64,000 nucleotides of DNA from Marinobacterium lutimaris. Its GTDB lineage: Bacteria > Pseudomonadota > Gammaproteobacteria > Pseudomonadales > Balneatricaceae. How positions within the stretch are numbered: the first letter of the stretch is position 1; each line of letters begins with the position of its first letter. The notes under the pieces were generated by a model that saw nothing but the letters and a program-made list of their open reading frames with translations, did no database searches and had not been told where the DNA came from. The stretch is from the NCBI RefSeq assembly GCF_900108065.1, contig NZ_FNVQ01000003.1, forward strand, positions 186,001 through 250,000, given 5' to 3'. The translations under genes were made by a program, and so were the position numbers. Shown here piece after piece: positions 1 through 64,000 of the stretch.

Positions 1-1152
1 CTGCGCTACAGCGACCTGACCGATGACTTTGGTTACGTCTATATCTCCGACAACGCCAACCGCACCGGCAACGTCGTCAACCGTGATTACTTCGGTACCG
101 ACAGCGAAGCTCAGGAGCTGATCGGCAACGCCATCCTGCAATACGATGCCCGGTTCGACAACGTCGACAGCAGCACCCTGGTCGGTGTCGAATACCGCGA
201 CGCTTCCACCGAAAGCAGCTCGATCTACACTGCAGTAGGTCCGATCGATGTGACCGACCCGCAATACAGCGGCGTTCCGAGCGGCTTGCTGCCTTACACC
301 GGGAACGATCAGGATTTCAAAACCAAGTCCGTGTTCCTGCAGCAGAACCTGTCGTTTGTCGATCGCTTTATCGTTACCGCCGGCGTACGCCAGGATTCAC
401 TGGACCTCTCCAGCACAGATCTCAGCGGCGTGACCGAGTCTGATGATTTCTCCGAGACTTCCGTCCGCGGCGCCCTGACCTACAAACTCACCGACGAGGT
501 TTCCACCTACGTCAGCTTTGTTGAGTCCATCGCACCGCCATCCATCGGCGTCAAAGCCGAGCGCGGCGACCAGGTCGAGCTGGGTGTGAAATATGCCCCG
601 GCCAACACCAACGCCATCTTCTCTGCGGCGATCTACGACCTGAACAAAGACGATGTCACCATCGCCGTGGTTCAGGACAACGGCACCATCGAGCGTGAAA
701 CCATCGGTGAGTCCCGTGTTCGCGGTCTCGATCTGGAAGCCAAGGTCGACCTGACCGACAACCTGAGCCTGACCGGCGGCTACTCCTACATGGATACCGA
801 AGTGGTTGAAGGGACACTGCGCAACGGCACCTCCATCAAAGGCAACGAGTTCACGTCGGCACCGACCCACTCGGCGTCAGTCTGGACCCATTACACCCTG
901 CCGAAACAGGGCATGAGCTTCGGCCTGGGCGCGCGCTACACCGGCTCCTACTACTTCGATGCAGCCAACACCGCGAAGAGCGAATCGGCCACCCTGTTCG
1001 ACTCCTCCTTCAGCTACCGTATCCACAAGGATACCGACCTGAAGATCAACGTCCGCAACCTGTTCGACGAGCAACACGTGGTAGGCTCGGGCACCGCCGA
1101 CTACTACAACCCGGGACGCGAAATCACCGCGACGGTTAACTACCGCTGGTAA
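1..1152 (+). CDS. TonB-dependent siderophore receptor, C-terminal part (5' end outside window)
   Basis: The reading frame is open from the first base and ends at TAA 1150-1152, giving 383 residues of an outer-membrane beta-barrel. Alternating hydrophobic strands with aromatic girdles are visible. The last third carries the family pattern of a strand rich in Gly/Tyr, the segment LKINVRNLFDEQHV, and a closing strand ending in NYRW, with the terminal aromatic residue typical of barrel proteins. TonB-dependent receptors import ferric siderophores or other scarce ligands with TonB-ExbBD energy. The plug domain and TonB box would lie upstream of the window, so the ligand cannot be inferred. A GTG at 250 is only an internal codon. 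A strong bidirectional terminator follows. Confidence 0.9.
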   Translation: MRYSDLTDDFGYVYISDNANRTGNVVNRDYFGTDSEAQELIGNAILQYDARFDNVDSSTLVGVEYRDASTESSSIYTAVGPIDVTDPQYSGVPSGLLPYTGNDQDFKTKSVFLQQNLSFVDRFIVTAGVRQDSLDLSSTDLSGVTESDDFSETSVRGALTYKLTDEVSTYVSFVESIAPPSIGVKAERGDQVELGVKYAPANTNAIFSAAIYDLNKDDVTIAVVQDNGTIERETIGESRVRGLDLEAKVDLTDNLSLTGGYSYMDTEVVEGTLRNGTSIKGNEFTSAPTHSASVWTHYTLPKQGMSFGLGARYTGSYYFDAANTAKSESATLFDSSFSYRIHKDTDLKINVRNLFDEQHVVGSGTADYYNPGREITATVNYRW

Positions 1153-1170
1153 CAGCGGGTTCAGGAAAAC

Positions 1171-1197
1171 AAAAAGAGCGGCCACGGCCGCTCTTTT
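1171..1197. terminator. Bidirectional rho-independent terminator after the TonB receptor
   Basis: A perfect inverted repeat AAAAAGAGCGGCC / GGCCGCTCTTTTT has a 2-3 base loop, with A-run and T-run on opposite sides. It can end transcripts from the receptor (+) and from the PACE gene (-). Confidence 0.9.
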
Positions 1198-1234
1198 TCG
1201 TTGCTGGGCAGATCAAATCCACCCTGTCTTTTAA

Positions 1235-1672
1235 TCAGTTTGTGGAGGGCTCAGCCTTCCATTCCGGCAGCGGGAACAGCTTGTCATAAGCCCAGTTAAA
1301 GCCGAACGCGTAGGCCATGTAGAACAGTGCAAACGACAGGTCCATCACAAACGCGGTCCACAGAGAAACACCCAGGTACCAGGCGATAAACGGCATCAAC
1401 ACCAACAGCAGGCCAAGCTCAAACAGCACCGCATGGGCGATCCGCATACGCGCAGACTTCTGCGTGGTACCGGTATAGCGTTTCAGGCCGATATCGAAAA
1501 AGTAGTTGTAGGCAAAGTTCCAGCCCGTTGCCAGTGTGGCGCTAACGACACCAACCACACCGATATCATGCATCGGCATCTGGAACACCTGCGCCCCTAA
1601 CGGGACGATAAGCAGTAAAGCGATGAGTTCAAAACTGATGGCGTGACGAAGACGATCAAGCGGGGAGCGCAT
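1235..1672 (-). CDS. PACE family efflux transporter (AceI-like)
   Basis: A 145-residue protein with four predicted membrane helices arranged as two tandem bacterial-transmembrane-pair repeats, the size and layout of the proteobacterial antimicrobial compound efflux family (AceI is about 144 residues). The start at 1672 gives an N-terminus MRSPLDRLRHAISFE, so the acidic residue falls at Glu15, the position essential in AceI. A GAGG Shine-Dalgarno lies about 9 bases upstream. A longer reading from 1711 would add a charged 13-residue leader that lacks family support. Known members export chlorhexidine, acriflavine or short diamines in exchange for protons; the substrate here is unknown. Transcribed towards the terminator shared with the TonB receptor. 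Confidence 0.88.
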   Translation of the reverse strand: MRSPLDRLRHAISFELIALLLIVPLGAQVFQMPMHDIGVVGVVSATLATGWNFAYNYFFDIGLKRYTGTTQKSARMRIAHAVLFELGLLLVLMPFIAWYLGVSLWTAFVMDLSFALFYMAYAFGFNWAYDKLFPLPEWKAEPSTN

Positions 1673-1928
1673 GACGACAACCTCTACAAAGCGCCGGGTC
1701 GTCCCGGCCATTTAACCGTTTGGGGAGGTCGTCCTCCGGGGAGGATCATCACACGAGTGCAGGGATAGTTCAAGCCGGCACTCGGCAGCGGACAAAAAAG
1801 GATCTGGTCGATATTAGCGATCAATGGCAAAAGAAAGTCGATCACGCGCCTACCAGAAAATAGGCTAGACTCTCGCTTTTTACCTCACCACCGCTGAGCG
1901 ACTCGCAGCAGATGTACGAGAAATCAAC

Positions 1929-2660
1929 ATGAAACATCCCAAGGACAAGGAAGCCTTCCTGGCCGGCGCTAAGGCGCTGCTGCCACTGGTACCGGGCGTA
2001 CTTCCTTTTGGCCTGGTGACCGGTATTACGGCATCAAAGCAGGGCTTTTCAACTCTCGAAACCATGGGCATGACCCTGCTTTTCTTCGCAGGTTCGGCTC
2101 AGCTGGTCGCGCTGCAACTTCTGCGCGACGGTGTGCTCCCGCTGATCATTCTGCTTACCGTGCTGGTGATTAACCTGCGCTTCATGATGTACAGCGCGTC
2201 TATCGCGCCACACATCCACTCCCTGCCGAAACCTCTTAAGTGGCCGCTCTCTTACATGCTTTCGGATCAGGCCTATGCTCTCAGCATCGTCAAGTTCACC
2301 TCGACACCCTCCACCAGCCATCTGCCTTACTTCTTTGCAGGTTCTGCTCTTACCATGTGGCTGTCCTGGAATGTCTCGGTATTGCTGGGCGCCATGCTGG
2401 GTACCGGCATTCCGGAAAGCTGGTCTCTGGACTTTGCCATCCCACTCGCCTTTCTGGCCATCCTGGTTCCGGCGATCAAAACCTCGCCCAACCTGGCCGC
2501 TGCGGCTATTGGCGGGCTGGTAGCCGTCCTCGGCATCGATGCCCCCTATAACCTGGGGATGTTGCTGGCTGCCGTCTCCGGAATCAGTGCTGGTTTAGTG
2601 GTAGAAAGCTGGCAGCGCCATCAGCTAGCCAAGTCTCAAAACGGAGGTAACCATGAGTGA
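1929..2660 (+). CDS. azlC: AzlC-type branched-chain amino-acid exporter, large subunit
   Basis: A 243-residue hydrophobic protein with the AzlC hallmarks PGVLPFGLVTGITA near the N-terminus and FAGSAQLVALQLL around residue 55, then several further membrane helices. With the small AzlD partner it forms an inner-membrane exporter for branched-chain amino acids or analogues such as azaleucine. The ATG at 1929 follows the sequence GTACGAGAAATCAAC, with only a weak ribosome site. The 3' end overlaps azlD by 8 bases, implying translational coupling. No regulator is adjacent. Confidence 0.92.
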   Translation: MKHPKDKEAFLAGAKALLPLVPGVLPFGLVTGITASKQGFSTLETMGMTLLFFAGSAQLVALQLLRDGVLPLIILLTVLVINLRFMMYSASIAPHIHSLPKPLKWPLSYMLSDQAYALSIVKFTSTPSTSHLPYFFAGSALTMWLSWNVSVLLGAMLGTGIPESWSLDFAIPLAFLAILVPAIKTSPNLAAAAIGGLVAVLGIDAPYNLGMLLAAVSGISAGLVVESWQRHQLAKSQNGGNHE

Positions 2661-2976
2661 TCTCGCGCTCTGGAGTCTGTTCGCAGCGGTCGGCATCGGC
2701 ACCTTTGCTCTGCGTTTTAGCTTTATCGGCCTGCATGGTCGTTTGCATATCCCGCCCATGCTCAAACGGGCCCTGGCGTATGTTCCTGCCAGCGTGCTGG
2801 CCGCACTGGTCGTACCTGCTGTCACCCTGACCGGGCCCGATAAGAGCTTTGCCTTCGATAATCTGCAGATACCTGCGGCGATTATCGCCGCACTGGTTGC
2901 CTGGAAAAGCCGCAACACCCTGCTGACTCTCGTCGCGGGGATGTGCTCTCTGTGGTTGCTGCAGGCAATTTTTTAG
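2653..2976 (+). CDS. azlD: AzlD-type branched-chain amino-acid exporter, small subunit
   Basis: A 107-residue membrane protein with about four helices. The N-terminal GTFALRFSFI and the central AYVPASVLAALVVPAV match the AzlD family (AzlD/YgaH). An AACGGAGGTAACC Shine-Dalgarno inside the end of azlC precedes ATG 2653. It is the obligate partner of AzlC; the two genes form a self-contained exporter operon. Confidence 0.92.
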   Translation: MSDLALWSLFAAVGIGTFALRFSFIGLHGRLHIPPMLKRALAYVPASVLAALVVPAVTLTGPDKSFAFDNLQIPAAIIAALVAWKSRNTLLTLVAGMCSLWLLQAIF

Positions 2977-3140
2977 CAGGATAAACCGACCTCAGCCGCT
3001 TGTAACCCGGCTTTACAAGGCATTACCGAAAGCAGCGCGGTGCGGCGAGCAGCGCTCGTCTCGAGTGGCATTCTCTCGGTTATTTGCTAGCTTGATTGGG
3101 ATACTTTCTGTCACTGATCAGCTATGGATCTTGTTTAAAA

Positions 3141-4760
3141 ATGACACAAGGCACTGAGCAAGAAACAGCATTTGAAACCGTTTTTAGACATTCCAAAGAT
3201 GGCCTGGCGATATTCAAAAACGGTGTCTTTGTAGATTGCAACCAATCTATGCTGGATCTGGTCAGCCTGGATGAGAAAGAGCAATTTATCGGTCGGACCC
3301 CTATCGACTTCTCCCCCGAGTATCAATTTGACGGTCGCCCTTCTGCCGAAAAAGCGATGGAGCTTATCAACCGCTGCTATGAAGAGGGCAGCGTTCGCTT
3401 TGAATGGATTCATATAAGATCCGATGGGACACCATTTTGGTGTGAGGTCATCATCACAAAAATGGTTCTGGATGGTGACCTGGTCGTTCAGTCTAATTGG
3501 CGGGATATCAGCGAGAAAAAAGACCTCGAATTAAAACTGGCAGAGCAGAAGGAGATCTTCGAAACCCTGTTTAAAGAGTCGATGGATGCCTTGGCTATCT
3601 TCGACGGTCAGCAGTATCTTGATTGCAATAAAGCCTTCTTGAACATGTTCGGCTTTAAGAAAAAAGAAGATGTTATTGGCCTTCATCCGAAAAACCTCTC
3701 ACCTGAGCTTCAACCCGATGGTCGAGAGTCAAAAATTGCGGCACGAGACATTATCCAGGACTGCATGGATAAGGGGAGCGTCAGGTTCGAGTGGCTGCAC
3801 CAGAAAGCCTATGACGCGATGTTCTGGACGGAAGTTATCATCACCAGGGTCGTTTTAAATGGTGTCGATTCTATCTATGCGATCATCCGCGATATTTCAG
3901 AGAAAAAGCAGCTCGAGTTCCAGCTTTATGAGCGTAATGCCGAGTTGGACCAATCCAACAGAAATCTTCAACATTCCATCGCTAACTTAAAACAGACGCA
4001 GGATAAACTGGTTGAGTCAGAAAAAATGGCCAGCCTGGGCTCGCTGGTTGCCGGTATCGCACATGAAATCAATACACCAGTGGGCGTGGGGCTGATGGGT
4101 ATCACTCAGTTTATTGAAGAAACCCAGGCTATCCGAAAACGTTATCAGCAGGGGCAGCTTGACGAGGAGATGTTTGAGCAGTTCCTCAGCAGCGCCAGCG
4201 ACCTCTCCAATATGGTTAATAAAAACCTGGAACGAACCGCACACCTTGTCAGAAGCTTCAAACAGATCGCCGTTGACCAAACCAGTGAAGAAGACAGAGC
4301 GATCAACCTGAGAGACTATATTCAGGAAATCATTTTCAGTCTGAGCTCGGTGACTCGTAAGGCTAAAGCGAATATCAGCATAGACTGCAGTGACAGCTAT
4401 AACGTTGTCACTAATCCGGGTCTCCTTTCTCAGGTCGTTACCAACCTCGTCGTCAACTCAATCACACACGGTTTTAGAGACAGACTGGCTGGCAATATCG
4501 ACATAGCTCTGCGCGAGCGCGATAAAAAGCACTTTGTCCTCATCTATAAAGATGACGGCAAGGGAATCAGCAAAGAAAACCTGCCTAAGATATTCGACCC
4601 ATTTTTCACCACCAATCGCGCTAATGGCGGCACGGGCCTAGGCCTTAATGTGACATATAACATCGTCAACAATGCCTTGGGAGGCAGCATCAAGTGCCGT
4701 AGCGAAGAAAATTCAGGAGTTGAATTTACGATCGTGTTTGAAGTGAAAAAGAGGATGTAA
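3141..4760 (+). CDS. Dual-PAS sensor histidine kinase
   Basis: The 539-residue product has no membrane segment, so it should be a cytoplasmic sensor. Two similar PAS domains (about residues 10-125 and 130-250) share a long stretch of near-identity (e.g. RFEWxH, EVIITxxVLxG, RDISEKK), indicating an internal duplication. A coiled linker leads to a kinase core with His308 in GIAHEINTPVG, an N-box (TNLVVNSITHG), and G boxes DDGKGI and GGTGLGLNV. The start was taken at ATG 3141 (MTQGTEQE); an upstream TTG at 3096 would add an unlikely leader. Base composition is more AT-rich than neighbouring genes. Its likely partner is the convergent REC-HD-GYP gene at 4874, inferred only from proximity. Confidence 0.9.
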   Translation: MTQGTEQETAFETVFRHSKDGLAIFKNGVFVDCNQSMLDLVSLDEKEQFIGRTPIDFSPEYQFDGRPSAEKAMELINRCYEEGSVRFEWIHIRSDGTPFWCEVIITKMVLDGDLVVQSNWRDISEKKDLELKLAEQKEIFETLFKESMDALAIFDGQQYLDCNKAFLNMFGFKKKEDVIGLHPKNLSPELQPDGRESKIAARDIIQDCMDKGSVRFEWLHQKAYDAMFWTEVIITRVVLNGVDSIYAIIRDISEKKQLEFQLYERNAELDQSNRNLQHSIANLKQTQDKLVESEKMASLGSLVAGIAHEINTPVGVGLMGITQFIEETQAIRKRYQQGQLDEEMFEQFLSSASDLSNMVNKNLERTAHLVRSFKQIAVDQTSEEDRAINLRDYIQEIIFSLSSVTRKAKANISIDCSDSYNVVTNPGLLSQVVTNLVVNSITHGFRDRLAGNIDIALRERDKKHFVLIYKDDGKGISKENLPKIFDPFFTTNRANGGTGLGLNVTYNIVNNALGGSIKCRSEENSGVEFTIVFEVKKRM

Positions 4761-4779
4761 GGCTAATACTTACATCCTC
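4751..4779 (+). terminator. Perfect 11-bp hairpin spanning the kinase stop codon
   Basis: GAGGATGTAAG (4751-4761) pairs with CTTACATCCTC (4769-4779) around a 7-base loop, and the stop TAA lies inside the left arm. No T-run follows directly, so it may be a weak or rho-assisted terminator or an mRNA-stabilising stem. Confidence 0.55.
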
Positions 4780-4816
4780 AGTATTAAATATCCAGCTTCT
4801 GTATCCGATGCGGGTA

Positions 4817-4867
4817 CTTAAAAGGCTATAGCCTTTATAAGGCGTTAGTACTTATAAGGCGTTAGCG
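4817..4867. repeat. Degenerate 17-bp tandem repeat, three units
   Basis: Units at 4817-4833, 4834-4850 and 4851-4867 share the pattern CTTATAAGGCGTTAGNN; the last two are nearly identical and the first matches unit 3 at 13 of 17 positions. The repeat lies between the convergent kinase and HD-GYP genes. The units also contain short palindromes (AAAGGCTATAGCCTTT; GGCGTTAGCGCC). Confidence 0.7.
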
Positions 4868-4873
4868 CCTAGT

Positions 4874-6439
4874 TTACTCTTCATCGTCCGGATAAATCGC
4901 TCTTAACGCCATAATGCTGTCAAAGTGTTCGATAGCTAAATCGCACAATTGCGGGTCGAAATGTCGACCCCTCTCCTCTTTGAGCAACGCCAGAATACGT
5001 TCAGCCGGCCAGGGTTCTTTATAGGAACGCCGTGCCGCCAATGCATCGATCACATCGGCGATCGCCATAATACGACCTTCAATGGGGATATCCTCCCCTT
5101 TCAAACCGGCTGGATACCCCGAACCATCCCATTTCTCATGGTGATAAAGTGCAATACGGGCACCCACCTGGGGCAATGCCCGTTTAGAGTTGTAGAGTAA
5201 ATCAAAGCCAACCTGAGCATGGGTTTTCATTACTTCCCACTCCTGCTCATCCAGCTTGCCGGGCTTGTGCAAAATGCTTTCTGGAATCGCGATCTTGCCA
5301 ATATCATGCATCGGAGTGGCATACTTGATGAGCTGGACAAAGTGTTCATCAAGCCCGGAACGTTGTCCCAGAAACTCACAGATCAGCGATACGCGACGCA
5401 CATGAGAACCTGTCTCTTTACTGCGTTTTTCGATCGCCTCGCCCAAAATACACATTAACTCCTGCTGGGTACGCTCGATATCCTCGCGGCTGGTCAGATT
5501 CTCAAAGATGATGGAAATTTTCGTCAGCATCACGTTCAAGAGCCGTTGAGTCAGCTCTGATACCGGCGCAGTCAGCGTGACAGATACGACCGTCTCGCTG
5601 CTCTCGGAAAGCTGGGTAAACTTACAGAAAAGCCCGTCGGCAATCACATTTCGCTTGGTGGTTAACGCTTGATTGACCTTTTCCCGTATCTCCCCGGGAA
5701 AAATCTCACGCTCAAGACCGGTATCGATATCGTATCGATCGCCATCGTAAGAGAGCAGGATCTGCTCTCTGTTACCCAAGGCATTCACCAGCTGGTAGTG
5801 CAGATAAAACGAGATCGGCGCCTGTCCAAGCAGGGCTTTGAGCTCTTTCAGTACCTGCACACAAAAGGCTTCGCTGTTGCTGGCCTGCAGCACCCGCGTT
5901 GTCGCACTGACGACATCCTCAAGACCTTTATGGCCTTGTTTTACTTCAATAATATCTCGGTAGGAACGAATCGCGGCGTAGATGGTGGTTTTCAGGCGGG
6001 TGGAGTTCAGTTCGGTCTTATTTTTGTAATCGTTGATGTCATAGTCGCGGATCACGTCCTCTTCAGGCGCTTCACCGGGTTGCCCTGTACGCAACACCAG
6101 ACGCGTGGTGGTGTTCTTTTTACTTTCCCGAATCCACTTAACTAAATCGAGGCCGGCATGGTCATCTTCCATCACCACATCAACCAGCGCCAAGGCGATA
6201 TCGGCATGCTGCTCAAACAGCACCTTTGCCTCTTCTGCTGAGTTGGCCTTCAAAAACATCAGCGGGCGACTATCAACCAGCACCCGCTTGAGCACCATCT
6301 CAGAGATGGAGATAACGTCATCCTCGTCATCAATAAGCGCAACTTTCCATGGCAGGAGTGGATAGTCCATATGCGCTCGAGCAGCCTGAGAGCCCGGAGC
6401 GCGATTCACTGATTTATTTGAAAATAGCGGATTTGGCAT
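4874..6439 (-). CDS. Response regulator with DUF3369 and HD-GYP c-di-GMP phosphodiesterase domain
   Basis: The 521-residue product has an N-terminal receiver domain (acidic pocket LIDDEDDV near residue 35; probable phospho-Asp in LALVDVVMEDD), a middle DUF3369 region, and a C-terminal HD-GYP domain. The HD-GYP part shows HDIGKIAIP, HHEKWDGSGYP and the DVIDAL segment needed for metal binding, so it should hydrolyse cyclic di-GMP when phosphorylated. The start was placed at ATG 6439 (MPNPLFSNKS) with AGGT upstream; a 12-codon longer reading from 6475 is possible. It ends 113 bases from the end of the dual-PAS kinase, its probable input. Confidence 0.9.
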   Translation of the reverse strand: MPNPLFSNKSVNRAPGSQAARAHMDYPLLPWKVALIDDEDDVISISEMVLKRVLVDSRPLMFLKANSAEEAKVLFEQHADIALALVDVVMEDDHAGLDLVKWIRESKKNTTTRLVLRTGQPGEAPEEDVIRDYDINDYKNKTELNSTRLKTTIYAAIRSYRDIIEVKQGHKGLEDVVSATTRVLQASNSEAFCVQVLKELKALLGQAPISFYLHYQLVNALGNREQILLSYDGDRYDIDTGLEREIFPGEIREKVNQALTTKRNVIADGLFCKFTQLSESSETVVSVTLTAPVSELTQRLLNVMLTKISIIFENLTSREDIERTQQELMCILGEAIEKRSKETGSHVRRVSLICEFLGQRSGLDEHFVQLIKYATPMHDIGKIAIPESILHKPGKLDEQEWEVMKTHAQVGFDLLYNSKRALPQVGARIALYHHEKWDGSGYPAGLKGEDIPIEGRIMAIADVIDALAARRSYKEPWPAERILALLKEERGRHFDPQLCDLAIEHFDSIMALRAIYPDDEE

Positions 6440-6733
6440 AGAGTGGACCTGAACGTCGATGACTACACATGACACCTGGCTAAAAGATAGATTGCGCCCG
6501 ATTCAGCGTCCACTTTCCCTAAAGAAACCGGTTGATGGAACAGATCCTCTCCTTGAATTTTCTGACGCTACTGTTCTGAATACGCCCGCTTAAATATTTA
6601 AGTATTTAAAAGTCCGGAGCAACTCAAGATATTCATATGCACGCTGCCGACCAGCGCTACACCTAAACATCACAAAACAGGCTGAAATCATCCTTGAAAC
6701 ACCGACAGCCCCATTGACTCCAGCCCAACTTGT
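6440..6733. other. Intergenic region between the HD-GYP gene and trpR
   Basis: About 300 bases with no convincing gene. It holds a perfect 14-bp AT palindrome CTTAAATATTTAAG at 6589-6602 and, near its right end, the trpR promoter elements (TTGACT at 6714-6719). Confidence 0.6.
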
Positions 6734-6741
6734 GATAGCGT
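6714..6741 (+). promoter_or_regulatory. Candidate trpR promoter
   Basis: TTGACT at 6714-6719 is followed after 16 bases by a weak -10 TAGCGT at 6736-6741, which overlaps the operator. Transcription would then start at or beside the trpR ATG, consistent with a leaderless message. The -10 match is only partial. Confidence 0.4.
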
Positions 6742-6749
6742 ACTAGTAC
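6734..6749 (+). promoter_or_regulatory. TrpR operator abutting the trpR start codon
   Basis: GTACTAGTAC at 6740-6749 is a perfect palindrome containing the ACTAGT half-site of the enteric trp operator. A degenerate second half (GATAGC, 6734-6739) sits 8 bases upstream, the spacing found in the E. coli operator. The operator ends one base before ATG 6750, suggesting tight autoregulation by TrpR. Confidence 0.7.
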
Positions 6750-6992
6750 ATGAATACACCCTATATAAATGAATTGCTCGATCACCTGCTGGAACAGCGG
6801 GATCGGGTCAGCCTGGAGCAGGCACTGGAAGCGTTGCTGACCCCTTCGGAGTTGACCGAGGTGTGCAAGCGGCTGCAGATTCTGCGCCTGCTCGATGAGG
6901 GTGTGCCCCAGCGCGAGATCGCTCGCCGGTTGGGGGTTGGTATCGCTACCGTGACCCGCGGGTCACGCGCCCGAAAGTCGGAAACCTCCTGA
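6750..6992 (+). CDS. trpR: Trp operon repressor TrpR
   Basis: An 80-residue protein with the TrpR core: LLTPSELTEVCKRLQILRLL, then the helix-turn-helix VPQREIARRLGVGIATVTRGS, which closely follows the E. coli recognition helix (GAGIATITRGS). It binds operator DNA when loaded with tryptophan. The start is forced, because an in-frame TAG at 6744-6746 lies within the operator two codons upstream. No Shine-Dalgarno precedes the ATG. It is somewhat shorter than E. coli TrpR (108 residues). It is the first gene of a trpR-trpE-trpG unit (18-bp gap to trpE); this differs from E. coli, where trpR is unlinked. Confidence 0.9.
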   Translation: MNTPYINELLDHLLEQRDRVSLEQALEALLTPSELTEVCKRLQILRLLDEGVPQREIARRLGVGIATVTRGSRARKSETS

Positions 6993-7010
6993 ACGGAACT
7001 GTCCAGTGTT

Positions 7011-8399
7011 ATGAATAAGCCCGCCAGAATCGAACTGCCGCGCAAACCTCACTATGTCACGCTGACCGCGGACACAGACTTCTTCGGCCTGTTCAAAAAG
7101 ATCGAAAAGCGCTTCGACAACTGCTTTATGCTCGAATCGCTGGGCGAGGAGAGTTTTATCTCTCGCTACTCCATTATCGGCTTCGATCCGGAACAGGTGC
7201 TTTATGCCACCGAAGGCGCCCTGCATATCCAGCAGCGCGATGGCAGCACCGAGACCTGGCCCAGCGAGAACCCCTACTACCTGCTGCGCGAAATCGTCCC
7301 GCAGAACATCATCTCGCGTAAGTACGCCGGTGGTCTGACCGGCTATATCGGCTACGACTGCATGAACTACTTCGAGCCGACGCTGAAACTGCAGCACAGC
7401 GAGATGTTCGATGTGTTCCGCTTTGGCGTGTTCAAGGATGGTCTGATTTTCGACAAGATGACCGGCGAGGTTATCTACTTCTACTACACCGACAGCCGTA
7501 TGGAGTTAATCGAGTCGATCCTGGCGGAGCCTGCGGTGCCGAACGGCGACCTGGTGATCACCCCCATGGGCGAAACCATGAGCCAGGAGGAACACGCCAA
7601 CGCCGTAATGAAGGTGAAGCAGGACATCATCGACGGCAAGATCTTCCAGTGTGAGGTGGGCTTCAAGAAGCGCTTCAAACTGGAGGGCGACACCATCGCC
7701 ATCTATGAGCAGCTGCGCGAGGTGAACCCTTCACCGCAGATGTACTACGTCAAGTTTGGCGATCAGAAACTGATCGGTGCCAGCCCTGAGCTGCTGTTCC
7801 GTCTGCGCCAGGGCGAGATGGAAACCTTCCCGCTGGCCGGCACCACCAAGCGTGGCAAGGATGAGGTGGAAGACACCCAGTACGCCCGCGCCCTGCTGAA
7901 CGATCCGAAAGAGATCGCCGAGCACAATATGATCGTCGACCTGCACCGTAACGATATCGGCCGCGTGGCCCGCTTCGGGACCGTCAAGGTGCGCAGCCTG
8001 ATGGATATCAAGCGGTTCAGCCACGTGCAGCATATTTCCAGCGAGATTGTCGGCATCATCGCCGAAACCGAGGATATGTTCTCGGCACTGGCGAGCAACT
8101 TCCCCGCCGGCACACTCACCGGCGCGCCCAAGATCGAGGCGATGAAGATCATCGACGACCTGGAATCGGACGGCCGCGGCCCCTACGGCGGTGCGGTGGG
8201 CCACTTCTCCTTCAACGGTGATTGCACCTTCGCGATTCCGATCCGTACGGTATTTGCCAACGGTGAGGAAGCCTACGTGCAAACCTGTGGCGGCAACGTC
8301 TACGACTCCAACCCGGCCGATGAATATGAAGAGATCAACCGCAAGTTCGCCGGCACCAAAAAAGTACTGGATACCTTTATGAAGGAGGCCGCGGAATGA
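7011..8399 (+). CDS. trpE: Anthranilate synthase component I
   Basis: The 462-residue chorismate-utilising enzyme converts chorismate to anthranilate using ammonia from TrpG, the first step of tryptophan synthesis. The N-terminal half has FMLESLGEESFISRYSIIG, corresponding to the LLES...S tryptophan-feedback site. The catalytic half shows PLAGTTKRG, HNMIVDLHRNDIGRV, FPAGTLTGAPK and GPYGGAVGH. The length is shorter than the roughly 500-520 residues usual in enteric TrpE. It overlaps trpG by the ATGA arrangement. PabB is the main alternative, but trpR upstream and the LES motif favour TrpE. trpD, trpC, trpB and trpA are not here. Confidence 0.9.
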   Translation: MNKPARIELPRKPHYVTLTADTDFFGLFKKIEKRFDNCFMLESLGEESFISRYSIIGFDPEQVLYATEGALHIQQRDGSTETWPSENPYYLLREIVPQNIISRKYAGGLTGYIGYDCMNYFEPTLKLQHSEMFDVFRFGVFKDGLIFDKMTGEVIYFYYTDSRMELIESILAEPAVPNGDLVITPMGETMSQEEHANAVMKVKQDIIDGKIFQCEVGFKKRFKLEGDTIAIYEQLREVNPSPQMYYVKFGDQKLIGASPELLFRLRQGEMETFPLAGTTKRGKDEVEDTQYARALLNDPKEIAEHNMIVDLHRNDIGRVARFGTVKVRSLMDIKRFSHVQHISSEIVGIIAETEDMFSALASNFPAGTLTGAPKIEAMKIIDDLESDGRGPYGGAVGHFSFNGDCTFAIPIRTVFANGEEAYVQTCGGNVYDSNPADEYEEINRKFAGTKKVLDTFMKEAAE

Positions 8400-9058
8400 A
8401 GGTCTACATCATCGATAACTACGACTCCTTCACCTACAATCTGTACCAGTTTATCGGCGAGATCCTCTCCAGCGCCAAACTGACCGGCGAAATCGACGAC
8501 TTTGATATCGTCGTAAAGCGTAACGACCAGGTCAGCCTGGAGCAGATCAAGGCCGCGCGGCCTGACCGGCTGATCATATCGCCGGGACCGGGTTCACCCG
8601 ATGATCCCGAGTACTTCGGTGTCTGTGCCGATGTGATCCGCGAGCTGGGCCCGCAGGTTCCGCTGCTGGGTGTCTGCCTGGGAATGCAGGGCATAGTGCA
8701 TGTATTTGGTGGCAAGGTGGTAAAGGCACCGCTGCCGATGCACGGCAAGATCAGCCCGATCAGCCATAACGGCCAGGGCGTGTTTGCCAACACCCCGGAC
8801 CAACTGGAGGTCATGCGCTATCACTCGCTCATCGCGGAATCGGAATCCCTGCCGGAGTGTCTGGAAGTAACCGCCGTGGTGGGCGATCTGACGGAGCCGG
8901 AATTCTCCGATCTGGAGCGGATCCATCAAGGCGGTGCGTTCGAGATTATGGGCGTACGCCATCGCGAGCATCCGATCCAGGGGATTCAGTTCCACCCGGA
9001 ATCGTTCGCCACAGAAGGTGGAAAAGAACTGATCTCCAACTTCCTGTTCCAGCAGTAA
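8396..9058 (+). CDS. trpG: Anthranilate synthase component II (glutamine amidotransferase)
   Basis: A 220-residue class I glutamine amidotransferase. It has the DNYDSFTYNLYQ opening, the oxyanion loop SPGPGSP, nucleophile Cys94 in GVCLGMQG, and the His/Glu pair in FHPESFATEGG near residue 200. It releases ammonia for TrpE. The start overlaps the trpE stop (ATGA), so the subunits should be made in step. Such subunits often serve both anthranilate and p-aminobenzoate synthases. Confidence 0.92.
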   Translation: MKVYIIDNYDSFTYNLYQFIGEILSSAKLTGEIDDFDIVVKRNDQVSLEQIKAARPDRLIISPGPGSPDDPEYFGVCADVIRELGPQVPLLGVCLGMQGIVHVFGGKVVKAPLPMHGKISPISHNGQGVFANTPDQLEVMRYHSLIAESESLPECLEVTAVVGDLTEPEFSDLERIHQGGAFEIMGVRHREHPIQGIQFHPESFATEGGKELISNFLFQQ

Positions 9059-9100
9059 ACACAAACCCGCGACTGCTGCGCAGCCGGGTTAAAGAAGATA

Positions 9101-9134
9101 CGCCCCCCATGCCGATTCAACTCGCATGGGGGCG
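9101..9134 (+). terminator. Hairpin after trpG
   Basis: CCCCCATGC pairs with GCATGGGGG around an 11-base loop, 43 bases after the trpG stop. The 3' side lacks a long T-run, so termination efficiency is uncertain. Confidence 0.6.
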
Positions 9135-9175
9135 TTCGTAGCCGGCCTGACAACCTCATTGAGGCGTCACTGCTC

Positions 9176-9250
9176 CCCTTCCCCCGAATCCCCTTCACCC
9201 GAATCGCTTTCGCCAAAATCGTTTCGCTCAAATGGCTTCGCCTAAGCTAC
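9176..9250. repeat. Degenerate 15-bp tandem repeat at the 3' end of the diguanylate cyclase gene
   Basis: Units start at 9176, 9191, 9206, 9221 and 9236. The first two (CCCTTCCCCCGAATC, CCCTTCACCCGAATC) differ at one base and later ones decay. The last unit contains the stop codon of the minus-strand gene. Read on the minus strand, the array stays open for 24 codons beyond that stop. Confidence 0.65.
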
Positions 9251-10522
9251 CTGATTGCGTCCCGCTTTCTTCGCGCGGTACATGCCCTGATCCGCCTTGC
9301 TTACCAGCTCACGGATGGAGAGTCCGTCCTGCGGGTAACTGGCCAAGCCGGCGCTACAGGTCACACTGAGGATCTCGCCACCACTGGATACGAAAGGCCT
9401 TGCAGCCACCTCGGCAACCAGACGTGTAATCAGCGCCGTACCCTCCTCGACACTGATTCCCGGACATAGCAGCAGAAACTCCTCTCCGCCCCAGCGAAAC
9501 AGGTTATCGGTGGATCGCAGATGGCTTTTGAGCGTGCCCGCGAAATGCTGGATCGCTTTGTCACCATCCAGATGACCGTAGGTATCGTTCAGCAATTTGA
9601 ACCTGTCCAGGTCAAACATCGCTACCTGCAGCGGTTCGCCGGTCTGCTGGCTTTTCATTAAATGATGCTCGAACAGCTCATAACCCGCGCGGCGATTGCA
9701 AAGGCCTGTCAGTTCATCAACCCGAGCACGGTGCAGCAGTTCTTCAGCATGACGCTGGGATTCGGTGATATCGATGACCAGGCCGACAACCCGCATAGGC
9801 TCACCATTTTCGTCACGTTTGGCGATCAGACCGCGGTCATGTACCCAGATAAAGTTACCGTTGCGGTTACGCAGCCGGTATTTCACCTCGTATCGGGCAC
9901 TCTCGCCACTGAGGTGACTTTCCATGGCATCCATCACCCGCTTTACATCATCCGGGTGTATTGCATTGCTCCAGGTTTCGACCGTCGGGTTCTCGATCTC
10001 ATGAGGGCCATACCCCATGATCCGAAACCACTGCGGGCTCAAAAAGAGGGAGCTGTCCTCCAGATTCCAGTCCCAGAGCCCATCGCTGGATTCATTCAGG
10101 AACAGGGTACGCAGATGCTCATTTTCCAGCAGATAGTCACGGTGCCGCTCGAAACCAGACAGATCCCTGGCCACCGATACGAAAACACTCCGGCCCTCAT
10201 ACTCGATGCAATCTGTGAGGATTTCGACCGGGTAGTCGCTGCCATCCTTGCGCCGATGACGTCCCATAAAAAGAAAAGAGCCTTTGCGCTGAATCTCGGC
10301 GGAGATTTCGTTCCACTGCTCAAGGCCCAGTACATCCTTGTTCAGCGTCATCGCGCTTTCGCTGACCACTTCCTGCCTGCTCATCCCCAGAGCAGCGCAA
10401 CCAGCCGCATTGGCATCGATGATATTGGAGGTTTCGGGGTCGATCAGATAGACCGCATCGCTGATATGGCGATACATCTGATAGAAAAATTCTGACGGCA
10501 ATCCTTGCTCATTTTTGTCCAT
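9242..10522 (-). CDS. PAS-PAS-GGDEF diguanylate cyclase
   Basis: The 426-residue soluble protein has two PAS domains (about residues 12-130 and 135-262; the second ends in the PAC motif RVVGLVIDITE) and a C-terminal GGDEF domain with active-site GGEEF. An RxxD inhibitory site (RSTD) lies exactly five residues before GGEEF, so product feedback by cyclic di-GMP is expected. It makes c-di-GMP from two GTP. ATG 10522 begins MDKNEQGLPS. It lies downstream of another c-di-GMP enzyme on the same strand with a 112-bp gap. The TAG stop is followed by an in-frame acidic tail (see findings). Confidence 0.93.
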   Translation of the reverse strand: MDKNEQGLPSEFFYQMYRHISDAVYLIDPETSNIIDANAAGCAALGMSRQEVVSESAMTLNKDVLGLEQWNEISAEIQRKGSFLFMGRHRRKDGSDYPVEILTDCIEYEGRSVFVSVARDLSGFERHRDYLLENEHLRTLFLNESSDGLWDWNLEDSSLFLSPQWFRIMGYGPHEIENPTVETWSNAIHPDDVKRVMDAMESHLSGESARYEVKYRLRNRNGNFIWVHDRGLIAKRDENGEPMRVVGLVIDITESQRHAEELLHRARVDELTGLCNRRAGYELFEHHLMKSQQTGEPLQVAMFDLDRFKLLNDTYGHLDGDKAIQHFAGTLKSHLRSTDNLFRWGGEEFLLLCPGISVEEGTALITRLVAEVAARPFVSSGGEILSVTCSAGLASYPQDGLSIRELVSKADQGMYRAKKAGRNQVA

Positions 10523-10634
10523 AAACCCACACCCTTTTGATCAGGGGTAATTCAGATTAAATCCTAGCACGGCGGCCGCTCGGCCACTGCCGTATACGAC
10601 CCGTTCCATATCGCAGATCATTAAAGTCTCTAAT

Positions 10635-13202
10635 TTATGACAAAGTATTTAGCCACTGTTCCAGGTCGGCCGGCGCCATCGGACGTCCAAGCAGGTAGCC
10701 CTGGAACTGCTGACAGCCATAGCCAAGCAGAGCTTCGCGCTGCTCCGAAGTCTCCACCCCTTCTGCTATCACCGCCAAGTCCAGACTTTCCCCCAGCGCA
10801 ACGACCGTCCTGACGATCGCTGCGTCGTTGGAGTCCGTGAGCAGATCCTGCACAAACCCCTGGTCGATTTTCAGCTGGTTCAGCGGTAGACGTTTAAGAT
10901 AGGTCAGCGACGAGTAACCCGTGCCAAAGTCATCCAGCGAGAAGCGCACACCTTTTTTACACAGCTGCGCCATTTTCTCGATGGTCTGCTCCACGTTTCG
11001 GACCAGCAGGGATTCGGTCAGTTCCAGTTCCAGCAGCCGGGGATTGGCGCCGGTCTGTTCCAGCACATCGATTACTTCCGCCACAAAGCCGGTTTCATGC
11101 AGCTGATGAGCGCTGATATTCACCGATACCCGGATACCGGCGAGCTGCGTATGGCTGGACCAGTGCACCAACTGCTCACAGGCCTGCTGGAGAATCCAGC
11201 GACCAAGGGGGCGAATCAGCCCGGTGCTTTCAGCAACCGGGATAAACAGCCCCGGCGAGATCCGCTCTCCGGCGCTCGTTTCCCAACGCACCAGAGCTTC
11301 AAGACCTATCAGCCGGTGCTCTGCATCGAACTGGGGCTGATAGTGCAGTTCAAACTCGTTCTGCTCCAACCCCAACCTGATACCGGCTTCAAGCTTGGCG
11401 CGGGAGTGCAGCTCTTCCTGCATAGCCGGGTCGTAAAAGCAGGTTTTATTGCGACCATCCAGTTTGGCCTGGTACATCGCGAGCTCCGCCCACTTGATCA
11501 GGTCACCTGCCGGCTGATCGGCTCCCTGAAACAGCGTGGCGCCGATACTCGCGGTAGGCTCAAAACTATGATCGTCGTAATCGAACGGCACCTTGATCAG
11601 CTTACGCAGATCACCCGCCAGATGTTCTACCTGGGCCTCTGCAGTGCCTCTCTCCGCGTCTAGCCCCTCAACCACCAGGACAAACTCATCGCCGCCGAAG
11701 CGCGCCAGTGTGTCTTCCTCCCGCACCCTGAGCTGCATACGGTCAGATACCTGCACCAGCAGGCGATCACCCGCCTTGTGCCCGAGAATATCGTTCAGGT
11801 CACGGAAGTTATCCAGGTCGATAAACAGCACTGCGCCATGATGGTCGCCCTGCTCAGCCTTTTCCGCCGCTTCCTCCAGGCGCTCGAGCAGCAGACGCTG
11901 ATTGGGCAGGCCTGTCAGAGAGTCGTAAAACGCCAGGCGGTGAATGCGCTGCTCGCTTTTCAACTGCTCGGTAATATCGGTGGAAACCCCCACCAGACCG
12001 GTAATGGCGCCATCTTCGTCGCGCAGAGGCTGTTTCACGGTGAGGAAGGTGCGATGATCATCCGAATCCCTGCGGGTACCGACCTCCTCTTCCATGATCC
12101 GCTCACCGGTTTTGATTACCCGCTGATCCGTCTCCCGCAAGCCGATCACGGTCTCATCGCTAAACAGATCCTCATCGCGTTTACCGATAATCTCGGCTTC
12201 GGACCGGCCCAGAAATTCGATCATCCGTTGATTGACGTAGTTGTAACGAAAATCTGTGCCCTTCACGTAAATCAGGGAATCCACGTTGCTCAACAGCACG
12301 CTGAGGTAATTTTCACTCGTTTTCAGGCTGTCGGTTTTCTCCGCCACCTGGCGGCGCAGCAGGGCCACAAAGCCGATCGCCAGCAACAGCGCCCCAGCCA
12401 ACCCCGCCAATATCCATAACAGAAAGGCCGGGATTGCGGCTTTATGCTCGCCCGACCAACGGCTTAACGCCTCGTAATAAGGCGAATCAGGCTCGGCTTT
12501 CCACTCTCTGAGCCAGTGATCGATGCGTGCCCCAAGCTCCTTGCCGCTGTTCAGCGGGGCGGCATAGTAAAGATCGACCGGCTGAAACACCATCGCCGCC
12601 GGCTCAAGGCCAAACCTGGCCGCGTTGAAATCACCGAACAGCTGATTAGCCACTGCCACATCGGCGCTGCCCTCGCGTACCGCATCAAATGCGGCTTCAA
12701 GGCTGTCCACTTCGATAAAACGTGTATCGACCTCGAAGCCCGAGGTCACCTGAATGAGGTAGGCTTCCTGTACGGAGTCCACCAAAACAGCGACCCGTTG
12801 GCCTTCCAGGTCCATCGGCGAGTGCACGTCGGTGCCAGCACGGGTATAGACCTGTGACCAGGCCAGCAGGGCTGGCTCCTGATGGAAGGAGAAGAGATTA
12901 AGACGCTCGGGGGTCTTGGCGACATCGGGCAGCAGATCGATATCACCATTGCGAAGAAGCTTCAGGCAATCGTCCCAGCTACAGGGAACAGCCTCTAACT
13001 GCCAGTCCTCCTCTGCCGCGATTTCACTCAGCAAGTCGCCGAAGATGCCGCTGACAGCCCCTGACTCCATGCGGATTTTAGGGGGGTTGTCATAAACGCC
13101 CACGCGCACTACCTGCTGCGCGAACGCAGGCCAGGACGCCCCGAACAACCCGGTAAACGCCAACGCAATGGTGGTATGAGTGAGCCTTGACGTCAGGCGC
13201 AT
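10635..13202 (-). CDS. Periplasmic-sensor SBP-PAS-GGDEF-EAL protein
   Basis: The 855-residue membrane protein has, in order, a signal peptide (cleavage near PAFAQQ), a solute-binding family 3 periplasmic domain (about 30-260), a membrane helix (about 262-288), a PAS domain (about 300-415), GGDEF (GGDEF intact, with RxxD site REED five residues before it), and EAL. The EAL part keeps EALVRW, VNISAHQL, ELTESL, DDFGTGYSS, LKIDQGF and AEGVET, so it looks catalytically complete. It may sense an amino-acid-like ligand and adjust c-di-GMP. Net direction (synthesis or breakdown) cannot be told from sequence. Confidence 0.93.
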   Translation of the reverse strand: MRLTSRLTHTTIALAFTGLFGASWPAFAQQVVRVGVYDNPPKIRMESGAVSGIFGDLLSEIAAEEDWQLEAVPCSWDDCLKLLRNGDIDLLPDVAKTPERLNLFSFHQEPALLAWSQVYTRAGTDVHSPMDLEGQRVAVLVDSVQEAYLIQVTSGFEVDTRFIEVDSLEAAFDAVREGSADVAVANQLFGDFNAARFGLEPAAMVFQPVDLYYAAPLNSGKELGARIDHWLREWKAEPDSPYYEALSRWSGEHKAAIPAFLLWILAGLAGALLLAIGFVALLRRQVAEKTDSLKTSENYLSVLLSNVDSLIYVKGTDFRYNYVNQRMIEFLGRSEAEIIGKRDEDLFSDETVIGLRETDQRVIKTGERIMEEEVGTRRDSDDHRTFLTVKQPLRDEDGAITGLVGVSTDITEQLKSEQRIHRLAFYDSLTGLPNQRLLLERLEEAAEKAEQGDHHGAVLFIDLDNFRDLNDILGHKAGDRLLVQVSDRMQLRVREEDTLARFGGDEFVLVVEGLDAERGTAEAQVEHLAGDLRKLIKVPFDYDDHSFEPTASIGATLFQGADQPAGDLIKWAELAMYQAKLDGRNKTCFYDPAMQEELHSRAKLEAGIRLGLEQNEFELHYQPQFDAEHRLIGLEALVRWETSAGERISPGLFIPVAESTGLIRPLGRWILQQACEQLVHWSSHTQLAGIRVSVNISAHQLHETGFVAEVIDVLEQTGANPRLLELELTESLLVRNVEQTIEKMAQLCKKGVRFSLDDFGTGYSSLTYLKRLPLNQLKIDQGFVQDLLTDSNDAAIVRTVVALGESLDLAVIAEGVETSEQREALLGYGCQQFQGYLLGRPMAPADLEQWLNTLS

Positions 13203-13347
13203 ATTGATTCCTTAGGGCATCCGTATCCTACTGCTGAATATTAGGATAACACTTGTGTGCGCAACTGCAGACTTTGCGCCCACCAAGTTTGCCCGGCATC
13301 AACGCCGTTTTCTTCAGCTTCGCTAGACTGGACGTTTACTTGGCATC

Positions 13348-13375
13348 TACTTGAGAGCGCTTACTTAAGAGCGCC
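13348..13375. repeat. 14-bp tandem duplication upstream of the NifX-like gene
   Basis: TACTTGAGAGCGCT (13348-13361) is followed directly by TACTTAAGAGCGCC (13362-13375), 12 of 14 bases identical, just before the Shine-Dalgarno of the next gene. Confidence 0.6.
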
Positions 13376-13405
13376 CACTGGGTAGTAGCGATCAGGAGGG
13401 AACAG

Positions 13406-13810
13406 ATGGAATCGAAGCTCGTGGCTATAGCAACAGACGACAGCGGACAGGTCGCCCCTCACGCCGGCCGGGCGCTGCTCTGGCATGTCTATAAGATAAC
13501 CGAGGGCGACTCTCACCCCGAGCTGGCCTGGGAGATTCGCCTGACCGAGTCGGGCTGCCTGCATGAATGGCATGTCAGCGACAGCCCCGAGCGGCATCCT
13601 CTGCACGCGGTGGATGTGGCCATCGCTGGATCTGCGGGGGACGGCGTCATCCGCCGTCTGGCAGAGCGAGGCACCGAGCTGATTACCGCCGCGGAGATCG
13701 CGCCGCTGATGGCGCTGACCGATTATCTCGATGGCACTCTGGCGCCGGGCGTTCCCCATGAAGAACAGCACTGCCTCAATCCTCAGCAGCGCGCAGAAAG
13801 AATGGCTTAG
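13406..13810 (+). CDS. NifX/NifB-domain (dinitrogenase iron-molybdenum cofactor type) protein
   Basis: A 134-residue protein matching the small RNase-H-like fold shared by NifX, NafY and the NifB C-terminus: VAIATDDSGQVAPHAGRA at the start, a His-containing segment HPLHAVDVAIAGSAGDGVI in the middle, then TELITAAEIAPLM. Such proteins carry or shuttle Fe-Mo cofactor precursors or other metal clusters. No nitrogenase gene is present here, so its role is probably generic metal-cluster handling. A strong GGAGGG ribosome site precedes ATG 13406. Its stop overlaps the end of the convergent GntR gene by four bases. Confidence 0.8.
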   Translation: MESKLVAIATDDSGQVAPHAGRALLWHVYKITEGDSHPELAWEIRLTESGCLHEWHVSDSPERHPLHAVDVAIAGSAGDGVIRRLAERGTELITAAEIAPLMALTDYLDGTLAPGVPHEEQHCLNPQQRAERMA

Positions 13811-14490
13811 GGCTCCTCGAGAGCGGCCCGAAGGTCCACCTCACCGGGGCGCTCATCCAGCAGCAGGTAACGCTGAATCGTGGCCATATGCTCATCCATA
13901 AGATGCTGGGCCTGCTCCCTGTCGCCGGCGAGAATGGCATCGACCAACGCCTGATGCTCCTCAATGGAACACTGCACATTGGGCGTTTCCTGGTACAGCG
14001 CGATGATCAGTGAGGTGCGGGTAATCAGCCCCGCCAGCAGTTCATCCAGCACTTCATTACCAGCCACCTGCGCCAGCACCCGGTGAAAATTCCCCGACTC
14101 ACGGATCATCTCCTGGCGCTCACCGCGCCTGATGGCGCCATCCTCTTTTTCCAGCTGTTTCAGCAGACGGTTACGATTCTTCGCCGTCAGGTTCGCAATC
14201 GCGAGTTCGACGATTGAGCGCTCGATAATACCGCGGGCGGCAAACACATCCTTGGCTTCCTTGATCGTCGGCTGGGCGACGCAGGCGCCACGGTTCGGCA
14301 CGATGGTGACCACCTTGTATTCCGAGGCCAGTTTCTGCAACGCGGCGCGGACATGGTTACGGTTGGCGCCCAGCACCTCCACCAGTTTGGCTTCGGTCAG
14401 CCGCGCGCCGGGCGGTAAACGATGCTCGGATATGGCATCCGCGAGGCGCTCCACAATCCGCTTGATTTCAACCTGGGCCCGGGTCCCCAT
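13807..14490 (-). CDS. GntR/FCD family transcriptional repressor of the ABC importer
   Basis: A 227-residue regulator with an N-terminal winged helix (IKRIVERLADAISEHRLPPGARLTEAKL... pattern, residues 10-75) and a C-terminal FCD ligand-binding domain (about 85-215) with the metal-binding His pattern (FHRVLAQVAGN, EEHQALVDAI, HMATI). Start at ATG 14490 (MGTRAQVE) with an AGGAGAG ribosome site; a longer reading to 14607 lacks support. It is divergent from the ABC importer operon. The sequence ATTGTTAGCAAT in its leader recurs, inverted, at the importer start, so it probably represses both genes and is relieved by the imported compound. Confidence 0.9.
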   Translation of the reverse strand: MGTRAQVEIKRIVERLADAISEHRLPPGARLTEAKLVEVLGANRNHVRAALQKLASEYKVVTIVPNRGACVAQPTIKEAKDVFAARGIIERSIVELAIANLTAKNRNRLLKQLEKEDGAIRRGERQEMIRESGNFHRVLAQVAGNEVLDELLAGLITRTSLIIALYQETPNVQCSIEEHQALVDAILAGDREQAQHLMDEHMATIQRYLLLDERPGEVDLRAALEEP

Positions 14491-14509
14491 AATCTCTCCT
14501 GCTAAAAAC

Positions 14510-14521
14510 ATTGTTAGCAAT
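14510..14521 (-). promoter_or_regulatory. Putative GntR operator in its own leader
   Basis: ATTGTTAGCAAT lies 20 bases upstream of the regulator start codon. It is the reverse complement of ATTGCTAACAAT at 14769-14780, and the ends ATTG/CAAT form an inverted repeat, so it is a good operator candidate for autoregulation. Confidence 0.65.
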
Positions 14522-14768
14522 TCTATCGCCAATTTATCGAAACCAACAACCCGGCCCAGAAACAGCGTATTACGCAAAAATGCACCAGATCGTTGCACAA
14601 AGGCCATTTACGGTGCACGAAGGCGGTATCTAAGTGATTAATATCGCTTGAGATATTTTGACCGATCAGACAATAAACGCAGCTCTCAATATTTTTTATC
14701 GATCAAAAATAACGGCTTATCCAATAGATCTCTAATGTGGCACAGCCCTCGCAATCCAATAGGAATAA

Positions 14769-14797
14769 ATTGCTAACAATTTTGGATTGCTAACAGT
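14769..14797 (+). promoter_or_regulatory. Double GntR operator at the importer start
   Basis: ATTGCTAACAAT (14769-14780) and ATTGCTAACAGT (14786-14797) are direct repeats 17 bases apart, ending one base before ATG 14799. Binding here would block promoter clearance or translation initiation. Confidence 0.65.
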
Positions 14798-14798
14798 T

Positions 14799-15890
14799 AT
14801 GAAGAAAGGCTCTGTCGAACTGGTTGGCGTCGTAAAACGTTACGGCGAAAGCACCGCGGTAAGGAATATCGATCTTCACATTGAGGGCGGCTCCTACTGC
14901 TGTCTGCTTGGCCCGAGTGGCTGCGGGAAATCCACCACCCTGCGGATGATTGCGGGTCATGAGAGTGTCAGCGAAGGCGACATCCTCATGAACAACCGTA
15001 ACGTCACCCTGCTGCCGCCACGCAAGCGTGGCACCGCGCTGATGTTTCAGAACTACGCCCTGTTCCCGCACCTGAACAGCCTGGATAACGTGGCGTTCAG
15101 TCTGAAAATCGCCGGCGTCAGCAAACAGGAGCGCCACGCGCGGGCACTGGAGATGCTCAAGCTGGTGAACATGGAGACGTTCAGGGAAGCCTTCCCGGAA
15201 CAGCTTTCCGGCGGCCAGCAGCAGCGCGTCGCCCTGGCCCGCGCGCTGATCAACCAGCCGGAAGTGATTCTGCTGGACGAGCCGCTGTCTGCGCTCGATC
15301 CCTTCCTGCGCACCCGCATGCGGGCAGAGCTGAAGAACATTCAACAGCAGCTGGGCATCACCTTTATCCACGTCACCCACTCTCAGGAAGAGGCGTTCGC
15401 CCTGGCCGACCAGGTGGTGGTGATGAATAACGGCTATATCGAGCAGGTGGACGAGCCGATCGGCATTTTCAGCCGCCCACGCACCGGCTTTGTCGCCAGT
15501 TTTATCGGCGGCCACAACATCATCCAGGGCACCCTGACCGATTCGGGCCTCAGCGTAGGCGAACGGCGCATCATCGCGCTGGATCGCAGCCTTGAGACCG
15601 GAGCCGATAACAGCGCCAGCGTATCCCTGCGCTGTGACCGTATTCAGATCAGCCGCGAACCGTTCGATATCGCCCAGCCCGACCCGCTGCAAGTGGAGTC
15701 TGTGGAGTACCAGGGCAGTTATGTACACCTGCGAGGCCAGTTCAGCGACGGCCTCGGGCTTTCCGTATTTCAGAGCGATGCGGACTATCTCGCCTCGCCT
15801 CTGCATGCCGGCGACCGCGCCTTTGTGGGCTGGCGCCACACCGATCTTAACCCCCTGCGGCCCGGCGGCGACGCCTTTTCCGGCCTTTGA
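14799..15890 (+). CDS. Spermidine/putrescine-type ABC importer ATPase
   Basis: A 363-residue PotA-like ATPase: Walker [10 protein letters not shown] (about residue 42), Q-loop [10 protein letters not shown], signature [15 protein letters not shown], Walker [11 protein letters not shown], and H-loop [10 protein letters not shown], followed by a C-terminal TOBE-like regulatory domain. The start was set at ATG 14799 ([10 protein letters not shown]); no clear Shine-Dalgarno is present because the operator occupies that space. A TTG at 14787 is an alternative. It is the first gene of an ATPase, binding protein, two permeases and racemase operon under the divergent GntR regulator. Confidence 0.92.
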
Positions 15891-15933
15891 ATCGCAAACC
15901 TTTGCATCTGAGAAATCAAACTGGAGATCGATA

Positions 15934-17274
15934 ATGAGCTTCGATGACAAGAAAGACCTTAAGGATACTCTGAGCGCCAGTACTGAACCGAAGGAAGAGC
16001 GCAGCGGCCTGAGCCGTCGCGGATTCATCAAGGCCGCCGGCGTCGCGGGCGGCGCTGCCCTGGGCTCTGGAGCCATCACCGGCTTCCCGATGATCTGGGC
16101 GCAGAACATCAAGGACATCACCCTGCGCCAGTTCGGCACCGGCGTATCCAACCTCAACGCCATCTCGCAGAAGGCGAAAGAGGACCTGGGTATCAACCTG
16201 GAGCTGACCGCACTGGACTCAGACGCCGTGGCCCAGCGCGTGGTCACCCAGCCGCGCTCCTTCGATATCGCTGATATCGAGTACTGGATCTGCAAAAAGA
16301 CCTTCCCGGCCGGCACCATGCAGCCGATGGACACCTCGCGCCTGAAGAACTTCGACAAGATCTCCCAGCTGTTTATCACCGGCAAGCTGAACGATGATTC
16401 CGAGATCGCCCAGGGCACCGCACCGCACACCGTGGGCTTTGTTGAGGGCAAGGAGTCGGTCCAGTTCGCTTCCGAGCCGACCAACTGGATGACGCTGATT
16501 CCGACCATCTACAACGCCGACACCCTGGGCATCCGCCCGGACCTGGTGGGCCGCCCGATCACCAACTGGCGCGACATCATGGACCCGGCGTTCAAGGGCA
16601 AGACCTCGATCCTGAACATCCCCTCCATCGGCATCATGGATGCGGCGATGATCTGCGAATCCATGGGAGAAATTCAGTACGCCAACAAGGGCAACATGAC
16701 CCGCGAAGAGATCGACGCCACTATCGAGATCCTCAAGGCCGCCAAGTCCGAAGGTCAGTTCCGCGCCTTCTGGAAGAGCTTCGATGAGTCGGTGAACCTG
16801 ATGTCTTCCGGCGAGGTAGTGATCCAGTCCATGTGGTCACCGGCCGTGGCTGCCGTTCGCGCCAAGGGTATCGAGTGCAAATACCAGCCGCTGGAAGAAG
16901 GCTACCGCGCCTGGGGCGGCGGTATCGGCCTGGCCAAACACCTCTCTGGTCTGGAGTTGGATGCAGCCTATGAATATATCGACTGGTACCTGTCCGGCTG
17001 GGTTGGCGCCTACCTGAATCGCCAGGGGTACTACTCCGCCGCGCCGTCCACCTCCAAGGAGCACATGAGCGCCGACGAGTGGGGCTACTGGATCGAAGGC
17101 AAACCGGCCCAGGGCGATATCCTAAGTCCCGATGGCAAGGTGATGGAAACCGCCGGTGCCGTGCGTGATGGCGGCTCTTACTGGGATCGTATGGGCGCGG
17201 TTGCCTGCTGGAACTCCGTCATGGACGAGAACAAGTACATGGTTCGCAAGTGGAACGAGTTTATCGCGTCCTGA
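15934..17274 (+). CDS. Tat-exported ABC substrate-binding protein (polyamine type)
   Basis: The 446-residue periplasmic protein has a long N-terminus with twin-arginine motif LSRRGFIKAAG (about residues 27-37) and a hydrophobic stretch ending near the AQN cleavage region. The mature part resembles the PotD/extracellular solute-binding family 1 fold. ATG 15934 has a GGAG site 9 bases upstream; the longer open frame to 15592 overlaps the ATPase gene in another phase and is not used. It delivers ligand to the two permeases that follow. The ligand is not known; the racemase-like gene hints at an amino-acid or ureide compound. Confidence 0.9.
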   Translation: MSFDDKKDLKDTLSASTEPKEERSGLSRRGFIKAAGVAGGAALGSGAITGFPMIWAQNIKDITLRQFGTGVSNLNAISQKAKEDLGINLELTALDSDAVAQRVVTQPRSFDIADIEYWICKKTFPAGTMQPMDTSRLKNFDKISQLFITGKLNDDSEIAQGTAPHTVGFVEGKESVQFASEPTNWMTLIPTIYNADTLGIRPDLVGRPITNWRDIMDPAFKGKTSILNIPSIGIMDAAMICESMGEIQYANKGNMTREEIDATIEILKAAKSEGQFRAFWKSFDESVNLMSSGEVVIQSMWSPAVAAVRAKGIECKYQPLEEGYRAWGGGIGLAKHLSGLELDAAYEYIDWYLSGWVGAYLNRQGYYSAAPSTSKEHMSADEWGYWIEGKPAQGDILSPDGKVMETAGAVRDGGSYWDRMGAVACWNSVMDENKYMVRKWNEFIAS

Positions 17275-17290
17275 TAGCGCCATGATCAAC

Positions 17291-17310
17291 GGGGGCGAGT
17301 CATCGCCCCC
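17291..17310 (+). terminator. Intra-operon hairpin after the binding-protein gene
   Basis: GGGGGCGA pairs with TCGCCCCC around GTCA, 17 bases after the stop. Without a T-run it more likely protects the upstream mRNA and lowers permease expression than ends transcription fully. Confidence 0.6.
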
Positions 17311-17319
17311 ACTGTTCCG

Positions 17320-17383
17320 CCTCCTGTTTCAGTGAGCCTGTATTTCAGAGAGCCCGTATTTCGGAGAACCCTTTTTTCGGAGA
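17320..17383 (+). repeat. Degenerate 16-bp tandem repeat, four units
   Basis: Units at 17320, 17336, 17352 and 17368 follow GCCTGTATTTCAGAGA with drift; units 2 and 3 differ at two bases. The last unit and the next bases create the GGAGAG ribosome site of the permease at 17393. Confidence 0.7.
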
Positions 17384-17392
17384 GAAAGTTAG

Positions 17393-18247
17393 ATGCGTTT
17401 TCTGACCGCCAACCCCAGCTACCTGCAGGTCACACCTTTGGCGCTGGTGATTCTGCTGTTTCTGCTGTTCCCCGTGGTGACGATAGTGATCGTCAGCTTC
17501 TGGGACTACAACGCCTATCAGCTGCTACCCGACTTCATCTTTGAAAACTACGAGTTCCTGCTTACCTCGAGCGTCACGCTGAGCGCCTACCTGAAGACGT
17601 TCTTCTTCGCGATCACCTCCTGGCTGATCACCCTGACACTGGGCTTTACCGTCGCCTATTACTTGGCCTTCTATATCAGAAGTCCGCTGCTGCAGAGCGT
17701 ACTGTTTGTGCTCTGCACCGTGCCCTTTTTGACCTCCAACATTATTCGCATGATCTCCTGGATTCCGCTGCTCGGGCGCAACGGACTGGTCAACTCAACC
17801 CTTCAGGAGATCAACCTGATCGACGCGCCGATCGAATGGCTGCTCTACAGCGACTTCGCCGTGATCCTGGCGTTCGTCCACCTTTACACCCTGTTCATGG
17901 TGGTACCGATCTTCAACTCGATGATGCGTATCGACCGCAACCTGATCGAGGCCTCCATCGATGCCGGCGCCAGCGCCTTCCAGACCATCTTTCAGGTGGT
18001 GGTGCCGCTGTGTAAATCGGGTATCGCTATCGGCTCCATCTTTGTGGTCACCCTGGTGATGGGCGATTTCATCACCGTCAGCCTGATGAGCGGCGGCCTG
18101 AGCGCCTCCGTCGGTGTGCTGATCCGCAACGAGATCTCGCTGCTGCAATACCCGGCCGCCGCAGCGGGCGCGGTGGTGCTGCTGATCACCGTACTGATCA
18201 TGCTCAGCATCATGTTCCGTTTCATCAACATCAAGAAGGAGCTGTAA
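17393..18247 (+). CDS. ABC importer permease 1 (PotB-like)
   Basis: The 284-residue inner-membrane protein has about six helices and the binding-protein-dependent permease loop EASIDAGASAFQTIFQVVVPLCKSG (EAA motif, about residues 183-205) that docks the ATPase. A GGAGAG ribosome site created by the preceding repeat lies about 9 bases before the ATG. Together with the next gene it forms the translocation pore. Confidence 0.92.
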   Translation: MRFLTANPSYLQVTPLALVILLFLLFPVVTIVIVSFWDYNAYQLLPDFIFENYEFLLTSSVTLSAYLKTFFFAITSWLITLTLGFTVAYYLAFYIRSPLLQSVLFVLCTVPFLTSNIIRMISWIPLLGRNGLVNSTLQEINLIDAPIEWLLYSDFAVILAFVHLYTLFMVVPIFNSMMRIDRNLIEASIDAGASAFQTIFQVVVPLCKSGIAIGSIFVVTLVMGDFITVSLMSGGLSASVGVLIRNEISLLQYPAAAAGAVVLLITVLIMLSIMFRFINIKKEL

Positions 18248-18249
18248 TC

Positions 18250-19092
18250 ATGGCAGCCCCCGACAAGGCCAAACGCAAGGCGGGATTCATCCCCCTGACC
18301 ATCATATTCGTGCTGTTTATCATCTTTCTGTACGGCCCCACGGCGACCATCGCGATCCTCTCGTTCCAGGGGCCCGATGGCGGCCTCACCTTCCCGATGA
18401 ACGGTATGTCGCTGCACTGGTTCCGCCAGCTGTTTGAAGAGCAACAGGTGGGCGACTTCGGCGGCTCGCTGACCCGCTCAATCCTGCTCGGTATCGCCGT
18501 AATGCTCTGCACCGCCGTGTTCTCGCTGCTGGCGGGCCTGGCTTACCGACGCAGTTTTATGGGCGGCAACGTTCTGTTCTACCTGACGCTGGTGAGCCTG
18601 ATCCTGCCATCGATCCTGATCAGCCTGGGTATCGGCATCATGTTCGACCGTATCGGCCTTTCACCGGGCTGGTACAGTTCCGCCTTCGGCGCGCATCTGA
18701 CCTGGACCCTGCCGTTCGGCCTGCTGATCATGTTTGCGGTATTTAATCGCTTCAACAAAAGCTATGAAGCGGCCGCCATCGATATGGGCGCTACCTCCTG
18801 GCAGACCTTCCGTCTGGTCGTTTTCCCGCTGATTCTCCCGAGCCTGATCGGTGTCTGCCTGTTCGGCTTCACCCTCTCCTACGATGAGTTTGCCCGCACC
18901 CTGATGACCGCTGGCACCTTCAACACCCTGCCGCTGGAGATCTACGGTATGACCACCAACGTGACCACGCCGGTGCTCTACGCCCTGGGCACGATGACCA
19001 CCCTGTTCTCCTTCACCCTGATATCCGCTGCCCTGATTGCGATCTGGGCGGTTCGTAAAAGCCGGGCACGCAAGGCGCCCACCAGCGCCTGA
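18250..19092 (+). CDS. ABC importer permease 2 (PotC-like)
   Basis: The 280-residue protein has six predicted helices and the EAA loop YEAAAIDMGATSWQTFRLVV near residue 175. It starts 2 bases after the first permease stop, with AAGGAG inside the end of that gene, so the two are translationally linked. The N-terminus (KAKRKAGFIPLTIIF) is positively charged, placing it in the cytoplasm. Confidence 0.92.
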   Translation: MAAPDKAKRKAGFIPLTIIFVLFIIFLYGPTATIAILSFQGPDGGLTFPMNGMSLHWFRQLFEEQQVGDFGGSLTRSILLGIAVMLCTAVFSLLAGLAYRRSFMGGNVLFYLTLVSLILPSILISLGIGIMFDRIGLSPGWYSSAFGAHLTWTLPFGLLIMFAVFNRFNKSYEAAAIDMGATSWQTFRLVVFPLILPSLIGVCLFGFTLSYDEFARTLMTAGTFNTLPLEIYGMTTNVTTPVLYALGTMTTLFSFTLISAALIAIWAVRKSRARKAPTSA

Positions 19093-19132
19093 TGCGCGAA
19101 GAGCCGGTAACTATAAAGATGAGTCGAAAACC

Positions 19133-19825
19133 ATGAAGCTGCGTGTAATTAACCCCAATGACAGCCAGACGATGACCGAGATGATCGCCGAGAGCTGTCG
19201 CTCGGTCACCGATCTGACCGAGATCGATGCCGTCTGCGCCGGCGCAGGCGTTGCGAGCATTGAAGGCTTTTACGACGGTGCTATCGCTGCGGCCGGGGTG
19301 GTGCAGCGCGTTGCCGAAGGCGAAGCACTCGGCTGTGATGCCTACCTGATCGCCTGCGCCGACGACACCGCGCTGCAAGGCGCCCGCGAGCGCGCCAATG
19401 GCCCGGTAATGGGCATCGGCGAGGCCGCCATGCACGCCGCCAGCCTGCTCGGCTGCGGCTTCACCATCCTCACAGCACAGCAGAAGTCGGTGCGGATTCT
19501 TGAGGCCAACGCCCGCAGCTACGGCTTTGCCGATCACTGCCTGGGCGTTCACGCGCTGCAGATGCCGGTGCTGGACCTGGAACACAGCGACGATCCCAAG
19601 CTGCTCGACAAACTGATCCGCCGCGCTGAAACGGTGATCAACCAGGACGGCTCAGAAGTACTGGTGCTCGGCTGCGCGGGCCTGACTACCCAGCAGCCGA
19701 TGCTGCAGCAGGCACTGGGAATCCCGGTTATCGATGGCGTGCGGATCGGCACGCTGATGCTGGAATCGCTGGTGCGCGCCGGATTGTATACCAGCAAGCG
19801 CTGCAGTTACGCCTACGCGGGCTAA
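19133..19825 (+). CDS. Asp/Glu/hydantoin racemase family protein
   Basis: The 230-residue cofactor-independent racemase homologue has the N-terminal MKLRVINPNDSQTMTEMI and two cysteine motifs, ACADD (about residue 78) and LGCAGL (about residue 180), matching the paired Cys acid/base residues of the family. The ATG at 19133 was chosen because the longer frame overlaps the permease end. It is the last gene of the importer operon, 40 bases after the permease, so it probably acts on the imported compound, for example a hydantoin, allantoin-like or acidic amino-acid substrate. The exact substrate is inferred, not shown. Confidence 0.82.
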   Translation: MKLRVINPNDSQTMTEMIAESCRSVTDLTEIDAVCAGAGVASIEGFYDGAIAAAGVVQRVAEGEALGCDAYLIACADDTALQGARERANGPVMGIGEAAMHAASLLGCGFTILTAQQKSVRILEANARSYGFADHCLGVHALQMPVLDLEHSDDPKLLDKLIRRAETVINQDGSEVLVLGCAGLTTQQPMLQQALGIPVIDGVRIGTLMLESLVRAGLYTSKRCSYAYAG

Positions 19826-19885
19826 GCACCGGTAACCAGATCGCGCTACAATTCGGGCTCCTCTGATCTGCCACAAGGAGAGCCC

Positions 19886-20815
19886 GTGCAATCGATCATT
19901 TCCATCCAGGGCGTCGGCAAAAGCTATGCATCCGGTTTTACCGCGCTGAAATCCATCGATCTGGAGATTCAGCGCGGAGAAATTTTTGCGCTGCTCGGCC
20001 CCAACGGGGCGGGTAAAACCACCCTTATCAGCATTATCTGCGGCATCGTTAACGCCACCTCCGGCAAGGTGATTGCCGATGGTTTCGACATCGCCCGCGA
20101 CTATCGTCAGGCACGCAGCCAGATCGGCCTGGTACCCCAGGAACTCACCACCGATTCGTTCGAGACGGTCTGGCATACGGTCGCCTTCAGCCGCGGCTTG
20201 TTCGGCAAGCCGGCCAATCCGGAATACCTCGAGAAGATCCTGCGCCAGCTCTCGCTCTGGGAGAAACGCAACGCCAAGATGCTGGAGCTTTCCGGCGGTA
20301 TGAAGCGCCGCGTGATGATCGCCAAGGCGCTGTCCCATGAGCCCAGCATCCTGTTCCTCGATGAACCTACCGCGGGCGTGGATGTGGAGCTGCGCCGCGA
20401 TATGTGGGAGATCGTGCGCGAACTGCGCGAAAACGGCGTCACCATCATTCTGACTACCCACTACATCGAGGAAGCAGAAGAGATGGCCGATCGCATCGGC
20501 GTGATCAACCGCGGCGAGCTGATGCTGGTGGAGCAGAAAACCGAGCTGATGCAGAAGCTGGGACAGAAGCAGCTGAACCTCTACCTGCAGTCACCGCTGG
20601 AGTCCCTGCCCGCTGAGCTGGCGCAGTACAACCTGACGCTGAGCGAAGATGGCACCCAGCTCACCTATACCTTCGATGCCCATCAGGACACCACCGGCAT
20701 CGCCCAGTTGATGCGCAGCCTGAGCCAGCTCGGCATCGACCTGAAAGACCTGCAGTCCAAGCAGAGCTCGCTGGAAGAGATATTTGTCAGCCTGGTTCAC
20801 GGCAAAGATGTATAA
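19886..20815 (+). CDS. ABC-2 type exporter ATPase (DrrA-like)
   Basis: A 309-residue ATPase with Walker [13 protein letters not shown] (about residue 40), signature [15 protein letters not shown], Walker [13 protein letters not shown] and H-loop [13 protein letters not shown], plus a C-terminal extension typical of drug/lipid/polysaccharide ABC-2 exporters. GTG start at 19886 with AAGGAG 5-10 bases upstream. It pairs with the permease 13 bases downstream. Confidence 0.92.
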
Positions 20816-20828
20816 GGAAGGATTAAAG

Positions 20829-21590
20829 ATGAACCTCAACGGCGTACTGGCCATCTACAAGTTTGAAATGTCGCGTACCCGGCGCACCCTGATGCAGAGC
20901 ATCCTGTCGCCGGTGCTCTCCACCTCGCTCTACTTTATCGTCTTCGGCACCGCCATCGGTTCCCGCATGGGTAATATCGATGGCGTCAGCTACGGCGCCT
21001 TTATCATCCCGGGTCTGCTAATGCTGTCGCTGCTCAGCGAGAGCATCTCCAACGCCTCGTTCGGGATCTTCTTTCCCAAGTTCTCGGGCACTATCTACGA
21101 GGTACTCTCGGCGCCGGTGTCACCGTTCGAGATTGTCGCTGGTTATGTGGGCGCGGCAGCGACCAAGTCGCTGATTATCGGGGCACTGATTCTGGCCACG
21201 GCGCGGGTATTTGTGGATTACCAGATCGATCATCCGGTGTGGATGCTGGGCTTTCTGATACTGACGGCGCTGACCTTCAGCATGTTCGGTTTCATCATCG
21301 GTATCTGGGCGGATGACTTCCAGAAACTGCAGGTGATTCCGTTGATGGTGATCACCCCGCTGACCTTCCTTGGCGGCGCGTTCTACTCCATCAACATGCT
21401 ACCGGAGCCCTGGCAGACACTGACCCTGTTCAACCCGGTGGTGTACCTGATCAGCGGCTTCCGCTGGGCGTTCTACGGCATCTCCGATGTGAACGTGGCG
21501 GTGAGCCTCGGCATGACCTTCCTGTTCCTGCTGCTCTGCCTCACAGCGGTCTGGTGGATCTTCCGTACCGGCTACCGTATCCGTCACTGA
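20829..21590 (+). CDS. ABC-2 type exporter permease (DrrB-like)
   Basis: A 253-residue protein with six hydrophobic segments and the ABC-2 membrane signature ([18 protein letters not shown] near residue 180). ATG 20829 has AAGGAAGGATT upstream; the longer frame to 20784 overlaps the ATPase and is not used. Together with the ATPase it forms an exporter; E. coli YadG/YadH is the closest familiar pair. Substrate unknown. Confidence 0.9.
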
Positions 21591-21641
21591 CACTCACTTT
21601 ACGACAGGCGGCAATGAACCTGAGCTAGCCGGGAGGTAGCT

Positions 21642-22067
21642 GTGCAAAAAACAGAATCTCGACTCAACCTGAGTCTGGCGGCTGCCCAGCTGCTCGCCAA
21701 CAGCGCCATCGAAAAGGCGGAACAGCTGGGTCGCAATATGTGCATCGCAGTGGTGGATACCTCCGGCCATCCGCTGGTCACCCTGCGCATGCCGGGCGCT
21801 CCCCTGCCTTCTGCAGAATATGCGCGCAAAAAGGCCTACACGGCGCTCTCTTTTGGCCGCTCGACCGAAGAGTGGAAAGAGCGCCTGGAAGCCAAGCCGG
21901 TAACCCTGACTGGCCTTGCGCAGCATCCAGACGTAGCGCTGTTCGGCGGTGGCGAGCCGGTCATTGTCGATGGATCTGTAGTCGGTGCGGTGGGCGTCTC
22001 CGGCGGCGCGGAAAGCGAGGATGTTCTCTGCGCCCGCACCGCTATCGAAGCCCTGGCGAGGGCCTGA
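21642..22067 (+). CDS. GlcG/HbpS family heme-binding-type protein
   Basis: A 141-residue protein of the GlcG/HbpS fold: LSLAAAQLLANSAIEKAEQLG, then MCIAVVDTSGHPLVTLRMPGAP, AYTALSFGRST and the glycine-rich GGGEPVIVDGSVVGAVGVSGG. Family members bind heme or act as accessory proteins in glycolate/propanediol clusters; the role here is unknown. GTG start at 21642 with GGGAGGT 5-11 bases upstream. It lies 51 bases after the exporter permease and may share its transcript. It ends 2 bases from the convergent slipin gene. Confidence 0.82.
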   Translation: MQKTESRLNLSLAAAQLLANSAIEKAEQLGRNMCIAVVDTSGHPLVTLRMPGAPLPSAEYARKKAYTALSFGRSTEEWKERLEAKPVTLTGLAQHPDVALFGGGEPVIVDGSVVGAVGVSGGAESEDVLCARTAIEALARA

Positions 22068-22069
22068 TT

Positions 22070-22855
22070 CTAGTCCGGCTCCGTCGGTTTAGTCTTTACC
22101 CTGACCGCATCGGTCCAGCTGGTAATCATGTCGATCGGTAACGGAAACACGATGGTGTGGCTGTTCTGTCCGCTGGCGATCTCCGTCAAGGTCTGCATGT
22201 AACGCAGCTGGATCGCCTGCGGTTCTTCGGCCAGTCGCTGGGCTGCCCCCAGCAATTTTTCCGAAGCTTCCAGCTCACCACTGGCATGAATCACCTTGGC
22301 GCGACGGGCACGCTCCGCCTCCGCCTGCTTGGCGATGGCGCGCACCATGCTCTCGTCCAGATCCACATGCTTAATCTCCACATTGGCGACCTTGATGCCC
22401 CAGGCGTCGGTCTGCTTATCGAGTATTTTCTGGATATCGGCATTAAGCCGGTCGCGGCCTGAAAGCATATCGTCCAGTTCATGCTGCCCCAGCACCGACC
22501 TCAACGTGGTCTGCGACAGCTGACTGGTGGCTTCGAGATAGTTCTCCACATGGATGATCGCCTTTTCCGGATCCACCACGCGGAAATAGATCACCGCGTT
22601 CACCTTCACCGACACGTTATCCATGGAGATCACATCCTGGGTCGGCACATCCATCACCAGGGTACGCAGGTCCACACGCACCATCTGCTGGATCACCGGT
22701 ACGACGATGATCAGGCCCGGTCCCTTGACCCGGTAAAAGCGCCCCAGCAGAAAGATCACGCCACGCTCGTATTCGCGCAGGATGCGAAACATCGAAAGCA
22801 GCAGAAGAACCACCAGCACCACGATGGTCGTCGCGAAATAGGGAAATCCGATCAT
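22070..22855 (-). CDS. Slipin / stomatin-like SPFH membrane protein
   Basis: A 261-residue protein with one N-terminal membrane helix (residues 5-22) and an SPFH domain ([17 protein letters not shown] to about residue 200), followed by the Glu/Ala-rich coiled coil ([17 protein letters not shown]) typical of stomatin oligomers. It forms ring-like membrane microdomain scaffolds and is usually paired with an NfeD protease, as here. The start at 22855 has a GGAGG site inside the end of nfeD, and only 1 base separates the two genes. Confidence 0.93.
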
Positions 22856-22856
22856 T

Positions 22857-24236
22857 TCAAGCCTCCAGCTTGTCGACCACAAGCGTTAATCCGTCGATTT
22901 CATGGATGCGTACCCGATCACCGGCCTTGAGCTGTTCGACACAACGCACTTCCCAGAGCTCACCCTCAAACCGCGCCAGCGCCTGGTCCCCATAGACCTG
23001 CTCAATCTCCGCCTCGCGATCGATCATTGCCACGGGCCCCATCCGCGCCGGCCGATAGTGTGCCCGCAGCGCCATACCGAGCAGGGCAAACAGCAGCACA
23101 CCGGTGGTTAGCGCCAATGCGGCCACCACCGGCAGAGCGATCTGAAACGCCGGGATATCGGTATCCATCAGGATGATCGAGCCAATGACAAAGGCGACCA
23201 GGCCGCCCACGCCCAATACGCCAAAGCTGGGCATCATCGCCTCGGCGGCAATCAGCCCCAGCCCCAGTAGAATCAAACCCAGCCCCGCGTAGCTGACCGG
23301 CAGTACCTGAAACGCATAAAGCGCCACCAACAGGCAGATCGCGCCCAGCACACCGGGCAAACCAAAGCCCGGGTTGGTGAACTCAAAGATCAAGCCGTAA
23401 AGGCCGATCAGCATTAACATGTAAGCCACGTTGGGGTTGGTGATCACGGCAAGAAATTCGCTGCGCCAGTCGGGATCAGCAACAAAAATGGCCGAATCAC
23501 TAAAATCGAGCGCGACCTGGCGGCCATTGATCTCCACGGAACGCCCGGCAATCACCTCAAGCAGTTCGCTGCGATCAGCGGCCATCAGATCGATCACGCC
23601 CAATTCCAGCGCTTTGCTGGCGGTGAGACTCGCGCCCTCTCGCACCGCTTTCTCGGCCCAGTCGGCATTGCGTCCACGCAGCTCGGCCAGCCCCCGGATA
23701 TAGGCCACCGCATCGTTGGTGACCTTGCGCTCCATGGCGCTGCCCGTTCCTCGACCAGAGTGCGGCGTTGCCGGATCGCCTTCGCCGTCCCCAGGTTGCC
23801 CGCCACCAGTGTCAGGCGTCATTGGAGTACCGATAGATACAGGGGTGGCGGCACCGAGGTTGGTGGCCGGCGCCATCGCCGCCACATGGCAGGAGTAGAG
23901 AAGGAAGGTCCCGGCACTGGCAGCACGGGCGCCACCGGGAGAGACATAACAGATGACCGGTATCGGCGATGCCAGCACCGCCGAGATCATCTGCCGCATG
24001 GAGCTGTCCAGCCCGCCGGGAGTATCGATGCGGATCAATACCGCCCCCGCCTGCTCTTCAGCGGCATCTTTCAGCCCCCTCACCAGGTAGTCCGCGGTGG
24101 CCGGTCCCACCACGCCATACAGCGTCAACTGCCAGACGGCCCCTTGGGGCGCCTGCTCAGCCTCAGCCAGCGCTGGGGGGACTGCAAGTAGAACTCCGAT
24201 CAGGAATAGCATCGATCGGAGCCAACAGATATTCAT
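22857..24236 (-). CDS. nfeD: NfeD family membrane-bound serine protease
   Basis: The 459-residue long-form NfeD has a signal peptide (residues 1-24), a ClpP-class protease domain with [13 protein letters not shown], nucleophile Ser107 in RAASAGTF and the likely Lys171 base (MERKVTNDA), four or five membrane helices (about 255-390), and a C-terminal OB-fold domain ([12 protein letters not shown] onward). The long form cleaves stomatin C-termini in archaea, and the slipin downstream is its expected substrate. A Gly/Pro-rich insertion (about residues 136-168) sits between the catalytic Ser and Lys. ATG 24236 (MNICWLRS) was chosen over the 24290 reading for its signal peptide. Confidence 0.92.
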
Positions 24237-24480
24237 CGCTCTGACCTCAGATATATATCTGAGTATAGATGCCCCATCCGGATTGCCCATCTAAGGCTTT
24301 GATGGAGATGGGCGATGAAAAACTTTCGACCGCCCCGCTTCGCAACTCAACAGGGCAACTATGATTAATTTTAGAGCGTCTCAGGCGGACTTAGGCTTGT
24401 TCCGAGCTTCCCTTGGCTGTTATACATAATAAAAACGTTATATATGCCATGTTAGGGTGAGAGCTGGGGGCACTCCGGTC
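24237..24480. other. Intergenic region between nfeD and the ATP-grasp operon
   Basis: A divergent promoter region without coding potential, AT-rich at 24421-24450. It contains the candidate promoter of the ATP-grasp operon; the downstream leader (24481-24700) is described separately. Confidence 0.55.
24397..24426 (+). promoter_or_regulatory. Candidate promoter of the ATP-grasp/transglutaminase operon
   Basis: TTGTTC (24397-24402) and TATACA (24421-24426) are 18 bases apart in an AT-rich stretch. If used, they would give a 5' leader of about 270 bases ahead of ATG 24701. Assigned by eye only. Confidence 0.35.
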
Positions 24481-24618
24481 AGTGTTGCCGCGGTATGAGC
24501 AACACTTGAGACCTCCCTCAGACAGAGCAGGTCTGGCTTGTATATTGCACACACTGTTTTCGTGTGCAACGAGTTAAGGAGTTGAATTGAGCGTCCCCCG
24601 TACCGGGCAAATCCCGGT
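24481..24618 (+). promoter_or_regulatory. Hairpin-rich 5' leader of the ATP-grasp operon
   Basis: Three stem-loops lie in series: AGTGTTGC/GCAACACT (24481-24506), TTGCACAC/GTGTGCAA (24545-24569) and ACCGGG/CCCGGT (24602-24618). There is no gene-like frame and no obvious riboswitch signature that I recognise. It could be a regulatory leader or a small RNA. Confidence 0.45.
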
Positions 24619-24700
24619 CGGCCAGCAAACCTAAGATAAGGGTTCAGCATGCTTCCCCGCCGAACCTAATAACGGCCACCAGAATATCAAAGGCTCAGGC

Positions 24701-26155
24701 ATGAGTATGGATTGGAAGAGATACGAACCTCAGGACTTTTTCGACGAACTTGTCACCCCGGCGGGTAACCCCCGACTCCCAGCCAAGCGCTTGATTTCTT
24801 ACCTTGGCTCACTCAGTGAAGATGAAGTAGAAAGCCGCCGACAAATGGCGGAAGCCACGATTCAAGAGATGGGCGTAAGCTTCACCGTCTACACCGAAGA
24901 GGGCAATATTGATCGCGCCTGGCCCTTTGACATCATACCCCGCACCATTTCAGCCAAGCAGTGGGCCAAAACGGCCGCCGGCCTCAAGCAGCGTCTAAAG
25001 GCGCTGAACCTGTTTATCGACGACCTCTACCACGACCAGAAAATCATAAAAGACGGCATAGTGCCGGAGCATCTGGTCACCAACTCCAAGAACTTCCGTC
25101 CCGAATGCGTCGGCGTCTCGCCCCCTTTTGGGGTCTGGGCACACATCTGCGGCACCGATTTGGTGCGCGATAGCGACGGCGAGTTCTACGTGCTGGAAGA
25201 TAACCTGCGCGTTCCCTCCGGCGTTTCCTACATGCTGGAAAACCGGGCGATCACCAAGCGCGTCCTGCCGGAGCTTTTCGAGAACGACAGAATCCTGCCG
25301 GTGGATGATTACTGCTCCAACCTGTTCGACACGCTGGTGTCATTATCGCCGCGTAAGGTGAAGAAACCGGTGGTCGTGGTTCTGACTCCGGGCATCTTCA
25401 ACTCTGCCTACTTTGAGCACGCCTTCCTGGCGCAGCAGATGGGTGTTGAGCTGGTCGAAGGTTCTGACCTGGTGGTCAACGATGATGACTGCGTCTATAT
25501 GCGCACCATCAGCGGTCTGGAGCGGGTGGATGTGATCTATCGCCGTATCGACGACCTGTTCCTCGATCCGGAAGTGTTCCGCAAGGACTCGGTGCTCGGT
25601 GTTCCCGGCCTGATGCGCGCCTGGCAGAAAGGCAACGTGGGCCTGGCCAATGCCCCGGGCGCGGGTGTAGCGGACGACAAGGTGGTTTACGCCTACGTGC
25701 CGGATATCATCCGTTATTACCTCAACGAGGAACCGATCATCCCGAACGTCAAAACCTTCCTCTGCGAAGATCCGGAGCAGCGTGAGTACGTGCTTGAGAA
25801 CCTGGACAAACTGGTGGTTAAACCGGCCAACGAATCCGGCGGCTACGGCATGCTGGTAGGCCCGCACTCCACCAAGAAGGATCAGGCCGCGTTCGCCAAG
25901 CTGATCAAGGAAAATCCGCGTAACTATATCGCCCAGCCGACACTGGCCCTCTCCACCGCACCCACCATGGTGGAGAAAAACGCACTGGAACCGCGCCATC
26001 TCGATCTGCGCCCGTTCATCCTCCAGGGCGAGGATATCTACGTCACTACCGGCGGTTTGACCCGCGTAGCGATGCGCAAGGGTTCACTGGTGGTCAACTC
26101 ATCGCAGGGTGGCGGCAGTAAAGATACCTGGATTGTCGAGACTGGGGAGGCCTGA
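24701..26155 (+). CDS. Circularly permuted type-2 ATP-grasp protein
   Basis: The 484-residue protein belongs to the COG2308-type permuted ATP-grasp family (DUF404/DUF407). Recognised segments are FRPECVGVSPPFGVWAHI, LEDNLRVPSGVSYMLENR, TPGIFNSAYFEHAFLA, and the nucleotide-binding KPANESGGYGMLVGP, followed by DLRPFI, which supplies Asp/Arg for catalysis. The family is predicted to form amide bonds using ATP, but the product is unknown. ATG 24701 has only a moderate ribosome site (AAAGGCTCAGGC). It is the first of five co-directional genes, and the alpha-E partner follows after 5 bases. Confidence 0.9.
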   Translation: MSMDWKRYEPQDFFDELVTPAGNPRLPAKRLISYLGSLSEDEVESRRQMAEATIQEMGVSFTVYTEEGNIDRAWPFDIIPRTISAKQWAKTAAGLKQRLKALNLFIDDLYHDQKIIKDGIVPEHLVTNSKNFRPECVGVSPPFGVWAHICGTDLVRDSDGEFYVLEDNLRVPSGVSYMLENRAITKRVLPELFENDRILPVDDYCSNLFDTLVSLSPRKVKKPVVVVLTPGIFNSAYFEHAFLAQQMGVELVEGSDLVVNDDDCVYMRTISGLERVDVIYRRIDDLFLDPEVFRKDSVLGVPGLMRAWQKGNVGLANAPGAGVADDKVVYAYVPDIIRYYLNEEPIIPNVKTFLCEDPEQREYVLENLDKLVVKPANESGGYGMLVGPHSTKKDQAAFAKLIKENPRNYIAQPTLALSTAPTMVEKNALEPRHLDLRPFILQGEDIYVTTGGLTRVAMRKGSLVVNSSQGGGSKDTWIVETGEA

Positions 26156-26160
26156 TCATT

Positions 26161-27090
26161 ATGTTGTCTAAAGTTGCCGAGCGCCTCTACTGGACGGCGC
26201 GTTATATCGAGCGTGTTGAGAACACCGCCCGCCTGGTCAGCGTGTACGACAAGCTGCTGTTTGACCTGCCCAAGGATATCAACATCGGCTGGTACAACCT
26301 GGTGGTTCTGAACAGCGCCACCGAGCTGTTTGAAGATCGCTACAAGGTCCAGGACGAGCGTAACGTCGTCAAGTTCATGCTCGCGGACGATACCAACCCC
26401 AGTTCCATGCTGACTGCATTGAAGATGGTACGCGAGAACATCCGTACCTCCCGAGATGTGGTGCCGGCGGAAACCTGGGAGCTGATCAACGAGGTTTACC
26501 TCTATGCCAAGAACAACATCCAGCTGGGGATCAACCGCAGCCGCCGTCATGATTATCTTTCCGAGGTAATCAAGGGCTGCCAGATGCTCTCCGGCCTGCT
26601 CTACGGCACCATGAGTCACGATGCCGGCTGGCAGTTCATGAAACTCGGCCGCGATCTGGAACGGGCGGATATGACCACCCGTATCCTCGATGCCGGCGCC
26701 TTCGGTCTGCTGCAGGCCAACGGCGATGCCAGCGTTAACCTGCGCCAGATCGTCTGGGGTAACGTGTTGCGCTCTGCCAGTGCCTATATGAGCTACCGCC
26801 GCACGCTGAAAGGCGCGGTCTATGGCCCTGACGTCGCCAACTTTATGCTTGAAGATCCGCACTTCCCGCGCGCGTTCCAGTTCTGTCTGATGCAGATGGA
26901 TGTAGCTGCGGCCAAGCTGCCCAAGAACGACGCCGTGCGTAAGGTGATCAAGGCGATCAAGCCGGAGCCGCGCCTGGCCGAAGAAGATACCGATCTGGGA
27001 CAGCCGTTCCGCGACTATCTTAACGATCTCCAGGTTCAACTGGGCGAACTGCATGAAGCGATCGCCGCAACCTGGTTTCCCGTACCCTGA
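26161..27090 (+). CDS. Alpha-E domain protein (DUF403)
   Basis: A 309-residue all-helical protein starting MLSKVAERLYWTARYIERVENTARL, the hallmark of the alpha-E family, with repeated helices (ENIRTSRDVVPAETWELIN; AGWQFMKLGRDLERADM). No catalytic residues are known for this family. It almost always accompanies the permuted ATP-grasp protein and is thought to be its partner. The same domain is fused to the second ATP-grasp copy at 30547, which supports a physical complex. Confidence 0.9.
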   Translation: MLSKVAERLYWTARYIERVENTARLVSVYDKLLFDLPKDINIGWYNLVVLNSATELFEDRYKVQDERNVVKFMLADDTNPSSMLTALKMVRENIRTSRDVVPAETWELINEVYLYAKNNIQLGINRSRRHDYLSEVIKGCQMLSGLLYGTMSHDAGWQFMKLGRDLERADMTTRILDAGAFGLLQANGDASVNLRQIVWGNVLRSASAYMSYRRTLKGAVYGPDVANFMLEDPHFPRAFQFCLMQMDVAAAKLPKNDAVRKVIKAIKPEPRLAEEDTDLGQPFRDYLNDLQVQLGELHEAIAATWFPVP

Positions 27091-27102
27091 GGGATTTAAA
27101 AC

Positions 27103-30100
27103 GTGACTATCCGCATCGCGATCCGCCACTCGACCGAATATAACTTCGACCGAGCCGTATCCCTTTCACCCCATGTGCTGCGTCTGCGCCCGGCCGCGCA
27201 TTCGCGCACCCATATCCACGGGTACAGCCTGAAGATCGAGCCGGAAAACCACTTTATCAACTGGCAGCAGGACCCTTTCGGCAACTACCAGGCGCGCCTG
27301 GTGTTCCCGGAAAAGACCCGCAAATTCAAGTTCGACGTGGAAGTGATCGCCGATATGACGGTGATCAACCCGTTCGACTTCTTCGTTGAGGAGTACGCCG
27401 AGAATTACCCGTTCGACTACGACGACTCGCTGAAGAAGGAGCTGGAACCCTACCTGGAGGTGATGGAAGAGAGCGAGCAGCTCGATGCCTGGGTAGACGG
27501 CGTCTCCCGCAAAGAGACACGCATCATCGACTTCCTGGTGGCGCTGAACCAGCGTCTTGAACAGGAGATCGAGTACGGTATCCGCATGGAGCCCGGCGTT
27601 CAGACCTGCGAGGAAACCCTGACCCTGGCCAAGGGCTCCTGCCGCGATACCGGCTGGCTGCTGGTGCAGATTCTGCGCAAGCTGGGCCTGGCCGCACGTT
27701 TCGTTTCCGGCTACCTGGTGCAGCTTAAGCAGGACCAGGAAGCCCTGGACGGGCCTTCCGGCGCCGCCCAGGATTTCACCGATCTGCACGCCTGGTGCGA
27801 GGTTTATATCCCTGGCGCCGGCTGGGTCGGTCTCGACCCCACTTCAGGCCTGTTTGCCGGCGAGGGTCATATCCCGCTGGCCTGCACTCCCTCCCCCGCT
27901 TCGGCTGCGCCGATTACCGGTTACACCGACAAGTGCGAGGTAGAGTTCGCCTATGTCAACGAGGTGTATCGCATCCATGAGGATCCGCGAGTCACCAAGC
28001 CCTACAGCGAAGAGCAGTGGGCCTGCATCGATGCGCTGGGCAAGGCGATCGACGAGGAACTCACCGAGGGCGACGTGCGCCTGACCATGGGTGGCGAGCC
28101 CACCTTCGTCTCCATCGATGATATGGATTCGGCGCAGTGGAATATCGAGGCGCTCGGCGATGACAAGCTGAAGCTGGCCAAGGATCTGCTGCTGCGCCTG
28201 CGCGAGCGTTTCGCACCCAAGGGCCTGCTGCATTATGGCCAGGGTAAGTGGTACCCCGGCGAGGAAGTACCGCGCTGGGCCCTGGGCTGCTACTGGCGCA
28301 CCGATGGCGAAGCGCTCTGGCACGACCCCAAGCTGCTGGCCCGTGTCGACAAGAACTACGGCCACGGCCTGGCCGAAGCCCAGTGGTTCATGAAAACCCT
28401 GTGTGAACGCCTGTCGCTGGATCACAAATACCTGATCGACGCCCGTGAAGATGCGCTTTACTACCTCTGGCAGGAGCAGCAGCTTCCGGTCAATGTGGAT
28501 CCGAAAAAGGTCAATCTGAAGGATGATCTGGAGCGTAAGCGTCTGGCCAAACTGCTGGATCGCGGCCTGGATACCCCCACAGGTTACGTGCTGCCGCTGG
28601 GCTGGGACTACGGCAAACAGGGCTGGCGTTCCTCCCCCTGGGAGCTGCGCCGCGATGAACTGACACTGATCCCCGGCGACTCGCCGCTGGGCTTCCGTCT
28701 GCCACTGAGCACCCTGCCCTGGGTGGCTCGTGAGAAGCAGGATATCGACCCCGAGCGCGACCCGTTTGCCGAGCAGGAGCCACTGCCAAGCTACCGTCCA
28801 TTCGCCAGCATGGTGCCGCCGGCCGAGCCGCCGAACACCGCTGACCACCGCCAGATGATGGACAGTGCGGATGATGAAAATGAGCCCAAGGGCGAAGGTC
28901 GCTGGGTGGATATCGTCAAAACGGCGCTCTCCATTGAGCCGCGCGACGGTCGACTCTACCTGTTCCTGCCACCGCTTCATTACCTGGAGCATTACGTTGA
29001 CCTGATCAACGCCATCGAGCACACCGCCGCTGAGCTCAATCTGCCGGTAGTGATCGAAGGCTATGAGCCGCCCAAGGATTCCCGCCTGCAGAAACTGCTG
29101 GTCACCCCGGATCCCGGCGTTATCGAGGTCAATATCCATCCGGCGGGCAGCTGGAAGGAGCTGGTGGAAAACACCAACGTTCTTTATGACGAAGCTCGCC
29201 TGTCACGCCTTGGCACCGAGAAGTTCATGATCGACGGCCGCCATGGCGGTACCGGTGGCGGTAACCATGTCACCCTGGGCGGCGTAACGCCGGCGGACAG
29301 CCCGCTGCTGCGTCGCCCCGACCTGCTGCGTTCACTGGTGACCTACTGGCAGCACCACCCGGCCCTGTCTTACCTGTTCTCCGGTATGTTTATCGGCCCG
29401 ACCAGCCAGGCACCGCGTGTCGACGAGGGTCGTCATGAAGCGCTCTACGAGCTGGAGATCGCCTTCCAGCAGATGCCGGAAGGGCTGATCGACCAGCCCT
29501 GGCTGGTGGACCGCCTGATGCGCAACCTGCTGGTGGATATCACTGGTAACACCCATCGCTCCGAGTTCTGTATCGACAAGCTCTACGCACCGGGTACCGC
29601 CTCCGGACGTCAGGGGATTCTTGAATTCCGTGGCTTTGAGATGCCGCCGCATCCGCAGATGTCGCTGGTGCAGGTACTGCTGCTGCGCGCGCTGGTCGCC
29701 CGCTTCTGGAAAGAGCCGTACAAACAGCCGCTGGTCCGCTGGGGCACCGAGCTGCACGACCGCTTCATGCTGCCGCACTACGTCTGGTCGGATCTGCGTG
29801 CCGTGGTCAACGATCTTCAGGCGCACGGCCTGCCGTTCCAGCTGGAGTGGCTGGCACCGTTCGAGGAGTTCCGCTTCCCGCACTACGGTCGCGTGCAGAT
29901 CGACGATATCCAGATCGAACTGCGCTGGGCGATAGAGCCCTGGCATGTACTCGGTGAGGAGATCTCCAGCTTCGGTACTGCCCGCTACGTGGATTCCTCC
30001 GTCGAGCGCCTGCAGGTGAAGGTCAACGGCCTCACCGACGGCCGTTACGTGCTCGCCTGTAACGGTCGCCGCGTACCGCTGAACAACACCGGTCGCCACG

Positions 30101-30486
30101 GCGAATATGTCGGCGGCGTACGCTACCGCGCCTGGAACCCGCCTTCGGCGCTGCACCCAACCATCGGTGTGCACGCACCGCTGGTGTTTGACCTGATCGA
30201 TACCTGGAACGGCCACTCCATCGGCGGCTGTACTTACCACGTCAGCCATCCGGGCGGTCGCAGCTACGATACCCAGCCGATCAACGCCTTTGAGGCAGAG
30301 TCACGCCGGGTGAATCGCTACTGGGATCACGGTCATACGCCGGGTGCGGTAACTCCGCCGCCGTTCCACGAGGCGCTGCGCGAGTTCTTCCCGAACGAGC
30401 AGGGCCCAAGGCCGATGGCGCCACCACCGGAAGAACCCACGGGTGAGTATCCCTACACCCTGGATCTGCGGCGTGGATTAGCCTGA
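27103..30486 (+). CDS. Transglutaminase-like / DUF2126 fusion protein
   Basis: The 1127-residue cytoplasmic protein has an N-terminal transglutaminase-N segment (1-110) and a papain-like core with Cys180 (KGSCRD), His229 (DLHAWCEVY) and Asp245 (GLDPTSG). From about residue 320 the DUF2126 region begins with LTMGGEPTFVSIDDM. Within it, VIEVNIHP and the run GRHGGTGGGNHVTLGG (about residue 710) recall the Glu/His metal-and-ATP sites of glutamine-synthetase-like amidoligases; that resemblance is inference. GTG start at 27103 with GAGGG about 10-14 bases upstream. Membership in this operon suggests peptide-bond making and breaking on the same substrate. Confidence 0.88.
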   Translation: MTIRIAIRHSTEYNFDRAVSLSPHVLRLRPAAHSRTHIHGYSLKIEPENHFINWQQDPFGNYQARLVFPEKTRKFKFDVEVIADMTVINPFDFFVEEYAENYPFDYDDSLKKELEPYLEVMEESEQLDAWVDGVSRKETRIIDFLVALNQRLEQEIEYGIRMEPGVQTCEETLTLAKGSCRDTGWLLVQILRKLGLAARFVSGYLVQLKQDQEALDGPSGAAQDFTDLHAWCEVYIPGAGWVGLDPTSGLFAGEGHIPLACTPSPASAAPITGYTDKCEVEFAYVNEVYRIHEDPRVTKPYSEEQWACIDALGKAIDEELTEGDVRLTMGGEPTFVSIDDMDSAQWNIEALGDDKLKLAKDLLLRLRERFAPKGLLHYGQGKWYPGEEVPRWALGCYWRTDGEALWHDPKLLARVDKNYGHGLAEAQWFMKTLCERLSLDHKYLIDAREDALYYLWQEQQLPVNVDPKKVNLKDDLERKRLAKLLDRGLDTPTGYVLPLGWDYGKQGWRSSPWELRRDELTLIPGDSPLGFRLPLSTLPWVAREKQDIDPERDPFAEQEPLPSYRPFASMVPPAEPPNTADHRQMMDSADDENEPKGEGRWVDIVKTALSIEPRDGRLYLFLPPLHYLEHYVDLINAIEHTAAELNLPVVIEGYEPPKDSRLQKLLVTPDPGVIEVNIHPAGSWKELVENTNVLYDEARLSRLGTEKFMIDGRHGGTGGGNHVTLGGVTPADSPLLRRPDLLRSLVTYWQHHPALSYLFSGMFIGPTSQAPRVDEGRHEALYELEIAFQQMPEGLIDQPWLVDRLMRNLLVDITGNTHRSEFCIDKLYAPGTASGRQGILEFRGFEMPPHPQMSLVQVLLLRALVARFWKEPYKQPLVRWGTELHDRFMLPHYVWSDLRAVVNDLQAHGLPFQLEWLAPFEEFRFPHYGRVQIDDIQIELRWAIEPWHVLGEEISSFGTARYVDSSVERLQVKVNGLTDGRYVLACNGRRVPLNNTGRHGEYVGGVRYRAWNPPSALHPTIGVHAPLVFDLIDTWNGHSIGGCTYHVSHPGGRSYDTQPINAFEAESRRVNRYWDHGHTPGAVTPPPFHEALREFFPNEQGPRPMAPPPEEPTGEYPYTLDLRRGLA

Positions 30487-30546
30487 AGGGGGTAAATCTC
30501 CTATGATGTCGCTCCCGGAAGACTAAATAAGAGCTAAACAGACCAC

Positions 30547-33099
30547 GTGGCGATGCAAGAGACGACGCAGCTCCCCCAGAGCCTGCTCAACTATGCCCGA
30601 CCAGACACCTTTTATGACGAGGTGTTCGGGCCGGATGGCGAGATCCGCGAGCATTGGCGTTACCTGCTCGAGGGGCTCGGCAGCATGGGTGATGCCGGCC
30701 TTCAGGAGCGGCAGCGCAAGGCCGAACGCATCCTCAGGGATGACGGCGCGACCTACAACATCTCTTCAGAGACGGAGAACAGTCGTACCTGGGGCCTTGA
30801 TCCCGTCCCGCTGGTAATCGGCAGTGAAGAGTGGAGCCGCATCGAAACCGGCCTGATCGAACGCGCCGAGCTGTTCGACTTGGTGCTTAAGGACCTCTAC
30901 GGCCCCCGGGAACTGATCCGGCAGCGTATCCTGCCGCCGGAACTGGTCTATTCACACCACGGTTTTCTGCGTCCCTGTCAGGGCTTGCGCCTGCCCGGGG
31001 ATAAGCAGCTGATCTTTCACGCTGTCGACATGGTACGCGGTGGCGACGGCAATATGGTGGTGATCGGCGACCGTACGCAGGCGCCCAGCGGCGCCGGCTA
31101 TGCACTGGAAAACCGCACAGTGATGTCTCGTGTGCTTCCCAGTCTATTCCGTGACAGCCAGGTGCACCGGCTGTCGCTCTATTTCCAGGCGCTACGCCGA
31201 AAAATGGCGTCGCTCTCGCCTAACGGCGATTCGCCGCGGGTGGTAATCCTGACGCCCGGCGCCTACAGCGAAACCTATTTCGAACACACTTACCTAGCCA
31301 ACTACCTGGGTTATTCATTGGTCCAGGGTGGCGATTTGACCGTGCGCAACGGCTATGTCTGGATGAAATCTCTGGATGGCCTGCACCGGGTCGACATCAT
31401 CATGCGCCGCGTCGACGACACCTGGTGCGATCCGGTGGAACTGCGCGCCGACTCGCACCTTGGCGTGCCTGGCCTCCTGGAGGTCGCCCGCGCCGGCAAC
31501 GTGGTGATCACCAACCCCCTGGGTACCGGCGTGCTGGAAAATCCGGCGCTGCACAAGTTTATGCCCAAGGTCGCCGAGTTCTTCCTCGGCCACGAGCTGC
31601 AGTTGCCCTCGACCCAGACCTGGTGGGGCGGTGAGCCTGATGATCTGAAGTACATGCTCGACAACCTGAACAAGCTGATCATCAAGCCGACCGCACGGCG
31701 CAGCGGTGATCACAGTATCTATGGCGCGAGCCTGAGCAAGGAAAAGCTGGAGGAACTCAAGGCCCGCATCAACAGCAACCCGATGCATTTCATCGCCCAG
31801 CAGGCGAACCTGCCGGGGTCATCCCCTTCCTGGCAGAACGGTGAGCTGAAAGCCCGTTCCACCGTGTTGCGCAGCTTCGCCGTGGCCGACCAGAGTGCCT
31901 ACAGCATCATGCCGGGCGGACTGACCCGTGTCGCCAGCGGTGACGAGCAGTGGATCGTGTCCAACCAGCTCGGCGCCACCAGTAAGGACACCTGGGTCAT
32001 CGCTTCCGAGCCACAGCGACAGATCAGCTACATCGAGGAGCGCAGCGCCACCTTCACCGAAGACCAGACCAGCGACCTGCCCAGCCGCGTGGTGGAAAAC
32101 CTGTTCTGGCTCGGACGCTACAGTGAGCGCGCCGAAGCCGGCATGCGCCTGCTGCGCACGGTGCTGATCCAGCTCAACAGCCTCAGCTACCTGCCTACCA
32201 CGGTGCACGATCTGATGCTCAAGGCGGTCACCCAGGTGACCACTACCTATCCAGGCTTTACCCAGGACAGTGCCGAACTACTGTCGCAGCCTGAAAAAGA
32301 GCTGATGTCGGTAATCCTGGATCGCCGCCGCCCCGGCAGCATCACCGCCAACCTTCACGCCATGCTTAACTGTAGCGAGGAGACCAAGGAGATGCTGTCT
32401 GCGGACAGTCATCGTGTCATCAATGACCTGCGCGACGAGTTGGCCCAGCTGCCACAGCTGCTCGGCAACGGCCTGTCGGTGGCGCCCGAAGAGGCACTGG
32501 ACCCGCTGGTTACCTCGTTGCTGGCGCTTTCCGGCCTGACCCAGGAGAGCATGATCCGCGGCTTTGGCTGGCGCTTCCTGGAACTGGGCCGCCGCCTGGA
32601 GCGTACCCTGCAGAGCACCTCCCTGCTGCGCGCCATGCTGGTGCCGGTGCTGGAAGACTCTGAACAGGAGCAGGTGATCGAAACCGTGCTGCTTACCTCC
32701 GAAGTACTGATCACCTACCGCCGCCGTTACCGCACTCGTCCGCAGCTGGATCACGGTCTGACACTGATCATGCTCGACAAGACCAACCCGCGCTCATTGC
32801 ATTACCAGGTGGACCTGCTACGCCAGCATATCGAACAGCTGCAAAACCGTGATCGCTCACCGGTCTTGAGCGAGGAGCACCGCGCCATTCTGGAAGCACT
32901 GACATTGGTACAGCTGAGCCGTCCGGCCGAACTGGCCAACGCCGGCGAAGACAGCGGCGTGCGCGAAGCGCTGGATAAGCGTCTGGCACGGGTCCAGACC
33001 CTGCTGAGCAAAGTGGCCACTGCAATTTCCGACCGCTACTTCGACCATCGCAGCGGGCCGCAGCAACTTGTGCACACAGGCTGGAGCGAAGAGCCATGA
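30547..33099 (+). CDS. Fused permuted ATP-grasp / alpha-E protein (second copy)
   Basis: The 850-residue protein joins an ATP-grasp region (about 20-480) to an alpha-E domain (about 505-845, RVVENLFWLGRYSERAEAGMRLL). It is thus a paralogue of the two separate genes at 24701 and 26161. Compared with the first copy, the glycine-rich loop is altered (KPTARRSGDHSIYG instead of KPANESGGYG) and DLRPF is replaced by TVLRSF, so the catalytic Asp appears lost; it may be a regulatory or substrate-binding pseudo-ligase. The start could be GTG 30547 or ATG 30553; neither has a strong ribosome site. Confidence 0.88.
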   Translation: MAMQETTQLPQSLLNYARPDTFYDEVFGPDGEIREHWRYLLEGLGSMGDAGLQERQRKAERILRDDGATYNISSETENSRTWGLDPVPLVIGSEEWSRIETGLIERAELFDLVLKDLYGPRELIRQRILPPELVYSHHGFLRPCQGLRLPGDKQLIFHAVDMVRGGDGNMVVIGDRTQAPSGAGYALENRTVMSRVLPSLFRDSQVHRLSLYFQALRRKMASLSPNGDSPRVVILTPGAYSETYFEHTYLANYLGYSLVQGGDLTVRNGYVWMKSLDGLHRVDIIMRRVDDTWCDPVELRADSHLGVPGLLEVARAGNVVITNPLGTGVLENPALHKFMPKVAEFFLGHELQLPSTQTWWGGEPDDLKYMLDNLNKLIIKPTARRSGDHSIYGASLSKEKLEELKARINSNPMHFIAQQANLPGSSPSWQNGELKARSTVLRSFAVADQSAYSIMPGGLTRVASGDEQWIVSNQLGATSKDTWVIASEPQRQISYIEERSATFTEDQTSDLPSRVVENLFWLGRYSERAEAGMRLLRTVLIQLNSLSYLPTTVHDLMLKAVTQVTTTYPGFTQDSAELLSQPEKELMSVILDRRRPGSITANLHAMLNCSEETKEMLSADSHRVINDLRDELAQLPQLLGNGLSVAPEEALDPLVTSLLALSGLTQESMIRGFGWRFLELGRRLERTLQSTSLLRAMLVPVLEDSEQEQVIETVLLTSEVLITYRRRYRTRPQLDHGLTLIMLDKTNPRSLHYQVDLLRQHIEQLQNRDRSPVLSEEHRAILEALTLVQLSRPAELANAGEDSGVREALDKRLARVQTLLSKVATAISDRYFDHRSGPQQLVHTGWSEEP

Positions 33100-33983
33100 T
33101 CTACCGTATCCGCCACGTCACCCGCTACGAATACGTATCGCCGGTCTCACTCTGCTACAACCGTGCCCACCTGCTGCCGCGCAACACTCCACGCCAGCAG
33201 TGCCTGAGCACCCAGATCCGCATTACACCGACACCGGTGTACAGCGTGCGCAGAGAAGACTTCTACTCCAATCTCTACTACTACTTTTCCATCCAGGAAT
33301 CGCACAAGGCGCTGCAGATCGACGTCACCAGCCAGATCAAGACCCTGCAACCACAGATGAATTTTGACCTGGACCTGGGCAACAGCTGCGCCCGCGCCCT
33401 GGAGCTGACCCGCATGGCGGTGGATGAAGAGACGCTGCTGGCACGGGAGTTCTGCCTGGATTCTCCGATGATCCGCGCCAGCGAACAGGTGCGCGAATAT
33501 GCGGCGCCGATTTTCACGCCGGATCGCCCGCTGCTGTCGGCAGTGCGGGAGCTGACCAGCCGTATCTTCCAGGACTTCAAATACGATCCGGGCTTCAGCA
33601 CCGTGGCCACACCGCTGAATGAGGTGCTCGAGCACAAGCGCGGTGTCTGCCAGGATTTCGCCCATCTGGCGATCGCCTGCCTAAGATCCTTAGGTTACGC
33701 CGCGCGCTACGTTAGCGGCTACCTGGAAACCCTGCCGCCGCCAGGACAGGAAAAGCTGGTGGGTTCCGATGCCTCCCACGCCTGGTTCGCGGTTTACTCC
33801 CCGGGCGAAGGCTGGTTCGAGTTCGACCCAACCAACGACAACATCCCATCCGAACAGCACATCACCACGGCCATGGGCCGGGATTATGGCGATGTGACGC
33901 CGTTGCGGGGTGTTATTTTCGATGGTGGCGGGTCGCAGAAGCTGGAAGTATCGGTGGATGTGGCGGCGATGCCGGAGTCGTAG
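33096..33983 (+). CDS. Transglutaminase-like cysteine protease/amidase
   Basis: A 295-residue protein with the bacterial transglutaminase N-terminal region (MIYRIRHVTRYEYVSPVSL) and an intact Cys185 (RGVCQDFAHL), His228 (ASHAWFAVY), Asp244 (FEFDPTND) triad. It is the short paralogue of the N-terminal part of the 1127-residue protein. The ATGA overlap with the upstream ATP-grasp/alpha-E gene implies coupled translation. It closes the operon: ATP-grasp, alpha-E, transglutaminase-DUF2126, fused ATP-grasp/alpha-E, transglutaminase. No signal peptide, so it is presumably cytoplasmic. Confidence 0.92.
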   Translation: MIYRIRHVTRYEYVSPVSLCYNRAHLLPRNTPRQQCLSTQIRITPTPVYSVRREDFYSNLYYYFSIQESHKALQIDVTSQIKTLQPQMNFDLDLGNSCARALELTRMAVDEETLLAREFCLDSPMIRASEQVREYAAPIFTPDRPLLSAVRELTSRIFQDFKYDPGFSTVATPLNEVLEHKRGVCQDFAHLAIACLRSLGYAARYVSGYLETLPPPGQEKLVGSDASHAWFAVYSPGEGWFEFDPTNDNIPSEQHITTAMGRDYGDVTPLRGVIFDGGGSQKLEVSVDVAAMPES

Positions 33984-34119
33984 GAGGCCCGCAACCGAAG
34001 GGCCGAATAATCTCAGCACTGATTGAAGTAGACACCGCGGTAAATCAGAACCAAAGCGGCTTATCGCGACGAGAGCTTCGCTCCTAACCCATGGGACAAT
34101 GCGATTAGCCCAAACGAAG

Positions 34120-34150
34120 AAGCCCAGGCTTTCAAGCCTGGGCTTTATAT
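34120..34150 (+). terminator. Rho-independent terminator after the transglutaminase operon
   Basis: AAGCCCAGGCTT (34120-34131) and AAGCCTGGGCTT (34134-34145) form a 12-bp hairpin, followed by TATATTTAC. It is the first clear stop signal for the five-gene operon. Confidence 0.85.
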
Positions 34151-34179
34151 TTACGGCTTTCAACCCCCACACTCTCTCA

Positions 34180-34397
34180 GCGCACCCTTGTCCCCTTCTG
34201 CGCAGCCGAGCATCGCAGACTGAAAGAGAAACAAGGGGCCGGCTGTCTGAGCGACGAAGTCGCGAGTTTCAGGCCCCGCTCTTTCAGGCGAGAAGCACAG
34301 GGCAGTCGGCGTAGCCGACCAAGCAGCAGGGGCGGTTTGGGATTGTTAAGGCGCTTGTCCGCACAAGCGCCTTGACTCGCCAGCAGGCGAAACCTGC
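34180..34397 (+). repeat. Dispersed structured repeat, copy A
   Basis: About 218 bases sharing blocks with copies at 60871-61118 (inverted) and 62463-62710. It holds an outer stem CTGAAAGAG/CTCTTTCAG (34220-34228/34279-34287) with inner GGGGCC/GGCCCC and GCGAC-GAA-GTCGC, a hairpin GTCGGC-GTA-GCCGAC (34305-34319), a hairpin AAGGCGCTTGT-CCGC-ACAAGCGCCTT (34348-34373), and the shared end CGCCAGCAGGCGAAACCTGC. Several stems differ in sequence from the other copies yet remain fully paired. It lies between convergent genes. Confidence 0.85.
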
Positions 34398-34442
34398 GTT
34401 AGGCCTTACTCAAAGGCAAAGCATTACTGACGTAGCGGAAAC

Positions 34443-35288
34443 TCACTCCGCATCCGTGAGCAACAGCACCCCTGCTCCGGTGTTGGAGATCGGTGCGTGG
34501 TAGTGTTTGTGCAACACGTTGACCTTGTCGTTCAGGGCGCCGCGCATCACCATCCACATGATCACTTCGATGCCTTCGGTGCCGGCCTTTTCCATGATGT
34601 AGTCGTTGCTCAGACCGGTCATCCAGCTCGGTTCGTTGATGATCTTGTCCATGCACTCCAGATCGAAATCCACGTCGATGATGCCGGCGCGTTCGCCCTG
34701 CAGCTGGTGGGACAGACCACCGGTACCGATCACGACCACTTTCATATCTTCCGGGTAGGAATCGATCGCTTTGCGCAACGATTTGCCCAGGTCGTAGCAG
34801 CGCTTGGCGCTGGTCAGCGGATGCTGCACAGTGTTGACCGCCAGCGGGATCGCCTTCGGCCAATTCGTGGTCGGCTTGTCGCGCCAGAACAGGTTCATCG
34901 GCACCATGAAGCCGTGGTCGACCTTCATCTCCTGACAGGTGGTGATGTCGAACTCGTCGCGGATCATGGTTTCGGCGATATGCCAGGACAGTTCGGCATC
35001 GCCTTTCACGTCGGCGCTGGCCGGGATGCCCCAACCCTCGTCGTCGTTCTGGTAGCTGTCGGCGCAACCCAGGGCAAAGGTCGGTACCTGATTGAGGAAG
35101 AAGTTCAGGCCGTGGTCGTTGTAAACGACGATCGCCAGGTCCGGCTGCATCTCGTCTAGCCAGGCTTTGACCGGCTCGTAGCCGTCGAAGAAACGTTTCC
35201 AGTACGGCTCCTGCTCCAGTTTGCTGTACATGGCGTTGCCGATCGCCGGGATATGAGAGGTGGTCAGGCCACCGATAATTTTAGCCAT
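34443..35288 (-). CDS. ligB: Protocatechuate 4,5-dioxygenase beta (catalytic) subunit
   Basis: The 281-residue class III extradiol dioxygenase opens protocatechuate between C4 and C5. Iron ligands His12 (TTSHIP), His59 (NDHGLN) and Glu241 (GIEVIMW) and the catalytic base His194 (GLSHQLQG) line up with LigB of Sphingobium (His12, His61, Glu242, His195). ATG 35288 (MAKIIGG) has an AGGAGG site, and its first 8 bases overlap the end of the alpha-subunit gene, so the two are translated together. Gallate or a related catechol could be the true substrate. Later pathway genes (ligC, ligI, ligJ, ligK types) are not in the window. Confidence 0.92.
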   Translation of the reverse strand: MAKIIGGLTTSHIPAIGNAMYSKLEQEPYWKRFFDGYEPVKAWLDEMQPDLAIVVYNDHGLNFFLNQVPTFALGCADSYQNDDEGWGIPASADVKGDAELSWHIAETMIRDEFDITTCQEMKVDHGFMVPMNLFWRDKPTTNWPKAIPLAVNTVQHPLTSAKRCYDLGKSLRKAIDSYPEDMKVVVIGTGGLSHQLQGERAGIIDVDFDLECMDKIINEPSWMTGLSNDYIMEKAGTEGIEVIMWMVMRGALNDKVNVLHKHYHAPISNTGAGVLLLTDAE

Positions 35289-35682
35289 GCCAGAACCCTC
35301 CTTCCTGCTTAAGACGCTCTTCAAAACCGGATGCATTGTTCAGCAGGATCTGCTTGAACTCGTCGGTGGTGATACCGTGGAATGCAGCACCGGCATCCTG
35401 CACGGTCATACCGTGGAAGACCGCGATCTTGGCCAGGTAGTAAATATTGCCACCCATCTGCAGCAACTTCAGAAATTCACCATTGAGTACAGCTTCCCGC
35501 TGCTCGTCGCTCAGCCCGTATTTGCGGCAGTAAGCATCCATGTCGGCGGCAAATTCCTGGCGGTTTGCTTCGGAGTTGAAAGAAAACGCCATGCGGTTCA
35601 GGGCATAACCGGAGTGGGAACGCTTGCCATCAAAGACATAGGTACCGGGAATCTCATCGTAATCGTGTTGACGCCACGCCAT
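35281..35682 (-). CDS. ligA: Protocatechuate 4,5-dioxygenase alpha subunit
   Basis: The 133-residue helical LigA-type small subunit has the family features GTYVFDGKRSHSGYALN at the start and EFLKLLQMGGNIYYLAKIA in the middle, which cap the active site of the beta subunit. First gene of a two-gene unit with ligB. The AraC-type gene is transcribed divergently 200 bases away and is the likely regulator. Confidence 0.92.
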   Translation of the reverse strand: MAWRQHDYDEIPGTYVFDGKRSHSGYALNRMAFSFNSEANRQEFAADMDAYCRKYGLSDEQREAVLNGEFLKLLQMGGNIYYLAKIAVFHGMTVQDAGAAFHGITTDEFKQILLNNASGFEERLKQEGGFWHG

Positions 35683-35881
35683 GATGAATCTCCTCTGTTT
35701 GTTATTAGTAATGGGTTAAGGATCTGGGGTTTGCGGCCACCCGTTTGCTGGGGCAGCGTTGTTGAACGAGGTCTATGCTCCCCTTTTACCCCTTTAACAA
35801 GAAGGGACATTTAGCGGAAAAACTTGTACATTTCGAAGATAAGAAATTTCGCAAACGGCAGCTGGATAACAGGAGAAGGCT

Positions 35882-36784
35882 ATGCTGAAGAGCATCCCGA
35901 CGGTGCAGCTTTACGGGGAGGAAGTGTGGCAGCAGACACCGGATTACCTGCATTGCGAGCCGCTGATCACCCGCTCCCGCGAGCACCGTTTCCAAATCCG
36001 TCCCCACCGTCACCCCGGAATCACCCAGGTGTTTCACCTGCGTCGCGGCCAGGGGGAAGCCAAGATCGACGGCCGCAGGCTGGAGGTCAAAGCCCCCTCC
36101 CTGATCCTGATCTCGCCGATGAGCGTGCACGATTTTGCCTGGTCCGCCGATGTCTCAGGCACGGTGGTGTCAGTAGCCACCGCACGGCTTGAGCGTGCGC
36201 GCCGCTCCCAGGACACACCGGTCCCGCTTTCACACACCTCACTGGTGAGGCTTAAACAACAGGACCGGGAGCTGGACCTGCTGTTCGAGATGCTGCTTGA
36301 AGAGTATCGCCGCCCACCGGATAGCGCCCGCGATGGCGCGCTGCAGGCCTTTGTGAACCTGCTGACGGTCAGGGTTGAGCGGCTGGAGCAGGAACAGATC
36401 GAGGAGCAACGTCTCGGTGGAGGCGAGCGCCAGCATCGCGGCCAGTTGCACCTGAAGCGCTTTCTGGATGAGGTTAACCGGGATTATGTGCAGCAGCGCA
36501 CGGTGGAAAGCTACGCCGAAGAGCTGGGTATCACCGCGCCCTATCTAAATCAGTTGTGCCGCGAGCTCACCGGCCGCAATGCACTACAGATCATCCACGA
36601 GCGGCTGATTATCGAGGCGCGTCGCAGCCTGATCTACACCGCTCTGCGGGTCAGCGAGATCGCCTATGAGCTGGGTTTTTCCGACCCGGCCTACTTCACC
36701 CGTTTCTTTCGCCGTCACACCGGGCATTCCCCGCGGGAGTTCCGCCAGCTCAAGGCTCAGGACAGAACTTCCAGCGTCAGCTGA
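35882..36784 (+). CDS. AraC family regulator (PobR/HpaA-like)
   Basis: The 300-residue regulator has an N-terminal cupin ligand domain (QIRPHRHPGITQVFHL, residues 38-55) and a C-terminal double helix-turn-helix (about 205-295: VESYAEELGITAPYLNQLCRELTG and the AraC signature ending SEIAYELGFSDPAYFTRFFRRHTG). Regulators of this type activate hydroxybenzoate or hydroxyphenylacetate genes in response to the aromatic. It is divergent from ligAB, so it probably activates ring cleavage. Its last 28 bases overlap the 3' end of the convergent GGDEF-EAL gene. Confidence 0.88.
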   Translation: MLKSIPTVQLYGEEVWQQTPDYLHCEPLITRSREHRFQIRPHRHPGITQVFHLRRGQGEAKIDGRRLEVKAPSLILISPMSVHDFAWSADVSGTVVSVATARLERARRSQDTPVPLSHTSLVRLKQQDRELDLLFEMLLEEYRRPPDSARDGALQAFVNLLTVRVERLEQEQIEEQRLGGGERQHRGQLHLKRFLDEVNRDYVQQRTVESYAEELGITAPYLNQLCRELTGRNALQIIHERLIIEARRSLIYTALRVSEIAYELGFSDPAYFTRFFRRHTGHSPREFRQLKAQDRTSSVS

Positions 36785-39597
36785 TCCGGCGCTACCGGGC
36801 GACCCAACAGGTAGCCCTGCACGCTGTTGCAGGCGTTATTACAGAGGAAATCCAGCTGGGCCTGAGTCTCCACACCTTCGGCCAGCACCTCGATACCCAG
36901 AGCGCTGCCCAGAGCAATAATGGTCAGGATCACCGCCTCGTCGCGGGAGTTTCTGCCGATATCGCGGGTGAACGCCTGATCGATCTTGAGACGGTCAAGC
37001 GGCAGGTGCTTGAGACGATCCAGCGAGGAGTAACCGGTACCGAAATCATCCAGCGCGATGCGATAACCCGATTCGCGCAGCTTATGCAGCTGCAGCATCG
37101 CAAGATCCGGATCCTGCATGATCATCAGTTCGGTAATCTCCAGCTCGAAGGTATCCCGGGAGATCCGCTGGCTGTCCACCAATGCATTGAGCTTCTCAAC
37201 GAAGTCCATCTGCAGCAGCTGCTGAGGCGATATATTCACCGCCACGCAGGGCATCTTCAGCCCCTGTTCGTTCCAGCTTGCCACCTGCTCGCAGGCTAAT
37301 TCGATCACCTGCCAGCCCAGCGGGATAATCAGCTGTGTCTCTTCCGCCAGTTCGATAAATTCCCCCGGCGCCAGCAGCCCGCGTTCGGGGTGCTGCCAGC
37401 GCACCAGCGCTTCGGTGCCGAGCAGTTCGCCGCTCTTCAGGTCGAACTGGGGCTGGTAGTGCAGCAGCAGCTGTCGCTGCTCCAGCGCCACGCGCAGATC
37501 CTGCTCCAGTGAGAACGACTGGAAGGTCTGATTACTGAACTCCTCGCTGTGCACCATGTAACGGTTCTTGCCCTGAGCCTTGGCGCGATACATCGCCGTG
37601 TCGGCGTACCTGATCAGTGTCACCAGATCGTTGCCATGGTTAGGGTAAAGGCTGATACCGATACTGGCGGTTACCTGCAGACGGATGTTGTCTACATCCA
37701 TAGGCATCCCGGCCGCAATCAGCAGCTTGTCCGCCTCGACGCAAGCGCGCCGCCGATTGCCATCGACCATCAGGATAAATTCATCACCACCCATGCGGTA
37801 AAGGTGGGCGTCTTCGGGCAGTTGCTGCTCCAGCTTGCGTGCCAACGCGACCAGCAGATGATCACCGACCTGGTGCCCCAGGCTGTCGTTGATCAGCTTG
37901 AAGCGATCCAGGTCGATAAACAGCAGAGCAAAGGGAGCACTATCGGGCCCCGTCAGCCGCGCTCTCAGCGTCTCCAGCAGGTTGCTGCGGTTGGGCAGGC
38001 CGGTCAGATCATCATGCTTGGCCTGGTAAGCCAGACTCTGGGTCTGGCGTCGCACCTCGGCCAGCAGCACACGCTCGCGGTCGTGAGTGGCCAGCGTCAG
38101 CATGGTGCCGAGAATCGCCACCAGCGCCAGCAGCCCCTGCAGATCCACCGCATTACTGGACGGATGCGCCGCCATGTAGTTCGCATTGGGGGTAGCTTCC
38201 ATGTGCCAGGTTCTCTGCGCCACATCCAGGTCGAACGCGGCGATGAGCTCCGGGTTAGGCTGGGCCGGGAAGTCAGAGTAAAACGACTCTCTGGCGCCCG
38301 CCTCGGTCAGACGCACACTGATATCCTCGAGCCCCGCACTGCGCAGGGAGCTCTCCAGCAACTGGTTCAGGGTAAACACGCCAACCATGAAGCCGACCAG
38401 GTTGCGATGGCGATACAGCACGCTGCTGTTTCCACCCATGTGGTAAACCGGCTGCAGGATCAGCAACCCCGGCTGATCCGGTGCCTGGGTCAGATTAAGA
38501 ATCTCGGTGGCCACCGCACGACCTGTCGCCTGGGCCTGAATGACCGAGCGGCGTCGATCCTCAAGCGACAGAAGGTTAAAGCCAAGCGCGGTACGATTCG
38601 ATTCACGCGGCTCGACCATCTGCACCGGTATCAGCGGGTCTTCCGGATACAGCGACTCACCGGAGATCGCATAGCCGGGCTCATCGATCAGCTCTGCAGT
38701 GTACCGCTCGAACATCTCACGTTCGCTCTGCTGCACGATCGGATCCCAGGAGTACGCACGCAAGCCCGGGTTTTCCTCTATCAGTTCAGCCGCTTCCTCA
38801 GCGAAATAAGCCGGAGAATAGGTGCCATTTTCGGCAAAGCGTCGCCCCAGGGTCGCCAGATCCGTCATGTTCTTCTGCATAATCCCTGACAAACGGGCTT
38901 CGATAAGCTGGGTATCGCGCATGAAATCGCGGCGCAGCTGATTACTGAGACGGTCCAGGAACAGGCTATTAAGGATAAGGGCGCCGGCCATAATGATGGC
39001 CAACCGGGTCACCAGCGCCAGCCGGCGGCGACCACTCATGCTTTTGCCAACCAGCAGAGCCAGCACCACCGGGGTGATGACAATGGCGCCAAAACTGTCG
39101 GCGATCCACCAGGTCAGCCAGTCTTTCCAGTAGCCGGCACTACCGCCGGCATCGCTGAACTCATAAACCGCACTGGTGCCGATACTGGCGCTGATCACGC
39201 AGCAAACAGGCCCCGCCAGGAGCACATACCAGAGCAGACTGCGCCCCATCTTCGGGGCCAGGGGATAGGCGTCAAAGCGTTTGATCAGCAAAGCGGAAAC
39301 GCCGGCCTGCAGGGCCGCGCCCGTGCCGATCAGCGATGCAGTCAGTAAATTGTACGCATCGATGCTGTCTTTCCAGCTCAGCGTAATCAGCAGGTTAAAA
39401 GCGAGATTACCCAGCAGAACACCGGGAAGAATACGGGCACCAAAACGCAACGCAGCGCCAAGCGCAACACCGGCAGGAACCCAGAAAGGCATGATCTGCT
39501 CGTGCAGCCCCACACCCGACGCCAGGAACGCGGCCGCGAGGTAACACAGTGCAACCGCCAGGATAAGGCCTGACGTCCTGAAAATGGCGACCTGCAC
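36757..39597 (-). CDS. MASE1-CHASE-GGDEF-EAL membrane sensor
   Basis: The 946-residue protein begins with a MASE1 membrane-sensor domain (about eight helices, residues 8-215), then an extracytoplasmic CHASE domain (about 235-435), a helix near 460, GGDEF (YRMGGDEFILMV) and EAL (TEALVRWQ, VNISPQQL, ELEITELM, DDFGTGYSS, LKIDQAF, AEGVET). The EAL core is complete. Unlike the other two GGDEF proteins here, the inhibitory RxxD before GGDEF is absent (LPED). It probably interconverts c-di-GMP in response to an external signal. ATG 39597 begins MQVAIFRTSG. Confidence 0.93.
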   Translation of the reverse strand: MQVAIFRTSGLILAVALCYLAAAFLASGVGLHEQIMPFWVPAGVALGAALRFGARILPGVLLGNLAFNLLITLSWKDSIDAYNLLTASLIGTGAALQAGVSALLIKRFDAYPLAPKMGRSLLWYVLLAGPVCCVISASIGTSAVYEFSDAGGSAGYWKDWLTWWIADSFGAIVITPVVLALLVGKSMSGRRRLALVTRLAIIMAGALILNSLFLDRLSNQLRRDFMRDTQLIEARLSGIMQKNMTDLATLGRRFAENGTYSPAYFAEEAAELIEENPGLRAYSWDPIVQQSEREMFERYTAELIDEPGYAISGESLYPEDPLIPVQMVEPRESNRTALGFNLLSLEDRRRSVIQAQATGRAVATEILNLTQAPDQPGLLILQPVYHMGGNSSVLYRHRNLVGFMVGVFTLNQLLESSLRSAGLEDISVRLTEAGARESFYSDFPAQPNPELIAAFDLDVAQRTWHMEATPNANYMAAHPSSNAVDLQGLLALVAILGTMLTLATHDRERVLLAEVRRQTQSLAYQAKHDDLTGLPNRSNLLETLRARLTGPDSAPFALLFIDLDRFKLINDSLGHQVGDHLLVALARKLEQQLPEDAHLYRMGGDEFILMVDGNRRRACVEADKLLIAAGMPMDVDNIRLQVTASIGISLYPNHGNDLVTLIRYADTAMYRAKAQGKNRYMVHSEEFSNQTFQSFSLEQDLRVALEQRQLLLHYQPQFDLKSGELLGTEALVRWQHPERGLLAPGEFIELAEETQLIIPLGWQVIELACEQVASWNEQGLKMPCVAVNISPQQLLQMDFVEKLNALVDSQRISRDTFELEITELMIMQDPDLAMLQLHKLRESGYRIALDDFGTGYSSLDRLKHLPLDRLKIDQAFTRDIGRNSRDEAVILTIIALGSALGIEVLAEGVETQAQLDFLCNNACNSVQGYLLGRPVAPDQLTLEVLS

Positions 39598-39685
39598 ACT
39601 GCTCCTTAGGGCAACGCCAATTCAATCAAAAGATTTGCTGTAACTCCTTGATCGTGCAACTTTATATAAATACAACCTTAGTTGA

Positions 39686-40729
<1,044 letters not shown>

Positions 40730-40737
40730 TCAACCCG

Positions 40738-40761
40738 CCGGTCCGGGAAACCCCGGGCCGG
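40738..40761 (+). terminator. GC-rich hairpin after adenine deaminase
   Basis: CCGGTCCGGG pairs with CCCGGGCCGG (one G-T wobble) around AAAC. There is no T-run; it is a possible rho-independent-like stop or an RNA-stabilising stem. Confidence 0.5.
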
Positions 40762-41048
40762 ATTGCCCTCCCAGATTTGCACCTCCTGACCCGCTAAACC
40801 AGTGCCACACATCAGGTTCACTCCCTTCCGGCGGCTATCTCATTTAACTCTGTCGTTTCCTGTCATTCACGCATGGCGAGATTCTGCTATACCTACTAAA
40901 ACTGCCTTTGCGGCTAAAAGTGTCTATGCGGCTTAACAAAAATAAATTTCCAGCAACAACGGGATGAACGAAGCCTGGGCCATCGGCTCGGTTTTGCGCG
41001 TTGTTCTGTCATGAGCTGTCGGCGCAGCTTAAAGAGGGGATGGACCAT
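40762..41048. other. Region between adenine deaminase and the PAS chemoreceptor
   Basis: No gene seen. It contains an 18-bp tandem duplication at 40901-40936 (ACTGCCTTTGCGGCTAAA then AGTGTCTATGCGGCTTAA, 14 of 18 identical) and the chemoreceptor ribosome site GAGGGG at 41034-41039. Confidence 0.5.
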
Positions 41049-42608
41049 ATGAAGGTGATGCCAACAACCGGGAAGGCAGTGACTTTTCCTCCCGGCAAAC
41101 AGCTCATTTCGACCACCGACCTTAAAGGGCAGATCACCTATGCTAATGCAGCCTTCTGTGAAGTTTCAGGTTTTTCGCTGGAAGAGATGCAGGGAAAGCC
41201 CCACAACATCGTCCGCCACCCGGATATGCCCCCCGCCGCATTCGCCAACATGTGGGACAACCTGAAAACCGATACGCCCTGGCGCGGCATCGTCAAAAAC
41301 CGCTGCAAAAACGGCGATCACTACTGGGTAGATGCCTATGTCACTCCTATTTACGAGGATGGCAAGAAAACCGGCTATCAATCCGTGCGCACAGTCCCGA
41401 AAGACGCAACGGTCGCCCGCGCCGAAAAGCTCTATGCGGAGCTTGCCAAAAAGCCGGCAGAAAAGCTGATAAAACGGCGCTCATACAACCTCTTGATCGC
41501 GGTTGCGATTCTACTCTTCGCCCTGCTGCCGATCAGCCAGTGGCTGCTCGGTGCTCCCTTGCCCGCGATTCTTGTCAGTGCAGTTCTCGCCCTGGGCCTG
41601 ACCACACTGCCGCTGGTTCTGATCAACCGCATCAGTAAGGTCAGTGCCAGAAGTCGCGCCCTGTTCGATAACCCTCTTATCCAGAAGGTCTATTGCGACG
41701 ACATGACGGAGCTGGGCCAGATCAGGCTGGCCCTGAGCATGGGAGAAGCCAGGGCCAAGACCATCCTGGGCCGCCTTGGCGATATGAGTAAAACCCTGCA
41801 GCAGGCCGTTAACCAGACCAACCAAGCGGTCTCCGCCTCCCGGTCCGAGATCGAAAAACAGACCCAGGAAACCGAACTGGTAGCCGCGGCCGTGACCGAG
41901 CTGGCCAGCGCCACCCATGAGATCGCCAGCAATACCGGAAGAACCTCTGAGGCCAGCCTGCATGCCCAAAGCATCTGTCAGGAGGGGGAAAGCATTCTCT
42001 CCGGCGTAGTACGCTCGGTAAGCGGCCTCAGCAAACGGATGAACAGCGGGTTTGAAACCGCGACCGAGCTGGAAGCCCAGGCCAAGAAGATCGAAGAGAT
42101 CATCACCGTGATCAACCAGGTGGCGGAGCAGACCAACCTGCTGGCGTTGAACGCTGCGATCGAGGCCGCAAGGGCTGGCGATCACGGCCGTGGCTTCTCG
42201 GTGGTGTCCGACGAGGTACGCACCCTCGCCACCCGCACCAAGAATTCCACCGAGGAGATCCGTAACATGGTGGAAGAGATCCAGAGCGCGGTGCGCCGTA
42301 CCGTACAGATCATGAAGGAGAGTCAGCAGGAAACCGAAGAGATAGAACAGCAGGCAATGAACACCGGCGACACCTTCCGCAACCTGATCACGACCCTGTC
42401 CGATGTGGCCGATCGCTGCCTCCAGGTAGCAAGCGCTACGGAGCAACAATCATCGGTGGTCAACGAGATCGGACAGAATATTGAAAGCCTGAATGTTCAG
42501 GCGGCAAACATCCGCAGATCTTCCGGACAGACCAGCGACGCCTGCGACAAGATGAGCAGCCTTTCCAGCTCTCTGGACTCCATGGTACAGGCGTTCTCTT
42601 CACGATAA
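41049..42608 (+). CDS. PAS-containing methyl-accepting chemotaxis protein (Aer-like)
   Basis: The 519-residue protein has an N-terminal PAS domain with the Aer redox signature ([17 protein letters not shown], then [13 protein letters not shown], residues 22-130), two adjacent membrane helices (about 150-195), a HAMP-like linker and a signalling domain whose tip is [18 protein letters not shown]. There is no periplasmic ligand domain, so it probably senses redox or energy state through PAS-bound FAD. ATG 41049 is spaced 9 bases from GAGGGG; ATG 41040 is too close. No C-terminal CheR/CheB-tethering pentapeptide is seen. Confidence 0.9.
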
Positions 42609-42614
42609 GCTAGA

Positions 42615-42709
42615 GCCCGACAACTTTACTCTGAATTAGGTGTCACATTGACGACACTTAAATCTTTGACCTTAAGCTAGGATCTTGAATTCAGAGATTA
42701 AAGTCGGGC
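42615..42709. repeat. Large imperfect inverted repeat between chemoreceptor and flippase operon
   Basis: The left arm (42615-42637, starting GCCCGACAACTTTA) pairs with the right arm (42687-42709, ending TTAAAGTCGGGC) apart from a small bulge. Inside lies a second hairpin GTGTC/GACAC (around 42640-42660). TAAGCTAG also occurs twice (42606 and 42673). It may be a terminator/attenuator or a mobile-like palindrome. Confidence 0.6.
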
Positions 42710-42762
42710 CCTCAACTTTGGCTGCCAGGCCGTGCTTATCGGTACTGTAAGGAAGGACAGTT

Positions 42763-43815
42763 ATCAACACCGAACAACCGCGCAACGGACGCACCCCGCT
42801 GGGCCGCATCCTCGTTTTTACCGCTGTGTTTATTCTACTGAGTGCCGCTGTTCCCTGGGCGATCCTGTCGGATCTGCAGCTCGACCGTCCGCTGCTGGAT
42901 GACCGCCTGCTGAAACCAGGCTTTATTGCCGCCTGCCTTGGCCTGCTGCTGGTCTACTTCGCCAGCGATGGTCTGCGCCTCTACTACACCCTGCGAGCCT
43001 TGGGTTATCGCATTCCTGCCGCCGCCCAGACGCGACTGGTATTTATCAACATCCTGATCTCCAACGTTACGCCCATGGCCACCGGCGGCGGCCTGGCGCA
43101 GATCTGGTACTTGCGCCACCAGGGCGTCCATGTGGGCGCAGCCACGGCAGCGACCACCCTGAGAACCCTGCTCGCGGTCTGTTTTATCTTCCTGCCGACA
43201 CCCTTTCTGCTGATGTTCCTCGAGCCACTGCGCAATAGCGCACTGGGCGAACAACTGGCGGTTTACCTGGCGCTGTTCGCGTTTATCTATGTCGGTGCCT
43301 TTGCCCTGCTGATCTTTAAAATGCGCTGGATGCTGAAACTGGCCGACGGCCTGATCGCCCTGCTGCACCGGATCAAACTCATATCCGCGGAGAAAAAACC
43401 ACGGCTGCATTTCGCCCTGCGCCGCGAGATGCTCAGGTTCCGTGCCGCGTTAAAAGCGTTTATGCGCGGCAATCTGCGCTATCGCCTGCTGGCCCTGTTC
43501 TTCACCGGGCTGTTCCTGCTGTCGCTGTTCTCCTTCCCGGCGCTGCTGCTCTGGGGCCTGGAGTACGAGGTGAACTACCTGCTCACACTCGGCCTGCTGG
43601 TGGTGACCACCTTCGTGATGTATTTCGCCCCCACGCCGGGCGCCGCCGGTGTCGCCGAGGCGGTATTCGGGCTGTTTTTCTCCGCCATGCTGCAGTCCGG
43701 CGACCTGGTGCTGACCATCCTGCTGTGGCGTTTTCTGACTATTCATCTGGGCATGCTGATCGGCCTGCCGGTTACCCTTCATAGCCTGTTCAAGGGAGCT
43801 CTGAGCCGTGCGTAA
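42763..43815 (+). CDS. Lysylphosphatidylglycerol synthase-type flippase membrane protein
   Basis: A membrane protein of the LPG-synthase transmembrane/UPF0104 family with about eight helices. Conserved pieces are NILISNVTPMATGGGLAQIWYL and TPGAAGVAEAVFGLFF. The first ATG/GTG in frame is GTG 42826, but that would cut the first helix. A strong AAGGAAGG site at 42749-42756 points to an ATC at 42763, giving a natural N-terminus (NTEQPRNGRTPLGRILVF) and 350 residues; CTG 42799 is another option. The gene overlaps the next by 8 bases. Relatives translocate or sit beside glycolipid enzymes, which fits the downstream glycosyltransferase. Confidence 0.82.
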   Translation: MNTEQPRNGRTPLGRILVFTAVFILLSAAVPWAILSDLQLDRPLLDDRLLKPGFIAACLGLLLVYFASDGLRLYYTLRALGYRIPAAAQTRLVFINILISNVTPMATGGGLAQIWYLRHQGVHVGAATAATTLRTLLAVCFIFLPTPFLLMFLEPLRNSALGEQLAVYLALFAFIYVGAFALLIFKMRWMLKLADGLIALLHRIKLISAEKKPRLHFALRREMLRFRAALKAFMRGNLRYRLLALFFTGLFLLSLFSFPALLLWGLEYEVNYLLTLGLLVVTTFVMYFAPTPGAAGVAEAVFGLFFSAMLQSGDLVLTILLWRFLTIHLGMLIGLPVTLHSLFKGALSRA

Positions 43816-46060
43816 CACCCACCCGCGTCTGCGTCTGATCTTCTACATTAACCTGCTGCTGATCCTGGCCCTGGTCGGCTACAAGATCTATCTCAACTTC
43901 TTCGAGCAGGATTACACCGCCGTGCACGCCCGCCAGGTGGAACGGATCGAAGCCCGCCTCGATGGCAAAGAGAGCTTCCGCTTTGCCGTGGTGGGCAATA
44001 TCAAGAACTCGGTGGGTATCTTCGAGAGGCAGATTCTGCCGATGCTGAACGACAGCGGCGTCGACTTTGTCGTCTCCGCCGGCAACGCGGTCAGCAGCGG
44101 CGGCGAGGACAAATACAGGGCGCTCTACCGCACACTGTCGCGGCTTAACATGCCCTACCTGCTCACTTTCGGGGAAAACGAAAACAGTCGCCTCGGCGGC
44201 TTCCGCTTCTACGATCATTTTGGCCCCTACCTGTTCTCATTTAACGCTGGCAACAGCCGCTTTATCTTCCTCGACAGCACCGGCAAGACCAACTATCAGT
44301 GGCAGCAGCGCTGGCTCGATGACCTGCTCAACGACAAGAAGGAAACCCAGGAGCAGACTCACCGCTTTGTGTTCAGTGAAAAGCCGCTGAAAGCCGTGCC
44401 CTCGGAGAAGCTGCTCGGTTTCGATACCCACTACCTGTTCCCGGAGGAGCAGTACCTCTACCCGGACCCGGCGCGCAGCGCCCTGGTTTCGATCATTGAA
44501 AGCGCCCGGGTCGATGCGGTGTTCTCCGCCAGCCTGCCGCAACAGTATATCCAGCGCGAAAGCGGTACCGATTTTGTCGTCACCGGTGGCGGCGGCGGCT
44601 TCGTCCCCACCAGCGAACATGGCTTCTACCACTACACCGAGGTCAGCGTGGATGGCGATAACATCAGCATCGAGCCGGTGCGCCTGGATATCGCTCAGCA
44701 TCCGTTCTGGCGCACGGTGGAAAGTCTCTGGTTCTTTATCCACTCGCTGTTCTACGTGGGCTACCTGAACTTCATCCTGGTGATCTGCCTGCTCAGCCTG
44801 GTCGGACTCTGGCTCTACTCGGCGATCTTCGTGGATCGCGACTATTACCCCAACTTCGACGTGGACCCAACGCCGTTCGAGAACAAGCCGCTCAGGGTCA
44901 GCATGCTGACCAACAACTACCTGCCGTTTATCGGCGGCGTACCACTCTCCATCGAACGGCTCAGGCGCGGACTCAAAGGCCTGGGGCACAGTGTCCAGAT
45001 CGTCTCTCCGAGCTACAGCAAGCAGCCGAAAAATGAGGAGGATGTGGTACGCGTGCCATCGATCCTGCCGCTGGGCAAACACCGGGAGTTCAAGCTGGCC
45101 AACATTTTCCTGCCCGGTACGCTGAAAAAAATCCGCGCCTTCAAGCCGGACCTGATCCACGCCCATCATCCGTTCTGGCTCGGCGGCCTGGGCCCGATGA
45201 TCGCCCGCGCGCTGGATATTCCGCTGGTCTACACCTACCACACCCGACTGGAGCACTACGCCCATTACGTGCCGCTGCCCGGTCCGCTGTTTCGTAACCT
45301 GGTCTCCCATGCGCTGGTGCGGCGCTTTGCCAACCGCTGTGACGGGGTGATCGTGCCGACGGAATCCGCCGAGGAGTATCTGCGCATGATCGGGGTGAAA
45401 AAGTCGATCTTTGTGCAGCCCACCGGCATCGACTACCAGTCGTTCCGCGATGTCAGCGACGAGCAGGTCAGCGAACTGCGCAAAAAGCTCGATATCCCGG
45501 TGAATGAAAAGGTGCTGGTCAGCATCTGCCGACTCAGTGCAGAGAAAAACATCGGCTTTATGATCGATGCCCTGGCGGACCTGGCCAAACGACGCGAGGA
45601 TATCCCCTTCCGCTGCCTGATCCTCGGCGATGGTAACCAGCGCAAAACCCTGCAGAAACAGATCGACGAGCAGGGCATGACCGATCGCATTATCCTGGTG
45701 GGCTCAGTGCCGCCGGATGAGATGGCGACTTACTGCCGTCTGGGTGATCTGTTTGTGTTTGCCTCACGCTCCGAAACCCAGGGCATGGTGATTCTCGAAG
45801 CGATGGCCGGTGGTATGCCGGTGGTGGCGGTTCGCTCCAGCGGCATCGACGATATCGTCGAAGATGGCGTCAACGGCTATAAAACGCCACTTAACGGTAC
45901 CCAGTGGCGCAAGCGGGTAGAGACCCTGCTCACCGATGACGACATTTACCAGCGCTTCGCTGAAAGTGCCGTCGAGACTGCGGCGAATCACAGCACCGAA
46001 GAGTTCAGCCGTTGCGTTGGCCTGATCTACGCCACGGTACTGGCCGAAAAAAACAGATAA
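43808..46060 (+). CDS. Fusion of an inactive metallophosphoesterase-like domain with a GT4 glycosyltransferase
   Basis: The 750-residue protein has a membrane helix at 10-27, a calcineurin-like phosphoesterase fold (about 55-300), one or two helices (about 312-345) and a family 4 glycosyltransferase (about 365-745; TNNYLPFIGGVPLSIERL, HAHHPFWLGG, GTGIDYQSF-type hinge, and SRSETQGMVILEAMAGGMPVV for the sugar nucleotide). In the phosphoesterase part every metal-ligand motif is altered: VVGNIKN for GDxQ/H, SAGNAV for xxGDxV, FGENEN for GNHE, and SASLPQ where GHxH is expected. The transferase motifs look intact. Likely role: membrane glycolipid synthesis together with the upstream flippase-like protein. 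Confidence 0.87.
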   Translation: MRNTHPRLRLIFYINLLLILALVGYKIYLNFFEQDYTAVHARQVERIEARLDGKESFRFAVVGNIKNSVGIFERQILPMLNDSGVDFVVSAGNAVSSGGEDKYRALYRTLSRLNMPYLLTFGENENSRLGGFRFYDHFGPYLFSFNAGNSRFIFLDSTGKTNYQWQQRWLDDLLNDKKETQEQTHRFVFSEKPLKAVPSEKLLGFDTHYLFPEEQYLYPDPARSALVSIIESARVDAVFSASLPQQYIQRESGTDFVVTGGGGGFVPTSEHGFYHYTEVSVDGDNISIEPVRLDIAQHPFWRTVESLWFFIHSLFYVGYLNFILVICLLSLVGLWLYSAIFVDRDYYPNFDVDPTPFENKPLRVSMLTNNYLPFIGGVPLSIERLRRGLKGLGHSVQIVSPSYSKQPKNEEDVVRVPSILPLGKHREFKLANIFLPGTLKKIRAFKPDLIHAHHPFWLGGLGPMIARALDIPLVYTYHTRLEHYAHYVPLPGPLFRNLVSHALVRRFANRCDGVIVPTESAEEYLRMIGVKKSIFVQPTGIDYQSFRDVSDEQVSELRKKLDIPVNEKVLVSICRLSAEKNIGFMIDALADLAKRREDIPFRCLILGDGNQRKTLQKQIDEQGMTDRIILVGSVPPDEMATYCRLGDLFVFASRSETQGMVILEAMAGGMPVVAVRSSGIDDIVEDGVNGYKTPLNGTQWRKRVETLLTDDDIYQRFAESAVETAANHSTEEFSRCVGLIYATVLAEKNR

Positions 46061-46395
46061 TGCATAATCAGGGGATGAGTAAACGCCCAAGCAAAGCCGA
46101 CATACGAAAAGAACTCGAACGCCAGGTTCAGGACTTCGTCCGTGATGGCGGCGAGATCAAACGTGTACGTCAGGGCGAAAGCGGTGTTGAGGATGGCGCC
46201 GCTTTCCAGCCGCCATTCAGTGACGGTCGACCGGTGCAGCCCCGCACACCGGCCATGGATGTACTCGCGGCCATAGATGCACGGCGCAAACAGGCGAAAC
46301 AGAAACCCAAACCAGCCCCCCGGCAGAAACCTCGCAAAAAGGTCATTTACGATGATTTCGGCGAGCCACTGCGCGAGGTCTGGGTAGAAGGCTGA
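46060..46395 (+). CDS. Small basic conserved protein of unknown function
   Basis: A 111-residue hydrophilic protein. The N-terminal part KADIRKELERQVQDFVRDGGEIKRV has the amphipathic helix plus GGxIxxV pattern seen in SutA-like RNA-polymerase-associated and related small proteins; this is a weak resemblance only. The middle is Pro/Lys-rich (QKPKPAPRQKPRKK) and probably disordered, and the end VIYDDFGEPLREVWVEG looks conserved. ATG 46060 overlaps the preceding TAA (TAATG); ATG 46075 is an alternative but abuts AGGGG. It lies 9 bases before dinB in the same operon. Confidence 0.7.
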   Translation: MHNQGMSKRPSKADIRKELERQVQDFVRDGGEIKRVRQGESGVEDGAAFQPPFSDGRPVQPRTPAMDVLAAIDARRKQAKQKPKPAPRQKPRKKVIYDDFGEPLREVWVEG

Positions 46396-46404
46396 CCGCG
46401 CCGA

Positions 46405-47454
46405 ATGCAACGCAAAATCATCCATATCGACATGGATGCCTTCTACGCCTCGGTGGAGATTCGCGATAACCCGAGCCTCAAGGGCAAACCAATCGCTGTC
46501 GGCGGCAAGGCTGACTCCCGTGGCGTGATCTCCACCTGCAGTTACGAGGCGCGCAAGTTCGGTGTCCACTCGGCCATGCCCAGCGCCGAGGCAAAACGGC
46601 TCTGCCCCGATCTGATCCTGATCCCTGGACGAATGTCGGTCTATAAAAGCGTTTCCGCCCAGATCCGCGAGATCTTCGCCCGCTATACCGAGCTGATCGA
46701 ACCGCTGTCGCTGGACGAGGCTTACCTGGATGTCAGCGAATGCAGTGCCTGCCAGGGCAGCGCCACGCTGATCGCCCAGCAGATCCGAGCCGAGATCCTG
46801 GCCGAAACCGGCCTCACCGCCTCCGCCGGTGTTGCCCCTAACAAGTTTATCGCCAAGATCGCCTCGGACGAGAACAAGCCCAACGGCCAGTGCGTGGTCA
46901 CGCCCGACCAGGCGGCGGAGTTTGTCGCCGGCCTGAAGCTGAGGAAGTTTCCCGGTGTTGGCCCGCGCACGGCGGAAAAACTGGAGGAGCTGGGCCTTAA
47001 CTACGGCCACGACCTGCTCGGCTGGTCACTGCAGGCGCTCACCGACCGCTTCGGTAAGTTTGGCCACAGCCTCTACCAGCGCGCCCGCGGCATCGATGAT
47101 CGCCCGGTGCAGCCCTCACGCATCCGTAAATCCGTGGGGGTCGAAACCACCCTCGCCCATGACCTGCGTACCGAGGCCCAGTGCGAACAGATCCTGCTCG
47201 GCCTGCTGCCGGAACTGAAGCAGCGCCTCAGGGGCCGCAGTTTCAAGGGCATTACCATCAAGCTTAAATTCCACGACTTCCAGCAGACCACCGCTGCCGG
47301 TCAGTCGGAGCGGCTCAGCGAGGATGTGCTGCGCTCGATCCTGCATACCGCGTTTGAACGCGCCGCGGGCCGCCGTGTGCGCCTTGTCGGTATCAGCGTC
47401 GCCCTGGCGGAAGAGAGTTCCCTGCGCCAGCTGGCTCTGGATTTCGGTAGCTAG
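46405..47454 (+). CDS. dinB: DNA polymerase IV
   Basis: A 349-residue Y-family translesion polymerase. It begins [16 protein letters not shown] with the first metal Asp, followed by [14 protein letters not shown], the catalytic [11 protein letters not shown], and the helix-hairpin-helix [16 protein letters not shown], then the little-finger domain. Length equals E. coli Pol IV (351). No SOS box is visible immediately upstream because the gene follows the small basic gene by 9 bases, so it may be read from the operon promoter; any LexA control would have to act further upstream. Confidence 0.95.
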
Positions 47455-47648
47455 TATTCAGAGTCCATGGCCCTTCGCGATCAAGATTTGTGGATTCAGC
47501 AGCGTCGCCTTATAAAGTCAGTTCAGGCCCAACATCCGGCTTGAAAGCCCGCCTCGCATACATCTTTCTTGCGCTTCATTAGTGGATATTGTTCTATGCT
47601 GATTGGGGGTAACCCCCAACTTAAGAGCCAAGCGCAAGGAGGCGCGAA

Positions 47649-47855
47649 ATGACAACGATCGCCATGGAACTCGAGGTGAACAAACGAGCTTCTGCCTTCG
47701 GGTCGAAGTACACAAGCGGACTGACAAAACGAGAGTACATAGCCACCCAGGCTTTGAGCACTCTCATTTCCAACCCGGAACTTACGGATAGCGATTCTGT
47801 TGCAGATCGCGCCGTGGAGTATGCGGACGCCCTGCTGCGCAAACTCAGCAAGTAG
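47649..47855 (+). CDS. Small protein of unknown function
   Basis: A 68-residue protein starting MTTIAMELEVNKRASAFGSK, predicted mostly helical, with no motif I recognise. An AAGGAGGCG ribosome site 5-13 bases before ATG 47649 and a terminator right after it support a real gene with its own transcript. The region upstream (47455-47648) has no other coding signal. Confidence 0.65.
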   Translation: MTTIAMELEVNKRASAFGSKYTSGLTKREYIATQALSTLISNPELTDSDSVADRAVEYADALLRKLSK

Positions 47856-47876
47856 TCACGCCAGGCGCTTGATGGA

Positions 47877-47905
47877 GAAACCGCCCTCGGGCGGTTTCAA
47901 TTTGT
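47877..47905 (+). terminator. Rho-independent terminator after the 68-residue gene
   Basis: GAAACCGCCC (47877-47886) pairs with GGGCGGTTTC (47889-47898), followed by AATTTG. The A-rich left side also allows use from the minus strand for the cupin gene. Confidence 0.85.
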
Positions 47906-47930
47906 GCGGCGGTCTATTAAGCGCGATCTA

Positions 47931-48275
47931 TCAAGCGAAGACGAAATACTTGCGTACGGTCTCGACCACTTCCCAGGTACCTTTCATACCCGGCTCGATA
48001 ACGAACACATCGCCCGCTTTCAGATGTTTCGGCTCTTCACCTTCCGGGGTGATGATGCAGTAACCGTCGAGGAAGTGGCAGAACTCCCACTTGTCGTAAT
48101 TCACTTCGAACTTGCCCGGGGTGCAGATCCAGGTACCCATGATCTTGCTGCCGTCAGCGGAGGTGTAGGCGTTCAGATTCACGGTGTGCGGGTCACCGCC
48201 GATGCGGGTCCATTTGGTCGCATCAACAACGGGAGTCGGGCAGGTTTCACGCAAAACGGTAATAAAATCGGACAT
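47931..48275 (-). CDS. Small cupin-domain protein (DUF861/cupin_3 type)
   Basis: A 114-residue single cupin barrel. Segments WEFCHFLDGYCIITPEG and LKAGDVFVIEPGMKGTWEV match the two cupin motifs of the ureidoglycine-aminohydrolase-like small cupins. The first-motif His is present (CHFLDG). ATG 48275 (MSDFITVLRE) has GGAG 7-10 bases upstream; the longer frame to 48377 adds an implausible leader. No enzymatic role can be assigned. Isolated gene. Confidence 0.82.
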   Translation of the reverse strand: MSDFITVLRETCPTPVVDATKWTRIGGDPHTVNLNAYTSADGSKIMGTWICTPGKFEVNYDKWEFCHFLDGYCIITPEGEEPKHLKAGDVFVIEPGMKGTWEVVETVRKYFVFA

Positions 48276-48547
48276 GTCAGCTCCACAAGGGTCGAAGTAA
48301 AGGACCCGCATTATGGGGCGATTATTCAGGCTGGCATTGTCTGGTTTCGACACTGGTAGGGTTATAAACGGCAGCAAGCAGGAAAGCCATTTTTCGTCGG
48401 AGTGACGCCCTCGTCGCGCTCATCCGCCGATGGGTTTGTTCACCGCAGTGCCGGATTCCATCGGCGCGAGGTTATTATGCCCTCCGGGTGCGCACCTCCT
48501 ACCGCGGTGCATCGGTTATGCTGTGCCTTCTCCCCCAGGCCAATCCA
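48276..48547. other. Intergenic region between cupin gene and pycB terminator
   Basis: About 270 bases without a gene. It contains an inverted repeat GCCGATGG (48426-48433) / CCATCGGC (48458-48465) and short GC-rich palindromes. No other feature seen. Confidence 0.5.
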
Positions 48548-48582
48548 TAAAAAAGGCCCTCACCAGTCTCCTGATGAGGGCC
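48548..48582 (-). terminator. Rho-independent terminator of the pyruvate carboxylase operon
   Basis: GGCCCTCA (48555-48562) and TGAGGGCC (48575-48582) form a stem extended by further pairs. On the minus strand it is followed by TTTTTTATGG, a typical T-run. Confidence 0.85.
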
Positions 48583-48639
48583 AAGCTCCATTGCAACTCG
48601 TAACGAGTTTTATCTCAGGTAAAGCAAGCCTGGGCTTTC

Positions 48640-50442
48640 TTACCCCTCGATTTCGATCAGCACCTCGCCCGGGGTGACGCGGTCGCCCTTGGCGACATGC
48701 ACGCCCTTCACCTTGCCGGCGATCGGTGCCTGAATTTCGGTTTCCATCTTCATCGCTTCAGTGATCAACACCGCCTGACCTGCAGTGACTTCGTCACCGA
48801 CTGACACCAGCACATCGACGATATTGCCCGGCATACTGGTGGTCACATGGCCCGGTGCGCTGGCCTGCTGACGACCGCTGGCGGTAGTACCACCGACGTA
48901 GGCGTTCAGCGGCTCGAACAGTACCTCTTCCGGCATACCATCGATGCTCAGGTAGACGTGACGCTTACCGCTGTCCTTGCCACCTACACCGGTGATCGCC
49001 ACCTGGTAGGTTTCACCGTGGACGTCGATCTTGAACTCGGTGGCTACACCTTCGTCCATGGCGCGACCGCCCTGGCTGGCCGGCAGAAGCTGTTCCGGCT
49101 CCAGAGTGCCGGCTTCACGCTGTTCGAGGAACTGGCGGCCGATATCCTGGAACATGGCGAAGGTCAGTACGTCTTCTTCGGATTTGGCCAGGTCACCGAT
49201 CTCTTTGGTCAGGCGCGCCATTTCCGGGCTCAGCAGGTCAGCCGGGCGACCGTCGATCAGCTCTTCTTTACCGACCGCCTTGGTCTGCAGCTGAGCATCG
49301 ACTTCGGCCGGCGGGTGACCGTAACCACCCTGAAGATAGCGTTTCACCTCATTGGTGATCGTCTTGTAGCGCTCACCGGAGAGCACGTTCAGCACCGCCT
49401 GGGTACCGACAATCTGTGACGTCGGCGTCACCAGCGGCGGGTAACCCAGGTCCTTGCGCACCGCCGGAATCTCGGCGAACACTTCGCGGATGCGGCCCAG
49501 GGCGTTCTGCTCTTTCAGCTGGTTGGCCAGGTTGGACATCATGCCGCCCGGTACCTGGTTGATCTGAACCGATACGTCTTCGCGGGTGAATTCCGATTCA
49601 AACTGGTGATACTTCTTGCGCACTTCGCGGAAGTAATCGGCGATCTCGCCCAGCAGTTCCAGATCCAGACCGGTATCCCACTGGGTACCGCGCAGCGCCG
49701 CAACCTGGGATTCGGTGGCCGGATGGCTGGTGCCGGAAGCAAAGGAGGAGATCGCGGTATCGATATGCTCAGCACCCGCTTCCACCGCCTTCAGCTGACA
49801 CTGAGCCGCGAGGCCTGCGGTGGAGTGGCTATGGATGAACACCGGCAGATCCACACCGCTCTTGATCGCCTTCACCAGGTCATAGGTGGCGTACGGGGTC
49901 AGCAGACCGGCCATATCCTTGATCGCGATGGAGTCGGCGCCCATCGCCTTCAGCTCCTGCGCCTGCTTCACGAACAGCGCTTCGGTATGCACCGGGCTGG
50001 TGGTGTAGCAGATGGTGCCCTGCGCATGTTTGCCCGCTTTCTTCACCGCCTTGATGGCGGTTTCCAGGTTACGCAGATCGTTAAGCGCATCGAAGACGCG
50101 GAATACATCTATACCGTTCTCGGCCGCCTTGGCGACAAACGCCTCGACCACGTCATCGGCATAGTGGCGGTAGCCGAGCAGGTTCTGGCCGCGCAGCAGC
50201 ATCTGCAGACGGGTGTTCGGCAGCGCCTTGCGCAGTTCGCGCAGACGCTCCCAGGGATCTTCCTTCAGGAAACGGACGCAGGCGTCGAAGGTGGCGCCGC
50301 CCCAGACTTCCAGTGACCAGAAGCCCACCTTGTCGAGCTTGTCACAGATCGGCAGCATGTCTTCTGTACGCATACGAGTGGCGATCAGGGACTGGTGTGC
50401 ATCTCGCAGGATGACGTCGGTAACGTTCACTTTGCTCATCAA
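48640..50442 (-). CDS. pycB: Pyruvate carboxylase subunit B / oxaloacetate decarboxylase alpha-type carboxyltransferase
   Basis: A 600-residue protein: carboxyltransferase barrel with the metal-binding start VILRDAHQSLIATRMRTED, the conserved-carboxylase linker, and a C-terminal biotinyl domain whose acceptor Lys is in ITEAMKMETE near residue 566. It moves carboxyl from biotin to pyruvate, making oxaloacetate. The gene lies 21 bases after the biotin carboxylase gene. Without adjacent oadB/oadG sodium-pump genes, anaplerotic pyruvate carboxylase is more likely than oxaloacetate decarboxylase. Confidence 0.92.
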   Translation of the reverse strand: MMSKVNVTDVILRDAHQSLIATRMRTEDMLPICDKLDKVGFWSLEVWGGATFDACVRFLKEDPWERLRELRKALPNTRLQMLLRGQNLLGYRHYADDVVEAFVAKAAENGIDVFRVFDALNDLRNLETAIKAVKKAGKHAQGTICYTTSPVHTEALFVKQAQELKAMGADSIAIKDMAGLLTPYATYDLVKAIKSGVDLPVFIHSHSTAGLAAQCQLKAVEAGAEHIDTAISSFASGTSHPATESQVAALRGTQWDTGLDLELLGEIADYFREVRKKYHQFESEFTREDVSVQINQVPGGMMSNLANQLKEQNALGRIREVFAEIPAVRKDLGYPPLVTPTSQIVGTQAVLNVLSGERYKTITNEVKRYLQGGYGHPPAEVDAQLQTKAVGKEELIDGRPADLLSPEMARLTKEIGDLAKSEEDVLTFAMFQDIGRQFLEQREAGTLEPEQLLPASQGGRAMDEGVATEFKIDVHGETYQVAITGVGGKDSGKRHVYLSIDGMPEEVLFEPLNAYVGGTTASGRQQASAPGHVTTSMPGNIVDVLVSVGDEVTAGQAVLITEAMKMETEIQAPIAGKVKGVHVAKGDRVTPGEVLIEIEG

Positions 50443-50463
50443 TTCTCTCCTTTTCGCAGCCCG

Positions 50464-51879
50464 TTAAACGCCGGCGTACGCCGCGATAGCTGCAGCGATG
50501 GCCAGCGCAAGTTCGCTGGGATCGCGCTTGTCCGAGTAGTTTTGCAGCTCCGGGTGGTTCGGCACGAAGCTGGTATTGAATTCACCGCTACGGAAATCCG
50601 GGTTCTGCAGGATCTCCTGGTAGTAACGGGCGGTGGTTTTCACCCCCTGCACCCGCATGTCCGCCAGTGCGCGGGAACCGCGATCCAGCGCCTCTTCCCA
50701 GTTCAGCGCCCAGACGATCAGCTTCAGACACATGGAGTCGAAGTACGGCGGAATGGTGTAACCGGTGTAGATCGCCGTATCGGTACGCACACCGGGACCG
50801 CCCGGCGCGTAGTAACGGGTAATGCGGCCAAAACTCGGCAGAAAATTGTTCTTCGGATCTTCGGCGTTGATACGGAACTGCAGGGCAAAACCGCGGAAGG
50901 AGATATCCTCCTGGCGATAGGCCAGCGGCAGGCCGGATGCGACACGAATCTGCTCGCGCACGATATCCACGCCGGTGATCTGCTCGGAGATGGTGTGCTC
51001 AACCTGCACACGGGTGTTCATCTCCATGAAGTAGATCTCGTTACCGGTGACCAGGAACTCCACGGTGCCAGCGTTCTCGTAACCCACCGCCTTGGCGGCG
51101 CGCACGGCCAGTTCTCCGACATAGTTACGCTGTTCCGGCGTTAGCTGCGGGCTCGGTGCGATCTCGATCAGCTTCTGGTTACGGCGCTGGATGGAACAAT
51201 CGCGCTCGTAAAGATGGATCGCATCGCCCTGGCTGTCGGCCAGGATCTGCACTTCAATATGTTTCGGATCGACGATGCACTTCTCAAGAAACACTTCGGC
51301 AGAGCCGAACGCCTTGGTGGCTTCGGAGATAACGCGCGGGTACTGCGCCTTGAGTTCAGTCTCGCTGTCGCAGCGACGAATACCGCGACCGCCACCACCG
51401 GAGGTGGCCTTGAGCATCACGGGGTAGCCGATCTCGCCGGCAACCTTGATCGCCTCGTCCAGATCGGCCAGGTTGCCTTCCGAGCCCGGAGTCACCGGCA
51501 CGCCGGCGGCGATCATGCTGGCACGGGCTGCAGTCTTGTCGCCCATCTTGGCGATAACCTCAGCCTTCGGGCCGATAAAGGTGATACCACGCTCGGCACA
51601 GATACGGGCGAACTCGCTGTTCTCGGACAGGAAGCCGTAGCCAGGATGGATCGCATCACAGCCGGTTTCTACCGCCAGGTTCACGATACGACGGGCATCG
51701 AGGTATCCCGCCAGCGGGTCTTCACCCAGGCTGTGGGCCTCGTCTGCGCGTTTTACGTGCAGCGCGTAACGGTCCGGTTCTGTGTAGATCGCTACCGAGC
51801 GGATATTCATCTCCGCGCAAGCCCGTACTATGCGGACCGCGATTTCGCCTCGGTTGGCAATCAGGATTTTCTTCAGCAT
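50464..51879 (-). CDS. pycA: Pyruvate carboxylase subunit A (biotin carboxylase)
   Basis: A 471-residue ATP-grasp biotin carboxylase: LIANRGEIAVRIVRACAEM at the start, glycine loop KATSGGGGRGIR, YVGELAVRAAKAVGYENAGT and the catalytic EMNTRVQVEHTISE. It carboxylates biotin on PycB using ATP and bicarbonate. Sequence alone does not separate it from AccC; the pycB neighbour and the divergent LysR gene (as in Pseudomonas pycR-pycAB) decide the call. Confidence 0.92.
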   Translation of the reverse strand: MLKKILIANRGEIAVRIVRACAEMNIRSVAIYTEPDRYALHVKRADEAHSLGEDPLAGYLDARRIVNLAVETGCDAIHPGYGFLSENSEFARICAERGITFIGPKAEVIAKMGDKTAARASMIAAGVPVTPGSEGNLADLDEAIKVAGEIGYPVMLKATSGGGGRGIRRCDSETELKAQYPRVISEATKAFGSAEVFLEKCIVDPKHIEVQILADSQGDAIHLYERDCSIQRRNQKLIEIAPSPQLTPEQRNYVGELAVRAAKAVGYENAGTVEFLVTGNEIYFMEMNTRVQVEHTISEQITGVDIVREQIRVASGLPLAYRQEDISFRGFALQFRINAEDPKNNFLPSFGRITRYYAPGGPGVRTDTAIYTGYTIPPYFDSMCLKLIVWALNWEEALDRGSRALADMRVQGVKTTARYYQEILQNPDFRSGEFNTSFVPNHPELQNYSDKRDPSELALAIAAAIAAYAGV

Positions 51880-51951
51880 GGATCGTCTCCGAAAGAGTGT
51901 CTCGACCGATGCGAATCACACTAAACCAGTCGGCTAAAATCTATAAATTGA

Positions 51952-51978
51952 TATTTCTTCTGAAGATCATAAGAAATA
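51952..51978. promoter_or_regulatory. LysR-type operator between pycA and lysR
   Basis: TATTTCTT (51952-51959) and AAGAAATA (51971-51978) form a perfect 8-bp dyad separated by 11 bases, matching the T-N11-A rule of LysR operators. It lies midway between the divergent genes. Confidence 0.75.
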
Positions 51979-52034
51979 CCTTATAGTTAACCTTGTCGTT
52001 CGACCCAACAGCCCATCAGCACTGGATTTCGCCC

Positions 52035-52982
52035 ATGCCCTACTCTCTGAACCAGCTCTTGAATCGGCTCTCTTTTCGCCAGTTACAGGTGTTCAAGGCC
52101 GTAGCTCATCACCTGAACTACAGCCGTGCCGCCGAGGAGCTTGGCCTGACCCAGCCCGCCGTCAGCGCGCAGATAAGGCAGCTCGAGCAGGCGATGGGCC
52201 AGCCGGTGTTCGAATACGTGGGTAAAAAACTGTATGTGACCGCCGCCGGCGAGCAGCTGTCGAGAACCGTCGACACCATGTTTACCGACCTGGAGCGGCT
52301 GCAGATGCAGCTGGCAGAACTGGATGGCCAGGTACGTGGCGAGCTGCGCCTGGCCGCGGTGAGTACTGCTCAGTACTCCGTACCCTACCTGCTGGAGTCG
52401 TTTCTGGAGGCCTATCCACAGGTGGATGTGAGCCTGACCATCGTCAACCGCGCCCAGGCGGTGGAGCGCCTCAACACCAACCAGGACCACCTGGTGATCA
52501 TGGGGATGGTGCCGGAGTCACGAAACCTGAACACCCTGCCGTTCCTCGATAACATCATGGTGCCGGTGGTGCGCTCGGACGATCCGCTGCTGCAGAAGGA
52601 AAATCTCAGCACCCAGGACTTTTTCAACGCTCGTCTGCTGATGCGCGAAGCCGGCTCCGGTACCCGCCATGCGCTGGAGGTCTGGTGCGCGCAGAACCGC
52701 CTGAAACTGGCGCCACGCCTGGAGCTGGGTTCCAACGTGGCGATCAAGCACGGCATTCTGGCGGGACTGGGTGTTGGCGTGTTGCCGCGCCTGAGCGTGA
52801 CGGCGGAGATCAAGCTGGGGCAGGTCACTATCCCGGAGCTGGAAGGCTTTCCGCTGCGCCGCTCCTGGTGCGTGGTTTACCCCGCCAGCAAATACCCGAC
52901 GCCGGTGATGCAGGCGTTTCTCGATCACGCCCGCAGCTCCACCCGCGAACTGGCCCAACGGGTTTATGGTGATGAGGCTTAG
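52035..52982 (+). CDS. LysR family regulator, probable pyruvate carboxylase regulator
   Basis: A 315-residue LysR regulator: helix-turn-helix LSFRQLQVFKAVAHHLNYSRAAEELGLTQPAVSAQIRQLE (residues 8-45) and a periplasmic-binding-like effector domain. Divergent from pycAB with a LysR dyad in between, so it most likely regulates that operon, as PycR does in pseudomonads. ATG 52035 (MPYSLNQL) fits the family start. Its 3' end overlaps that of the convergent LysR gene by four bases. Confidence 0.88.
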   Translation: MPYSLNQLLNRLSFRQLQVFKAVAHHLNYSRAAEELGLTQPAVSAQIRQLEQAMGQPVFEYVGKKLYVTAAGEQLSRTVDTMFTDLERLQMQLAELDGQVRGELRLAAVSTAQYSVPYLLESFLEAYPQVDVSLTIVNRAQAVERLNTNQDHLVIMGMVPESRNLNTLPFLDNIMVPVVRSDDPLLQKENLSTQDFFNARLLMREAGSGTRHALEVWCAQNRLKLAPRLELGSNVAIKHGILAGLGVGVLPRLSVTAEIKLGQVTIPELEGFPLRRSWCVVYPASKYPTPVMQAFLDHARSSTRELAQRVYGDEA

Positions 52983-53902
52983 AGATCGAGCCCAAAGGTA
53001 GGCGTTTTCTGGTCCATCCCGGTCACCAGCTCAGTGATCAGCTCGCGCACCTTGAGGATCTCCGGCCGTTCGCCCTCCTCAGTGCGTGACCAGAGCGCAA
53101 TATCACGTCGCGGCCCAGGTTTGCCTTCCACTTCGATCATCTGCTCAGGCGCAATCTCGCCGGTCATTAGCGCCAGCCGCGCCGGCAGTCGCACCAGCAT
53201 GTCGGTGGTATTCAGCAGATGCAGCACCGAGCGGATACTACCGGTGAAAGCGATACGTGCCGCCGTGGGGCCGGCCAGTTCCCCCTGACCATCAAGAAAA
53301 CCGGCGCTGGCACCGGCGATCATCCAGTTTTGCCGTTCCAGTTCATCCAGGGCTACTGCGCCCTTTCTGCGGATAAGTGACGACTTCTTGCCGGCAAATA
53401 CGCCGGAACGGTCGCGAAACAGCAGATCGCGCTGCAGGCTTTCCTGGGCCACGGTCAGGTGCGCCGGCGCCAGCAGGAAGTCCAGCTCGCCGGCCTGCAT
53501 CAAGCCGATCTGGGCAGCAGCGGAGCCGGTACGTAGATGAAATACATAGCGCTTTTCACGCAGGAAGTGATCGCTCATCTCGCGGTAAGCGGCGAACTCC
53601 CAAAGCGGATCGATCCCCAGGGTAAACTCGTTGTGATAGCCACTGTGCCACTGGCGGATCACCTCTTCGCCATGATCGGTATCCGCCAGTATCCGTTCGC
53701 CGATCTGCGCCAGCCGCGCGCCGATCTCGGTGGGAATCACACCGTGGCGCGAGCGTTTCAGCACCGGCGCCCCAACCTTCATCTCCAGCTGTTTTATACT
53801 TCGGGTCAGTGTTGGCTGCGTGATGTACAGCTGCTCACAGGCCCGACTGAGCGAGCCCTGCTTCACCACGATGGCTAACTGTTTCAGAAGGTTAGGATTC
53901 AT
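52979..53902 (-). CDS. LysR family regulator, probable mobA activator
   Basis: A 307-residue LysR protein with the N-terminal MNPNLLKQLAIVVKQGSLSRACEQLYITQPTLTRSIKQLE helix-turn-helix. Its effector domain is unlike that of the neighbour at 52035, so it is not a recent duplicate. It is transcribed divergently from the hydroxybenzoate monooxygenase gene, 104 bases apart, and probably controls it in response to the aromatic substrate (inference from position). Confidence 0.88.
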   Translation of the reverse strand: MNPNLLKQLAIVVKQGSLSRACEQLYITQPTLTRSIKQLEMKVGAPVLKRSRHGVIPTEIGARLAQIGERILADTDHGEEVIRQWHSGYHNEFTLGIDPLWEFAAYREMSDHFLREKRYVFHLRTGSAAAQIGLMQAGELDFLLAPAHLTVAQESLQRDLLFRDRSGVFAGKKSSLIRRKGAVALDELERQNWMIAGASAGFLDGQGELAGPTAARIAFTGSIRSVLHLLNTTDMLVRLPARLALMTGEIAPEQMIEVEGKPGPRRDIALWSRTEEGERPEILKVRELITELVTGMDQKTPTFGLDL

Positions 53903-54006
53903 TTATTCATTTTCTTTTAGTCTGGGAATAAAAACCTATTTTTCCTGATATCTAAACCGAATTAAAGTGGTCTTCGAAATACATAATAAGTAAGAGGACG
54001 CACCCC

Positions 54007-55944
54007 ATGCAGTTTCATCAGAATGGCTTTCACCCCGGCGATCCGCGCTTTTCCGATCCGCAGGATGCCGTTGTACCCCCGCCTATCAAGCGTCCGCTCC
54101 CTGAAGAGGTCGACGTTTTGATCGTCGGCTGCGGCCCTGCCGGCCTGAACCTGGCGGCGCAGCTGACCCAGTTTGAAGGTCTTCGCGTCGCTATCATCGA
54201 CCAGAAAGATGACCGCCTGCTGGTGGGCCAGGCCGACGGTATCGCCTGCCGCACCATCGAAATGTTCCAGGCCTATGGCTTTGCCGACCAGATCATTCAG
54301 GAAGCCTACCAGGTGAGCGAAGCCGCCTTCTGGAAGCCAGACGCCGACAAGCCGAACGAGATCTCACGCAGCGGCAAGGTGCCCGATGTGGCCGACGATC
54401 TGTCCGAGATGCCGCACCTGATCATCAACCAGGCGCGCGTGCACGACATGTTCCTGGATGTGATGCGCCAGAGCGCCGCCAAGCTCGAACCTCACTACCA
54501 GCGCAAGCTGCTGAGCCTGGAAGTGGGCTCCGGGGATGAAGAGTTCCCGGTGACCGTTCAGGTCGAGCGCATGGTCAACTTCTCCCAGTACACCCAGGAA
54601 GTGGAAACCATCAAGGCGCGCTATGTGGTCGGCTGCGATGGCGCCCGCTCCGCTGTGCGTACCGCCATCGGCAAGGAGCTGGTGGGCGACGCCCTGAACC
54701 AGGCCTGGGGCGTGATGGATGTGCTGCTCAACACCGACTTCCCCGATATCCGCCTGAAGTCGCTGATCCACTCCAACAACGAAGGCAACATGCTGATCAT
54801 CCCGCGCGAAGGCGGCTACATGGTGCGCATGTATATCGAGCTGGACAAGTTGAAGGAAAATGAGCGCGTTGCCCGCGACCAGATGACCGCGGACGTGCTG
54901 ATTGCCGGCGCCAACCGCATCCTTCAACCCTACAGCATCGACGTGAAACAGGTCGCCTGGTGGAGCGTGTACGAGATCGGCCAGCGCATCACCACCGCGT
55001 TTGACGACTCTACCGAAGATCGCGCCGCACGCGTCTTCCTCGCCGGCGACGCCTGTCACACCCACAGCCCGAAAGCGGGCCAGGGCCTGAACACCTCGGT
55101 GATGGATACCTGGAACCTGGGCTGGAAACTGGCCCACGTGCTGACCGGCCGAGCCGACGAGTCGCTGCTGAAAACCTACTCCGACGAGCGTCGTGAATAT
55201 GGCCAGGCGCTGATCGATTTCGATCGCAAGTTCTCCGCCATGTTCAGCGCCAAGCCGAAGTCCGCCGAGAACCCGGACGGTGTTGATCCGGCCGAGTTCC
55301 AGCGCTACTTCCAGCTGTTCGGTCAATACACCGCCGGTGTCTCTATCCAGTACCGTCCGTCGCTGATGGTCAGTGAGGGCTTACATCAGGAGCTGGCCAC
55401 CGGTCTCACCGTGGGCAAGCGCTTCCACTCCGCTCCGGTGGTGCGCCAGGGCGATGCCAAGCCGATGCAGCTGGGCCACTGCCATACCGCGAACGGCGCT
55501 TACCGCGTCTACGCCTTTGGCGGCAGCGCAGAGCCGATGTCTGACGAGTGCGGCGTGAAAGCCCTGTGCGAGTTCCTGGCGGAAGATGCCAAGTCGCCGC
55601 TGACGCTCTACACCCCGGCCGGTGACGAGCAGGATTCAGTGATCGATCTGCGCGCGGTGTTCCAGCAGCACCATCAGTCGGTGGAAACATCCACCCTGCA
55701 TCCGCTGCTGATGCCGTTGAAGGGGAGCCTTAAGCTGCGCGATTATGAGAAGGTGTTCTGCGCCGACAAGCGCCCGGAATCCTCCGGCGGCGGCAAGGAT
55801 ATCTACGCCATGCGCGGCATCAACCGCGACCAGGGCTGCATCGTTATCGTGCGTCCGGACCAGTACGTGGCCGACGTGCTGCCGCTGAACGATTACCAGG
55901 GCCTGAGCCGCTTCTTTGCCGGCGTGCTTAAACCTGTGAAGTGA
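54007..55944 (+). CDS. mobA: FAD-dependent 3-hydroxybenzoate 4-monooxygenase
   Basis: A 645-residue class A flavin monooxygenase: FAD-binding DVLIVGCGPAGLNLAAQL (about residue 36), the GD motif FLAGDACHTHSPKAGQGLNTSV near residue 350, and a C-terminal thioredoxin-like domain of the phenol-hydroxylase type. Length and the N-terminal extension (FHQNGFHPGDPRF) match MobA of Comamonas (about 639), which hydroxylates 3-hydroxybenzoate to protocatechuate using NADPH and oxygen. The product would feed LigAB encoded 19 kb away. ATG 54007 has AGAGGA 9 bases upstream. Other phenolic substrates are possible. Confidence 0.85.
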   Translation: MQFHQNGFHPGDPRFSDPQDAVVPPPIKRPLPEEVDVLIVGCGPAGLNLAAQLTQFEGLRVAIIDQKDDRLLVGQADGIACRTIEMFQAYGFADQIIQEAYQVSEAAFWKPDADKPNEISRSGKVPDVADDLSEMPHLIINQARVHDMFLDVMRQSAAKLEPHYQRKLLSLEVGSGDEEFPVTVQVERMVNFSQYTQEVETIKARYVVGCDGARSAVRTAIGKELVGDALNQAWGVMDVLLNTDFPDIRLKSLIHSNNEGNMLIIPREGGYMVRMYIELDKLKENERVARDQMTADVLIAGANRILQPYSIDVKQVAWWSVYEIGQRITTAFDDSTEDRAARVFLAGDACHTHSPKAGQGLNTSVMDTWNLGWKLAHVLTGRADESLLKTYSDERREYGQALIDFDRKFSAMFSAKPKSAENPDGVDPAEFQRYFQLFGQYTAGVSIQYRPSLMVSEGLHQELATGLTVGKRFHSAPVVRQGDAKPMQLGHCHTANGAYRVYAFGGSAEPMSDECGVKALCEFLAEDAKSPLTLYTPAGDEQDSVIDLRAVFQQHHQSVETSTLHPLLMPLKGSLKLRDYEKVFCADKRPESSGGGKDIYAMRGINRDQGCIVIVRPDQYVADVLPLNDYQGLSRFFAGVLKPVK

Positions 55945-55989
55945 AGGCTGTAAAGTAAAACCGGTGAACTGAAGTCGGTTAACTGAAGC
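55934..55989. repeat. Degenerate 14-bp tandem repeat spanning the mobA stop
   Basis: Units at 55934, 55948, 55962 and 55976 follow C(T/G)GTNAA(G/C)TGAAGN; the last two differ by two bases. The mobA stop TGA (55942-55944) lies in unit 1. Confidence 0.65.
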
Positions 55990-56013
55990 CGGCAAGCCAG
56001 CCTATCGGTGTAA

Positions 56014-56064
56014 TGAAAAAGCCCTGCAGCAAGCCTGACCAGGCTTCGCGGCAGGGCTTTTTCA
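56014..56064. terminator. Bidirectional two-tier terminator between mobA and the chemoreceptor
   Basis: TGAAAAAGCCCTGC and GCAGGGCTTTTTCA form the outer stem, and AAGCCTGACCAGGCTT an inner one. A-run and T-run on opposite sides allow termination from both strands. Confidence 0.88.
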
Positions 56065-56079
56065 TTTCAGGTGCGAGAA

Positions 56080-57066
56080 TCACTCCACCTGTCGCTTGAA
56101 GTCACCCAGCATATCCTGGATTCTCTGAGTCGCATCGCGGGTGCGTCCAGCCAGCAGTTTGACCTCATCGGCAACGACTGAGAATCCGCGGCCGGTTTCG
56201 CCGGCACGGGCCGCTTCAATCGCGGCATTCAACGCCAGCAGGTTGGTTTGTTCAGCGATTGCGCGGATCACCTGCACCACGCCGGAGATCTGGTCGTAGG
56301 TGCCCTGCATCACGCCAAGTTCGCGCTGATGCATGCCTTCGATCCGTTTCTCGTCGCTGATATCGCTGGCCGCCCCGACGACACGGCATAGCTTGCCCTG
56401 TTCGTCACGCAACCCCAGCCCGTGTTCCCGAAACCAGATATATCCCTTGGTCTTGTGTTTCATCCGATACTCAACGGTGTAGCTGGCGTTGGGGTCAGTA
56501 TTAGCGGTGAATTCACCGAAGGCTTCAAACGCCTTCTTGAAATCTTCGGGGTGGCACACTGCCTCGAAGGAGTCCCAGCCATCGGGAAATTCGGCTGCCG
56601 TGTAGCCGATCAGGTCACGAAACTCCGAAGACCAGCGCAGCACGTTATCGCGGTGGTCCGGGTCGCCGTCAATCACCAGGTAATCCCAGCTGCCTTCGAC
56701 CATAGCGCGCTTGATCAGGCCCCAGACCTGCTCTTCCTGCTTGAGTGAATAGATTTCCGCCTGGGCATCCTGCAGCTGCGCCTGGCTTTGCTCCAGCTCC
56801 ATGCGGTAGCTGTCACGCTGATCCGCCAGATCACGCAGCTCTGCTTTTAGCTCTTCAAGCTGCTGCTCCAGCTGCTCTTTCTCTCTGCGTGGAGCATCAA
56901 CCTGCCCCTGCAGATCCTGCAGACCGGTATTTAGACGTTGCAGGGCGCCACCCAGCGCCGGATAGGTTTCCGCATGATGAATGGCGCCAGGTTTACCGTC
57001 GAGGATCTGATGGATACCTTCGGCGATCTGCCCCGCCATCTCCTGAAGTCGTTTTCCGAGAAACAT
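56080..57066 (-). CDS. Short PAS-domain methyl-accepting chemotaxis-type protein
   Basis: A 328-residue soluble protein: an N-terminal helical coiled coil (about 45-110, heptad-rich, [16 protein letters not shown]), a PAS domain of the PAS_3 type (about 115-245, ending [15 protein letters not shown]), and only the tip half of an MCP signalling domain ([37 protein letters not shown]). The usual long coiled coil and methylation helices are missing. ATG 57066 ([10 protein letters not shown]) has GGGAGAG upstream. It may be a cytoplasmic accessory receptor or act outside classical chemotaxis. Confidence 0.85.
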
Positions 57067-57410
57067 CCCACTCTCCCTAAGCATAGAAGGCCGGTCAGTG
57101 CCTGGTTGCACACCCACCCGAGCACAACCGCGCAGCAGCAAAACCGCCGCACGGGTTCAGTTCAGGGAAGAGTGTTGCAGTGCGGGTTCACGGCCTTCCT
57201 GTTAGCCGGGCCCACTTTTTATAGTGGGACGCGAGCCTGTGAATGCGGCGATATCTGCTGAGGTTGTAAATGCCGATTCTGGCTGCGCCCGTAACACTGA
57301 CGTCGATTAGCAACATCGAGGGACGTTTCAAAGATGCCTGTATTAGAGATTTTTGTAAAGCGGATCAGAGGGTTGGGTCGCTAGCACGCCAACCAACCCT
57401 GCGACGAAGA
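57067..57410. other. Intergenic region between short chemoreceptor and small membrane gene
   Basis: No gene seen in about 340 bases. A hairpin AGGGTTGG (57369-57376) / CCAACCCT (57393-57400) at the right end could terminate the minus-strand membrane-protein gene. Confidence 0.5.
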
Positions 57411-57692
57411 CTAGAGGTTAATCTGGAAACGGTTGATCCAGATCTGACCGGTGATCACAAAGGTGATAATCAGCACCCAGCCACCCCAGAACAGGATGCG
57501 CGGATCAAGGCGCTGCTGCGCCACCAAACGAAAGCCGTAAACCACGGCGCCTGCGAAAACAATCTGGACAGCCAGCAGCACCAGCGCCGGGCCCTTGGCG
57601 CCGATATCCGGCACCAACCCAAGCACAACAGCACCGAAGCCCACCACACCAAAGGTGAGCAGGAGCCAGCTGAAGATGCGTAGAAAACTCAT
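57411..57692 (-). CDS. Small three-helix membrane protein, function unknown
   Basis: A 93-residue protein with three hydrophobic helices (about residues 5-26, 34-56, 67-86) and no conserved motif that I recognise. ATG 57692 is 12 bases downstream of the glutaredoxin-like gene stop, so the two form a two-gene unit. Confidence 0.72.
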   Translation of the reverse strand: MSFLRIFSWLLLTFGVVGFGAVVLGLVPDIGAKGPALVLLAVQIVFAGAVVYGFRLVAQQRLDPRILFWGGWVLIITFVITGQIWINRFQINL

Positions 57693-57704
57693 GACAAGCC
57701 GACC

Positions 57705-58094
57705 TCAGGGCGCGAAGCGCTGACGCAGGTAGTCATTGATATCGGAAGACTCGTACATCCACTCGATGCGGCCATCCTGATGCTCGATCTTCAGACAGGG
57801 CACCTTTACACGACCACCGCCCTGCTCCAGCTCGGCACGGGCCTGGGCATCTTTCTGCACGTTCGCCATACCGATCGGCAGCGCCAGGCGATGAACCTCT
57901 TTCTTCACCTTGATGCAGAACGGGCAGGTCGCAAACTGGTACAGCGTCAGATCGCGGCAGTCATTATCCACCTGAGCCTGTGCCTGTTCATCACGCGTGA
58001 TCGGTTTGGGTTTGGAGAGTGCCGCATAGATCAACATGAACGGCATCAGCAGCCGACGCAGCAGCCTGAAAAAGAGTCGTATCACCACTCGCAT
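57705..58094 (-). CDS. Membrane-anchored glutaredoxin-like protein
   Basis: A 129-residue protein with an N-terminal signal-anchor (RLFFRLLRRLLMPFMLIYAAL), then a glutaredoxin fold with active site CPFC (about residue 58) in YQFATCPFCIKVKKEV, cis-Pro region VKVPCLKIE and C-terminal SSDINDYLRQRF. The redox pair suggests a role in thiol exchange near the membrane. Paired with a downstream small membrane protein. Confidence 0.88.
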   Translation of the reverse strand: MRVVIRLFFRLLRRLLMPFMLIYAALSKPKPITRDEQAQAQVDNDCRDLTLYQFATCPFCIKVKKEVHRLALPIGMANVQKDAQARAELEQGGGRVKVPCLKIEHQDGRIEWMYESSDINDYLRQRFAP

Positions 58095-58229
58095 TCAATT
58101 TCCTCGTACAGTCTTGCGGGCGTTTCTTTAAGAGCGCGCAGTCTACCAAATTGAGCCGGGGAATCCTCCTGAGAAAAATTGAGATTGAGTTTTCTCCCAG
58201 CAGGACAGCATCCTGTACCAGGCCAGCGA

Positions 58230-58418
58230 TCAATCACCGACCGGCAGCAACAGCTCGTGTCCAACCACCTGATTAATATGCTGGTAAGACACCTTGTATT
58301 GTTTACCTCGGTATTTCACGACCGCGTAGTCGAAACACATCTTGATCACGGTGCATTCCACAACTTGCTGACCGTCGGTGATGCGCACGATGTTGTAGTT
58401 GTTGAGTATCAGGGCCAT
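58230..58418 (-). CDS. Short protein of unknown function
   Basis: A 62-residue soluble protein beginning MALILNNYNIVRITDGQQVV, with a predicted beta-rich fold. A GACAAAGGAGTGACTA ribosome site precedes the ATG, giving good support for translation. I recognise no family. Confidence 0.65.
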   Translation of the reverse strand: MALILNNYNIVRITDGQQVVECTVIKMCFDYAVVKYRGKQYKVSYQHINQVVGHELLLPVGD

Positions 58419-58597
58419 TAGTCACTCCTTTGTCATTTAAAGCCTTGCTAACGCCCCACGAACGTATCCTTGGCGCTGGTTACCGAAAGCGAAAAGGGCC
58501 CAGTATACACCCGCGCTTCATCGCTGGCTCAGCTCGCCCCTCAAGACTCCAGGATCAATTCCCCCTCACAGCTTTGCGAACTCTTCAGAACATCAAA

Positions 58598-58618
58598 TGC
58601 AAATGATTTTCAGTTGCA
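58598..58618 (+). promoter_or_regulatory. Candidate Fur box upstream of the flavodoxin operon
   Basis: TGCAAATGA-TTT-TCAGTTGCA is an inverted repeat with 8 of 9 bases paired, and 58599-58617 matches the Fur consensus at 12 of 19 positions. It overlaps the -35 region of the next promoter. Confidence 0.65.
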
Positions 58619-58641
58619 ATATTTAAAACCTTACATAAAAT
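58614..58641 (+). promoter_or_regulatory. Promoter of the unknown gene-flavodoxin operon
   Basis: TTGCAA (58614-58619) and TAAAAT (58636-58641) are 16 bases apart. The -35 element overlaps the Fur-like palindrome, as expected for iron-repressed genes. Confidence 0.55.
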
Positions 58642-58679
58642 GCGCGTATAGGCCATTTATATCCAGGGAGGGATCCATA

Positions 58680-59195
58680 ATGTCCGCGAATAAACCCAAA
58701 GCGCTCCAGGATCTTTCAACACTTGAGATATTGATCGTCACATCGATTCGCGCAATCGGGGAAGACCTGCCTACGCTGGAGCGTCTCGAACAGGAATTCT
58801 TCTCCCTGATGGGACGCAGAAATGGCCAATCCGCGTTTTTTGAACTCTGTCGCACGGCCAAATTTCTGAAACGCTACGGCCGACGCAGCTGGCGTTTCGG
58901 CCAGGTTGAAAATCGCAGCCTCACAGAACCCGAGCGTGGAGTGCTGACAATGATCGCCGCGCATCAGGCCGGGCAGCACAATCACGCCATGGGCATCGCG
59001 CACTGGTTCTGTACCAGCGCCATTCAGGACGAGGTTCACAAAGTGATGCACAGCTTCGCCATGCGACTCGCCAGGACCAACCTGCGCATCCCCCTGCATC
59101 TGCCCGCGACGCCCACCCATGCGGAGCAGCCCCTCTACACACCTATCTGGGCACTGAAACAACAGGCCCAGGGCGCAAATTCAGATGTTTGTTAA
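58680..59195 (+). CDS. Conserved protein of unknown function upstream of flavodoxin
   Basis: A 171-residue protein starting MSANKPKALQDLSTLEILIV. It has several predicted helices, a basic middle (RYGRRSWRFG) and the segment HQAGQHNHAMGIAHWFC near residue 105, with several His and a Cys that could bind metal. ATG 58680 has GGGAGGGA 6-13 bases upstream. The position after the Fur-type box and 21 bases before flavodoxin suggests iron-starvation expression. No function can be assigned. Confidence 0.75.
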   Translation: MSANKPKALQDLSTLEILIVTSIRAIGEDLPTLERLEQEFFSLMGRRNGQSAFFELCRTAKFLKRYGRRSWRFGQVENRSLTEPERGVLTMIAAHQAGQHNHAMGIAHWFCTSAIQDEVHKVMHSFAMRLARTNLRIPLHLPATPTHAEQPLYTPIWALKQQAQGANSDVC

Positions 59196-59216
59196 CACAG
59201 GAAGTGAGTTGAAAAG

Positions 59217-59735
59217 ATGGCTAATATCGGTATTTACGTTGGAAGCGCAAATGGCATCACCCTGGCAGTGGGTGAGCAGATCCAGGAAGCCCTGGGTGAG
59301 GATAACTGCGATCTGTTTGACCTTGAAGATGACTACCTCGGGTTCGATGAGATGCTCGAATACGATGTCCTGATCTTTGGCTGTTCGACCTGGGGCTCAG
59401 GGGAAGTTCAGTTCAACTGGGTAGAACCCTTGCAGGACCTGGCCAACGAAAAGCCCGACTTTTCCGGAAAAACCATCGCTCTTTTTGGTGCGGGCGATTA
59501 CGTCGACCATGGCGAACAGTTCGTCAGCGCGCTGGGCGTTCTCTATGACAAGTTCACCGGCCGCGGGGCAAACTTCATCGCCCCCTTCCCCACCGATGGC
59601 TACACCTACAAATATTCCAATGCTGTGCGAGATGGCAAATTCGTCGGTTTCCCCTTTGACCAGGTCAATGAAAAGGACAAGACGCCAGAACGCCTTGGTC
59701 GCTGGCTGGAGATATTGAAAGCCGACCTGGCCTAG
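59217..59735 (+). CDS. Long-chain flavodoxin
   Basis: A 172-residue flavodoxin: N-terminal strand ANIGIYVGSANGITLAVGEQI supplies the FMN phosphate loop, LIFGCSTWGSGEVQFNW (about residue 50) the 50s loop, and GAGDYVDHGEQFVSAL the 90s loop. The long-chain insertion (GRGANFIAPFPTDGYTYK) places it with electron carriers that replace ferredoxin under iron limitation. The phosphate loop departs from the usual TxTGxT (GSANGIT). Second gene of the Fur-box-associated operon. Confidence 0.9.
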   Translation: MANIGIYVGSANGITLAVGEQIQEALGEDNCDLFDLEDDYLGFDEMLEYDVLIFGCSTWGSGEVQFNWVEPLQDLANEKPDFSGKTIALFGAGDYVDHGEQFVSALGVLYDKFTGRGANFIAPFPTDGYTYKYSNAVRDGKFVGFPFDQVNEKDKTPERLGRWLEILKADLA

Positions 59736-59745
59736 TACCCCATTA

Positions 59746-59774
59746 CCGAAACCGGGGAACGCACCCGGTTTCGG
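59746..59774 (+). terminator. Hairpin after flavodoxin
   Basis: CCGAAACCGGG and CCCGGTTTCGG form an 11-bp stem with a 7-base loop 10 bases after the stop. The T-run is weak. Confidence 0.7.
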
Positions 59775-59872
59775 TCTGCTTGCCGGGTCCCCTTTTGTAG
59801 TTTGCACCTCGCGTTTGAATTGCTCGCCATCACCGTCTGTATGCCCAGCGAGTCGCTTTTCGCTCTGGTGAG

Positions 59873-59936
59873 CTTGTCCTGTGCTGAACTTGTCCTGCAC
59901 TGAACCTGTCCTGTGCTGAATTGGCTTTCTGCTAAA
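59873..59936. repeat. Degenerate 16-bp tandem repeat between flavodoxin and pyrophosphatase
   Basis: Units at 59873, 59889, 59905 and 59921 follow CTTGTCCTGTGCTGAA; the first three differ by one or two bases. They lie in the roughly 330-bp non-coding gap 59736-60064, which otherwise contains no gene. Confidence 0.75.
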
Positions 59937-60064
59937 CAGCGGCGAGGCTCTATCAATTAGATTTTATCCACCGCTGAATTTTATCGAACGGGCCTAAAAC
60001 CTTTCGCTTTCAAAACATTGTCATACGCGGTTGCTAGATTGGCGCATTCAATCAAGGAGCAAGC

Positions 60065-60769
60065 ATGTTGAAAAAGTCACTTCTGGCTGCGGCCACCCTT
60101 TTCGCCCTGAGCGCAAACGTCCACGCCGAAACCATCGGTGGGCTGGCCTATGCCGACACTGCCCGTCACTCTGCAGCAATGACCCAGAAAGACGACTACA
60201 CCATCAGCGGCAAGATCGACCTGATGGCACAGCCGGCGTTCAACGAAGATGGCTCCCTGCGCGCCGTGGTCGAAATCCCCACCGGCACCTCCGCCAAATG
60301 GGAGATGAGCAAAGAAAACCCGGAAGACGTTTACTGGGAATACAAAAAGGGCAAGCCGCGCATCGTCAACTACCTGGGTTACCCGGGTAACTACGGCGCT
60401 ATCCCCGGCACCGCCCTGCCGAAAGAACTCGGCGGCGACGGCGACCCGCTGGACGTGCTGATCCTGGGCCAGGCACTGCCGCGCGGTGAAGTGGTTGATG
60501 TACGTCTGATCGGCGTACTGAAGATGCTCGACGACGGCGCACAGGACGACAAACTGATCGCGGTACTGACCAAAGACTCTCCGTTCGCCAACATCGAAAG
60601 CCTGGAACAGCTCGATGCCGAGTTCGGTGGCGCCAGCCAGATAGTCGATCTCTGGTTCAGCAACTACAAAGGCCCGGATGGCGGTATGGAAAGCCAGGGT
60701 TTTGCGGGGCCTGACGAAGCCAAGAAAGTGGCTGAGGCTGCGGCTAAGAGTTATCAGGCTCAGCAGTAA
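60065..60769 (+). CDS. ppa: Exported family I inorganic pyrophosphatase
   Basis: A 234-residue protein with a clear signal peptide (MLKKSLLAAATLFALSANVHA, cleaved before ETIGG) and a family I pyrophosphatase core: VVEIPTGTSAKWE, YLGYPGNYGAIPGT, GDGDPLDVLILG, then IGVLKMLDDGAQDDKLIAV. Metal-binding Asp residues are intact, so it should hydrolyse pyrophosphate. Most bacterial Ppa proteins are cytoplasmic and about 175 residues, so the export signal and long C-terminus are notable. An AAGGAG site precedes ATG 60065. Confidence 0.9.
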   Translation: MLKKSLLAAATLFALSANVHAETIGGLAYADTARHSAAMTQKDDYTISGKIDLMAQPAFNEDGSLRAVVEIPTGTSAKWEMSKENPEDVYWEYKKGKPRIVNYLGYPGNYGAIPGTALPKELGGDGDPLDVLILGQALPRGEVVDVRLIGVLKMLDDGAQDDKLIAVLTKDSPFANIESLEQLDAEFGGASQIVDLWFSNYKGPDGGMESQGFAGPDEAKKVAEAAAKSYQAQQ

Positions 60770-60870
60770 GCGTTTGGTTGTTCAGCCGGCTGGCTGAGTG
60801 GGAGCCCTGCGGATTTTTTCGTGGGGCTTTTTTGTGTTTGGTGGGTGTTTTTTGCTTGGCTGGTGAGTTT

Positions 60871-61118
60871 CTTGTGCTTGGCAGCACTGCTCATTTGCAG
60901 GTTTCGCCTGCTGGCGAGTCAAGGATCTTGGACGCCCAAGATCCTTAACAATCCTAAGCCGCCCCGACAGCTTGATCGGCTGCGCCGATTGCCCTGTGCT
61001 TCTCGTCTGAAAGAGCGGAACCGACTCTCCACCTCAAAGTAAGTCGCCGCTTCGCGGCTCAAACAGCCCGTCCCTTACTTCTCTTTCAGCCTGCGATGCT
61101 CGGCTGCGCTGAAGGGGT
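60871..61118 (-). repeat. Dispersed structured repeat, copy B (inverted)
   Basis: About 248 bases, in the reverse direction to copies A and C. It shares the end blocks (CGCCTGCTGGCG near 60905, ATGCTCGGCTGCGCTGAAGG near 61100) and hairpins AAGGATCTTGG-ACGC-CCAAGATCCTT (60921-60946) and ATCGGC-TGC-GCCGAT. The variable centre has its own GCCGC-GAA-style stem. It lies between the convergent pyrophosphatase and Ada-like genes. Confidence 0.85.
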
Positions 61119-61153
61119 TATCGGTGCGATTAGATCGTCTTGGCAAGAAATTA

Positions 61154-61444
61154 TCACTTGGGGAGTACTTTCCATGGATAGTCTTCATTTTCATCGGGGC
61201 CTGACTTCCATTTTTTATATTCTGCCGCCATGCAACGCCCACAAGGTCTGTAGCCGGCCTCAATCGCTGTCGCTTCATCTGCGAAAAATACACGGTGCTC
61301 CGCGTAACCTTTTGACAGCGCACTATTCGCCGCCGTGCAGTCCAGACGTCCATAGATACCCGCCTTGGAGCTGCCACCCAACGTACCTGGGGTTTCACTA
61401 CGGACGGTGTTTCCGTCCGCTGCCAGAAGCTTGTATGTCTTCAT
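61154..61444 (-). CDS. Ada metal-binding-domain-like small protein
   Basis: A 96-residue protein: YGRLDC (about residue 36) followed 32 residues later by AGYRPCGRCM resembles the zinc/methyl-acceptor domain of Ada. Three of the four Ada cysteines are present; the CxxxC partner is replaced. Aromatic and charged surroundings (HRVFFADEATAIEAGYRPC) are typical of stand-alone members. No DNA-binding helix-turn-helix or methyltransferase domain is attached. Function unknown, possibly sensing alkylation. Confidence 0.75.
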   Translation of the reverse strand: MKTYKLLAADGNTVRSETPGTLGGSSKAGIYGRLDCTAANSALSKGYAEHRVFFADEATAIEAGYRPCGRCMAAEYKKWKSGPDENEDYPWKVLPK

Positions 61445-61777
61445 CCTCTACTCCCATCACTTCAAAAAGCCGCCAGATGCAAATCCTGCTGCACCATAGA
61501 CGCACCCGCTTTTAAGCCTCTCCTGAGTATTGCATGCACAAGAGCCCGAGTAAGCTGGATTTTGAACTCTTTTATAGTTCCCTAATATTAAAGATACCGG
61601 TTATAGTCTTAGGAATAGAAAAACAGAAAAGTCTCACAAACGAGACACTTAATAGCAAGATGACTTGAGTTGATCTTAGATTAACTGCACCGCTCAATTT
61701 TATAAGTCTTTCACTAACTGCTTAGTATTAAAGATATTCTACGAAATAAAAAATCATATACAGGGTTAAGGTATCGC
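61445..61777. other. AT-rich gap before the CSD-DUF1294 gene
   Basis: About 330 bases rich in A and T, without a gene. ATATTAAAGATA-like sequence occurs twice (61585-61596 and 61725-61736) inside a longer imperfect direct repeat. This is the probable promoter region of the downstream gene. Confidence 0.5.
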
Positions 61778-62392
61778 ATGAAGCTTCAAGGAAAAATATC
61801 AAACTGGAATGATGAGAAAGGATTTGGCTTCGTAGAGCAAAATGGTGGCGGTGAACGCGCATTCGTGCACATAAAAGCTTTCAACCACAGAAACCGCAGG
61901 CCTGTAGATGGTGACGTTATTATTTATGAATTAGAGCGGGATAATAAAAACCGGTACCAGGCTAAAAATATCAAGTATGCTGGTGAAAGAAATAAATCAG
62001 CAAAGAAAAAAAGCACACAAACAGGAAGCCTCTTTGGTATTTTTATGGCATTTTATTTTGCCATAATTTCATTATTAATCTTTATTGGTAAAATTTCACT
62101 ATCTGTGCTGGGCCTATATCTTTTGATGAGCGTAGTCGCTTTTATCGCCTATGCGATTGATAAGTCTGCCGCTCAAGCCGGCCGATGGAGAACCAAAGAG
62201 AGCACGTTACACATTTTATCGTTACTCTTCGGCTGGCCAGGAGCCTACTTCGGGCAAGAAATATTAAGACACAAATCGATTAAGAAAGAATTCAGAACCG
62301 TTTACTTTATAACGGTCATATTAAATATCGCTGGATTAATTTGGCTTCATACAGATAGTGGAGCGATCGTTATGCGCCACCTCCCCTTTTAA
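61778..62392 (+). CDS. Cold-shock domain fused to DUF1294 membrane domain
   Basis: A 204-residue protein: an N-terminal cold-shock OB-fold (GKISNWNDEKGFGFVEQNG, then AFVHIKAF; residues 3-65) for single-stranded nucleic acid, a basic linker (RNKSAKKKST), and a C-terminal DUF1294 membrane domain with about four helices (YAIDKSAAQAGRWRTKESTLH, LFGWPGAYFGQEILRHK). It is clearly more AT-rich than its neighbours, with many ATA/AAA codons, suggesting transfer. The ribosome site is weak (TAAGG). It lies between two inverted copies of the structured repeat. Confidence 0.88.
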   Translation: MKLQGKISNWNDEKGFGFVEQNGGGERAFVHIKAFNHRNRRPVDGDVIIYELERDNKNRYQAKNIKYAGERNKSAKKKSTQTGSLFGIFMAFYFAIISLLIFIGKISLSVLGLYLLMSVVAFIAYAIDKSAAQAGRWRTKESTLHILSLLFGWPGAYFGQEILRHKSIKKEFRTVYFITVILNIAGLIWLHTDSGAIVMRHLPF

Positions 62393-62462
62393 TCACTCAT
62401 ATTAATCGACTGACTTTGGTTAGATTAAAAATTGAGAGCTCAGCTTTCATTAGAACCAACTA

Positions 62463-62710
62463 AGCGCCCTTCCCCTTCAGCGCAGCCGAGCATCGCAGGC
62501 TGAAAGAGAAACAAGGGACGGGCTGTTTGAGGCGAAGCCGACTGATTCTGGAAAAGTAAGCCCGTCCCGCTCTTTCAGACGAGAAGCACAGGGCAATCGG
62601 CGTAGCCGATCAAGCTGTCGGGGCGGCTTAGGATTGTTAAGGATCTTGGCCGTCCAAGATCCTTGACTCGCCAGCAGGCGAAACCTGCAATCAAGCAGTG
62701 CTGCCAAGCA
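62463..62710 (+). repeat. Dispersed structured repeat, copy C
   Basis: About 248 bases, same direction as copy A. Outer stem CTGAAAGAG/CTCTTTCAG (62500-62508/62570-62578) with 10-bp inner stem GGGACGGGCT/AGCCCGTCCC (62515-62524/62559-62568), hairpin ATCGGC-GTA-GCCGAT (62596-62610), and AAGGATCTTGG-CCGT-CCAAGATCCTT (62639-62664). It lies between the ends of the convergent CSD-DUF1294 and gcvP genes. Confidence 0.85.
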
Positions 62711-62729
62711 CAACGAACCACCCTAACAA

Positions 62730-62757
62730 AAACGCCCAGCACAAAGGCTGGGCGTTT
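62730..62757 (-). terminator. Rho-independent terminator of gcvP
   Basis: AAACGCCCAGC and GCTGGGCGTTT pair around ACAAAG. On the minus strand the stem is followed by a TTTTTG run, fitting termination of gcvP. Confidence 0.85.
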
Positions 62758-62789
62758 CAGTGTCATCGGTAAGGGCTAAACCTTACCAA

Positions 62790-64000
<1,211 letters not shown>

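Follow-up and report, generated by a model that had tools for sequence, protein, structure and literature searches.

A folded intergenic repeat of Marinobacterium lutimaris and other Gammaproteobacteria, apparently undescribed, with turnover at its sites and genes bracketed by its pairs

What kind of element keeps its fold while its sequence changes, and why does it stand where genes end? Three copies (A, B and C) of an intergenic repeat raise this question in a stretch of 64,000 nucleotides of Marinobacterium lutimaris DNA, which was analysed at full length and is called the window below. A sequence-only reading of the window had proposed that the copies share conserved blocks while their stems change in step, that these paired changes reflect selection for structure, either in RNA or as a cruciform, that the copies always lie in tail-to-tail gaps, and that they might act at transcript ends or in collision control, or represent a REP-like mobile element.

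The shared blocks and concerted stem changes are seen both in direct reading and in alignment of the three copies. The distal hairpin (P6) is AAGGCGCTTGT/ACAAGCGCCTT in A and AAGGATCTTGG/CCAAGATCCTT in B and C, and the hairpin with a three-base loop (P5) is GTCGGC/GCCGAC in A and ATCGGC/GCCGAT in B and C. The stem capped by GAA is also paired: GCGAC/GTCGC in A, GCCGC/GCGGC in B and a shorter GGC/GCC in C. The structured cores, or arms, are listed with other features in Table 1. The terminator-like hairpin ahead of copy A belongs to the transglutaminase-like gene upstream, and its T-run lies 46 nt before the core. Beyond A, B and C, the sole other covariance-model match within the window has an E value of 0.17. 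Elsewhere, the window carries a guanidine-II riboswitch (positions 1694-1740, minus strand; Rfam RF01068, 35.7 bits).

Table 1. Positions of repeat arms, their parts and bracketed genes (window coordinates, except for the last line)
Feature	Position	Strand	Basis
Structured core (arm) of copy A, 207 nt	34191..34397	+	Covariance model matches, alignment
Structured core of copy B (left, inverted arm in the B-C pair)	60897..61118	-	Covariance model
Structured core of copy C (right arm in the B-C pair)	62471..62688	+	Covariance model
Intrinsic-terminator-like hairpin AAGCCCAGGC TTTCAA GCCTGGGCTTT, just 5' of copy A	34120..34146	+	Sequence reading
Motif CTCTCAGCGCACC of the inner end, conserved as CTnAGCGCAnC in the family, before copy A core	34174..34186	+	Reading, alignment
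P2 5' strand CTGAAAGAG, copy A (partner 34279-34287)	34220..34228	+	Reading, stem analysis
P2 3' strand CTCTTTCAG, copy A	34279..34287	+	Reading, stem analysis
P5 hairpin GTCGGC-GTA-GCCGAC, copy A	34305..34319	+	Reading, stem analysis
P6, 14-bp distal hairpin, copy A	34345..34376	+	Reading, stem analysis
P7 hairpin TCGCC-AGCA-GGCGA, copy A	34377..34390	+	Reading, stem analysis
Segment bracketed by B and C	61119..62470	.	Comparison with sister genome
Ada-type zinc-binding protein of 96 aa between B and C, common to sister genome	61154..61444	-	Pfam PF02805
204-aa cold-shock domain and DUF1294 protein, in the non-aligning segment	61778..62392	+	Pfam PF00313, PF06961
Reverse transcriptase-trypsin fusion, retron type XI-like, M. 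mangrovicola island	L087:6052-7884	-	

Fold, covariation and spread of the arm

The outer stem of the arm, P1, has the form CCCC...GGGG and covaries in its inner part. The other elements are a long branch formed by P2-P3-P4 and the hairpins P5, P6 (14 bp) and P7. Shorter arms, in which the P2-P4 branch is missing, recur at two loci (L158 and L170), in both sister genomes. When 78 distinct copies from the two sister genomes were aligned by plain sequence alignment, in which structure was not used, Watson-Crick pairs occupied 3591 of 3724 stem cells (96.4%); the others comprise 63 G-U, 12 A-C and 58 further combinations. A broader set of 136 model matches from 90 loci has a median pairwise identity of 0.55. 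In this set, pairing is present in 93.8% of 6381 cells (60.4% in shuffled and at most 48.1% in slid controls), both sides change at 54 of 55 pairs, and the covariation score is 0.614 (0.147 shuffled, at most 0.108 slid), in an alignment that was fitted to the covariance model, as alignments A3-A5 all were, and therefore leans towards the model's structure. The covariance-model check suggested by the sequence-only reading thus found stems that are neither unpaired nor drifting at random, and with pairing and covariation far above both controls, selection for structure is very strongly supported.

Use of G-U pairs in the stems is low overall. G-U cells outnumber A-C cells by 211 to 45 in the 136 matches, with a G-U excess in 38 columns versus 8, and by 63 to 12 in the plain alignment. 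This excess suggests that one strand folds, rather than both alike. Of the two forms of structure that had been proposed, a single folding strand (RNA or single-stranded DNA) is therefore favoured, and the G-U excess argues against a symmetrical cruciform.

A search of the genome with copy C finds 40 places (E at most 8.1e-30), and copy A adds one more. With up to 40 candidates scored per search, the 41 copies studied are a lower bound (at least 41 in M. lutimaris). The sister genome, M. mangrovicola DSM 27697 (G003), in which the flanking genes are ~95% identical, has a similar copy number; numbers for other genomes are likewise lower bounds, since the large searches scored up to 20 or six candidates per genome. 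In accord with the suggestion that relatives be searched, the arm model (R1) has matches across the family (42 of 116 genomes, nine of 16 genera) and the class (50 of 369 genomes sampled from gammaproteobacteria, 43 of 272 genera), the class-wide matches being obtained with a model whose training set came from a single genus. When named genomes were scanned with a pattern, at least 98 stretches matched, and the titles among the matches listed include Ectothiorhodospiraceae, Thiohalobacter, Sedimenticola, Chromatiales, Arenicellales, Amphritea, Pontibacterium and a few labelled Deltaproteobacteria. Arms also occur on two contigs from a viral collection (L271:887-1336 and L270:7559-7776), one as a doublet. 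A similarity search of phages and plasmids with copy A returned nothing useful, and two divergent arms gave short partial matches to plasmids and none to phages. No Rfam family matched the arms, either at the gathering score or at E values up to 1.

Gene context and turnover at sites

Each of copies A, B and C lies between convergent open reading frames, as called by our own ORF caller. In the whole genome, with genes called by a hexamer script rather than a standard gene caller, the gaps of the 41 copies (P1 side first) are tail-to-tail in 30 cases, tail-head in seven, head-tail in two and head-head in one; the remaining copy has no called gene on its P1 side. The idea that the gaps are always tail-to-tail is thus correct for the window and expresses a strong bias of the genome, but it is not a rule, since 11 of 41 copies lie otherwise. 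Convergent gaps account for 30 of 40 copies, compared with 11 of 52 gene pairs in the window (p 2.6e-7). In 37 of 40 copies the gene on the P1 side reads towards the element, as does the gene on the P7 side in 33 of 41. Similarly, 22 of 27 solitary copies in M. mangrovicola are tail-to-tail. In other taxa, the frequencies of gap types are also unequal: among units with both neighbours called, 23 of 57 are tail-to-tail (33 of 308 background gaps) and one of 57 is head-head (57 of 308 background gaps). For 25 of 41 copies, a terminator-like site occurs in the 260 bp that precede P1, versus 46 of 205 in a control made by simple letter shuffling.

Comparison of the sister genomes reveals that many of these positions are occupied in one genome and empty in the other. 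Sites were compared via gene ends, starting from 13 copies in the M. lutimaris genome that have no counterpart among the M. mangrovicola copies retrieved and eight in M. mangrovicola that have none in M. lutimaris. For 18 of these 21 sites, both gene ends lie on one contig and the sites are comparable. As determined by blastn with the filled site, blastn with four cores and the covariance model, the element is absent from the other genome at 15 of the 18; here the four cores gave a single weak match of 19 nt (L162). The other three sites hold shortened copies, two without P2-P4 (L158 and L170) and one truncated in its 3' part (L159). The site of copy A lacks the element in five other relatives as well. 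With respect to whether empty sites reflect gain or loss, relatives were uninformative at the one site examined.

Sharp comparisons place the left edge of the element 116-123 bp before P1 (seven sites) and its right edge 107-115 bp beyond P7 (four sites), which defines one subfamily of ~440 bp. Its right end has its own hairpin, followed by ATTTTTAC, and its terminal hairpins are imperfect. Inverted outer ends are seen at L004, L005 and L009. The subfamily starts next to the terminator T-run of a host gene: inspected by eye, 11 of 18 aligned copies have a T-run directly before the left edge, and the junctions, whose flanks are ~5-15% diverged, exhibit no clear target duplication. At two places (L164, G000:C10 at ~549 kb, and L171, G000:C18 at ~1069 kb), a tandem GC-rich repeat that contains GTAGGAGCGGCGCCCCCGCCGCGATC and is REP-like by eye stands where the sister genome has an arm. 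Beside another element (L002, left flank, G000:C11 at ~82.7 kb) is a short tandem run of GGCTTTCA units.

Sites that are filled in both genomes have also changed. For 20 of the 41 copies, all of them solitary, M. mangrovicola has a counterpart in the corresponding gap; 13 of these agree in orientation and seven, including copy A, are reversed. In the copy A gap of M. mangrovicola, it is the terminator of the other gene that the element follows. A simple inversion in place was considered for the reversed copies and rejected, because at all seven sites the rest of the gap is unalignable in either orientation; replacements or separate insertions therefore explain them better than clean inversions. 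At one such pair (L011/L126), the sister genome has an apparent end of a forward arm beside the reverse arm, and this remnant makes replacement likelier than inversion. Of the 13 pairs in the same orientation, six are at least 96.8% identical, and in five others the closest copy sits at another site. Sites therefore persist while their occupants and orientation change.

Once in place, an arm seems to diverge unevenly. At the six shared sites, which are a small sample picked for high identity after the data had been seen, five of 575 stem positions and 19 of 668 loop positions have changed (p 0.012); with a seventh site, the counts are nine of 671 and 28 of 773 (p 0.007). Stems that change more slowly than loops point to a function after insertion, and the transcript-end function put forward in the sequence-only reading would be compatible with them. 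The main rival to a mobile element is a structured RNA with a host function at the 3' ends of genes, where it might stabilise messages or stop antisense transcription into the facing gene, having spread by gene conversion; read-through or cargo transcripts would then end in a folded arm. Besides the slow stems, this idea is favoured by the P1-side genes directed at arms, the excess of G-U over A-C and the avoidance of head-head gaps. However, absence at 15 of 18 sites and reversal at seven of 20 fit poorly with a part that is needed locally, and the slow stems come from only six sites chosen for their identity. We therefore view host function at 3' ends as possible but on balance doubtful.

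Inverted doublets and bracketed genes

Copies are mostly single in the genus of the window. In other taxa, 41 of 72 units are single, and a diverged partner that was missed can explain some of these. Where arms are close, their arrangement is highly regular. Among all 90 loci (alignment A3), neighbours within 250 bp are inverted with their P1 ends inward in 30 of 31 cases, the exception being a forward-reverse pair that overlaps by 27 nt (L059). At distances of 251-3500 bp, nine of 15 neighbours are arranged in this way, and five of all 46 point in the same direction. In a 69-locus set, doublet spacers range from 17 to 171 bp, and GTGCCA/TGGCAC is frequent in them. The shortest of them would leave little room for two outward promoters, which is a further point against the host RNA. 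In three doublets (L100, L101 and L076), the arms differ by eye in the type of P6 (GGGGAGTT and GGGAGGG), as if they were two distinct halves.

Some more widely spaced arms, among them the inverted pair B and C with P1 ends inward, enclose genes, and, as the sequence-only reading did not catch, the segment bracketed by B and C differs in the sister species. The left block aligns with M. mangrovicola up to position 61451 and the right block from 62472, whereas 61452-62471 does not align; its counterpart contains another arm and a 634-aa open reading frame without a Pfam match. In a second island, homology ends 22 nt inside the inner end of one arm and resumes 22 nt before that of another. M. 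mangrovicola carries here a reverse transcriptase-trypsin protein (PADLOC retron type RT-Protease_XI, 7.6e-188) that is absent from the M. lutimaris genome. A bracketed segment differs likewise between M. lacunae and M. ramblicola. Segments between arms have been exchanged, just as occupants of single sites have.

Other bracketed proteins include PIN7, HNH, DUF6119, DUF6731 and a GIY-YIG protein with a partial PD-T4-3 match. PADLOC analysis of ten proteins gave three defence-like matches and a fourth that is a generic cold-shock match. Many of the genes that lie between copies have ordinary metabolic or signalling roles, and some intervals between copies, for example L084, may be plain neighbouring gaps. 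Judging from these comparisons, repeat pairs can bracket accessory genes, some of them with predicted anti-phage roles, that differ between close relatives.

An arm in M. lacunae resembles a hybrid of two M. ramblicola arms, as recombination between arms would produce. Homologous recombination might even be the sole means by which inert repeats spread, with convergent gaps being merely the least harmful places, which corresponds to the "least worst location" reading of Silby 2009 (PMC2718517). Yet recombination alone does not create new sites, and both the sharp left edge behind terminators and the 54 of 55 covarying pairs call for a process that reads the fold. We consider inert repeats highly improbable.

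A putative mobilising process and its relation to known systems

No autonomous copy or mobilising enzyme was found, and neither Y1 transposases nor reverse transcriptases track the repeat. Eight genomes with 8-16 matches (G060, G061, G062, G070, G071, G089, G098 and G099) have no protein matching PF01797 (Y1/RAYT), and the M. lutimaris genome has one weak partial match to this family and none to PF00078 (RVT_1, reverse transcriptase). Therefore, neither enzyme is a general mobiliser. The lack of a Y1 or reverse transcriptase partner would also suit inert repeats.

Our preferred explanation, to which we assign a probability of roughly 0.5, is that the repeat is a non-autonomous mobile element. 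A putative enzyme would recognise a folded single strand (DNA or RNA) of the P1 to P7 arm and insert the arm behind terminators or behind existing arms, which would account for the bias towards convergent gaps, the doublets and the persistence of slots. Genes lying between two arms would then be swapped when these recombine, so that arms would act as boundaries of exchangeable cassettes. Points against a mobile repeat are the lack of an enzyme and of a clear target duplication, the slow stems, the ordinary genes between copies and the many single copies elsewhere.

Several known systems share features with this proposal. Group IIC introns target terminators, and as structured RNA elements behind intrinsic terminators they resemble the arms. 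A group II intron was nevertheless rejected, because the arms have no Rfam intron or Domain V match and the M. lutimaris genome has no reverse transcriptase. In integron cassettes, the structure of attC rather than its sequence is kept, and accessory genes lie between sites in direct arrays. The arms likewise retain structure over sequence and can have accessory genes between them, but they are mostly inverted rather than direct repeats. The repeat could belong to a system of the attC or IS200/IS605 type that acts on single-stranded DNA, in which a recombinase encoded elsewhere would cut and join the folded strand. Such a system is consistent with structure kept while sequence changes, with one favoured strand, with cassettes bracketed by arms and with the resemblance of inverted arms to REPIN doublets. 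However, Y1 transposases are absent from eight genomes with at least eight copies, and attC arrays are direct whereas the arms are inverted, which makes this explanation quite unlikely.

Like REP/REPIN sequences with their RAYT proteins (PMC3116915, PMC2817692), the repeat is intergenic, multicopy, palindromic, non-autonomous and often found as inverted doublets. It differs in its arm of ~205 nt, which has at least seven helices where a REP has a single short hairpin, in covarying across many families of one class, in pairs that can bracket genes, and in the failure of Y1 transposases to track it. The multi-helix arm and the Y1 distribution rule out an ordinary REP. As for the proposed REP-like mobile element, mobility is supported by presence and absence between sisters and by occupant turnover, whereas the likeness to REP is weakened by the lack of the Y1 partner in eight genomes with at least eight copies and by a far more complex fold.

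The R-families of Pseudomonas fluorescens (50-352 bp, with inverted repeats and a Tail-repeat-Tail bias; Silby 2009, PMC2718517) are alike in being intergenic repeats with a tail-to-tail bias, and kinship, for example with R6, R178 or R200, is conceivable. YPAL/RU-2, ERIC, RUP, NEMIS and CIR MITEs, of 100-200 bp and confined to one genus or family (PMC2229807), are also small, mobile, structured repeats; YPAL targets sites at or beside dyad symmetries, with target duplications of 3-26 bp. These MITEs form a long stem-loop, in contrast to the multi-branched fold described here, for which no clear target duplication is seen. By analogy, the repeat is REPIN- or MITE-like in being small, structured, intergenic and, as we suppose, non-autonomous, and integron-like in bracketing genes that seem exchangeable.

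Literature searches by text and by sequence strings, with most subscription journals and supplements outside their scope, found no apparent description of these arms. Unless it is akin to the P. fluorescens R-families, this family of folded repeats apparently has not been described. The fold, taxonomic spread, inward doublets and cassette boundary appear to be new. The tail-to-tail bias of intergenic repeats (Silby 2009, PMC2718517) and insertion at dyad symmetries (YPAL, PMC2229807) are already in print.

The mobile repeat might also be part of something larger, namely a gammaproteobacterial cassette system recognised by its fold. Arms of ~205 nt behind terminators would be read as a single strand by a putative recombinase, and inverted pairs would load, swap and shed accessory and anti-phage genes at fixed slots, analogously to integrons but with neither the integrase nor the site of integrons. 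We regard this extension as speculative and rather unlikely.

With matches in 50 of 369 gammaproteobacterial genomes and no entry in Rfam, the repeat would fill a considerable gap in what is catalogued of bacterial noncoding sequence. The covariance models allow anyone to list its slots. If arms are cassette boundaries, they would show at which points accessory and defence genes come into conserved neighbourhoods and offer a search handle for novel cargo, and the movement of genes without a transposase of their own would become directly testable.
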